A stretch of 37,463 bases of DNA from Owenweeksia sp. (GTDB taxonomy: Bacteria > Bacteroidota > Bacteroidia > Flavobacteriales > Schleiferiaceae), in assembly GCA_002695025.1 (NCBI GenBank), contig NZNV01000009.1, positions 1 to 37,463 on the forward strand. The letters run 5' to 3'. The translations under genes and the position numbers were made by a program. This document shows, one piece after another, positions 1-37,463 of the stretch; positions within the stretch are counted from its first letter, which is position 1, and each line of letters opens with the position of its first letter. The notes under the pieces were generated by a model. It saw only the letters and a program-made list of their open reading frames with translations, was not told where the DNA came from and searched no databases.

Positions 1-458
1 ATTTCATAATGGGAGCCGTAGGGCTTACCGGCACGGTCGTAAGGTTGTTCGTTAATGTACGAACAGCTTCCCATGGCCATACGGAAAGCAGGCGGATCGG
101 ATTTATACATCCAGTCTTTTTGCGTGGTGAAACGAAATGGATAAGCGCGCTTCACTTCCTGATTATTTACATATAAACGGTAAGAGTAGGTGGTGCCCGG
201 CTGTACCTCCGTAAAATATAATTTACCGCAGCTGGCATTATGAGAGCTGGTAAAAATGGTATCAGTAGACCAGTGGTCACCGGTAGCGGTATCCATATAA
301 ACCGCGTAAACCTGGGCGGGCGTGGTGGTTTGTATCCACACCACTGCTTCACGCATTTCGGCATAACCGAGCATCGGCCCCGATTGCAGTAAATTAGCCT
401 GGGCCAGGATGGGGAAGGGAGAAAGAGCAAGGCTGATAAGAATGATCCTGATAAGCAT
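1..458 (-). CDS. PhoD-like metallophosphatase, N-terminal part (runs off the left edge)
   Basis: Reading the minus strand from the ATG at 458 gives 152 codons open to the window edge. The protein begins with a signal peptide (MLIRIILISLALSPFPILAQ), so it is exported. The next part, with LLQSGPMLGYAEMREAVVWIQ and GTTYSYRLYVNNQE, resembles the fibronectin-like N-terminal domain of alkaline phosphatase D (PhoD) proteins. FRMAMGSCSY then looks like the start of the metallophosphatase domain. The metal-binding and catalytic residues lie outside the window, so activity cannot be judged. The family hydrolyses phosphodiesters or phosphomonoesters in the periplasm or at the cell surface. The gene is divergent from the M14 peptidase, and a TAnnTTTG motif lies about 20 bases upstream of the start. 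A longer reading in another frame from 505 has no family resemblance and was discarded. Confidence 0.82.
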   Translation of the reverse strand, partial: MLIRIILISLALSPFPILAQANLLQSGPMLGYAEMREAVVWIQTTTPAQVYAVYMDTATGDHWSTDTIFTSSHNASCGKLYFTEVQPGTTYSYRLYVNNQEVKRAYPFRFTTQKDWMYKSDPPAFRMAMGSCSYINEQPYDRAGKPYGSHYE

Positions 459-478
459 AACGTTAGCACATGTTTATT

Positions 479-505
479 CAAAAATAGAGCGTACCCGCTT
501 ACCAA
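479..505 (-). promoter_or_regulatory. Bacteroidota-type promoter for the PhoD-like gene
   Basis: On the minus strand TATTTTTG (479-486) matches the TAnnTTTG -7 consensus, and TTG (503-505) lies 16 bases upstream as a possible -33 element. This predicts a leader of roughly 14 bases before the ATG at 458. It is motif evidence only. Confidence 0.42.
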
Positions 506-556
506 CGGTTGAGTTTACATAAACTTAAAGTGACTACTTTCGAAGAAAATAAGCGG

Positions 557-1738
557 ATGCAACAATTCTCTTTTAACGATTATGGGGCTTACCTGGAACA
601 GGATTTCCGGCATCGTTGGTTACGGCCTGCTCTGCTCAGGGAGAAGCTGGAGAAATACAGGCGATTTCCAGGTTTGCAATGGGAAGTGCTGGGTAGATCA
701 GAGGAAGGAAGGCCTATTGAAAGCATTCGTTTTGGAGAGGGGGCGATAAAAGTGTTGGTGTGGACACAAATGCACGGTAATGAACCTACGGCCACCATGG
801 CCCTGATTGATCTTTTGAATTTCCTCACACATGAGGATGAATACGATCCTTATCGAAGGGCTTTGCAGCAACATTTCACCATTCTCTTTATACCGATGCT
901 TAACCCGGACGGGGCAGAGCGCTTTAGCCGGAGAAATGCTTTGAACATAGATCCCAATCGTGATGCATTACGTTGGCAATCAGCGGAAATGCAAATATTC
1001 AGAAAAGAGTTTGACCGTTTCCAACCGCATTGGGCTTTTAACCTCCACGATCAGCGGAATTTCTTTTCGGCCGGAAATACAGGCCGTACGGCTACCATCA
1101 GCTTTTTAGCTGCTTCGGAAAATGAAGAACGGGAGCTTACAGCGGTGCGCAGGAAGTCCATGCAGTTGATTGCAGGCATGTGGCGAGGCACACAACATTT
1201 AATTCCTGGGCATTTCGGTCGTTATACGGATGAGTTCTATCCGGCTGCCCTGGGTGAATTCTTTCACATTCAAAAGGTGCCCTGTGTGCTCATAGAGTCC
1301 GGGGCTTACCCGGATGATCCTCATCGCGATATGGCGCGCAAGCTCAATTTTTGCCTGATACTGCAAGCCCTGGAGTTAATACAAAGCGAGGGGTATACCC
1401 GGGAAAATCTACAGCACTATTTTGATATTCCGGAGAACGGTAAAAATCTTTTTGACCTGATTATCCGCAATTGCAGACTGGTGAACGGTGTCAAAACTAT
1501 TCGTGCCGACCTTGGTTTTATGTACCAGGAAACCGTGCAAGAAAATGAGCTTGTCCGCAAACTTATACTTACGGACATCGGAGACCTTTCCTACAGGCAT
1601 GGTATTGCCGAGCAGGAAGGAGGTGCAGTTGCAGGAGAGTTGCAATTGGATAAACCGGCTCATTTCCACATGAAGGTTTCCGGTAAGGAAGTACAATTTG
1701 AAAACGGATATCGAAATGAAAAGCATCAATCCCTATGA
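557..1738 (+). CDS. M14-family zinc carboxypeptidase-like protein
   Basis: This 393-residue protein has the zinc-carboxypeptidase pattern. MHGNE carries the HxxE metal ligands (H73, E76). NALNIDPNRD (127-136) is the substrate-carboxylate region. FNLHDQ supplies the third zinc ligand (H164), and CVLIESGAYP supplies the catalytic glutamate (E247). No signal peptide is visible, so it probably acts in the cytoplasm on small peptides or N-acyl/peptide conjugates; the substrate is unknown. The residues after about 290 form an extra C-terminal region. The reading frame is open to a TTG at 509, but ATG 557 is preferred because it starts just before the folded domain. The end overlaps the aldehyde dehydrogenase by 23 bases, so the two are likely translationally coupled. 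A succinylglutamate desuccinylase/aspartoacylase-type activity is possible. Confidence 0.85.
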   Translation: MQQFSFNDYGAYLEQDFRHRWLRPALLREKLEKYRRFPGLQWEVLGRSEEGRPIESIRFGEGAIKVLVWTQMHGNEPTATMALIDLLNFLTHEDEYDPYRRALQQHFTILFIPMLNPDGAERFSRRNALNIDPNRDALRWQSAEMQIFRKEFDRFQPHWAFNLHDQRNFFSAGNTGRTATISFLAASENEERELTAVRRKSMQLIAGMWRGTQHLIPGHFGRYTDEFYPAALGEFFHIQKVPCVLIESGAYPDDPHRDMARKLNFCLILQALELIQSEGYTRENLQHYFDIPENGKNLFDLIIRNCRLVNGVKTIRADLGFMYQETVQENELVRKLILTDIGDLSYRHGIAEQEGGAVAGELQLDKPAHFHMKVSGKEVQFENGYRNEKHQSL

Positions 1739-3080
1739 TCTGAAACTGATCAGGGAATACCCGGAAGATAGTGAAGAGAGTGTTCAGCGAAAACTGGAAC
1801 TGGCAAACAGCACCTTCCAGCAATTCAGAAAGAGTTTCTTTAAGGAGCGGAGTGAAAAAATGCTGAAGATCGCCAGCGACCTGCGCGACAATGCTTCAAA
1901 ATACGCTAAAACATTAACCCTGGAAATGGGAAAGCCCATCACTGAGGCCCAGGCGGAAGTAGAGAAATGTGCATGGGTATGTGAATATTATGCCGAAAAA
2001 GCTGAAGAGTTCCTTTCTCCCACCATTATAAAAACGGACGCTGCAAGAAGTTATGTATCCTACGAGCCTTTGGGGGTTATCCTGGCGGTGATGCCCTGGA
2101 ATTTTCCTTTCTGGCAGGTGTTCCGCTTTGCGGCACCTACCGTTATGGCCGGCAATACAGCGGTTTTAAAGCATGCCAGCAATGTACAGGGTTCAGCTCA
2201 GCTCATAGAGGAAATATTCAGAAGGGCAGGTTTTGCCGAAGGGGTGTTCCAGAACCTGGCCATTCCTTCTAAAAGAATGGAGGATGTAGTGACCAATCCT
2301 ATCATTAAAGCGGCTTCGGTTACCGGAAGTGAAAAGGCGGGATCTGCCGTTGCTGAGGTCTGTGGCCGCGAGATCAAAACCACGGTTTTGGAATTGGGAG
2401 GTTCCAATGCCTTTGTGATATTTGAGGATGCCGACCTGGAAAAGGCAGCCGCACTGGCTGTAAAAGCCCGTATGATCAATAATGCTCAAAGCTGCATTGC
2501 GGCTAAGCGCTTTATTGTGGCGGCAAAGGTGGAGGAGGAGTTTACCCGTCTCTTTATTAATAAATTGAAAGAGTTGAAGGAGGGAGATCCCATGGATGAG
2601 GAGACCCAGGTGGGACCGCTGGCGAGAGTTGATCTGGCGGAAAAACTGGAAGAGCAATTGCAAAAATCGATAGACCAGGGCGCACAGCTCCTGTACGGGG
2701 GTAAACGAAAAGATGCTCATTTTCAGCCTACGGTCATCAATAAGGTACAACCAGGCATGCCAGCCTTTGACGAGGAGTTGTTTGGTCCGGTAGCGCCCAT
2801 CATTACGGCTCAAAGTGATGAGGAAGCCATACAGTTATTGAATCAGACTTCCTTTGGCCTGGGAGCCACCCTGGTGACCTCTGATATTGCCAAAGCCGAA
2901 AAACTGAGTAAGGATATTGAAGATGGAGCGGTATTTATCAATGAACTGGTGAAGTCCGATCCGCGATTACCTTTTGGGGGTACAAAGCGTTCTGGTTATG
3001 GACGGGAGCTTTCTCAACACGGTATCCACGAGTTTGTGAACGCCAAAACGGTGTACATCAATACCTCTTTAAAGGATTAA
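1716..3080 (+). CDS. NAD(P)-dependent aldehyde dehydrogenase (succinate-semialdehyde dehydrogenase type)
   Basis: The 454-residue protein is a complete aldehyde dehydrogenase. The catalytic set is present: N129 in VMPWNFPFWQ, K152 in NTAVLKHAS, the general base E226 in LELGGSNAF, and nucleophile C260 in NNAQSCIAAKRF. Near the C terminus EELFGPVAPI and PFGGTKRSGYGRELS are typical cofactor and structural motifs. It oxidises an aldehyde to a carboxylate with NAD or NADP; the short form and overall sequence suggest the succinate-semialdehyde group, though substrate is not proven. The ATG at 1716 is preferred over an in-frame TTG at 1698. It overlaps the M14 gene by 23 bases, suggesting one transcript. 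Its stop lies in a TTAA that also holds the stop of the convergent small membrane gene. Confidence 0.9.
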   Translation: MKSINPYDLKLIREYPEDSEESVQRKLELANSTFQQFRKSFFKERSEKMLKIASDLRDNASKYAKTLTLEMGKPITEAQAEVEKCAWVCEYYAEKAEEFLSPTIIKTDAARSYVSYEPLGVILAVMPWNFPFWQVFRFAAPTVMAGNTAVLKHASNVQGSAQLIEEIFRRAGFAEGVFQNLAIPSKRMEDVVTNPIIKAASVTGSEKAGSAVAEVCGREIKTTVLELGGSNAFVIFEDADLEKAAALAVKARMINNAQSCIAAKRFIVAAKVEEEFTRLFINKLKELKEGDPMDEETQVGPLARVDLAEKLEEQLQKSIDQGAQLLYGGKRKDAHFQPTVINKVQPGMPAFDEELFGPVAPIITAQSDEEAIQLLNQTSFGLGATLVTSDIAKAEKLSKDIEDGAVFINELVKSDPRLPFGGTKRSGYGRELSQHGIHEFVNAKTVYINTSLKD

Positions 3081-3265
3081 AATACCTTCTTAAAAACGTA
3101 AAAAGAAAACAGGATTACGATGATGGCCACCATCACGTATATGGCATTACCATAATGCAGTTTATGCAACTTCAGGTCTTTCCGGTAACCCCATACAAGG
3201 TAGGCGATGAACGCTATAAAAAAGATTCCGGCAAAGATCCAATGCCCGGTGGTAACATTTTCCAT
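3077..3265 (-). CDS. Small two-helix membrane protein, function unknown
   Basis: A 62-residue protein with two clear transmembrane segments (about 8-25 and 42-59) separated by a basic, histidine-containing loop (GYRKDLKLHKLHYGN). Both ends are hydrophilic and the composition is natural for an inner-membrane protein, which argues that the gene is real. I do not recognise a family with confidence; it resembles small hypothetical membrane proteins common in Bacteroidota. It is convergent with the aldehyde dehydrogenase, sharing the bases of the TTAA stop, and divergent from the MazG-like gene, whose ATG lies 35 bases from its own. On the minus strand TATCTTTG (3291-3298) matches the -7 motif and would give a leader of about 20 bases. 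Confidence 0.7.
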   Translation of the reverse strand: MENVTTGHWIFAGIFFIAFIAYLVWGYRKDLKLHKLHYGNAIYVMVAIIVILFSFYVFKKVF

Positions 3266-3267
3266 AG

Positions 3268-3298
3268 TAAGTTTGGGATCAAATTTCAGACAAAGATA
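3268..3298. promoter_or_regulatory. Two facing -7 promoter motifs in the 35-base divergent gap
   Basis: TAAGTTTG (3268-3275, plus) and TATCTTTG (3291-3298, minus) both match TAnnTTTG. The plus motif would serve the gene starting at 3301 and the minus motif the gene starting at 3265, each with a leader of about 20 bases. Neither has a convincing -33 TTG at the usual distance. Confidence 0.35.
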
Positions 3299-3300
3299 CC

Positions 3301-3708
3301 ATGAAGAAGCAATTAGACCATGTAGCCCGTTTCCACGATGTGTTCCGTATTGGCAATGAAAGTATTCCCCGCGCCAGAGTAGAGGAGGCTACTTACCAGT
3401 TACGGTACAATCTCATGAAAGAAGAAAATGAGGAGTACCTGGAGGCAGCCCAAAACGGGGACCTGGTGGAAATTGCAGATGCCCTGGGTGATATGATGTA
3501 CATTCTTTGCGGCACCATACTGAAACATGGCTTGCAGGAAATTATTGAAGAGGTATTTGAGGAAATTCAGCGCAGCAATATGAGCAAGCTGGACGCAGCA
3601 GGTAACCCTATTTACCGTGAAGACGGCAAAATATTGAAAAGCGACCAATACTTTAAACCCGATATCCGGAATATCCTGAACGCTTATACGCCTGAAAAAG
3701 AGAAATAA
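3301..3708 (+). CDS. MazG-like / phosphoribosyl-ATP-pyrophosphatase-fold nucleoside triphosphate pyrophosphohydrolase
   Basis: The 135-residue protein is an all-alpha NTP pyrophosphohydrolase of the MazG/PRA-PH type. The magnesium-binding signature is intact: E41, E42 and E45 in MKEENEEYLEA, followed by E57 and D60 in VEIADALGDMMY. The tail with EVFEEIQRSNMSKLD and YFKPDI is characteristic of a subfamily widespread in bacteria and phages. The expected reaction is cleavage of a nucleoside triphosphate to the monophosphate plus pyrophosphate, probably as cytoplasmic house-cleaning of the nucleotide pool; the preferred nucleotide is unknown. It is a single gene, convergent with HPF. The strong terminator in the 62-base gap serves HPF rather than this gene. 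Confidence 0.85.
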   Translation: MKKQLDHVARFHDVFRIGNESIPRARVEEATYQLRYNLMKEENEEYLEAAQNGDLVEIADALGDMMYILCGTILKHGLQEIIEEVFEEIQRSNMSKLDAAGNPIYREDGKILKSDQYFKPDIRNILNAYTPEKEK

Positions 3709-3740
3709 AAAAAAGCGGACAACCCGGAGGCTACCCGCTT
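3707..3740 (-). terminator. Rho-independent terminator of the HPF gene
   Basis: On the minus strand AAGCGG (3735-3740) pairs with CCGCTT (3713-3718) and is followed by a run of eight T (3714-3707). The uridine run is on the minus-strand side, so it terminates HPF. Confidence 0.7.
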
Positions 3741-3770
3741 GATATGCTTATTCCGGAAAACCGGTAAATC

Positions 3771-4079
3771 TTAGTGTGTACTCATTTTGGTTTTGAGCTT
3801 ACTGATCTGCGCTTTAAGCTTTTCACAGGATTGATTGATAGCGGTCTCAAACTTGTCCGAGCGGGTATCTGCATAAATATCATTTCCCGGAATGTTGAGC
3901 TTGATCTCAGCCACCTTGTTTTCACGTTTGTCATTGTAGTCGAGCTTCAGGTATACCTCTGCACCTACAATATTTTCAAAATACTTGGTAAGACCGGAAA
4001 TTTTCTCTTTAGCGTATTCGGTCAGTGTGTCATCCGCGTGAAAACCCACGGTTTGAATGTCCCATTTCATAAGTTTCAA
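3771..4079 (-). CDS. hpf: Ribosome hibernation-promoting factor, short form (HPF/RaiA family)
   Basis: The 102-residue protein matches the short HPF/RaiA ribosome-associated inhibitor family. It shows the beta-alpha-beta-beta-beta-alpha pattern: MKWDIQTVGFHADDTL, TEYAKEKISGLTKYF, then GAEVYLKLDY, KVAEIKLNIPG, DIYADTRSDKFETAINQS and a lysine-rich final helix. It binds the decoding region of the 30S subunit and silences ribosomes in stationary phase or stress. No long C-terminal dimerisation domain is present, so this is the short form. The start at 4079 gives MKLMKWDI; the second ATG at 4070 (MKWDI) is an equally possible start. A strong terminator follows at 3707-3740. Confidence 0.88.
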   Translation of the reverse strand: MKLMKWDIQTVGFHADDTLTEYAKEKISGLTKYFENIVGAEVYLKLDYNDKRENKVAEIKLNIPGNDIYADTRSDKFETAINQSCEKLKAQISKLKTKMSTH

Positions 4080-4167
4080 TTTTCAGATTAGTATAAAAAA
4101 GAACAGGCCACCCTTCTAAAAGGTTTAGTCTGTAAAGGAGACTAAGATAAAGGCTTTGGTATGATAA

Positions 4168-4200
4168 TTGGCCAAACTTTAGAGAATAATATTAGTTTTG
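4168..4200 (+). promoter_or_regulatory. Bacteroidota-type promoter for the TPR protein
   Basis: TAGTTTTG (4193-4200) matches TAnnTTTG, 33 bases before the ATG at 4234. A TTG lies at 4168-4170, but the 22-base spacer is longer than ideal. Confidence 0.42.
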
Positions 4201-4233
4201 CGAAAGAGCATTAATGAAACCAAAAACACATTT

Positions 4234-5529
4234 ATGAAGAGATTGACTTTAACGTTTTTGATATTGGCCGGTCTTCAGATGATGGCCCAGGAGGGACCGG
4301 TAATTTCCAGCGCGGTGATTGCCGTGGAGCGTAATAATGACATTGCAGAGGCCAAAAAGTATATTGATGAAGCCCAGCAGATCATATCCACCAAACCTAA
4401 AAGTGAGATCAGCTCCAAGAACCTCAGTAAATTCTACTACCACAAAGGCCTGATCAACTTCAGGGTATACAATAGCGAGGATCCAGCTATTAAAGGTCTG
4501 GACCCTCAAGCTTTGGATAAAGCAGCTGAAGGTTTTCGTCAACTGATCGATTATGAAAAAGAGATAGGCAAGGAGCGCTATACGGATGATGCCAAACAGC
4601 AGATACCTTACGTAGCCAATGCTTATGCCCAGCGTGGTATAAATAAAAGCACCAATGAAGATTTTCAAGGTGCTTATGAAGATTTCCTGTATACCTACGA
4701 AATGAAGCGCCAGCCGCCACTTTCCCAAACCGATACCGCGATGGTGTACAATGCGGCTATTATGGCGCAAAACGCCAAGATGTACGACAAGGCTATTGAA
4801 CTGAACAAACAGCTTATTGATATGGGCTACCGTGGCCAAACCTATAAGGCTACCGATGCCGAGTCCGGCCAGGTGGTGGAGTTTCCCGGTAAAAAGCAAA
4901 TGGAATTTGCCGTAAAATCCGGAGGCTACAGCAATCCCGTGATAGAAGGGGATGTGAGGGCCGATATTTACCTTACCGTTACAGGACTTTACCTGAGAGC
5001 TGGCGATACCGCCATGTACGAACAGTATGTGACCGAAGGACGCAAGAAATTCCCTGAAAACCAGCAGCTTTTATTGCAGGAACTGCAAAAGTTCTTTGCC
5101 AACAAGCAATATGATAAAGCTATGGTAAACCTGGATGAGGCGATTGCCCAGGATCCTGACAATGTGATCATGCATTATAATAAAGGGGTGATCCTTCAAA
5201 ATGAAATGAAGGAATACGACAAAGCCCTGGAAGCCTATCAAACAGCGCTGAGTATCGACTCAACCTACAGTGATGCGCTGTATATGAGCAGTATCATTTT
5301 TATTGACCAGGCCAATGCCATTGGTAAGGAAATGAACGCTTTACCGCTAAGCGCCAATGCCAAATACAAGGAATTGGAGAAAAGGCAGAAATCTATTTTT
5401 GAAAAAGCTTTGCCATACCTCGAGAGAGCCCATAAGTTTAATCCAAGTGATGAGCAGGTAACACTGGCTTTAACGCAGGTATACCGTGCGTTAAAGATGT
5501 ACGATAAAGCCAAGGCTCTGCAGGAATAA
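4234..5529 (+). CDS. Exported tetratricopeptide-repeat protein
   Basis: The 431-residue protein starts with a signal peptide (MKRLTLTFLILAGLQMMAQ) and then consists almost wholly of helical TPR-like units. The clearest repeat is around residues 285-350, where KQYDKAMVNLDEAIAQDPDN is followed by EYDKALEAYQTALSIDSTYS; the last unit ends in YRALKMYDKAKALQE. TPR arrays are protein-protein scaffolds, and the signal peptide puts this one in the periplasm or on the outer membrane. No catalytic domain or T9SS tail is present. The ATG at 4234 is preferred over an upstream in-frame TTG because it begins directly at the signal peptide and a -7 promoter motif lies 33 bases upstream. The specific partner is unknown. 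A terminator follows 20 bases after the stop. Confidence 0.83.
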   Translation: MKRLTLTFLILAGLQMMAQEGPVISSAVIAVERNNDIAEAKKYIDEAQQIISTKPKSEISSKNLSKFYYHKGLINFRVYNSEDPAIKGLDPQALDKAAEGFRQLIDYEKEIGKERYTDDAKQQIPYVANAYAQRGINKSTNEDFQGAYEDFLYTYEMKRQPPLSQTDTAMVYNAAIMAQNAKMYDKAIELNKQLIDMGYRGQTYKATDAESGQVVEFPGKKQMEFAVKSGGYSNPVIEGDVRADIYLTVTGLYLRAGDTAMYEQYVTEGRKKFPENQQLLLQELQKFFANKQYDKAMVNLDEAIAQDPDNVIMHYNKGVILQNEMKEYDKALEAYQTALSIDSTYSDALYMSSIIFIDQANAIGKEMNALPLSANAKYKELEKRQKSIFEKALPYLERAHKFNPSDEQVTLALTQVYRALKMYDKAKALQE

Positions 5530-5548
5530 AAAGGATACAATGAAGGAG

Positions 5549-5574
5549 CGGGTGCAGAACACCCGTTTCTTTTT
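5549..5574 (+). terminator. Rho-independent terminator of the TPR gene
   Basis: CGGGTG (5549-5554) and CACCCG (5560-5565) form a six-pair stem with a five-base loop, followed by TTTCTTTTT. Confidence 0.8.
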
Positions 5575-5953
5575 AAAACATTTATTTTACATAATATTAA
5601 TTATATGAAAAACTTACAGCAAAGCCCGTAATCCCGAAACCTCGGGATTTAATATAATATCAGATATAATGGCTGTAAAGCCTTATATCGACAGATATTA
5701 TGTTAAGGGCTGCGCCTAACGCCCTGTCCGTTTTTCAACTATAATTAATACTATGTCTGCGCTGCTCTCCGGTAAACATCCTGCTTTTCTGCCTTAAGCC
5801 CTGGTTTTTGTAAGAATGCCGATACGACACAAAGCCCGTTTGTAAACCCAGATGACCTCTTTATTCCTATGCTTGTCTCGTTCCTCAAATAGTTATTTCA
5901 GCACCCGCTCAGGGCCACTATTTTCATAATAAATTAATTAAAACTTTACTCTT
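5575..5953. other. 379-base non-coding stretch holding a structured element
   Basis: No plausible coding region is visible. The first third (5613-5735) contains three consecutive stem-loops, listed separately. The remainder, up to the ATG at 5954, is unstructured by eye and AT-rich near the gene (5930-5950). No tRNA or known riboswitch core was recognised. Confidence 0.6.
5613..5735. other. Cluster of three stem-loops: candidate structured RNA or repeat element
   Basis: SL1: AATCCCGA (5630-5637) pairs perfectly with TCGGGATT (5642-5649) around a four-base loop. SL2: GATATAA (5663-5669) plus GGCT (5671-5674) pair with AGCC (5679-5682) plus TTATATC (5683-5689), with one bulged T and a GTAA loop. 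SL3: AGGGC (5706-5710) pairs with GCCCT (5721-5725), followed by GTCCG and five T (5731-5735). An alternative long-range pairing, TTACAGC (5614-5620) with GCTGTAA (5672-5678), would enclose SL1 and break SL2. It is not a known RNA family I can name, and expression is unproven. Confidence 0.45.
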
Positions 5954-6970
5954 ATGAAAAAAAATCTGATCATCGGTCTGTTCCTAATGACCGTCTTGCA
6001 CACCGCCTGTAATAAGGAAGACGCGCTTCTGCAGAATCCACCTAACCAGGCCAACAACGATTCCCGAAAAGCTGCCAGTCAATTTTACACGGTAGCAAAC
6101 GGGGTTTGTATAATCTCTTCACTGGACAATTTAAATGCCTTCCTTGAAGATACTATACGCCTTGACTCCCTGGAAGAACTAATGATTGCGGAGCTGAATG
6201 CCACCGCCAATTATGTGACCTATTCTTCCTTTTTCTTTACACCAGATTACATGGGCAGCCTTACCGGTGATGATCTGGTGGCAGCTGAATCAGATCGGAA
6301 TGAGCTGATCTATAACATTACCAACCAAGACCGTGTAGTGAAGATCGGAGGGTATTTTATCCTGGTTAATACGGAGGATGCTTTGATGTATGTGCGGGAA
6401 GATGATACCCCCAGCGCGTATGATGAGCTGGTAAATCAAACCACCAGTCATCCGCAAAACAAGAAGATCTCCTTTGAGCATGATCTGAATGATGTCATTG
6501 CCTATCTTGACGCCAGTGGCTACGTTTGGGATGAGGCAGATTTTCAGGGTATTTTCAAGAGAGGCTGTCCTGCCGCGCCAGGAAAAATCTCTACCAAATA
6601 TCTGTACAACATTGGTAATGCTGGTGCTCCTTCGTATTCTACCATCCATATTGGCGTTCTGTCAAGGTACCAGAACTTTGGTGTGTATGGCCGCTTGTAC
6701 TCAGAGTCCAGAACCTTCACCCCTACAAACGCAGGTATAAACTGGACCAAACAAAACCACGTAAACCCTTACTGGTACCAAAAAAGATGTAAATCAAAGT
6801 CCAGCTCCAAATCCCACGTAGCACAAGGAAACCAAAGTTTCGGTTATTTTAAGAAGACTTACTATAGTAGTGTTAACAAGCTTGAACATTATTATTGTAA
6901 GGTACGTGCCAGAAGCACTCACCCCAACAGCAACCAGCAATGGACAGCCTACGCTATCGTTGGCCATTAA
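5954..6970 (+). CDS. Putative surface-exposed lipoprotein, family not recognised
   Basis: The 338-residue protein begins with a lipoprotein signal peptide ending in HTAC (C19). The residues after the cysteine, NKED, fit the Bacteroidota lipoprotein export signal (x-K-[DE]-[DE]) that directs lipoproteins to the outer face of the outer membrane. The rest is exported and mixed alpha/beta. The middle (about 60-200) has no motif I know. The C-terminal third is rich in tyrosine, lysine, serine and cysteine (YWYQKRCKSKSSSKS, HYYCKVRARSTH) and looks like a compact beta domain, possibly with disulfides. No enzyme motif was recognised and no function is assigned. It follows an unusual structured intergenic region and ends in a strong terminator, so it is probably a single-gene unit. 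Confidence 0.75.
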   Translation: MKKNLIIGLFLMTVLHTACNKEDALLQNPPNQANNDSRKAASQFYTVANGVCIISSLDNLNAFLEDTIRLDSLEELMIAELNATANYVTYSSFFFTPDYMGSLTGDDLVAAESDRNELIYNITNQDRVVKIGGYFILVNTEDALMYVREDDTPSAYDELVNQTTSHPQNKKISFEHDLNDVIAYLDASGYVWDEADFQGIFKRGCPAAPGKISTKYLYNIGNAGAPSYSTIHIGVLSRYQNFGVYGRLYSESRTFTPTNAGINWTKQNHVNPYWYQKRCKSKSSSKSHVAQGNQSFGYFKKTYYSSVNKLEHYYCKVRARSTHPNSNQQWTAYAIVGH

Positions 6971-6994
6971 AAAATAGTATTTGAATCAAAACGG

Positions 6995-7026
6995 AACGGG
7001 CGTCTTATAGGTGCCCGTTTTTTTTT
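6995..7026 (+). terminator. Rho-independent terminator of the lipoprotein gene
   Basis: AACGGGC (6995-7001) pairs with GCCCGTT (7013-7019), followed by an uninterrupted T run to 7026. Confidence 0.85.
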
Positions 7027-7341
7027 GCTGCATAGGGTTCTGCTACACTCCCCTGCTCCCGGATCTCACTTTGCAGTACTACCCGCCAGGCTTTAAAGTA
7101 ACCGGGAACCGCCTTAGGTGGCAGCATTCCATTACGATTGCTAAGTAGCCTCGATTTATCATCGCATTTCAAAATCACTAAAACAAAGCCCTTGCTGGTT
7201 AAAAACCTTCTAAAACAAAGCCGGCACCTTTAAAAATGACTGCGTATAACACATTTTCCGTGCGATAGCTAAATACAAGCGTCAGGTACCGGGCTATGCC
7301 ACTAATTTCAGCCTCCTAAATTTTAACACATCAAAACAAAC
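7027..7341. other. 315-base non-coding stretch with a phased direct repeat
   Basis: No coding region was found. CTAAAACAAAGCC occurs at 7178-7190 and again at 7210-7222, exactly 32 bases apart, 120 to 150 bases upstream of the next ATG. No clear TAnnTTTG promoter is visible here. Confidence 0.4.
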
Positions 7342-8802
7342 ATGAAAAAATTAGTACTATGTGTGGCTTTCCCTCTGGCCGCTATGGCTCAGAACCCGGT
7401 TGGCCAAATGATTATTGGTGATAATGATGACGACCGTATGGGCCAGAGTTGTGCACTATCCAATGATGGTAGTATCCTGGCCATTGGCTCTTCTTATCAT
7501 GATGGCGCAGGTGCCGATGCCGGTATGGTACGGGTATACACCAATATGGGTGGTACCTGGACGGCTATGGGTAATGATATCAATGGCTTGGTGGCCGGTG
7601 ACCGTTTTGGTACTTCAATGAGTATTTCCGGGGATGGTAATATACTGGCGGTAGCCACTCCATTTAGTGATGTAGGTGGTAACAATACCGGACAAGTACG
7701 GGTATTTGAGTATAGCAATAACAACTGGATACAAAAAGGCAGCACCCTCAACGGTATGGCGGCCAATGACGCCTTTGGAACCGATGTGGCTCTTTCGGAC
7801 GATGGCACGCACCTGGTGGTAGGTGGTCCCTATAACGATGGAAATGCCTCTAATTCGGGTCACGCCCGCGTATACCAGTTTACCAATGGTGAGTGGGCAC
7901 AAGTAGGAGCTGACATACAAGGCAAAGGCAGTAATAACAATACCGGTGAAAGTGTGGCTATTTCGGCTGACGGTTCTACAGTAGCCGTTGGGTCTCCTGC
8001 CAATGGCACCATGGGTTCTTTTGCGGGTTTAGCCCGTGTGTTTAAGTACACCAACGGTAGCTGGACCCAGCAGGGAGCAGATATTTACGGTCAAAATGCA
8101 GGGGATTGGTCTGGAGAAAGTGTGGAACTCTCCGATGATGGCTCCGTGGTCATGATTGCCGGACGAAGTGCAGGTGCCGGGGCAGGGCAAATACGTCTGT
8201 TTACCTATAGTAATAATACATGGACGCAAAAGGGAAGCGATCTTAACGGAGAGGCCGCTGGCGATTTTTCGGGATGGTCCACCAGCCTTTCTGCCAACGG
8301 TAATATTGTGGCTATTGGTGCAGTAGGAAATGATGGAAATGGCCAAAGCTCGGGCCACGTAAGAGTATACTCTTTTTTTGGAACAGACTGGATTCAGGTA
8401 GGTGCGGATATTGACGGTGCCCAGGCCAATGATGCCTGCGGTTCTGCAGCCAGCCTTTCCGCAGATGGAACTATCCTGGCCGTAGGTACATACCGATACG
8501 GTATTCCTAACGATACGGTAAAACCGGGTTCGGTTCAGGTTTGGGACCTTACCACTCCCCTGGCCAACCGCAACGAAGTGGCCACGGGTTTAGCCGTATA
8601 TCCTCAGCCAGCTGTGGATTTCGTGAATATTGAAACCACCAGCGGAACACTGGAGTCGGTAAGCCTATACAATACCAGGGGAGAACACGTTTTAACAAGC
8701 TATGAAGCCCAGCTTAAGCTCCAGGATATAGCCTCGGGGCTCTACATTCTTCAGTTAGAGACCAGCGAAGGTGTGTATCGTCAAAAACTGATCATCCAAT
8801 AA
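7342..8802 (+). CDS. Secreted seven-repeat beta-propeller protein with T9SS sorting domain
   Basis: The 486-residue protein has a signal peptide (MKKLVLCVAFPLAAMAQ), then seven consecutive repeats of about 54-60 residues. Each contains an S-x-DG-x-x-x-A-V/I-G-like strand pair and an R-V-(Y/F)-x-(Y/F)...W-x-Q-x-G-x-(D/L) strand pair, for example ALSNDGSILAIGS and VRVYTNMGGTWTAMG. Seven such units predict a closed seven-bladed propeller of the FG-GAP/integrin-like kind. The last about 75 residues (LAVYPQPAVDFVNIE to RQKLIIQ) form a type A T9SS C-terminal domain, so the protein is exported through T9SS and probably anchored at or released from the surface. Binding partner unknown: such propellers usually bind proteins or glycans. 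A terminator follows within 25 bases. Confidence 0.85.
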   Translation: MKKLVLCVAFPLAAMAQNPVGQMIIGDNDDDRMGQSCALSNDGSILAIGSSYHDGAGADAGMVRVYTNMGGTWTAMGNDINGLVAGDRFGTSMSISGDGNILAVATPFSDVGGNNTGQVRVFEYSNNNWIQKGSTLNGMAANDAFGTDVALSDDGTHLVVGGPYNDGNASNSGHARVYQFTNGEWAQVGADIQGKGSNNNTGESVAISADGSTVAVGSPANGTMGSFAGLARVFKYTNGSWTQQGADIYGQNAGDWSGESVELSDDGSVVMIAGRSAGAGAGQIRLFTYSNNTWTQKGSDLNGEAAGDFSGWSTSLSANGNIVAIGAVGNDGNGQSSGHVRVYSFFGTDWIQVGADIDGAQANDACGSAASLSADGTILAVGTYRYGIPNDTVKPGSVQVWDLTTPLANRNEVATGLAVYPQPAVDFVNIETTSGTLESVSLYNTRGEHVLTSYEAQLKLQDIASGLYILQLETSEGVYRQKLIIQ

Positions 8803-8825
8803 AAAATCCTTTTGTACGGGATCAA

Positions 8826-8858
8826 AGGCCATCGTAAGAATATTGCGATGGCTTTTTT
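8826..8858 (+). terminator. Rho-independent terminator of the propeller gene
   Basis: GCCATCG (8828-8834) pairs with CGATGGC (8846-8852) around an 11-base loop, followed by TTTTTT. Confidence 0.82.
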
Positions 8859-8876
8859 GCTTTTACACCGTAAATG

Positions 8877-8895
8877 TTAACACTACAGGTGTTAA
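8877..8895. other. Small inverted repeat over the stop codon of the barrel gene
   Basis: TTAACAC (8877-8883) and GTGTTAA (8889-8895) form a seven-pair stem with a TACAG loop. The TAA of the minus-strand barrel gene (8892-8894) sits inside the stem. It could be part of a transcript end, but there is no good T run. Confidence 0.4.
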
Positions 8896-9488
8896 AATTG
8901 GCGGGAAATACCCAGATTGAGGGTACCTGCATAAGGTCTTTGCTCCAATTGTGTTGAATTCAGGTAAACTGAATTCAGAAAAATACTGGCCTGGGGCATA
9001 AGGTGGATCTTCCACCGGTCATTAATGGCATAGGAAAGGTCAAAGCCTCCTATACCTTCAAAAGTATTGCCCTGGAAAGGGCTTTGAGAACCATGGTTAC
9101 TATGGCTTACGGCCGTTAAATTATCAGGATCTACCCATGAAGACTGCGCAGCCGTTAAAGAGTTCCAAACCACACCCAACTGCCCATGCAGCGCTATATT
9201 TTTAGAATGCCATATCCGTAGTCCTACTATAACCGGTACCTGCAGATAATCATAGGTGTTAACCGTGGTGTGATTGATAACGTCATGGTGGAAAGCATAG
9301 CGCTCTGAAAAGGAAGCATAACCAAGGCCTGTAGCAATATATATCTTGGGATTGAGGCGATAGCGTACACCTATAGAATAATTAAAAGTTAAACCCGAGC
9401 GCTCGTGTTTGTTTTTATGGGTCTGAAGATCTTCATCCGGCTTAATGTGCAGGATACGGTACGAAGCTCCGACACCGCCCTGTGCCAT
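8892..9488 (-). CDS. Outer-membrane beta-barrel domain, apparently the severed C-terminal half of the upstream gene
   Basis: The 198-residue reading has repeated amphipathic strands ending in aromatic residues and the core YLQVPVIVGLRIW, typical of the small eight-stranded PorT/OMP_b-brl_2 barrels of Bacteroidota; it ends in NLGISRQF with a terminal aromatic residue. It has no signal peptide. The same reading frame continues upstream for nine codons (TFSAKRFTL, which completes the first barrel strand) until the TAA at 9516-9518 that ends the membrane-regulator gene. In Bacteroidota such regulators are often a single protein: cytoplasmic N terminus, one transmembrane helix, linker, barrel. The in-frame stop has therefore probably split a gene of about 462 codons. 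Independent translation from ATG 9488 would yield a barrel with no export signal. Confidence 0.7.
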   Translation of the reverse strand: MAQGGVGASYRILHIKPDEDLQTHKNKHERSGLTFNYSIGVRYRLNPKIYIATGLGYASFSERYAFHHDVINHTTVNTYDYLQVPVIVGLRIWHSKNIALHGQLGVVWNSLTAAQSSWVDPDNLTAVSHSNHGSQSPFQGNTFEGIGGFDLSYAINDRWKIHLMPQASIFLNSVYLNSTQLEQRPYAGTLNLGISRQF

Positions 9489-9515
9489 GAGGGTAAACCG
9501 CTTAGCGGAAAAGGT

Positions 9516-10280
9516 TTATTGTTCCAATGACAACAATGAGCCTTTTTCATTTACTACAAGGGAAGTGTCATTGGGGAGAGCCGCTTCGGAAGAAGTTGTC
9601 CTTCCTATATCAACACCCCTCTCTTCCGGGTCCACAGGCTGAAAAGCAGTACTCGTTTCTTTCACATCCGGGTTGGTTCCTGCTCCCTGGATACCCGGAG
9701 GTATGAAGGAGGAATTATCAGGTATTTCCCCTTTTTGCTTTTCAGCTTGTACCCGCTCCCGCTCATATTGGATGGTAACCTTAGTATCCGGCTCAGAAAC
9801 GGCAGAAGCCAGGCTTACAGAAGAGACTTTCTCAGAACCGGAACTTGTTTTGGTATCCGATACCGGCAATGCCTGGGTTTTGAGAGAGGAAACGGCTCCT
9901 GTTGAAATGGATTTCTCCGTAATAGTTTCAGGTAAAGACTCCACACCTGAAACTTTCCCGGAGCCCTCTGAATCTTTGTTGCCGGCTTTGGTGTCAGCTG
10001 GTAAATCGGGACTCTCCATTACACTATCCACAGGCTGTAGTTGCGGAGCGGATTGGTTTTTTAAAGGATAGAACACCCAAACCAGGGTTATCCCAAGGGT
10101 ACAAAGTAAAGCCAGCAGAAGCCAACCTGCTATTCTGTTTTTCCTTTTAGCAGGTAAGGACGCAAGATTGATCTCTGATTGTATGGCTTCAAAAACGGAC
10201 TCCTCTACCGGAAGCTTAAAACCTTCCAGTTTTTGCTTCAGCACATCTTCAGTTGTATTTTTCCCGTCCTCCTCTTTCAT
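9516..10280 (-). CDS. Single-pass membrane protein partnered with an ECF sigma factor (anti-sigma-like N terminus)
   Basis: The 254-residue protein has a short acidic cytoplasmic N terminus (LKQKLEGFKLPVEESVFEAIQ), one transmembrane helix at about 49-72 (GWLLLALLCTLGITLVWVFYP) and a long, low-complexity periplasmic linker rich in serine, threonine, glutamate and lysine. Its ATG overlaps the TGA of the sigma factor gene (ATGA at 10277-10280), a coupling typical of sigma/anti-sigma pairs. The role is inferred: it may hold or release the sigma factor in response to an envelope signal. Beyond its TAA (9516-9518) the same frame runs into a beta-barrel domain, so the protein may be a truncated version of a longer family member. 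No zinc-binding anti-sigma motif (HxxxCxxC) is present. Confidence 0.72.
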   Translation of the reverse strand: MKEEDGKNTTEDVLKQKLEGFKLPVEESVFEAIQSEINLASLPAKRKNRIAGWLLLALLCTLGITLVWVFYPLKNQSAPQLQPVDSVMESPDLPADTKAGNKDSEGSGKVSGVESLPETITEKSISTGAVSSLKTQALPVSDTKTSSGSEKVSSVSLASAVSEPDTKVTIQYERERVQAEKQKGEIPDNSSFIPPGIQGAGTNPDVKETSTAFQPVDPEERGVDIGRTTSSEAALPNDTSLVVNEKGSLLSLEQ

Positions 10281-10822
10281 CGGGCCGCACTATATATGTG
10301 TATAGTTTTGAGCAATTCTCTCAATTTTTGTTTAGCCTTGGTAAGTTGGCTGCGTGAAGCGCTTTCGGAAATACCCAACTGCTCCCCGATCTCTTTATGC
10401 GAATAGCCTTCCAGTACGCTAAGGTTAAAAACCATGCGATAACCATCAGGAAGCTTATGGATCAATTCCACAATTTCTTGTGCACTCATCTCGTCAATGG
10501 GTAATTCCCAGTTGGAAACACTTTTATCGGCCAAAACACTATCCGGCTCAAAAATTATTTTTTTTCGCTTGTTTATGTATTCAAGACAGCAATTTATGAG
10601 AATTCGCTTCATCCACCCCTCAAAACTTCCCTTAAAAGAATAGCTGTTTAGGTTTTTATAGATTTTCACAAAAGTCTCCTGGAGTACGTCATTGCTGGCA
10701 TGCGGGCAACCTACGTAGCGGTAGGCAATACCCTTAAATAAAGGGGCGTAGCGGTTGTAGATCTGGCGGAAACTTTCCTGATTACCATCCTTAATTTCTT
10801 GTATGAGTTGGTTGTGATCCAA
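10277..10822 (-). CDS. ECF-subfamily RNA polymerase sigma factor
   Basis: The 181-residue protein has the two conserved sigma-70 regions and nothing else, as in extracytoplasmic-function sigma factors. Region 2 covers about 8-85 (SFRQIYNRYAPLFKGIAYRY, DVLQETFVKIYKNL, FEGWMKRILIN), which binds core polymerase and the -10 element. Region 4 covers about 120-175 (LPDGYRMVFNLSVLEGYSHKEIGEQLGISESASRSQL split over its helix-turn-helix), which binds the -35 element. It is the first gene of a minus-strand unit and is coupled by a four-base ATGA overlap to a transmembrane regulator. Autoregulation and envelope-stress signalling are common for such pairs, but targets here are unknown. It is divergent from the DUF4397 protein gene, which begins 75 bases away. 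Confidence 0.9.
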   Translation of the reverse strand: MDHNQLIQEIKDGNQESFRQIYNRYAPLFKGIAYRYVGCPHASNDVLQETFVKIYKNLNSYSFKGSFEGWMKRILINCCLEYINKRKKIIFEPDSVLADKSVSNWELPIDEMSAQEIVELIHKLPDGYRMVFNLSVLEGYSHKEIGEQLGISESASRSQLTKAKQKLRELLKTIHIYSAAR

Positions 10823-10897
10823 AATTTTTTTTGTGGGGCAGGAAGCGTTTTACGGACTACTTCAATCTACTTATCAAATACCTAAATACAATTAGAA

Positions 10898-12598
10898 ATG
10901 AATATGTTCGAAAATTACCCCAAGAAAATTTTCCTTGCCTTATGCTTAATGGGAGGGATCTTAGTTACACAAGCTCAAACGGCCCGCGTTCAGGTTATCC
11001 ACAACTGCGCGGATGATATTGCCGATAGTGTGGATGTGTATTTGAATGGTAATCTGTTATTAGACAATTTTGCCTTTAGAACCGCCACATCTTTTATTGA
11101 TGCTCCTGCCGGTGTACCCATTGATATTGATGTGGCTCCTAAAACCAGTACCAGTGTGGCTAATTCCATTTACAATTTGAACACCACCCTGGTATCGGGC
11201 GAAACCTACGTAATCGTGGCAGCCGGTATTACGGGTTTAAGCAGTACCACCTATTCCAACACCCCTGCTTTTGAGTTGGATGTGTTCCCCATGGCTCGTG
11301 AGCAGGCGGCCACAGCTGGTAATACCGATGTGCTGGTATACCATGGTGCTACCGATGCTCCTACAGTAGATGTTTACGAGAGCAGGGTTTTAAATGCCAC
11401 GGCTTCGGATGACCTTATGTACTCCGATTTTGATGGTTACCTTGAACTACCTGCTAACGATTACACGGTAGAAGTGAGAGATGCCAGCGGAACTACCGTA
11501 GTGGCCAGCTACGAAGCTCCTCTGCAAGCTCTGGGCCTTCAGGACTCGGCCTTAACTGTGTTGGCATCGGGTTTTCTGGATCCTTCAGCAAATGGCAATG
11601 GTCCTGCCTTTGGGTTGTATGCCGCTTTGCCTGCCGGTGGCAATTTAATTGCCCTGCCCAATTCTACTGCCCGCCTGCAGGTTATCCACAACTGCGCGGA
11701 TGATATTGCGGATAGTGTGGATGTATACCTCAATGGTAACCTATTGCTGGACAATTTTGCCTTCCGGACTGCTACCCCCTTTATTGATGCTCCTGCAGGA
11801 GTAACCATTGATATTGATGTGGCGCCCAAAACCAGTACTAGTGTGGCTAATTCTATTTACAATCTCAGTACTGCACTCACCTCCGGTGAAACTTATGTGG
11901 TTGTGGCTGCTGGTATCACTGGTTTGAGTTCTACTACCTATTCAGTAAACCCACCATTTGAACTGGATGTATTCCCCATGGCTCGTGAGCAGGCGGCCAC
12001 GGCTGGCAATACCGATGTTTTGGTATATCATGGTGCTACCGATGCTCCTACGGTGGATATTTATGAAAGTAGTGTATTAATGGCCACGGCCTCTGACGAC
12101 CTGATGTACTCCGATTTTGATGGTTACCTTGAGTTGCCCAACAACGATTACATTGTGGAGGTACGGGATGCATCCGGCACCAGTGTAGTAGCCAGTTATC
12201 TGGCACCTCTTCAAACCCTGGCACTTGAAGATTCGGCTATTACGGTATTAGCATCTGGTTTCCTGGATCCTTCCGTAAATGGCAATGGCCCTGCTTTTGG
12301 CTTATTTGCTGCTTTAGCTACCGGGGGTAATTTAATTGCCTTGCCAGAAGGTTTTGTAGGACTCAATGAGACAGCCGGTATGGATCTTTCCATTTATCCA
12401 AATCCAAGTAAAGGTACTTTATTCATTAATGGACTTCATAATGGCCGGGTGATCATTACTAATCTTTCCGGAAAAGTGGTAAAAGAAGTCAATAATACAG
12501 GTGACAGGATTGATATCCGTGATCTCAGTAAAGGATTTTACCAGGTTTCCATTGAGCAAGAAGGCCAGGTTTTCAATGTAAAGCTGATCAAGGAATAG
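10898..12598 (+). CDS. Secreted protein with duplicated DUF4397 modules and a T9SS sorting domain
   Basis: The 566-residue protein has a signal peptide to about residue 27 (ALCLMGGILVTQAQ), two nearly identical 229-residue units (29-257 and 258-486) and a type A T9SS C-terminal domain from about 490 (DLSIYPNPSKGTLFING ... FNVKLIKE). Within each unit, ARVQVIHNCADDIADSVDVY and TDVLVYHGATDAPTVDVYE mark two DUF4397-like halves, giving four beta-sandwich-like domains. The function of DUF4397 is unknown; the domains resemble extracellular adhesive or stalk modules. The two units are also very similar in DNA (period 687 bases), indicating recent duplication or gene conversion. Two start codons, 10898 and 10904, are possible. 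It is divergent from the ECF sigma gene, making it a candidate target of that sigma factor, though no promoter motif proves this. Confidence 0.85.
   Translation: MNMFENYPKKIFLALCLMGGILVTQAQTARVQVIHNCADDIADSVDVYLNGNLLLDNFAFRTATSFIDAPAGVPIDIDVAPKTSTSVANSIYNLNTTLVSGETYVIVAAGITGLSSTTYSNTPAFELDVFPMAREQAATAGNTDVLVYHGATDAPTVDVYESRVLNATASDDLMYSDFDGYLELPANDYTVEVRDASGTTVVASYEAPLQALGLQDSALTVLASGFLDPSANGNGPAFGLYAALPAGGNLIALPNSTARLQVIHNCADDIADSVDVYLNGNLLLDNFAFRTATPFIDAPAGVTIDIDVAPKTSTSVANSIYNLSTALTSGETYVVVAAGITGLSSTTYSVNPPFELDVFPMAREQAATAGNTDVLVYHGATDAPTVDIYESSVLMATASDDLMYSDFDGYLELPNNDYIVEVRDASGTSVVASYLAPLQTLALEDSAITVLASGFLDPSVNGNGPAFGLFAALATGGNLIALPEGFVGLNETAGMDLSIYPNPSKGTLFINGLHNGRVIITNLSGKVVKEVNNTGDRIDIRDLSKGFYQVSIEQEGQVFNVKLIKE
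10982..12355 (+). repeat. Tandem 687-base intragenic duplication
   Basis: Two direct copies (10982-11668 and 11669-12355) encode the two DUF4397 units. The copies start with near-identical stretches such as GGTTATCCACAACTGCGCGG, and GAGCAGGCGGCCAC recurs in both; most differences are synonymous. Confidence 0.9.
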
Positions 12599-12626
12599 TG
12601 GTTTTTGCCCATATACTCTGATAGTG

Positions 12627-12654
12627 AGCCCATCCTCCCCGGATGGGCTTTTTT
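12627..12654 (+). terminator. Rho-independent terminator of the DUF4397 gene
   Basis: AGCCCATCC (12627-12635) pairs perfectly with GGATGGGCT (12641-12649) around a five-base loop, followed by TTTTTT (12649-12654). Confidence 0.88.
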
Positions 12655-12805
12655 GGATAAGCCTAAGTGTGTTTACACAATGTGGCAACAGAAGTTTATA
12701 CATTTCGCAGGCCGGGAATGCCGTGAGCGTATCAATGGTCCATTCATGTGGTCTACCCTTTTATACAAACTCACCGTCCCTTTGCGGGAGTTTCTTCAGG
12801 CTACT

Positions 12806-12840
12806 TTAAAAGAGGAAACCGGCCAGGTATTCCCGGCCGG
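12806..12840 (-). terminator. Terminator of the C10 protease gene
   Basis: CCGGCC (12819-12824) and GGCCGG (12835-12840) form a GC-only stem. On the minus strand it is followed by TTTCCTCTTTTAAA, and it lies about 30 bases beyond the stop. Confidence 0.65.
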
Positions 12841-12868
12841 CTATATTTACTTTAACGTAAAATCCGAT

Positions 12869-14104
12869 TTATGGATGAATGTTAATGATCATTTTCCGGT
12901 CGCGGTTATAATCGCTTGAACCGGGTGTGAAATCATTGTAGTGGTACCAGGCATTACTGATACCAGACCAACCCCAGTTCATCCAGAAATAGGTGGGAGA
13001 ATACGTATAGGTCTCATATTCATAGCGTGTTCCGGGATTGTGAATGGAAATGTACTTATTACGCTTATACCCGTCACAAACCCAGGCATGGCCGGAGGAA
13101 TTATCCGGAGTGCGTCCCCGGAGAATAACAGGACGGGAGAAATAATTGAGCTGTGATACTACCGTACTTGCATTGTAACCTACATAAGTGGCAGTACTCG
13201 CATAACCGTAGTTGTTTACCAGCACATTACGGGCATTCCCCGTTTGAGCCCCAGAACCAGTACAGCTATAGCTCATTCCTACGTAATTACCAATATCCCG
13301 CATCAGTTTGGATGTTTCATTGCTTCCGGAACCGTTGGGCATACTACTCCAGCTGTAAGCATTGGTGGGATAGGCCCAGTAACGCATTACCTGAGCTGTG
13401 GCTGTAGCCACACACCCGGCCGGTGCATTGCCGTTGCTATAACCGCTACAATTGAGGTTACCATCATTTACAAGATTGTTGTAACCTACACCCTGCCCCC
13501 AGGTAGTAGCCATTAGCGGACCTTTTTGTTCCTGAACGGTACCACCGGATATTATGATCTCTTCATCCTCAGGAGGGGCAGCGTAGGACCACTGCTTTTC
13601 AATTTCTCCGGGTATGGATTTCTTTTGTGACTGACGCAACTCTACAGCTCGTGCCTTGTGATCCTCTATCCAGTCGTATAAACCACAGGATTGAATAAAC
13701 TGTGGGTTTGTATTAAAATAACCCGTTTCCGAAAAAGCCAGGATAGGCACTTCTCTGCGCGTGGCAGAAACCACTACAAAACCTTCCGGTTGCATCTGGA
13801 TCACATAAAAGGCTGCCAAACCATCCGATCCGAAAATAGTAGTGGTTTCCTTTACTTCTTTTTCAGAATCAAAACCCCGGGACGACCGAAAATCAGCCCG
13901 GTTAAGAGCCTTGGGATCCGGATGATGCAGAAAAGCCTGATCATGGGCAAAGTTACGGGCCACCTTTTTGGCCAGTTGCAGGGAAACATCAGCCTGGTCT
14001 GGCTGACCGGGAGTGTGATTGCTGCGCTCTTCTTTAGAGCAGCTCACAAGTACCAACAAAGCCATTAGCAAGGCCAGTACAGAGGTAGTTTTCAAAATTC
14101 TCAT
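12869..14104 (-). CDS. C10-family cysteine protease (streptopain-like), surface lipoprotein
   Basis: The 411-residue protein is a lipoprotein: hydrophobic signal, lipobox LVSC with C22, then SKEE, which matches the x-K-[DE]-[DE] export signal for surface-exposed lipoproteins. Residues 40-165 resemble the inhibitory prodomain of SpeB-like proteases (FYVIQMQPEGFVVVSATR). The mature domain has nucleophile C231 in PAGCVATATAQVMRYW and H339 in SGHAWVCDGY, followed by YFWMNWGWSG with the conserved tryptophans of the C10 fold. It should be a papain-fold endopeptidase made as a zymogen. It lacks a T9SS tail, so surface delivery would depend on the lipid anchor. It is transcribed alone and has its own terminator. 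Substrate (environmental protein, host protein or competitor) is unknown. Confidence 0.9.
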   Translation of the reverse strand: MRILKTTSVLALLMALLVLVSCSKEERSNHTPGQPDQADVSLQLAKKVARNFAHDQAFLHHPDPKALNRADFRSSRGFDSEKEVKETTTIFGSDGLAAFYVIQMQPEGFVVVSATRREVPILAFSETGYFNTNPQFIQSCGLYDWIEDHKARAVELRQSQKKSIPGEIEKQWSYAAPPEDEEIIISGGTVQEQKGPLMATTWGQGVGYNNLVNDGNLNCSGYSNGNAPAGCVATATAQVMRYWAYPTNAYSWSSMPNGSGSNETSKLMRDIGNYVGMSYSCTGSGAQTGNARNVLVNNYGYASTATYVGYNASTVVSQLNYFSRPVILRGRTPDNSSGHAWVCDGYKRNKYISIHNPGTRYEYETYTYSPTYFWMNWGWSGISNAWYHYNDFTPGSSDYNRDRKMIINIHP

Positions 14105-14274
14105 GTTAGACGTATTAGATTAATCAGTGCAAAAAATAAGTAAAGTCGACATGAAAATCTAAGCTTAACCACATTATTTTCAGACAAGTAGACCTTCAAT
14201 AACGTGCATTATACGCGTTTAAAAATCTCAAACGCTTCATCTCCAATTTTTAGAACTGATACATATACAAGCCT

Positions 14275-14305
14275 AAAAAAAAGGATGAGACCCTTTTAAG
14301 GCTCA
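14275..14305 (-). terminator. Terminator of the two-component operon
   Basis: On the minus strand TGAG-CCTT and AAGG-(GT)-CTCA (14305 to 14286) form a bulged stem followed by TCC and a run of T (14282-14275), about 70 bases after the kinase stop. Confidence 0.62.
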
Positions 14306-14375
14306 GGGACAAATCGAGATCAAATAGCGGTGCTTGCTTATTCCCCGGAAGGACTCCTTTGAGATATTTGACGCA

Positions 14376-15725
14376 TTAAAAATCCAGCACAAACTCGGCC
14401 CACTCCCCCTTTACGGAGCTGGCAGAGATGCTTCCTTTATGCAGGCGCATAATCTGCCGTGACAGGCTCAGCCCAATACCCGAACCCTGCTCCCGGGTGG
14501 TATAAAACGGCAAGAAGATCTTGTCGCGTTCCTCTTCGTTAAATCCTTTACCATTATCCCGGACCTTAAGCCGTAAGGAACCCGACTTCCCGGTTTCTGC
14601 CGTGATGCGGATATGCTTGTTGGCAGTACCCTCCAAAGCTTCGGTGGCATTGTTCAACAAGTTGAGAATAACGTGCGTCAGTAATTTTTCATCGCCCGGG
14701 AATTCTTTGGAGGGATGGGTGTTGACCACTTCCAGCTGTACCTGCTCCGCTTTTTCCTGGCTTTTAAACAGCAGTCGAATAGATTCCAGCCAATGATCCA
14801 TGTTTATAGGCTTAAATTCCGGTTGAGGCACCCGCGTTAGTTTACGGTAATTGTCTACAAAGCTGCGCAGGCCTTCTGCTCTCTCTCCTATTACATTCAG
14901 CCCCTGCACGGTATTGTCAATTTCCTTTTGTTGTAGCTCTCCCGCCTTCACCGTTTCTCCTTTTTTCACATAAAAGCCGCTGAGTGTTTGGCTCAGGGAT
15001 GTAATGGGCGCTATAGAGTTCATGATCTCGTGGGTCATGATACGGATAAGTTTTTGCCAGGTCTCCAGTTCATTTTCCTCTAGTTCGGCCTTGATGTCGT
15101 ACAATGAAAAAATGCGGTACTTCTTTTCGGAAAACCGTATTACAGCTACTTGAACGGCAACCTGCTTCAGCTCCTTGCCGTCCGGAATTTTGATGCTTTC
15201 TCCCTGTCCGGGCTTCAAGCCTTCCATAAGTTTATACAGCACAGGATTATGCTGTTTTAAGCGGTCCATATGGGTAAGGTTGGGCAAGCCGGTTAATTTC
15301 AGGGCGGCATCGTTCACGATCTCTACAAAACCTTGGTCATCAATGGCTATTAAGCCACTGGCTGAACGTTTCATGAATTCGAGGAAAAAACGCTCGCTAT
15401 GTGCCTGCCGGATCCTGATCTCCGTAATCAGCTGGTTGATACGGTTCAGGTTCTCGTGCAATCCGCGTAAATTCTTATCGCTTACGTTTTCCGGGAAATG
15501 CAGGCTCCCGTCTTCACTTTTAACGGCCTCAAAGAAGAAGTGCAGCTTGCGGTGCGTACTCTGCATATAATAAAGCAAATTCCACCCGCTGATAAGTATG
15601 GCTAACAGGGAAATTACTGCATAACCCCATTCGCACAGAAATACCAAAAAAGAGGCAGCCACAATCAAAAGGGTAAAAAGCGCCAATCTCCCTATTACAC
15701 CAAAACGGGTATACTCAGAGCTCAT
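14376..15725 (-). CDS. NtrB-like sensor histidine kinase
   Basis: The 449-residue protein has two closely spaced transmembrane helices (about 13-30 and 34-52) with hardly any periplasmic loop, a linker helix, a PAS-like domain (about 110-215; ASGLIAIDDQGFVEIVNDAA), a dimerisation helix with phospho-accepting H232 in RIMTHEIMNSIAPITSL, and an ATPase domain with N-box LNLLNNATEAL, G1-box VRDNGKGF and GSGIGLSLSRQI. It senses something inside the cytoplasm or membrane and should phosphorylate the sigma-54 activator encoded immediately upstream; the genes overlap by 11 bases (15715-15725). The H-box HEIMNSIAPI is the Bacteroidota variant seen in NtrB/AtoS-like kinases. Regulation of the divergent exporter is likely. 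The signal is unknown. Confidence 0.9.
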   Translation of the reverse strand: MSSEYTRFGVIGRLALFTLLIVAASFLVFLCEWGYAVISLLAILISGWNLLYYMQSTHRKLHFFFEAVKSEDGSLHFPENVSDKNLRGLHENLNRINQLITEIRIRQAHSERFFLEFMKRSASGLIAIDDQGFVEIVNDAALKLTGLPNLTHMDRLKQHNPVLYKLMEGLKPGQGESIKIPDGKELKQVAVQVAVIRFSEKKYRIFSLYDIKAELEENELETWQKLIRIMTHEIMNSIAPITSLSQTLSGFYVKKGETVKAGELQQKEIDNTVQGLNVIGERAEGLRSFVDNYRKLTRVPQPEFKPINMDHWLESIRLLFKSQEKAEQVQLEVVNTHPSKEFPGDEKLLTHVILNLLNNATEALEGTANKHIRITAETGKSGSLRLKVRDNGKGFNEEERDKIFLPFYTTREQGSGIGLSLSRQIMRLHKGSISASSVKGEWAEFVLDF

Positions 15726-17073
15726 AGCGCTTGATCTTATTGTATAAGGTCTGGCGGGTAATTCCCAGTTTTTCAGCTATTAAGGAAAGGTTGCCCTCAT
15801 AACGATCCATAGCGTTTATGATCAGGTCCTTTTCCATTTCTGAAAGGGAAGGGAGTTCCCGACCTGGATGATGATTAACGGCTTGCAGGTCGAAATCAGC
15901 AGGCATCAACACCTGTCCTTCGGCCAGTATTACCGCCTTTTCCAGGGTATGTTGCAGTTCTCTCACGTTACCCGGCCAGTGATAATTGCCCAGTTTCCGG
16001 ATGGCCTGGCTCCCCAATCTAAGCCCGGGCTTATGGTATTTTTCCTGGTAAACCCTCAGGAAGTGTCCAGCCAGCAATTCGATATCCTCGCCCCGCTCCC
16101 TGAGCGGAGGCAGCTCAATTTTAATGGTATTGATGCGATATAGCAGGTCCTGGCGAAAACTTCCTTCCTGTACCATTTTTTCGAGGTCTGCATTGGTAGC
16201 GGCTACCAGACGTATATCTACCGGTACGGCTTTGTGCGAACCCAGCGGAAAAACCGTGCGACTTTCCAGGGCCACCAACAATTTGGATTGCAGGTGCATA
16301 GGTACATTACCTATCTCATCCAGGAAGAGTGTTCCTTTGTCGGCCAGCTGGAACTTACCCACCTTATCCTCTTTGGCATCGGTAAAGGCTCCTTTATGAT
16401 AACCAAAAAGTTCACTTTCAAAGAGACTTTCGGGTATGGCCCCCATATCCACGTTCATCAGCAGCTCATTCTTTCTTTTGGAAAGACTGTGGATCTGTTG
16501 GGCTATCACTTCTTTACCCGTCCCGTTTTCACCACTTATCAGCACATTGGCATCAGTGGTGGCTACCTTCTCCACCATCCGCATCACCTTACGCATTACG
16601 GCAGATCCCGCTATCAATTGCCGGCCCTTATTTAATTCACCTTTAAGAAATGATTCACGGTTCTTCAGCTGTGCCACTTTCTGGTGCGACTGGCGAAGTT
16701 TTAATGCCGATTTAAGCGTAGCCACCAGCTTTTCATTGTCCCAGGGTTTCAGTACAAAGTCCACCGCACCCAGTTTTAAAGCCTTTACCGCCAGTTCCAC
16801 ATCGCCATAGGCCGTGATCATCACCACTTCCACCTCCGGGCTGACCTTTTTCATTTCGCCCAGCCAGTACAAACCCTCGTTACCGGTGTTGAGGCCAGCT
16901 GAAAAGTTCATATCCAGCAGAGCTACGTCAAAATCCTGCTTTTCAAGCTCTCCCTTTATGAGGTTGGGGTTGGAAAGGCATACTACTTCCCCAAACTCGT
17001 ACTGTAAAAGGAGGTTCAAAGCGCTCAGGGCGCTTTTATTATCATCTACTATAAGTATCCTGCCGGCTTTCAT
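15715..17073 (-). CDS. NtrC-family sigma-54-dependent response regulator
   Basis: The 452-residue protein has a receiver domain (1-125) with acidic pocket D10/D11, phospho-acceptor D54 (VALLDMNF) and K in FVLKPWD. The AAA+ domain has Walker A GENGTGKE, the sigma-54 contact loop GAFTDA (canonical form GAFTGA), Walker B GTLFLDEIG and the arginine-finger region FRQDLLYRINTI. A C-terminal Fis-type helix-turn-helix ends NLSLIAEKLGITRQTLYNK. It opens sigma-54 promoters by ATP hydrolysis after phosphorylation by the downstream kinase. ATG 17073 (MKAGRILIVDD) is preferred over a TTG four codons upstream. The gene is divergent from the exporter operon and a palindrome lies between them, which fits a local activator. 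The GAFTDA loop is noted as a variant, not a defect. Confidence 0.92.
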   Translation of the reverse strand: MKAGRILIVDDNKSALSALNLLLQYEFGEVVCLSNPNLIKGELEKQDFDVALLDMNFSAGLNTGNEGLYWLGEMKKVSPEVEVVMITAYGDVELAVKALKLGAVDFVLKPWDNEKLVATLKSALKLRQSHQKVAQLKNRESFLKGELNKGRQLIAGSAVMRKVMRMVEKVATTDANVLISGENGTGKEVIAQQIHSLSKRKNELLMNVDMGAIPESLFESELFGYHKGAFTDAKEDKVGKFQLADKGTLFLDEIGNVPMHLQSKLLVALESRTVFPLGSHKAVPVDIRLVAATNADLEKMVQEGSFRQDLLYRINTIKIELPPLRERGEDIELLAGHFLRVYQEKYHKPGLRLGSQAIRKLGNYHWPGNVRELQHTLEKAVILAEGQVLMPADFDLQAVNHHPGRELPSLSEMEKDLIINAMDRYEGNLSLIAEKLGITRQTLYNKIKRYEL

Positions 17074-17127
17074 GTGATGTTCCAAAAATACTCAAAGCAA
17101 CAGGTGCTTTGTAAAGTGTATAAAAAT

Positions 17128-17145
17128 TAGACAGCGGACTGTCTA
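17128..17145. promoter_or_regulatory. Perfect palindrome, probable enhancer site of the NtrC-like activator
   Basis: TAGACAGCGGACTGTCTA is a perfect inverted repeat with seven-base arms and a CGGA centre. It lies 55 bases downstream (in plus coordinates) of the regulator start and about 65 bases upstream of the -24 element of the exporter promoter, the usual place for an upstream activating sequence. Confidence 0.6.
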
Positions 17146-17209
17146 TATTTTTTACTTTTTAATTAATTCCATTATGGCTAAAATTATGATTATGAATGAT
17201 TTGTGATTA

Positions 17210-17224
17210 TGGCACCTGGCTTGA
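17210..17224 (+). promoter_or_regulatory. Sigma-54-type -24/-12 promoter of the exporter operon
   Basis: TGGCACCTGGCTTGA matches the consensus TGGCACGnnnnTTGC at -24 (TGGCAC) and in spacing, with A instead of C at the final position of the -12 element. Counting from the -12 position, transcription would start near 17236, only about two bases before the ATG at 17238. Confidence 0.55.
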
Positions 17225-17237
17225 CATGGGGTAAATC

Positions 17238-18488
17238 ATGGACCGCCAGATCAGCAATAAATACCCTGTTTCCAAAAAACACCTGGGATGGATCATTCTC
17301 GGGGCTTTCATCATTATTGTCATTTGTGCGGCCCTCCTAGTGGATACCTCTTCTGTGTATAAGGTGGATAAAGACCGGCTTACCATAGCAGAAGTCACGC
17401 ACGCTCCCTTCCAGGATTACATTAATGTACGGGCGCGGGTGGAACCTTCCTACATGGCTTACCTGGATGCCGTGGAAGGGGGTATTGTGGAAAATATTGT
17501 TGCCGAAGAAGGTGCCATGGTAAAGCAGGGAGATACCCTGCTGGTACTGAGCAACCTTAATCTCAGCCTGAACATACTGAACAGCGAGGCACAATTGGCG
17601 GAGAAAGCTAATTTCCTGCGGGAAACACAGATCAGCATGGAACAGCAAAAACTTTCCCTGCAGCGGGATTTACTGCGCCTTGAATACGACCTGAAGCAAA
17701 TGAGGCGTAAATATGAGCAGGATACGATCTTTCATGAAGACCAACTGATCTCCGATAATGAATTCCTGGAGTCCGAAGAGGCCTATCAGTTGGCGGAAAA
17801 GTTGAAAATACTGAGCCTGGAAAGGCAGGAGCAGGATGCGGTGTTCCGTAAGAACCAGCTACAAAAGATCCGGCAAAACCTGGAAAGCATGGAACGCAAC
17901 CTGGCCCTGATCTACCAAAGGCAGGATCATCTTATAGTACGCGCTCCTGTAAATGGCCAGTTGGCGTCTCTCAACGCAGTTCCGGGTCAGTCCGTTAATC
18001 CCGGCCAGCGTCTTGGGCAGGTAAATGTACTGGACGATTATAAGTTGCAGGCCAGTATTGATGAACATTATATTGACCGTGTGGAAGAAGGTCTTTCCGC
18101 CCGCATGGAAAGACAGGAAACTGTATATCAACTTACTATACAAAAAGTATATCCTGAAGTAAGTGAAGGGCAATTCCTGGTAGACCTGGTATTTAAAGAC
18201 TCCGTTCCGGACAATATTCGTAGCGGACAAACCCACAATATCAGCCTGCAGTTGGGAGACACTCAGGAAGCTACCCTCTTAAGGCGTGGCGGCTTTTTCC
18301 AGTCTACCGGTGGGCAATGGGTTTACCTGCTAAATGAGGATGGTACCAAAGCTTTGAAGCACCCTATCCGCATTGGCCGGCAAAACCCGAAGTATTACGA
18401 GGTTCTGGAAGGGCTGAAAGATGGTGACCAGGTGGTTATCTCAGGCTATGACCTTTTTGGGAACAATGAAAAACTACTGCTCAAATAA
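17238..18488 (+). CDS. HlyD/MacA-type periplasmic membrane fusion protein
   Basis: The 416-residue protein has one N-terminal membrane helix (about 20-36; GWIILGAFIIIVICAALL), a lipoyl-like half (LDAVEGGIVENIVAEEGAMVKQGDTLLVL), a long coiled-coil hairpin (about 100-225; rich in Q, E, L and R) and the second lipoyl half (VRAPVNGQLASLNAVPGQSV) followed by beta-barrel and membrane-proximal domains. It would bridge the inner-membrane ABC transporter encoded downstream to an outer-membrane channel. It is the first gene of a three-gene operon (gaps 22 and 16 bases) and begins at a sigma-54-like promoter. No TolC-like channel gene is in the window, so that part must be supplied from elsewhere. The upstream frame is closed by a TAA at 17232, fixing the start. 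Confidence 0.88.
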   Translation: MDRQISNKYPVSKKHLGWIILGAFIIIVICAALLVDTSSVYKVDKDRLTIAEVTHAPFQDYINVRARVEPSYMAYLDAVEGGIVENIVAEEGAMVKQGDTLLVLSNLNLSLNILNSEAQLAEKANFLRETQISMEQQKLSLQRDLLRLEYDLKQMRRKYEQDTIFHEDQLISDNEFLESEEAYQLAEKLKILSLERQEQDAVFRKNQLQKIRQNLESMERNLALIYQRQDHLIVRAPVNGQLASLNAVPGQSVNPGQRLGQVNVLDDYKLQASIDEHYIDRVEEGLSARMERQETVYQLTIQKVYPEVSEGQFLVDLVFKDSVPDNIRSGQTHNISLQLGDTQEATLLRRGGFFQSTGGQWVYLLNEDGTKALKHPIRIGRQNPKYYEVLEGLKDGDQVVISGYDLFGNNEKLLLK

Positions 18489-18510
18489 CGTATAGAACTC
18501 TTGAACATTT

Positions 18511-19224
18511 ATGGAAAATATGATCCACATACAAAAACTATCCAGGACCTTCCGCACGGAGGAAGTTGAAACCCTGGCCCTCAATGAAGTAAACCTCAGC
18601 GTTAAGAAAGGAGAATTCACCGCTATCATGGGTCCTTCGGGCTGCGGTAAATCTACCCTGCTAAACATTATCGGCCTGCTGGACAATCCCAGTTCCGGCT
18701 CGTATCAGTTTGACGGACAGGAAGTATCCGGCCTCCGTGAACGGCAGCGCACAGCGCTTCGCAAGGGCAACATCGGCTTTGTATTCCAGAGTTTTAACCT
18801 CATTGATGAACTGAACGTATACGAGAATATTGAAGTGCCGCTCAAATATTTGGGCATCAGCGCTTCTGAAAGAAAGACCAGGATAGAGGAAGTACTGGAA
18901 CGGATGAAGATCGGTCACCGCAGGAAACACTTCCCCCAACAGCTTTCCGGAGGTCAGCAACAACGGGTTGCTCTTTGCCGGGCCGTGGTGGCCAACCCCA
19001 AATTGCTTTTGGCGGATGAACCCACCGGTAACCTTGACTCGCGCCACGGTATGGAGGTCATGAAACTCTTACTGGAACTTAACCGTGCCGGCACTACCAT
19101 TGTAATGGTTACGCACTCCGATTACGATGCGGGTTTTGCACACCGCCTCATCAACTTGTTTGACGGACGGGTGATCACCGAAGAAGAGAAAAGAAAACTG
19201 GAAGACTCTCCTGAATTATTTTAA
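18511..19224 (+). CDS. ABC transporter ATPase (MacB/LolD-like)
   Basis: The 237-residue ATPase has every motif: Walker A GPSGCGKS (41-48), Q-loop FVFQSFNLIDEL, signature LSGGQQQRVALCRAV, Walker B LLLADEPTG with the catalytic glutamate, D-loop NLDS and switch histidine in VMVTHSD. It belongs to the group that works with FtsX/MacB-type permeases, powering mechanotransmission or export from the periplasmic side rather than ordinary substrate import. It is expected to dimerise on the cytoplasmic face of the permease encoded 16 bases downstream. The short inter-gene gaps suggest one transcript with the fusion protein and permease. The exported substrate (lipoprotein, peptide, antibiotic or cell-envelope component) cannot be read from the sequence. 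Confidence 0.93.
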   Translation: MENMIHIQKLSRTFRTEEVETLALNEVNLSVKKGEFTAIMGPSGCGKSTLLNIIGLLDNPSSGSYQFDGQEVSGLRERQRTALRKGNIGFVFQSFNLIDELNVYENIEVPLKYLGISASERKTRIEEVLERMKIGHRRKHFPQQLSGGQQQRVALCRAVVANPKLLLADEPTGNLDSRHGMEVMKLLLELNRAGTTIVMVTHSDYDAGFAHRLINLFDGRVITEEEKRKLEDSPELF

Positions 19225-19240
19225 CCCTAAGCTATCCCCT

Positions 19241-21658
19241 ATGAAACTCATCCGTAAATTAAACCGTAACTGGCAATGGGTACTTATCAATATGGGCGGA
19301 CTGGCGCTGGCCTACGCCTGTGTAGTACTCGTATTTTCCTTCACCGCCAAAGAGCTGAGCTACGACCGGTTTCACCGTAAGGCTGATCGTATTTACCGCG
19401 TTACCACCAGCACCCACGGATCCAGTATTATGCACCCCGCCCGGGTGTGGGGTGAGTGGATCCCGCAATTACCGGAAGAATACCCCGCCATTGAAGGTTT
19501 GGTGCGCATGGTGCCGTTTAAAAAAGGTATCGTGCAGATTGGGGAACAACGTTTCTATTCCGACCACCTTTTTAAAGCAGACAGTTCCTTTTTTGATATG
19601 TATGATTTTAAGTTACTCAGTGGCAAGACAGATGAAGTACTCCACAAACCCAATGAAGCTGTGCTTAGCCGTAGTTTGGCGCTTAAATATTTTGGGAACC
19701 TGGATGTGCTGGGCAAACAACTGGAAATAACCCATCAGCAACAAGACAGTGCCGTTGCCTATACCATAGTTGGCGTTATGGAAGATTTTCCGGCAAGTTC
19801 TCACTTTCATGCCGAGGTGCTTACCACCATACCCGATATGGAACTTAACTCCTCTTGGGGATATACGTATTACCTCGTGAAAGAAGGTACGGATATGGAA
19901 GCGTTACGAAGCTCTATACAGCAAAAGTGGGATGAAGAACTGGAAGAAGGACAGATACCCAAGCAAATACATTTTCAGAAACTTACAGACATTCACCTGT
20001 ACAGCCATAAAACCCGTGAAATAGAATCCAATGGCGACATACGCTCTCTGATACTATTGGTAAGCGGAGCGGTGATCATTCTCTTTATTGCCTTGATCAA
20101 TTTCCTGAACCTTAGCCGGGTACAGTTTATTGCAGATACCAAATCCATCAAGATCAAAATGATCAACGGGGCTACCAGGAATCGTATAGCGCGCGAAATT
20201 GCCACAGAGTCATTGGTCATCTCGCTTACTGCTATACTTTTAGGCCTCTTCCTGTCTCATAAGCTAAGCGCCTACTTGCATACCGACCCCTTTTCATCCT
20301 ACCTGGCGGTTATTCTCATCTCCTTGGTTTTTATACTGTGTATAGCCTTTCTCTCCGTGTATCCTTTGCTTTCTTCACGTATAGTGTCCGATACCCGGGT
20401 TTCGCGCTCATCAGCCGGGCTGTACACCTTCCCCTTGGTGTTGCAGTTTACGCTGGCGGTAATTGCCATTACCGGCACCATAGTGCTGCAGCGCCAGATC
20501 AAGTTCCTGAATGACCAGCACCCGCAAGCCACCAATGCCAACATCGTAGTAATTGAAAGAAACCCATGGACAGTGGTTCAGCGTTACGATCGCTTTAAGG
20601 GCGAGTTACTCAATGATCCTTCTATTGTAAGCATGACCGGGGCCATGGAAGAACCGGGCGGTGATGTGCTGGATAATTTCCAGTTTGAAATGGAAGGAAT
20701 TGAACCGGACGAAAGCCGAACGCTCTACATCCTTACCACCGATTCCAACTTTTTTACGGCTATGGGTATAAAACCGCTGGCAGGTACCGTAAATCTGGGC
20801 TATACACCTGGCCAGGAATGGGAAAGTAATGCTGTGGAGCTAAGTATGCTTCTACAAGATGAAAATGGCAGCCAGGAAAGAGCGGATGAACTTTATGAAA
20901 AGATCCGCGATTACCGCGAGAAATACATTCTCAATGAAAGTGCTCTGAAAATGCTCGGTATTGACGATCCTCAGGATGCCATCGGTCGTAGTTTTCGCCT
21001 GCATTTTCAACTTCCATTTCTCTTCCCGGAAGGCACCGTAGTAGGCGTAGTCCCTGATTTTCATTATACCAACCTGCACAACCAGGAAAGGCCCATGGTT
21101 ATCGCTCCCCGTAAAATGTTCAACTATAACTTCCTTATACAGATCGATCCTGAACGCAGAAGTGAAGCCCTTGCAGCGATCAATAAAAGTTGGAACACCA
21201 TCAACCCTGAGTTTCCTTTGGAGTACAGCTACATTACCGATGCGTATCAAAAAGTGTATGCTACGGAATATGCGCAAAGTAAGGTGCTTTCACTTTTTGC
21301 GCTCATCTCCATCCTGCTGTCGGCCCTGGGGATCTATGCCATTGCTGCCTTCAGTATGCAGAGACGGGTAAAGGAAATAGGCATCCGTAAAGTGAATGGT
21401 GCTACGGTTTCAGAGATCATAATGATGCTCAACCGCAAATTCATTCTCTGGGTGACCATTGCCTTTGTAGTGGCAGTTCCCATAGCCTGGTATGCCATGC
21501 ACCGCTGGCTGGAGAACTTTGCTTACAAAACAGAACTGAGTTGGTGGATATTTGCTTTGGCCGGGCTCATTGCCATGACAGTGGCCATGATAACGGTTAC
21601 GCTTCGCTCCTACCGGGCAGCCACCCGCAACCCGGTGGAAAGCCTGCGTTATGAATAA
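19241..21658 (+). CDS. FtsX/MacB-family ABC transporter permease
   Basis: The 805-residue permease is of the long Bacteroidota form with two FtsX-type halves. It shows one N-terminal transmembrane helix (about 14-34), a large periplasmic MacB-like domain (about 40-265), a three-helix bundle (about 270-290, 325-345, 350-375), a central helix near 395, a second periplasmic domain (about 430-670) and three final helices. The coupling motif KEIGIRKVNGATVSEI occurs before the last helices, as expected for contact with the ATPase; a weaker version (KSIKIKMINGATRNRIA) follows the first bundle. It probably forms a dimer with the two-gene partners upstream. It is the last gene of the sigma-54-linked operon. 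No clear terminator was found after the stop. Confidence 0.9.
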   Translation: MKLIRKLNRNWQWVLINMGGLALAYACVVLVFSFTAKELSYDRFHRKADRIYRVTTSTHGSSIMHPARVWGEWIPQLPEEYPAIEGLVRMVPFKKGIVQIGEQRFYSDHLFKADSSFFDMYDFKLLSGKTDEVLHKPNEAVLSRSLALKYFGNLDVLGKQLEITHQQQDSAVAYTIVGVMEDFPASSHFHAEVLTTIPDMELNSSWGYTYYLVKEGTDMEALRSSIQQKWDEELEEGQIPKQIHFQKLTDIHLYSHKTREIESNGDIRSLILLVSGAVIILFIALINFLNLSRVQFIADTKSIKIKMINGATRNRIAREIATESLVISLTAILLGLFLSHKLSAYLHTDPFSSYLAVILISLVFILCIAFLSVYPLLSSRIVSDTRVSRSSAGLYTFPLVLQFTLAVIAITGTIVLQRQIKFLNDQHPQATNANIVVIERNPWTVVQRYDRFKGELLNDPSIVSMTGAMEEPGGDVLDNFQFEMEGIEPDESRTLYILTTDSNFFTAMGIKPLAGTVNLGYTPGQEWESNAVELSMLLQDENGSQERADELYEKIRDYREKYILNESALKMLGIDDPQDAIGRSFRLHFQLPFLFPEGTVVGVVPDFHYTNLHNQERPMVIAPRKMFNYNFLIQIDPERRSEALAAINKSWNTINPEFPLEYSYITDAYQKVYATEYAQSKVLSLFALISILLSALGIYAIAAFSMQRRVKEIGIRKVNGATVSEIIMMLNRKFILWVTIAFVVAVPIAWYAMHRWLENFAYKTELSWWIFALAGLIAMTVAMITVTLRSYRAATRNPVESLRYE

Positions 21659-21815
21659 ATGCTATTTCAATTGGAAGCTAAGCTTGTCCCCGGTTTTTTC
21701 TAGGCGAGACTATTCATGGCGGCTTCAGGGGTAATAACCGGTGGTCTGGCAATCCCGAATCAGGATGACCTGAACAATACCGTCCGTAAATCTTTATTTA
21801 AAAAAAGCATTGATC

Positions 21816-22436
21816 ATGAAAAAACTGAAAGTAGCCATACTATACTACTCCTCCACCGGAGTAAATTACCAATTGGCCCAATGGGCTACCGAAGCCGCCC
21901 AAAGCGCAGAGACCGAAGTCCGCAGGTTGAAGTTCAGGGAAACTGCCCCTCAGCAAGCCATTGAAGGTAATGATGCCTGGAAGGCTTTTCACAACTCGGA
22001 AGAAAATAAAAGGGAAACGGAGGCCTCACTAGACGACCTGGAATGGGCAGATGTATTAATATTCAGCGTACCCACCCGCTATGGTTCTGTTCCTTCACAG
22101 GTACAATCCTTTATAGATACCACCGGAGGTTTGTGGTTTGAAGGAAAGCTGGCCAATAAGGTGGTAACAGCCATGACCAGTGCCCAGAATGTACACGGAG
22201 GTCAGGAAACCACCCTTCTGTCTATCTACAAAACTATGATGCACTGGGGTGCTATTCCCGTAGCTCCGGGTTATACTTTCCAGGAATCCTTTGAGGTGGG
22301 CGGAAACCCGTATGGTACCAGTACTCAAACCGATGGCACAGGAAAAGTACTGGATGATGTAAAACCCGGGGTAGAAAAACAGGTGAAGCGCGCCATAGAA
22401 GTAGCCGGGTGGCTGCAGCACGGACGCAATGCTTAA
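21816..22436 (+). CDS. WrbA-family NAD(P)H:quinone oxidoreductase (flavodoxin-like)
   Basis: The 206-residue protein starts with the flavodoxin phosphate-binding loop (AILYYSSTGVNYQLAQWA; S12-T14) and has the isoalloxazine-binding SVPTRYGSVPSQVQ and TGGLWFEGKLANKVVTAMTS, all typical of WrbA. Such proteins bind FMN and reduce quinones by two electrons, avoiding semiquinone radicals. The insertion QAIEGNDAWKAFHNSEEN is variable in the family. The ATG at 21816 (MKKLKVAILYY) is preferred over a TTG two codons upstream. It is a separate unit after the exporter operon, with 157 bases between. Its likely role is protection against electrophilic quinones, a theme shared with the qorB-like gene in this window. 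Confidence 0.87.
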   Translation: MKKLKVAILYYSSTGVNYQLAQWATEAAQSAETEVRRLKFRETAPQQAIEGNDAWKAFHNSEENKRETEASLDDLEWADVLIFSVPTRYGSVPSQVQSFIDTTGGLWFEGKLANKVVTAMTSAQNVHGGQETTLLSIYKTMMHWGAIPVAPGYTFQESFEVGGNPYGTSTQTDGTGKVLDDVKPGVEKQVKRAIEVAGWLQHGRNA

Positions 22437-22619
22437 AAATGTTGATAACTACCAGTTTGAATAATTTTTGATATGGAACTTTATTAATTAAGATTCTGTG
22501 CTGGCTTTAACCAAGCGGTCAAGCATCATTTTACTCCTGGTTGACATATTTTTCTTTTCAAAGATGACGGAAAACATACCAAAGCAAATTACATTTTCTT
22601 ACCACTTATAACTCTAATA

Positions 22620-22646
22620 TGCCCACTTATGGGCAAAATCTGCCCA
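22620..22646. other. TGCCCA hairpin with a third copy
   Basis: TGCCCA (22620-22625) and TGGGCA (22630-22635) form a six-pair stem with a CTTA loop, and TGCCCA recurs at 22641-22646. It lies about 70 bases upstream of the small lipoprotein start and could be an operator or simply part of the leader. Confidence 0.35.
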
Positions 22647-22716
22647 CCGGTATAGTCGCACTTAAATACCCTATGACAAACTGCCACCTTTGGGGAAACT
22701 TATAAATTAAGAACCC

Positions 22717-23267
22717 ATGAAAACAAATTGGCTTAAACTTACTTTATGCGCAATGATAGGAAGCATCGTGCTATTATCATGCTCTAAACAACTGAAACCG
22801 TTGACAAAGCTGGCGTGGAACTAAAGACCTTATACAGCGGGGGAAATTCCCAAGGTCCGGATGATCCTTGTATAAAACCCTGCGATACCAAATCAACCGT
22901 AGACAAACCTATAGCATGTGATTGTAAAGGTTATTTCTGTTGCCGGGTTTCTGGCGGTGGAGAAGTAAATCTCCAATGCAGGAAACCTTTGCAACCTGCA
23001 CCAGATCGTGCCGTTTTTGGAGGTGTGCAGTTGGATCCTTATGAAATAGGTTTCGACAACTTTACGGCCATGGGCACTTGCAATGGTATTACCAATATGA
23101 TATCCCTGCATAAGCCCAACCCTCTAATGCCTGGCGATAATGAACTCTTGTTTTTTGAAGACAATATCCCAGTAGATTTCCCTACCCATCCCTGGACTAT
23201 TACTTTTTCTTTTTATGATGCGGTGGGTAATCTTCTCGGCACCAAAGATTGGGTAGCTACTTTTTAA
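22717..23267 (+). pseudogene. Small cysteine-rich lipoprotein gene with a one-base frameshift
   Basis: From ATG 22717 the frame encodes a lipoprotein signal peptide (MKTNWLKLTLCAMIGS, then LLSC) and SK, then meets a stop about 15 codons later. A second frame, starting at the ACA at 22788, encodes TTETVDKAGVELK and a 150-residue continuation with DPCIKPCDTK, IACDCKGYFCCRV and a C-terminal beta domain (PWTITFSFYDAVGN). Adding one A to the AAA at 22786-22788 joins the two smoothly as CSK-TTETVDKAG. The most likely explanation is a one-base loss in the A run, from mutation or sequencing error. The paired-cysteine pattern suggests disulfides in the periplasm or on the surface. No family or function is recognised; it would be a lipoprotein of about 183 residues if intact. 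Confidence 0.75.
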
Positions 23268-23292
23268 GCATATATAATCTTAAAAGCTAAAG

Positions 23293-23324
23293 AGTCTCCA
23301 ACCTTAAGGTCGGAGGCTTTTTTT
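23293..23324 (+). terminator. Rho-independent terminator of the small lipoprotein gene
   Basis: AGTCTCCAACC (23293-23303) pairs with GGTCGGAGGCT (23308-23318) with one mismatch and one G-T pair around TTAA, followed by seven T. Confidence 0.85.
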
Positions 23325-23475
23325 ATGTAGTTTGGTTTTCTGTGATCCTTAAATTGCCTGCTGGGTATAAGCGGTGTCTTTATTATGGATATAAAGCTAA
23401 CTTTAACCTTATCTCACTTCAACTTTTCCCCTACCTTAGCCTTGCTACAATAACCAAACGTTAGTTTACACCCCC

Positions 23476-26265
23476 GTGAACCTCCAATACCTGCTTGTGC
23501 GGTCCGCTCTGACGTGGCTGATCAGCCTGCTTACCTTAACGGGAAATGCCGCCATTACGGATAGTATCCCGCTGTATATATTGGAGGATGGGCCCGAAGG
23601 ACGCGTCATTATCTCGGAGCATGTGGAGATCGCACTTTCCCATCGCAAATACACTTCGCAAGAGATCATCGGTCCGGAAGCTCCACCTTTTGGGATCTTG
23701 CCTGATTCTGTCCATACTAATTTCCCGTTAACACTATGGGCACGTATACGCCTGCGCAACCAAAGCCCGGATGTGCAAAACCTCTACCTGGGCTTTTGTA
23801 ACCTGGTGGATTCGGTTTCTTTCTACACCCTGAAGGACGGACGCTTGCAGGACCTTAAAGTCAGTGGTGCAGCTATAGACCCTTTTCAAAAGAAGCTCAT
23901 CACCTCCACCAATCATATACCCTTGGAGTTAGGTGAAGGCGAAGAGATCACAGCTTATTTCAAATTACAGTTCAGCCAGCCGGTATCGCCTGAACATCTT
24001 GGAGAACTCTTTATACAGAGTGATGGCTATGTGCTGGGAGCTCTGCTGGAAAAGTTTGCCGTACAATTCTTTTATGCCGGTCTGATGTTGCTTTTCAGTC
24101 TACTGAGCCTGTTCACCTACCTTCTCTTCCGCGACCGCACCTTTATTTACTTTGCGGGCGTACAGCTAAGCTTCACTTTTTACTTCCTTAGTGTTTCCGG
24201 TATAATAGACACACTTTTACTGAGAGGACACTCCTTTCCGGTACCACCTATTTTCCTATCCCTTTCGGTACTGGTGCTTTCTGTGGGGCTGTTTGTGAAC
24301 GCCTATATCCGTATCCGGCAGCATTACCCACGCTACTACCATTGGTATATGGCACTCACCGTATTTACTGCTTTAAGCAACCACCTGGGCTTATGGATAC
24401 TACAGGAATATTACCAGGTAGCATTCTACTACAACGTTGTGTTGATCGTATGGATCATCTTCACCTTTATCCCGATCTTGTTACTGGCACGGGGCAACAG
24501 CCGGCAGGCCCGCAATCTGTTGGTAGCTCTCTCAGTGCTTTTCCTTACTTCACTCCTCTACGTGATCTATTTATTGGGCTACTTCCCGCAGGGATTCCCG
24601 GCCGGTTACAGTGTGCAAGCGGGTACTCTACTGTTCGCACTCTTGGTTTTCTACGGTTTATTTGACCAGGTGAACGCCATTAAGCTGGACCGTCAAAAAA
24701 TGGAGAACCTGGAGCAATTGAAATCGCGCTTCTTTGCCAATATATCACACGAGTTCCGCACCCCTCTTACCCTACTATTAGGGCCTATTGAACAATTACG
24801 TGAAAAGGCCCATGAAGCAAGCGATAAAAAGCTGTTGGACACCGCCCATACCAATGCCCAGCGCCTGCTGGATCTCATCAACCAACTGCTGGACCTGGCA
24901 CGGCTGGAAAGTGGTAAGATGCAACTGCAGCTTAGTGAGCTCAATTTCCCACAGTTCCTGAAGGGTATTGTTATGTCCTTTGAATCTCTCGCCCTGCGGA
25001 AAAACATACGGCTGCATTTTATGAGTCGTAATACCAGTATACCCTTGTGGATAGACCGTGAAAAGACCGAGGTGATCTTCTATAACCTACTTTCCAATGC
25101 CTTTAAGTTTACCGATTCCGGTGGCGAGGTGGCAGTAGGCGTAAGTGAAGATGATGAGCAGGTGGAAATAGTGGTACGTGATAACGGTATCGGTATTCCC
25201 GAGGATCAGTTAGCTCACATTTTTGATCGTTTTTACCAGGTACAAGAAGCCTCGCTACGACAGGTGAATGGTTCCGGTATCGGACTGGCGCTGGTGCAGG
25301 AACTGGTGCAGTTGCAACAGGGCAGTATCCGGGTGGAGAGTACAGAGGATGAAGGCACTACTTTTATACTCAGCTTCCGGAAATGTAGCAGCCACTTAAG
25401 CAATGAAGGACTTCCGGATAGCGGTACAAAACTACAGTATAAAGCTTCAGTTATCGATACGGAAACCTCCGTAACCGAAGAGGAGGCCTGGGAACGCCCC
25501 CTTTCCTCCACCCCACTTTTATTGCTTATTGAGGACAATGCCGATATCCGCGATTACATACGCCAGCAACTGCAAGGCCATTTTCGCCTGGAGGAGGCCG
25601 TTAACGGTCGTGAAGGCATTGAAAAAGCATTGGAACTGCACCCGGACCTGGTGATCAGTGATGTAATGATGCCCGAAAAGGATGGTTACGAGGTGTGTCA
25701 TTTCCTGAAACAGGACGAGCGTACCAGCCACATACCGGTCATATTACTCACGGCCCGTGCCAGCCAGGAGGAAAAGCTGAAGGGGCTGGAATACGGAGCT
25801 GATGATTACCTGCTCAAGCCCTTTCATTCCCGTGAGTTGGAGGTGCGCGTGCGCAAATTGATTGAATTGCGGGTGCAGCTGCGCAGGAAGATCCAGGAAA
25901 ACCCCACCCTCAACTTTAGTGACCTGGGCGGAAATCCGGCCGATCTGGCCTTTATGGAAAAGATAAACGGCTGTATTGAAAAGTATATGGATGATAACCA
26001 GTTTGGAGTAGGCACCCTGGCCGAAAATATGGGCATGAGCAGCGTGCATCTGAACCGTAAGCTCAACGCACTTACCGGTTACTCTTCAGGGAAATACATA
26101 CAGCAAACCCGCCTGCGCAGGGCACTAAACCTTTTGGAGAATACCCGCATGAACGTTTCCGAAGTAGCCCTGGAAACGGGTTTTAGCAGCACCGCTTATT
26201 TTGTAAAGTGTTTCCGGGAACATTATGGTAAAACACCCGGTAGCATTCAGCAAAAAACCTCCTGA
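23476..26265 (+). CDS. One-protein hybrid two-component regulator (7TMR-DISM, kinase, receiver, AraC DNA-binding domain)
   Basis: The 929-residue protein combines a signal peptide, a periplasmic 7TMR-DISMED2-like sensor domain (about 30-185), a seven-helix membrane domain (about 190-400), a histidine kinase with H425 in ANISHEFRTPLT, ATPase motifs LLSNAFKFTDSG and GNGSGIGLALVQ-like VNGSGIGLALVQ, a receiver with D729 in VISDVMMPEKDGYE, and an AraC-type helix-turn-helix (about 830-925; NMGMSSVHLNRKLNALTGYS, VSEVALETGFSSTAYF). Sensing, phosphorelay and DNA binding are thus in one polypeptide, acting from the inner membrane. These hybrids often control nutrient-use or surface-protein genes nearby. 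The start is a GTG; no closer ATG precedes the signal peptide. The next gene downstream is a T9SS cargo. Confidence 0.92.
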   Translation: MNLQYLLVRSALTWLISLLTLTGNAAITDSIPLYILEDGPEGRVIISEHVEIALSHRKYTSQEIIGPEAPPFGILPDSVHTNFPLTLWARIRLRNQSPDVQNLYLGFCNLVDSVSFYTLKDGRLQDLKVSGAAIDPFQKKLITSTNHIPLELGEGEEITAYFKLQFSQPVSPEHLGELFIQSDGYVLGALLEKFAVQFFYAGLMLLFSLLSLFTYLLFRDRTFIYFAGVQLSFTFYFLSVSGIIDTLLLRGHSFPVPPIFLSLSVLVLSVGLFVNAYIRIRQHYPRYYHWYMALTVFTALSNHLGLWILQEYYQVAFYYNVVLIVWIIFTFIPILLLARGNSRQARNLLVALSVLFLTSLLYVIYLLGYFPQGFPAGYSVQAGTLLFALLVFYGLFDQVNAIKLDRQKMENLEQLKSRFFANISHEFRTPLTLLLGPIEQLREKAHEASDKKLLDTAHTNAQRLLDLINQLLDLARLESGKMQLQLSELNFPQFLKGIVMSFESLALRKNIRLHFMSRNTSIPLWIDREKTEVIFYNLLSNAFKFTDSGGEVAVGVSEDDEQVEIVVRDNGIGIPEDQLAHIFDRFYQVQEASLRQVNGSGIGLALVQELVQLQQGSIRVESTEDEGTTFILSFRKCSSHLSNEGLPDSGTKLQYKASVIDTETSVTEEEAWERPLSSTPLLLLIEDNADIRDYIRQQLQGHFRLEEAVNGREGIEKALELHPDLVISDVMMPEKDGYEVCHFLKQDERTSHIPVILLTARASQEEKLKGLEYGADDYLLKPFHSRELEVRVRKLIELRVQLRRKIQENPTLNFSDLGGNPADLAFMEKINGCIEKYMDDNQFGVGTLAENMGMSSVHLNRKLNALTGYSSGKYIQQTRLRRALNLLENTRMNVSEVALETGFSSTAYFVKCFREHYGKTPGSIQQKTS

Positions 26266-26385
26266 TCAAGGTCTTAGATTTTTATTTTATACCACATGTT
26301 TCAAAATTGATAGAATGTGAAAGGATTGTGATACCTGCTTCTTCCCGTTTCACCACAGTTTTGCAGTCATACTAAAATCAACTTT

Positions 26386-27570
26386 ATGAAAGCAAAACGA
26401 CTATCCATTTTTATTTTTCTGGCCATCAGCACCTGGGCCTTTGAAGGGCACGGCCAGGTAACCATCAACCAAAGCAGTTTTTTGCGCGCCAGCGCTCAGG
26501 TAGACAGCGCTTACACTCCTTCCCAAACCACCGTAAGCCTTCCCGCTGAAGGAAGTGCTCAAAACTGGGACTATTCTACACTATCCTATAATTATGTTTA
26601 CCTATACACTTACCTGGATGCCGCACAGGACCCGGCTTTCAACAATGCCTTTTCCAAGATCTCCAGTAGTTTTTCCTTCCAGGCATTCCAAACCCAAGGA
26701 TGGAATTATGATGGTATGGACGCCAATGGCTGGTATGCGGTGGGACGTACTACCAGGGATTCCGCTTTTTCCATTACCGCTATTAGCGGAGGAGCCAATG
26801 ACTCACTTTTTTTCCCGGCATCAACCGAGGCTTATGGCGGACGTACGGATTATATGAAATTTCCTACGACCTATCCCGATCAATGGACTCAAACCCGTAC
26901 GGAGATAACACCTTTTGCCCTTACCGTGGGGGCCTTTGCTCTGAACCATACACCCGGAGAAGGAAAGAGAACTCAAATTGAGACCCGTGAGATTAAAGGT
27001 TATGGTAAACTTACCATTGCGCTGGCGGATGGCAGCCCTTCCCAGACCCTGGATGTGTTATTACTGAAGGTACAGCGTACCAGTATTGACAGCTTCTTCC
27101 TGGGTGGCAGCCTGGCTCCGGCTCCCCTGATGGCGGCTTTCGGTATCAACCAGGGTATGAGTGTTTACGATTCGTACTATGCCTTTTATAAGCCTGGCTA
27201 TGGAGCCCCGGTGATGACCATTGATATTAATTCAGGTGCTGGTGGTAACGTTTTTGTAAGGCCTGCCGCTGCACGTTCAGGCAATATCGCTATACAGGAA
27301 TATGATCAGGCCCTGCACCAGAGCTACCCCAACCCTGTAGCTCCGGCAGAACAGTTGCATATTGACCTTGACGAGCCGATCAAGGCGGCCGCTCTCCAGG
27401 TGATCAACACCAACGGTCAGCTTGTATACGAGGCTCTGCTGGACGGGCAAGCTTCCGCGCATTTTGAATGTACTATTCCTTCAAACCTGGCTCCGGGCCT
27501 GTATTTCTACCAACTTATTAATCATACTCAAAGGCCGCTGGTAAAGGGACGTCTATCGGTACAACCGTAA
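26386..27570 (+). CDS. Secreted T9SS cargo protein, function unknown
   Basis: The 394-residue protein has a signal peptide to about residue 24 (RLSIFIFLAISTWAFEGHGQ) and a type A T9SS C-terminal domain from about 310 (QSYPNPVAPAEQLHIDLDEP ... GLYFYQLINHTQRPLVKGRLSVQP split). The mature part between is rich in serine, threonine and aromatic residues and looks like beta-sandwich (WDYSTLSYNYVYLYTYLDA, MKFPTTYPDQWTQTRTE). I recognise no catalytic motif. It lies 120 bases after the hybrid regulator, in the same direction, and may be its target, although the intergenic region shows only a weak promoter resemblance (CAGTTTTG, one mismatch to TAnnTTTG, around 26356). A hairpin terminator follows. Confidence 0.78.
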   Translation: MKAKRLSIFIFLAISTWAFEGHGQVTINQSSFLRASAQVDSAYTPSQTTVSLPAEGSAQNWDYSTLSYNYVYLYTYLDAAQDPAFNNAFSKISSSFSFQAFQTQGWNYDGMDANGWYAVGRTTRDSAFSITAISGGANDSLFFPASTEAYGGRTDYMKFPTTYPDQWTQTRTEITPFALTVGAFALNHTPGEGKRTQIETREIKGYGKLTIALADGSPSQTLDVLLLKVQRTSIDSFFLGGSLAPAPLMAAFGINQGMSVYDSYYAFYKPGYGAPVMTIDINSGAGGNVFVRPAAARSGNIAIQEYDQALHQSYPNPVAPAEQLHIDLDEPIKAAALQVINTNGQLVYEALLDGQASAHFECTIPSNLAPGLYFYQLINHTQRPLVKGRLSVQP

Positions 27571-27593
27571 CAGCATGTCCCTTTGCCTTTTCT

Positions 27594-27619
27594 GAACCCG
27601 GCTTCCTGCCGGGTTCTTT
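27594..27619 (+). terminator. Terminator hairpin after the T9SS cargo gene
   Basis: GAACCCGGC (27594-27602) pairs perfectly with GCCGGGTTC (27608-27616), followed by a short TTT. The T run is weak, so partial termination is possible. Confidence 0.65.
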
Positions 27620-27719
27620 GCTTAGTATGCAACCCCTGGAATATTCTGTTCAGCCTGGCGAAGCGCAGTGTAAGGGGAACAAAGACCTCTTATTATTCCT
27701 GGTCTTTAATTGGTCTTGG

Positions 27720-27727
27720 TATATTTG
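27720..27727 (+). promoter_or_regulatory. -7 promoter motif of the PhnA-like gene
   Basis: TATATTTG matches TAnnTTTG and lies 26 bases before the ATG at 27754. No TTG is found at the usual -33 distance. Confidence 0.4.
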
Positions 27728-27753
27728 CCCGCTCAAAACTGAATAATACCACC

Positions 27754-28092
27754 ATGCCCGACACCACACCTCCCTGCCCCCAATGCCACTCTGAGTACGC
27801 TTATCCAATGGATATGCTTTTGGTATGCCCGGAATGCGGACACGAATGGAACCCCAATGAAGTACAAGATGATAATAGCCTTCAGGTAAAGGATGCCAAC
27901 GGAAACCTGCTACAGGATGGTGATACGGTAGTGGTCATCAAAAACCTGCCGGTAAAGGGAGCTTCGAGTCCTATTAAGGCCGGCACCAAGGTAAAAAACA
28001 TCCGCCTTACCGAAGGAGATCACAATATTGATTGTAAGATTGACGGCTTTGGCGCTATGGCCCTTAAGTCAGAGTTTGTGAAGAAGGCCTGA
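27754..28092 (+). CDS. phnA: PhnA/YjdM-like zinc-ribbon protein
   Basis: The 112-residue protein has a four-cysteine zinc ribbon at its N terminus (CPQC near residue 8 and CPECG near residue 28) followed by the conserved PhnA domain: [27 protein letters not shown] split in two, [21 protein letters not shown] and [14 protein letters not shown]. Despite its name, PhnA/YjdM is not known to take part directly in phosphonate breakdown; its biochemical role is unsettled. The reading frame is open upstream as far as 27583, but that stretch includes the terminator of the previous gene, and the ATG at 27754 follows a -7 promoter motif, so the shorter form is chosen. It is convergent with the qorB-like gene. 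Confidence 0.87.
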
Positions 28093-28100
28093 ACCCAAAA

Positions 28101-28128
28101 CAGCGGATCTGCTTGCACAGACCCGCTG
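28101..28128. terminator. Hairpin between convergent genes, possible bidirectional terminator
   Basis: CAGCGG (28101-28106) pairs with CCGCTG (28123-28128), and inner TCTG with CAGA. Only a short T tract (AAAA at 28097-28100, read as TTTT on the minus strand) accompanies it, so it serves the minus-strand gene better. Confidence 0.5.
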
Positions 28129-28139
28129 CGGAATGAACT

Positions 28140-29018
28140 CTATTTACCGTATACAGATTTCAAAAAATCCTTTACACGCAAAGGCTTTTTACCGGTGAGT
28201 TCCTCAAAAATGTGGCTTGTCTCCGAGAGTTCGCCTTGAGCCGTGGCCAGGGCAAAGCCGAGGCTAACCCCAATCATTTCCTCCGGCACCCCGGCTTTTT
28301 TGAGAGTGTTGTGGTATTCCTGGGGATCGGGAGAGGTATAGCTCACTTCCTTTCCGCTGATTTCCGAAAGGTAGCCGGCTATATCCTTATAGGAAACGCT
28401 TTCATCCGAACTCACATTATACTCCTTATTCTCATGCCCCGCACCGGTAAGAACTGCTGCTCCTACCCTGGCCATATCGCTACGGGTGAGTAAGGCCGCC
28501 CGGCCATCACCGGCTGGCAGGTATAGTCCGGTTTCAAAAACGTTTTCTCCAATAAAAAAGGGAACAAAGTCCATATAGAGGTTGTGCTTCAGTATGGTAT
28601 AGGTCATTGCTGAAGCCTTGATCCACTCCTCCGTCTTGAGGTGGGCCTCTGCCACCATGTAAATAGGCGAGCTTTCCGTTTCATTTTTACGGGCAAAACT
28701 GGTATACACAATGTGCTTTACACCAGCTTCACGGGCGGCATTTACTACATTATGGTGCTGAGGCACACGCTTTTCAATGTCGCTGGCCGAAACAAAATAA
28801 AGTTTATCCACTCCTTTAAAAGCTTCTTTGAGAGAGTCAGGTTTATCGTAATCACCGTACACCACCTCTACACCTTTTGCTGTAAGGGCCTTTGCCTTTT
28901 CATCCTCAGGGTTCCGTGCCAGAGCCTTAAGCTTAAGTTCTGCTGAATTATGGGTAAGGAAGTCTATCACAGTTCCTCCCAGTTGACCGGTTGCCCCGGT
29001 TATTAAAATGGTATGCAT
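28140..29018 (-). CDS. NmrA-type NAD(P)H:quinone oxidoreductase, QorB-like
   Basis: The 292-residue protein is an atypical short-chain dehydrogenase of the NmrA/QorB type. It has the Rossmann nucleotide-binding loop GATGQLGG (8-15), VVYGDYDKPDSL, LYFVSASD, HHNVVNAAREAGVKHIVYTS and LKHNLYMDFVP, matching the layout of E. coli QorB (YtfG). It probably reduces quinones with NADPH. The gene is divergent from an HxlR-family regulator at 29171, just as E. coli qorB sits beside the HxlR regulator YtfH/QorR, so substrate-induced control is likely. An ATG at 29018 (MHTILITGATG) is preferred over a GTG one codon earlier. A convergent hairpin terminates it near 28101-28128. Similarity to reductases of other quinone-like electrophiles leaves the physiological substrate open. 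Confidence 0.85.
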   Translation of the reverse strand: MHTILITGATGQLGGTVIDFLTHNSAELKLKALARNPEDEKAKALTAKGVEVVYGDYDKPDSLKEAFKGVDKLYFVSASDIEKRVPQHHNVVNAAREAGVKHIVYTSFARKNETESSPIYMVAEAHLKTEEWIKASAMTYTILKHNLYMDFVPFFIGENVFETGLYLPAGDGRAALLTRSDMARVGAAVLTGAGHENKEYNVSSDESVSYKDIAGYLSEISGKEVSYTSPDPQEYHNTLKKAGVPEEMIGVSLGFALATAQGELSETSHIFEELTGKKPLRVKDFLKSVYGK

Positions 29019-29043
29019 CACGTTGAAAATTTAAAAATACTAC

Positions 29044-29154
29044 ATTAGTAACCTTTGGTTTTTTAGTTACTTTTGGAGAGTAAAGGTAAAAAACCAGCTC
29101 TATGTAAAACAAGAACTTACGCTGGAGTTACCCTCTTACCCCTAGGTTACTAAT
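29044..29154. promoter_or_regulatory. Operator-like cluster of TTAGTAAC/TTAGTTAC motifs between qorB-like and HxlR genes
   Basis: ATTAGTAACCT (29044-29054) and AGGTTACTAAT (29144-29154) are perfect reverse complements whose starts are exactly 100 bases apart. A third copy, TTAGTTACTTTTGG (29063-29076), is a direct repeat of TTAGTAACCTTTGG (29045-29058), 12 of 14 identical and 18 bases apart. TACTTTTG (29068-29075) also fits the TAnnTTTG -7 motif in the plus direction. The arrangement suits binding of a dimeric HxlR regulator in this divergent control region. Confidence 0.6.
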
Positions 29155-29170
29155 ACTGAGAAACAGTACT

Positions 29171-29542
29171 ATGGAGATGGAAAAAAAACTGGAAAAAATA
29201 TCTTTGAGCGCAGCTTGCCCTGTGCGCAATGTCCTCGATCGTATTGGTGACAAATGGTCTATTCTCGTTATGATGATCCTTAACGAAGGTGAAACCTTTC
29301 GCTTTAACGAATTGCAAAAGATCATCGGAGACATCTCCCAGAAAATGTTGACTGTTACCCTCCGCTCCCTTGAAGCGGATGGCCTGATCTCCCGAAAAGT
29401 ATACCCCGAAGTTCCGCCACGGGTAGAATACCGGCTTACAGATATGGGCAATAGCCTCATTCCACATATCAACAACCTGGTGCAATGGGCGGATGAATAC
29501 ATGGAAACTATTACGGCCACCCGCCAGCGCTATGGCTCTTAA
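29171..29542 (+). CDS. HxlR-family redox- or electrophile-sensing transcription regulator
   Basis: The 123-residue protein is a winged-helix regulator of the HxlR family. The signature ACPVRNVLDRIGDKWSILVM includes the conserved N-terminal cysteine (C16), which in relatives such as YodB and QorR senses quinones or other electrophiles by thiol modification. The helix-turn-helix follows (FRFNELQKIIGDISQKMLTV), then the wing (LISRKVYPEVPPRVEYRLTD) and a dimerisation helix. It is divergent from the qorB-like gene and overlaps its control region of repeated TTAGTAAC motifs, so it most likely represses that gene and itself. The ATG at 29171 is used; a second in-frame ATG follows two codons later. 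It is convergent with the large T9SS gene, whose stop lies 36 bases away. Confidence 0.9.
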   Translation: MEMEKKLEKISLSAACPVRNVLDRIGDKWSILVMMILNEGETFRFNELQKIIGDISQKMLTVTLRSLEADGLISRKVYPEVPPRVEYRLTDMGNSLIPHINNLVQWADEYMETITATRQRYGS

Positions 29543-29578
29543 GTAATCTCCACTAAAGACGGATACTTGAAGAAGGAG

Positions 29579-32500
29579 TTACCACTTTACAATGGTTGTA
29601 TAAAGCGGAACTTGTTTTTCTCCTTCCAGTTGCAAAAAGTACACTCCCGGGGCTCCATGAAGTGATATATCCATTTCCTTTTCTCCGTTTAGTTCCTGGA
29701 AGTAAACTATCTTTCCGTTGCTGTTGTGAATAATGATCCGTGAGAAAGTATCGGAATCTGCTCCAAACCCTATCTTAAAATTACCGGAACTGGGATTGGG
29801 AAACACGTATACCTGAGGAGCGCTTCTTTCTTCAAGCCCTATGGGGTTATACAGGAAATCCAGGGTGTCATTTCCACACCCGTTTTTAGTGATGAGGCGG
29901 ATGTTAACCGGAAGGGTGGTATACTGTACCGTAACTTGTGAACCATATAGGGTATTGTTTACATCATTATTAATCACCCAGGCATAAATATCGGCATCTT
30001 TTGACACGTCTCCGTTTAAGGTAAGGTCATGCAAACTCCCGTTCACAACATCACTTACTACTACAATATGTCCTTCCGGCAGGTGCACCTGGGGTTTAAC
30101 CGTTAAGGGGCCTATGAAACTACTGGTATCTCCACGGCAAGTATCAGCCAGGTAAAAGTCATACTCGAGAGTGTTTAATCCCGAAATGAGATGTGGGCTA
30201 CTTACAATACCGGTAAAAGTTCCGGTGCCCGGCTGAAATCCCTTCAGTCCGTACTCGATAAAGGATTTTCCACTACCTGAATCCCAACTCAGCGCAAGGG
30301 TCCCACAAGCCGTATCCACATATGAAAGTCCTGTGGGCTGCACGCATCCATAAATGGGTTCATAGTAAAAGTCATCGATGTAATATTCCAAATGCCCGCC
30401 ATCGGACTCCAGGCGAAAAGCCAGGACGGTATTGTTACCAATAAGCGGAGTGTCATCCAGTTCAATAATATATTCCCGGAAACTATCCGTAGGATTCACC
30501 AAACTCACATGAGCATAGCGTACAAAGCCGGCTGTATCATACATATTGGGCATAGTGCCCAAAAAAAGACTATCTCGTATATCCTGGGCGTCATAGCCTA
30601 ATTCATAAGCAGCTTTAAAACGAACCCGGTTTAGTCCTGAAGGGAGATCTGAGAAGGAAGGTCCTACCGCAAAAGAAACAAAAGTACCGTCATTTATTTC
30701 CAATGCCTGCGGCAAACTGGGAGGAGGCATTCCCCTATCCGTTGAATCTACCTGGGCAATTGTAAAGTTTTCAATAGACCCTACGGCTAACCAGCAGGGA
30801 GGTAAATCAGGGCCAGGCACATCAAAACCGGTAAAATAAGGTGCAGTTAAAGGTGGGCAACTGGTCCGGACCAAATAGTCATCAGACCAATAGCTGGTAT
30901 CTGTCGGGCCACATATAACCCGTATGGCAAATTCATACTGGCTGGAATTTGTAAGTCCAGTTAAGGTAATCGTATCCTGGGTGGAATTAACTACAGAGCG
31001 GGTTCCCGAAGGCTGACCAGCAAGCCCGTAACTGACCTGGTACGTATAATTGCTGTTATACGGAGCAATATGAATCTGAACACTGTTCTCCGAAGCGCTT
31101 ATTACCTGAACGCTATCCGGCAAGGGACAGGTAATGGGCTTATCAATGGCAATGTTATCAATAGCTGCATAAGTACCGGAACCACGAATACTTTTGAACC
31201 GGATCTTTACGAACCCTGAATACCCTGTAAGATCTGCAATATGGTCTTGCCACGGGGCACTCAGGTTAGGTTGAGAAGGCCCGGTAAAAGTGTAAACGCT
31301 ATTCCATCCATTACCGCTGTCCACCTCTACCGTTAAGGTTGTAGATGAGAATGAACTACTTACGTGGGTAGAAAATCGGAGTTGCGGATTGGAAACACCG
31401 GACAGGTTTACCGGGCTATTAAGTTCGAGTGAGCTTATATAATTGGTGTAAGCATGAGAGGGATCCCAGCCAACTAGGGCAAAATTTCCAAAACCCTTGC
31501 CTGCGTGAAAAACCGGCCGGTCATTTAGAGCAAGTCCCCAAGACCCGGTAGACGCTTCGAACATATAAGACCTCCAGCCAGCTACGAAGGTAGTGGGAAC
31601 GTCTACGATTTTAGTGTGCCAACAGTTACCCAAATTCCCGGTAGCGCCATGAATAGTTTGATCAAAATCTTCAAAATAAGGTAACTGTATAACCGAACAG
31701 GGTGTGCAAAAATGGAAAGGACCGGTCCATTGGCTGGTATCACCAGCACTACATATGGTTTGTAACCAGTACTCATAGCAGGTATTGGGTTGCAGGGTGC
31801 TGATACGTAAAGAATCTGCAGTACTGCTTAGGACAGAACCCAGGGAGGGATTAGTTATGAAATCGCCATTATACCCTATCCAAAGCTGGCTCTGAACAGA
31901 TGATTTAGGAGTTTGCCAGCGTATGATGGCCGCAGTATCTGCCATAACCTCATGGGTTATGGTAAAAGGTGGTGCGCAATCCACACTTTCAAGGAGTATA
32001 TCATCAATGGCCCGCCCATCCGTGGCGGGTGCAGCTCCATTGTCATACTGGCCAAAGCGTATCTGGAAGGTGGGTGAGAAATTCTGGTTATTTTTTCTCA
32101 GGGCTTCACTAAGGTTCAGGTTTGAAACACCTACCCATTGGCTGTCAATCCGATCGGTGGTCAGGTCATATAATTCGATCCAGGGTTCAGTATGAGCTCC
32201 CCTGATGTGCACACGATCTTCCGGATCGGCCTCATCAAAAAAGGAAAAGTGATAAAACGCCAACAGCACCGAGCCTACATCATTGGTGTCGTAATTAGAC
32301 ATGTCCAGTACAGCCGTAAACTGGTTATAGCCACCCCCATCCAATACGGCACTTACCGTATCTGAAATGCCAATGGTAGTATTGGAATAGCCCATATCGA
32401 AACTGACCTGACTGGAGTGGGAAGTGGCCAGGTAAAATTCAATGGATGGCGTACAGTAGATACAATTGGAAGAACCGGCATACGATCCGCTTACGTTCTC

Positions 32501-32590
32501 AAAGTTCTCATACAGGGGCAGGTTCACAGGTTGAAGTTGCCCATACAAACCCAGAGGAACTGCTAGTAAAAGGAGCAGAAATCGTTTCAT
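29579..32590 (-). CDS. Large secreted modular protein (MAM-like and fibronectin III modules) with T9SS sorting domain
   Basis: The protein of 1003 residues has a signal peptide (MKRFLLLLLAVPLGLYGQ), three repeats of a jelly-roll/MAM-like domain followed by a fibronectin III domain, then a linker and a type A T9SS C-terminal domain (VYVFPNPSSGNFKIGFG ... KQVPLYTTIVKW). Repeat starts include LPLYENFENVSGSY, LPYFEDFDQTIHGATGN and APYFTGFDVPG; FN3 segments include TITHEVMADTAAIIRWQ, VSYGLAGQPSGTRSV and LSYVDTACGTLALSWD. This architecture is typical of surface adhesins or matrix-binding proteins and secreted hydrolase accessories; no catalytic motif is visible. ATG 32590 begins the signal peptide; an ATG at 32599 is possible. 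A promoter with a -33 TTG and TACTTTTG lies upstream. Confidence 0.83.
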   Translation of the reverse strand: MKRFLLLLLAVPLGLYGQLQPVNLPLYENFENVSGSYAGSSNCIYCTPSIEFYLATSHSSQVSFDMGYSNTTIGISDTVSAVLDGGGYNQFTAVLDMSNYDTNDVGSVLLAFYHFSFFDEADPEDRVHIRGAHTEPWIELYDLTTDRIDSQWVGVSNLNLSEALRKNNQNFSPTFQIRFGQYDNGAAPATDGRAIDDILLESVDCAPPFTITHEVMADTAAIIRWQTPKSSVQSQLWIGYNGDFITNPSLGSVLSSTADSLRISTLQPNTCYEYWLQTICSAGDTSQWTGPFHFCTPCSVIQLPYFEDFDQTIHGATGNLGNCWHTKIVDVPTTFVAGWRSYMFEASTGSWGLALNDRPVFHAGKGFGNFALVGWDPSHAYTNYISSLELNSPVNLSGVSNPQLRFSTHVSSSFSSTTLTVEVDSGNGWNSVYTFTGPSQPNLSAPWQDHIADLTGYSGFVKIRFKSIRGSGTYAAIDNIAIDKPITCPLPDSVQVISASENSVQIHIAPYNSNYTYQVSYGLAGQPSGTRSVVNSTQDTITLTGLTNSSQYEFAIRVICGPTDTSYWSDDYLVRTSCPPLTAPYFTGFDVPGPDLPPCWLAVGSIENFTIAQVDSTDRGMPPPSLPQALEINDGTFVSFAVGPSFSDLPSGLNRVRFKAAYELGYDAQDIRDSLFLGTMPNMYDTAGFVRYAHVSLVNPTDSFREYIIELDDTPLIGNNTVLAFRLESDGGHLEYYIDDFYYEPIYGCVQPTGLSYVDTACGTLALSWDSGSGKSFIEYGLKGFQPGTGTFTGIVSSPHLISGLNTLEYDFYLADTCRGDTSSFIGPLTVKPQVHLPEGHIVVVSDVVNGSLHDLTLNGDVSKDADIYAWVINNDVNNTLYGSQVTVQYTTLPVNIRLITKNGCGNDTLDFLYNPIGLEERSAPQVYVFPNPSSGNFKIGFGADSDTFSRIIIHNSNGKIVYFQELNGEKEMDISLHGAPGVYFLQLEGEKQVPLYTTIVKW

Positions 32591-32628
32591 AGATGTCATT
32601 AGGTTAATTTGCTAAAATACGGTCCTGG

Positions 32629-32656
32629 CAAAAGTAGATAATTACCGGAAAATCAA
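32629..32656 (-). promoter_or_regulatory. Bacteroidota-type promoter for the large modular T9SS protein
   Basis: On the minus strand TTG (32656-32654) is followed after 17 bases by TACTTTTG (32636-32629), a full match to TAnnTTTG with a plausible spacing. The transcript would begin about 32 bases before ATG 32590. Confidence 0.55.
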
Positions 32657-32704
32657 CCCCAGCCCCTGACCTTCATGCCTTAGTGTTCTTATTACAATTA
32701 CTTG

Positions 32705-32712
32705 TATCTTTG
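32705..32712 (+). promoter_or_regulatory. -7 promoter motif of the SGNH hydrolase gene
   Basis: TATCTTTG matches TAnnTTTG and lies 22 bases before the ATG at 32734. No convincing -33 TTG is seen. Confidence 0.42.
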
Positions 32713-32733
32713 AAGGATAAAATTCTAATTCCT

Positions 32734-34542
32734 ATGCACAAACGTTATTCTTTTTTAGTAGCTGTTTTGCTGGGCATATCCACAACTGTGGTAGCTCAAC
32801 TGGACACTATAAAGATCGATCTTGGAAACTCAGCGAGCACCAGTCCAGCCCCCTGGAATAATATTACCGATCAAAACCAGGGTTCTGTTACTGACCTGCT
32901 CAACCACAATGGTTTTACCACCGGTATTGCCGTAGCGGTTACCGATTCATTCAACGGAAACAATACAGCGGGTCTTGCCGCGCATGATTCCCTGAAAGTT
33001 GTGGCTCAGGCAGCCGGGGACAGCTTTTTTGGAAGCAAGGTGCCTGCCGTGGGTGGCCATCAGGTTACCGGTGGATTGACCTTTTACCATATGGACCCCC
33101 AAACCCCTTACAGCTTTGCGGTTTACGCTTCCCGGGGTAGTACATCAGATAACCGCGAAACCAAATACATCGTTGAGGGAGCAACAAAAGATTCAGCTAA
33201 TTTAGATGCTGCAGTTAACAGTAATTACCAGGCACATTTGTTCAATATTTACCCGGCTGCAGACAGTACCATTGTACTGACCGCTACTACCGGCCCCAAT
33301 AACAACAACGCCAGTGGGTACTACTATATGGGTGCCGTTCAGGTAACCTTTTTAAATACCAGCGGACCTGGAACTAAATCACTAACCTTAACCGCGCCTA
33401 ACGGTGGCGAGTATTGGGAAGAGGGTAAAAGCCCTGAGATCCGCTGGGAAAGTGCCAACATGGTGAATATTGGCATTGATTATTCTACAGACGGTGGCAG
33501 CACCTGGAATGCAGTGACCAACGCTGCCCCTGCCCTTTCCGGTTCTTACAGCTGGACGGTGCCCAACGGAACGTCTGCCAACGCACTGGTACGGGTTTAC
33601 GATCCCAATGATGCCACCATTGCCGACACCAGTGATATGGCCTTTGAAATTGCTACTGCTGACCCTAACAGCTACCAGATCGTAGTATTGGGTTCATCTA
33701 CCGCGGCCGGTACCGGTCCGTCTTCCCGTGACAGTGCCTGGGTATGGCGTTATCGCAGGTATATTACCCAAATGGATACCCGTTTCCAGGTGATCAATTT
33801 AGCGGTAGGAGGTTTTCAGACCAAGAATATCATCCCCACCGGAAACCCTAATAACAACATCACCAAGGCTATGACCTATGTACCGGATGCCATCATTGTA
33901 AACCTTCCTTCCAATGATGCTTCAGCCAACGTACCGGTTAGCACGCAGATTGCCAATTATAACCAGGTAATTTCCATAGCCGCAGCGGGAGGAACCTCTC
34001 TTTGGGTAGCTACACCACAACCGCGTAACCTGAGCAATCCTGCTCAGATCCAGATCCAACTGGATATGGTGGATTCTACCTACGCTATTTTCGGGAATTT
34101 CGCCATCGACTTCTGGACGGGTTTTAACAAGCCAGACGGAACAATGGACGGTAAATACGATAGTGGTGACGGTATCCACATGAATGATGCTGCCCACAAG
34201 ATCCTTTTCGAAAGGGTAATCGGAAAGAACATTTACAATTACGTTCTGAACAACCCCAACCCTAACCCGGATAATATCGGGCTAAACGAAAATGTACTGG
34301 ACGGTTTGAAGGTGTATCCCAACCCCGCTTCCGAACGTTTGCATATCAATGTAGAAGGGAGCGGAATGAAGCTGAAAAGCCTGGAGATCTATAACCTGAA
34401 CGGACAACGTATCATTGCTGAGCAGTATACTAAGGAAGCCGTTAAAGGCGAAATACTGCTCAATAACTTCCGTGCCGGCACCTACCTGATGAAAATTGAA
34501 ACCAGTAAAGGTGTAAGTACACAAGTACTGGTGATCGAATAA
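32734..34542 (+). CDS. Secreted SGNH/GDSL-type hydrolase with T9SS sorting domain
   Basis: The 602-residue protein has a signal peptide (MHKRYSFLVAVLLGISTTVVAQ), an N-terminal domain of about 190 residues of unknown type, an Ig-like bridging domain (about 210-305; LTAPNGGEYWEEGKSPEIRW), then an SGNH hydrolase domain. This has block I LGSSTAAG (probable nucleophile S322), block II LAVGGF, block III LPSNDA and block V DGIHMND (D479, H482). A type A T9SS C-terminal domain ends it (LKVYPNPASERLHINVEG ... STQVLVIE). It should be a secreted serine esterase, perhaps deacetylating polysaccharides; the substrate is not readable. ATG 32734 is chosen over an upstream in-frame start because it begins at the signal peptide. 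It shares a terminator with the PKD gene. Confidence 0.85.
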   Translation: MHKRYSFLVAVLLGISTTVVAQLDTIKIDLGNSASTSPAPWNNITDQNQGSVTDLLNHNGFTTGIAVAVTDSFNGNNTAGLAAHDSLKVVAQAAGDSFFGSKVPAVGGHQVTGGLTFYHMDPQTPYSFAVYASRGSTSDNRETKYIVEGATKDSANLDAAVNSNYQAHLFNIYPAADSTIVLTATTGPNNNNASGYYYMGAVQVTFLNTSGPGTKSLTLTAPNGGEYWEEGKSPEIRWESANMVNIGIDYSTDGGSTWNAVTNAAPALSGSYSWTVPNGTSANALVRVYDPNDATIADTSDMAFEIATADPNSYQIVVLGSSTAAGTGPSSRDSAWVWRYRRYITQMDTRFQVINLAVGGFQTKNIIPTGNPNNNITKAMTYVPDAIIVNLPSNDASANVPVSTQIANYNQVISIAAAGGTSLWVATPQPRNLSNPAQIQIQLDMVDSTYAIFGNFAIDFWTGFNKPDGTMDGKYDSGDGIHMNDAAHKILFERVIGKNIYNYVLNNPNPNPDNIGLNENVLDGLKVYPNPASERLHINVEGSGMKLKSLEIYNLNGQRIIAEQYTKEAVKGEILLNNFRAGTYLMKIETSKGVSTQVLVIE

Positions 34543-34563
34543 TAGTACCATTATATACCCAAT

Positions 34564-34593
34564 AAAAAAACCCGGGCGTGGCCCGGGTTTTTT
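34564..34593. terminator. Perfect bidirectional terminator between convergent T9SS genes
   Basis: ACCCGGGC (34570-34577) and GCCCGGGT (34581-34588) form an eight-pair GC-rich stem with a GTG loop, flanked by seven A on the left and six T on the right, so it can work in both directions. Confidence 0.92.
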
Positions 34594-34611
34594 GTTTAGG
34601 ATTGTTCAGCA

Positions 34612-37047
34612 TCAGGGATTCACCAGTAACTTTTCACGGATGAAAATACCGGTTCCCTCTACCTCAATTATATACAGGCCTTTAGTAATTCCCGAAAGGT
34701 CCAGTTCAAAAATTTCCATATCCCCACCTGCTGCATTGATACGTTTTTTGAGGACTTCCTTGCCGGAAACCGTATAAAGCTTCACCTGATCCGGACTTAT
34801 ATCTTCTGAATTCCAGCTCAGCACAAAACGGTTGTTGGCAGGATTGGGATAAAGCTCTATTGCCGGCTCCAGGCGGTTTTCTTCAATGCCCACCTGGTTC
34901 AATGGGTAGGCGTAGGATTCCTTCTCACCACAGTCATTGGTAACGGTAAGCCTGACTACATAAGTAAGAACTACGGTATTGTACGTATGCTGAGGATTAA
35001 CCCCACTGCCGGTATTACCGTCCCCGAAATCCCAATGGTACGAACGGGCATTTTGAGAAGCAGAAGCGTCAAACTGAATTTTTAAACCAAGTGCTCCGCT
35101 GGAAATGATCTGGTACGTCCAGGAAGGTATGGCCGGTTCACACAACTTAACGGTGTCCCCGAAAGTGGCACTATCCATACAGGCATTCACCACGGTTAAG
35201 GTTACATAGTAGTTGCCCAGCATACCATAAGTGTGGGTATAATTCATCCCGGTAGCGGAATTCCCATCTCCAAGGTTCCAATAATAATTGACAGCATTGG
35301 CTGAAGAAAGGCTCCCGTCAAAGGCTACCATGGCACCGGTTGGCATAGCTGTGAAACCTGCCGTAACCGGAGCGCAAACATTAATGGTCTGCACGATGGT
35401 ACTGGCATCCCCGCAGTCATTGGATGCCGTGACCGTTACGGTATACACCCCAGGAGAAGGATAGGTATAATCCACTCCTCCGAGGCTGGTAAGCACTACT
35501 CCGTTACCCATATCCCAATTATAGGATGTTACACCAAAGGCCCCGGTAGTACTCAGGGAAACGGAATCACCGTATGTCATTACATTAAGTGATCCGGCAT
35601 ACAAGGTGTCGCACACGTCAATCACCTGCTGCACCGTATCCGTTTCTCCGCAACTGTTGGCAGCGATAAGGCTTACTGTATAAGACCCTGCCGCACCATA
35701 GCTGTGTTGCGGGTTAGCCATATTGGAGGTCGGACTCCCGTCTCCAAAATCCCAGGTAAGGGAACTACCCGTACTACCAGAGGAGTTAAATAATACGTCC
35801 AGAAAATTACTGGTATTGGTAAAGCTCGCACTGGCCGCGGGTATAGCGGGAGAATAATAATTTAAAGTATTCACAATGCCTCCCAGCAGATGTTGTCCGC
35901 AAATGGAAACTACAATATCCCCATCCGAACCGGTTTTTAAAGAAACGTTCACGATATCATTGCTGGGTATGGGTTGGGCCAGGGTTATTTCGATAAGGCT
36001 ATCATTCAAGAGTTGAGCAGAGGTTACGGCCAATGCTCCCTTCTTTGTAGAATTTACCACAAACTCACTCCCGGAGGGTGTAATGGAGGCCGGTGATATT
36101 TTCCTGGTCGTTCCAACCTGAATACTTCTGGCTCCACAATCCACTGAATCTGCGTCCGGAACGGGCGGATAAGCCATCATAAACACCGGTAATGTACAGG
36201 AATTAGCCACGCCCAGCACTGCCGTTACCCTTGATTCACTGATCAGTACTGGAACCCCGGTAAGACTCGGTCGGTATTCCTGGTATTTGATGGTTACAGC
36301 ATATTGTCCACTGTTGTTGATCTGTGTTTGAACCGCTCCCGTAGACGTATTGAGCGTAAAACCGGAAGATGAACCTACCTGGTTGGACATACTATAACCA
36401 GTGCTGTAGGATTGGTTGCCTACGGTTGTACCACTGATATTGGCAGGTGCTGAAGAACTGTAATATACACTATCCCCATCCGGTTCGGTAAAACTATAGA
36501 AGTTCAGTGCTTTATTAGGACACACCAACCGAATGAGGTCATTTTCATTCATCTCCGGAGTGGAGTTAGGGCCCATGGTATTATTAAGGATAGCGTAAAA
36601 GTAATCTGTACTAGCAGGGTTATAGGCGATATTTACCATATTGGAATAGCGGCCACAGCAGGATGAAGTGCTAAAAGTAAAATCCGCGCATTGACCAGGA
36701 AGTATGGTATGCCCGGTATACTTTGCCATAAGCAGATTAAGGGAGCCACTGGCGTTTCCCACGCAATAACCCAGGCCGGTAACAGGATTGATATTGCCGC
36801 TACCACTAAGTGATACACTGGAATTAGCGAAACAACTACTTGAAATACCTATACTGATATTGTTGAAAGGAGGAACCCCCGCAGCATCATAAAGCGAATA
36901 AGCGGTTATTTTGTAACGTAACGGGTTATTGGTTGGACCGGGATCACTTTCATATTTTATGATCAACCCTCCCAACTCATGGCCTGCATAGGCCAGGGTT
37001 GTAACCACCAGAAAAGAAAGGGAAAAGAATAATTGTTTAAGTCTCAT
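34612..37047 (-). CDS. Secreted PKD-repeat protein with T9SS sorting domain
   Basis: The 811-residue protein has a signal peptide (MRLKQLFFSLSFLVVTTLAYA), an N-terminal region of about 370 residues of extracellular beta type (GHELGGLIIKYESDPGPTNN), four PKD domains and a type A T9SS C-terminal domain (IELYPNPANNRFVLSWNSE ... FIREKLLVNP). The PKD units are recognised by W-D-(F/M)-G-(D/N)-G and H-x-Y...G-x-Y-x-V-x-L-like patterns: LTWDFGDGSPTSN, YNWDMGNGV, YYWNLGDGNSAT and YHWDFGDGNTGSG. The N-terminal region occurs in large gliding- or adhesin-related T9SS proteins. It is likely a surface or secreted adhesin or spacer protein; no enzyme motif is seen. Convergent with the SGNH hydrolase gene, with a shared terminator. 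Confidence 0.85.
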   Translation of the reverse strand: MRLKQLFFSLSFLVVTTLAYAGHELGGLIIKYESDPGPTNNPLRYKITAYSLYDAAGVPPFNNISIGISSSCFANSSVSLSGSGNINPVTGLGYCVGNASGSLNLLMAKYTGHTILPGQCADFTFSTSSCCGRYSNMVNIAYNPASTDYFYAILNNTMGPNSTPEMNENDLIRLVCPNKALNFYSFTEPDGDSVYYSSSAPANISGTTVGNQSYSTGYSMSNQVGSSSGFTLNTSTGAVQTQINNSGQYAVTIKYQEYRPSLTGVPVLISESRVTAVLGVANSCTLPVFMMAYPPVPDADSVDCGARSIQVGTTRKISPASITPSGSEFVVNSTKKGALAVTSAQLLNDSLIEITLAQPIPSNDIVNVSLKTGSDGDIVVSICGQHLLGGIVNTLNYYSPAIPAASASFTNTSNFLDVLFNSSGSTGSSLTWDFGDGSPTSNMANPQHSYGAAGSYTVSLIAANSCGETDTVQQVIDVCDTLYAGSLNVMTYGDSVSLSTTGAFGVTSYNWDMGNGVVLTSLGGVDYTYPSPGVYTVTVTASNDCGDASTIVQTINVCAPVTAGFTAMPTGAMVAFDGSLSSANAVNYYWNLGDGNSATGMNYTHTYGMLGNYYVTLTVVNACMDSATFGDTVKLCEPAIPSWTYQIISSGALGLKIQFDASASQNARSYHWDFGDGNTGSGVNPQHTYNTVVLTYVVRLTVTNDCGEKESYAYPLNQVGIEENRLEPAIELYPNPANNRFVLSWNSEDISPDQVKLYTVSGKEVLKKRINAAGGDMEIFELDLSGITKGLYIIEVEGTGIFIREKLLVNP

Positions 37048-37165
37048 TTACGCAGGTTTCGGGATTATAGCCTTAAAAATGAAACTACAAACCCACTATA
37101 TCAAGACCTAATTATTCAAGGGGTATTCATGTTTTGTGAGCGGTACTCTGGAAGGTATCAGTTTA

Positions 37166-37463
37166 TCAACGTTCTTTAAAGTTAAGCGCTACCGAGTTAA
37201 TACAATAACGTAAACCGGTAGGCTCTGGTCCATCTTCAAAAACATGACCCAGATGGCCGCCACATTTGGCACATATCACCTCGGTGCGGTTAATCCCGTA
37301 ACTCTTATCGGATTCGTCCACAATAGAAGTATCCGTAGCTACATCGTAAAAGCTGGGCCAGCCGGTGCCTGATTTGAATTTGGTTTGGGAAGAAAAAAGT
37401 ACGTTGCCACAGGCTGCACAAGTATAGGTTCCCTCTGTTTTAGTATCCCAGTACTTACCGGTA
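37166..37463 (-). CDS. msrB: Peptide-methionine (R)-S-oxide reductase MsrB, C-terminal part (runs off the right edge)
   Basis: The last 99 codons of a gene whose start lies to the right of the window. The sequence is diagnostic for MsrB: CAAC and CAKC are the two zinc-binding CxxC pairs, [12 protein letters not shown] carries the substrate-pocket tryptophan, [11 protein letters not shown] binds the sulfoxide, and RYCINSVAL contains the catalytic cysteine. It reduces methionine-R-sulfoxide in proteins with thioredoxin. The stop is TGA at 37166-37168. Whether a signal peptide or MsrA fusion is present cannot be seen. It is upstream of, and in the same direction as, the PKD protein gene, with 118 bases between. 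Confidence 0.92.

Follow-up and report, generated by a model that had tools for sequence, protein, structure and literature searches.

Positions 17117-17224 of the analysed window, a 37,463-nucleotide stretch of Owenweeksia sp. DNA (assembly GCA_002695025.1, contig NZNV01000009.1), most probably form an enhancer joined to a sigma-54 promoter, at which a phosphorylated regulator seated on tandem dyads loops the DNA and switches on an exporter operon. The layout of predicted operator, promoter and spacing is shown by comparison with other genomes. Because all three recur beside related regulator/exporter pairs, the neighbouring NtrC-type regulator very probably drives the exporter. An earlier note, made from the letters of this DNA alone, had proposed that a two-component system drives the exporter directly. 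With the layout recurring as it does, this remains very probable for the regulator acting through a sigma-54 promoter, but the single-dyad site through which it was supposed to act most likely gives way to a tandem.

The workings of NtrC-type proteins, including phosphorylation, binding, looping and activation, are the basis for proposing the same steps here. The phosphorylated regulator (15715-17073) would occupy two tandem 17-bp dyads, 17117-17133 and 17140-17156, and the likely form is a pair of dimers that share roughly one face of the helix. The bound dimers would give rise to an active AAA+ ring, which by way of a DNA loop would open sigma-54 polymerase at 17210-17224; the middle of the tandem lies 73 bp upstream of that promoter. 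The opened polymerase would then transcribe the adaptor-ATPase-permease operon. Gene order and predicted topology make the adjacent kinase the probable cognate partner, one that would signal from inside the membrane.

Gene organization of the module

As the earlier note described, an NtrC-type gene is divergent from the exporter operon and both regulatory elements lie between them. The listed open reading frame of 15715-17085 is on the minus strand, and the adaptor, ATPase and permease genes follow from 17238 on the plus strand. The listed frame starts from a TTG at 17085, and the regulator's ATG is at 17073. Pfam finds in the product of 15715-17073 the receiver (Response_reg, E = 2e-19), the AAA+ sigma-54 activation domain (Sigma54_activat, 1e-66) and the Fis-type helix-turn-helix (HTH_8, 3.3e-14) that make up an NtrC-type activator. 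A sensor histidine kinase of 449 amino acids, recognized by Pfam HATPase_c, hydropathy, its H-box and an AlphaFold model, is encoded at 14376-15725, also on the minus strand. The 4.46 Mb assembly contains one rpoN match.

The exporter operon encodes a periplasmic adaptor (membrane fusion protein) of 416 amino acids that is distantly DarC-like (17238-18488), an ABC ATPase of 237 amino acids resembling MacB, LolD and DarD (18511-19224), and a MacB/FtsX-type permease of 805 amino acids (19241-21658), all on the plus strand. By Pfam, an adaptor, an ATPase and a MacB_PCD/FtsX permease thus share a single operon, the arrangement of a MacAB-TolC-type exporter, with ATPase and permease as two separate proteins. 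The top NCBIfam match of the permease is the duplicated-permease family ADOP, under that family's cut-off. An outer-membrane factor was sought adjoining the exporter operon, and none was found there. The three proteins match the DarC, DarD and DarB models of the darobactin exporter DarBCD, but all fall well under the NCBIfam equivalog cut-offs (180 versus 450 bits for DarC, 283.9 versus 375 for DarD and 80.6 versus 700 for DarB).

Going by the adaptor, the nearest named relative, at 68% identity, is a Flavobacteriales MAG; the next are mainly Bacteroidales and Marinilabiliales-type records. Two other genomes of the same genus, searched at E <= 1e-40, lack an adaptor match, and the exporter module therefore looks accessory in this lineage.

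Other genes were noted nearby. Downstream of the kinase gene, 12869-14104 encodes a cysteine peptidase of the C10 (streptopain-like) family that also has a Spi-type inhibitor domain. A WrbA-like flavodoxin/quinone reductase gene (21810-22436) comes right after the permease gene on the same strand and could share its transcript. Further along is a hybrid 7TMR-DISM sensor kinase (23476-26265), a single protein that includes both a receiver and an AraC output. The product of 26386-27570, next after it, ends in a sorting tail for type IX secretion.

The predicted tandem operator and its promoter

The palindrome TAGACAGCGGACTGTCTA, which the earlier note called perfect, is found where it was reported, at 17128-17145. 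It consists of two inverted arms of 7 bp that flank an asymmetric 4-bp centre (TAGACAG-CGGA-CTGTCTA) and sits within a longer, imperfect inverted repeat (17112-17161) whose arms are 78% complementary. The genome search proposed for further copies returned none: in the 4.46 Mb assembly the 16-bp core has this one occurrence. The 18-mer was matched at <=3 mismatches in none of 100 shuffles of the window. Dyad and promoter together are taken as more than chance because their layout is conserved in other genomes.

A different reading of the same bases emerges when the flanks are included. Two 17-bp dyads of the form TGT-N11-ACA, TGTATAAAAATTAGACA (17117-17133) and TGTCTATATTTTTTACT (17140-17156), follow each other with a period of 23 bp and a gap of 6 bp. 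The tandem scores 11 of 12 (p = 0.007 versus shuffles); the final base of the right dyad departs from ACA. Because TGTATAAAAATTAGACA and TGTCTATATTTTTTACT form a tandem, the reported palindrome is best described as the junction of its two inner half-sites, the right half of the left dyad and the left half of the right dyad. A junction palindrome of the same kind is found at locus L097. At another locus, L016, the dyads are TGTCAAAAAAATAGACA and TGTCTATTTTCTTTACA, with the tandem geometry of the window and all four half-sites present. The operators of the window and L016 agree at 30 of 40 bases and their promoters at 14 of 17. The spacer between operator and -24 element (17157-17209 in the window) is 53 bp long in both, yet just 24 of its 53 bases are identical.

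The predicted sigma-54-type -24/-12 promoter, TGGCACCTGGCTTGA, occupies 17210-17224 on the plus strand, where the earlier note had placed it. The -24 element and the spacing hold, but the -12 element reads GA instead of GC, so that the site has a single mismatch (A for C) to TGGCAC-N5-TTGC. By itself this motif is weak, since the window contains 40 such sites at <=2 mismatches versus 34.4 expected. The site is the best of its own intergenic region and faces the exporter (p = 0.025 versus shuffles). A strict -24/-12 pattern gave one match across this genome versus one control match, and no regulon was identified with it.

Promoters were compared at the 38 adaptor-first loci among 48 divergent loci. 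The better sigma-54 site is on the exporter-facing strand in all 38 intergenic regions, the window included, and reaches p <= 0.05 versus shuffles in 34 of them. TGGCAY is found in 32 of the 38, while the -12 element is variable (TGA, TGG, TGC or weaker). Tandem TGT-N10/11-ACA dyads separated by 5-6 bp are found upstream of the promoter at p <= 0.05 in 32 of 38 of these regions. Genomes with the adaptor never lack rpoN (0 of 120, versus 7 of 275 adaptor-negative genomes, by comparing the lists by hand). This co-occurrence says little and was set aside as an uninformative test because nearly every genome of the phylum (388 of 395) has rpoN.

From the position of the -12 element, transcription is predicted to start near 17236, which would leave a leader of 2 nt before the exporter ATG (17236-17238); the corresponding leader in L016 would be 3 nt. 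At 32 of 36 other divergent loci, leaders worked out from the -24-to-ATG distances would be about 12-36 nt. Either the exporter message is nearly leaderless or the predicted start is slightly wrong.

The spacing, measured between the tandem's midpoint and the T of the -24 element, likewise recurs. Relatives of the adaptor were gathered at 69 loci, plus 20 of 149 genomes (its own included), and the search for tandems required nothing except a position upstream of the best promoter site, so that distance played no part in it. In 51 of 65 regions, one of which is empty, the best tandem lies at 72-75.5 or 81-86 bp (4.5% of shuffles). The tandem score is >= 10 in 45 of these 51 and a weak 9 in the other six (L021, L024, L025, L026, L064 and L098). 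Where a full regulator lies near the exporter (50 loci, window included), the best tandem falls in one of the two distance windows in 46 cases, 42 of them with a score >= 10. The distance is exactly 73.0 bp in the window, L016, L019, L020 and L022. The layout is kept in L019, L020, L022 and L030, where an outer-membrane factor is the first gene.

Operators between divergent genes might chiefly serve the other gene: the dyads would autoregulate the regulator, and the exporter would be transcribed from elsewhere, for example a sigma-A promoter. A possible housekeeping-type promoter for the regulator gene, TTTA-N21-TATTTTTG, lies on the minus strand at 17083-17115, with one mismatch to a Bacteroidota consensus. 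Regulator autoregulation is possible because the operator abuts the upstream element of this putative promoter, and the regulator's ATG is just 44 bp from the left dyad. As the chief function of the dyads, however, it is improbable. The fixed distance is measured to the -24/-12 site that faces the exporter, and it is also kept in L075, where regulator and kinase genes lie upstream in the same direction and the kinase gene, not the regulator gene, adjoins the site. A scan for sigma-A-like promoters directed at the exporter gave one match, which has 2 mismatches. Autoregulation and exporter control may operate together.

If the 18-bp dyad at 17128-17145 were the entire operator, one regulator dimer would suffice. 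This arrangement, which the earlier note had adopted, draws on the dyad being the unbroken centre of the longest inverted repeat in the region, on the uniqueness of its 16-bp core in the assembly, and on the imperfect outer right half-site of the window. It is nevertheless quite improbable and was rejected in favour of the tandem, for the outer half-sites recur across relatives about as faithfully as the inner ones and all four are present in L016. An exact TGT is found at the outer-left, inner-left, inner-right and outer-right positions in 45, 33, 45 and 30 of 47 discovery loci and in 34, 32, 34 and 32 of 37 replication loci (see below), counts that are all inflated alike by a search that favours TGT/ACA at each of the four positions.

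It is hardly credible that the repeat is a transcription terminator, some other element acting as RNA between the two divergent genes, or a product of chance. A T-rich stretch does come after the inverted repeat, but both genes begin downstream of it and neither ends there, and distant genomes repeat both the tandem half-sites and the spacing between them and the -24/-12 site.

Further members of a regulon were sought in the genome itself with patterns based on the tandem operator. The tandem pattern gave four matches versus two for a reversed control, of which only the one in the window is convincing. Matches to the TGTCTA half-dyad are fewer than those to its control (8+8 versus 51+31), and no regulon was identified.

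Replication and helical phasing

A second set of loci was drawn from 395 genomes of the phylum, 120 of which carry the adaptor at E <= 1e-50. From these, 80 adaptor loci were hand-picked to spread over families; in 21 the regulator was not in reach, and the remaining 59 were analysed. Both thresholds set beforehand were missed. The exporter-facing strand is preferred in 48 of 59 loci (85% wanted; 52% in shuffles), and the preset distance windows hold 20 of 59 (60% wanted; 4.2% in shuffles). Of the 39 loci that fail, 17 narrowly miss a preset window: 15 lie at 69.5-71.5 bp and two at 79.5 bp. Windows widened to 69-75.5 and 79.5-86 bp, picked post hoc with the data already seen, hold 37 of 59 loci (6.4% in shuffles), and 22 of 59 are without the spacing even then. 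Tandems scoring >= 11 are found in 37 of the 59 loci versus 0.4% of shuffles, and 33 of these 37 fit the widened windows.

When the 109 regulators of both sets are grouped at 80% identity, 68 clusters result, of which the 51 with a tandem score >= 11 were used. Their distances fall into two groups: 22 clusters at 70.5-74.5 bp (mean 72.0) and 26 at 79.5-85.5 bp (mean 83.3; both means computed by hand), with none between. Three clusters lie outside both groups, at 51.5, 62.5 and 139.5 bp. The two groups are about one helical turn apart, and the window, at 73 bp, belongs with the shorter. The best-fitting period, which is based on two modes, has a broad maximum at 11.25-11.5 bp. Parsimony requires at least 10 changes of one turn on a FastTree tree that comprises 76 regulators, those with a tandem score >= 10 and a distance of 60-90 bp after thinning. 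Because two groups about one turn apart, with none between, have been exchanged this often, they are read as reflecting selection for a shared helix face. With such repeated changes, natural promoters allow a test of whether looping needs the same face.

Sensing, specificity and related systems

The sigma-54 contact loop of the window regulator is GAFTDA as opposed to GAFTGA. Counting the window, 44 of 50 regulators have GAFTDA and five have GSFTDA. One passage names GAFTDA among the GAFTGA variants that would keep activity (PMC4641369), and another calls GAFTGA invariant (PMC12316311).

Regulators with the recognition-helix sequence QTLYNK (PTLYNK in L028) stand beside AT-rich half-sites such as TGTAAA, TGTCTA and TGTCAA, and most of those with LYRR or LYRK stand beside TGTNCG. 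For 73 of 76 regulators the helix type matches the operator type, the exceptions being L118, L122 and L244. This agreement is suggestive. As independent proof the covariation was rejected, since the operator class changes no more than one or two times on the trees. Among the 46 of 59 replication loci with a tandem score >= 10, the preset prediction of operator type from helix type came true at 37 of 40 LYR-type loci, with one variant in addition, and at three of five QTLYNK-type loci. With the classes redefined afterwards by CG at half-site positions 5-6, at least one such half-site is found in 38 of 40 LYR-type loci and none in the five of QTLYNK type.

The kinase is composed of an N-terminal membrane hairpin, a central part containing both strands and helices, an H-box with His232 (THEIMNSIAPI) and an HATPase domain. 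In the Pfam scan HATPase_c was found and the HisKA and PAS models were below threshold. The AlphaFold model of the window kinase places helices at residues 2-29 and 33-69, joined by a 3-residue turn, with a mean pLDDT of 77.2; its pTM is 0.41, and it was therefore used for local structure alone. Two transmembrane helices with a very short loop and no sensor domain are the hallmarks of an intramembrane-sensing (Bce-type) kinase, and the modelled window kinase shows them. By hydropathy, membrane segments are predicted in the first 70 residues of 44 of 47 kinases (all except L082, L118 and L130). By a looser definition 81 of 107 qualify, and 20 of the 26 others have one extra hydrophobic window ending at residue 124-138.

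As modelled, the kinase appears to be without a periplasmic sensor domain, and its signal must enter via the membrane, a partner or the cytoplasm. The envelope-stress or toxic-compound signal put forward in the earlier note would be conjecture. With a membrane hairpin and no such domain, sensing through the exporter, by analogy with the Bce modules of Firmicutes, is possible. Passages on BceRS-BceAB modules describe a similar pairing of an intramembrane-sensing kinase with an adjoining ABC transporter. BceB is akin to the MacB/FtsX permeases, and Bce modules use an OmpR-type regulator, unlike the NtrC/sigma-54 output and the Gram-negative exporter with adaptor found here. A tentative and rather doubtful extension is that Bacteroidota have phylum-wide, self-contained exporter modules, Gram-negative counterparts of Bce, in which a sensor-less membrane kinase reads the state of its MacB-type exporter and reports via a sigma-54 activator on a phased tandem enhancer. 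The placement of a sensor-less kinase beside a MacB-type exporter poses the testable question of how cells sense the compounds that they export.

The circuit otherwise resembles those of the NtrBC, ZraSR, AtoSC and GlrR types. It shares with them a regulator built from receiver, AAA+ domain and Fis-type helix-turn-helix, dyads upstream of a -24/-12 promoter, and rpoN. It differs in its GAFTDA loop, in having a MacB-type exporter as target, in a kinase apparently without periplasmic domain, and in an operator of tandem TGT-N10/11-ACA dyads, for which two distances are preferred that differ by about one turn.

A link between sigma-54 and such exporters is already in print. Passages of PMC12316311 (2025) report predicted sigma-54 promoters to be enriched for COG0577 ABC-type antimicrobial-peptide permeases in Bacteroidia and other classes, and describe this as the first evidence connecting sigma-54 to that family. 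The strings 'palindrom' and 'UAS' are absent from the main text of that paper, and the passages on the permeases give no operator, regulator pairing or spacing rule. A literature search that covered few subscription papers found no description of this tandem operator or its spacing. Relative to the published link, the phased tandem operator is what is new here. It offers a concrete cis-code for a widespread kind of Bacteroidota sigma-54 activator, from which the likely site, target and permitted distances can be read directly from sequence.

A paralogue and a second module of the same kind are found in this genome. An adaptor/permease paralogue, with 34% identity in the adaptor, is located on contig C38 (8899-13236). 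No regulator match was found in the 18 kb around it, and its 400 bp of upstream sequence (scanned as L106) contain neither a tandem operator nor a good sigma-54 site. The second module, L114 (contig C11, 3105-9702), consists of a GAFTDA regulator with the helix RAALYRR, a kinase that has a membrane hairpin by eye, and a divergent operon for a 119-amino-acid protein (exported in appearance, also by eye), an ATPase and a permease. No adaptor match was found in the 16 kb around it. Tandem dyads, TGTTCAAAACCGAACA and TGTTCGAAAATGAACA, with half-sites TGTTCA/TGTTCG, lie upstream of this operon. The best sigma-54 site is at 95 bp, outside both distance windows, and a weak alternative would be at 83 bp.
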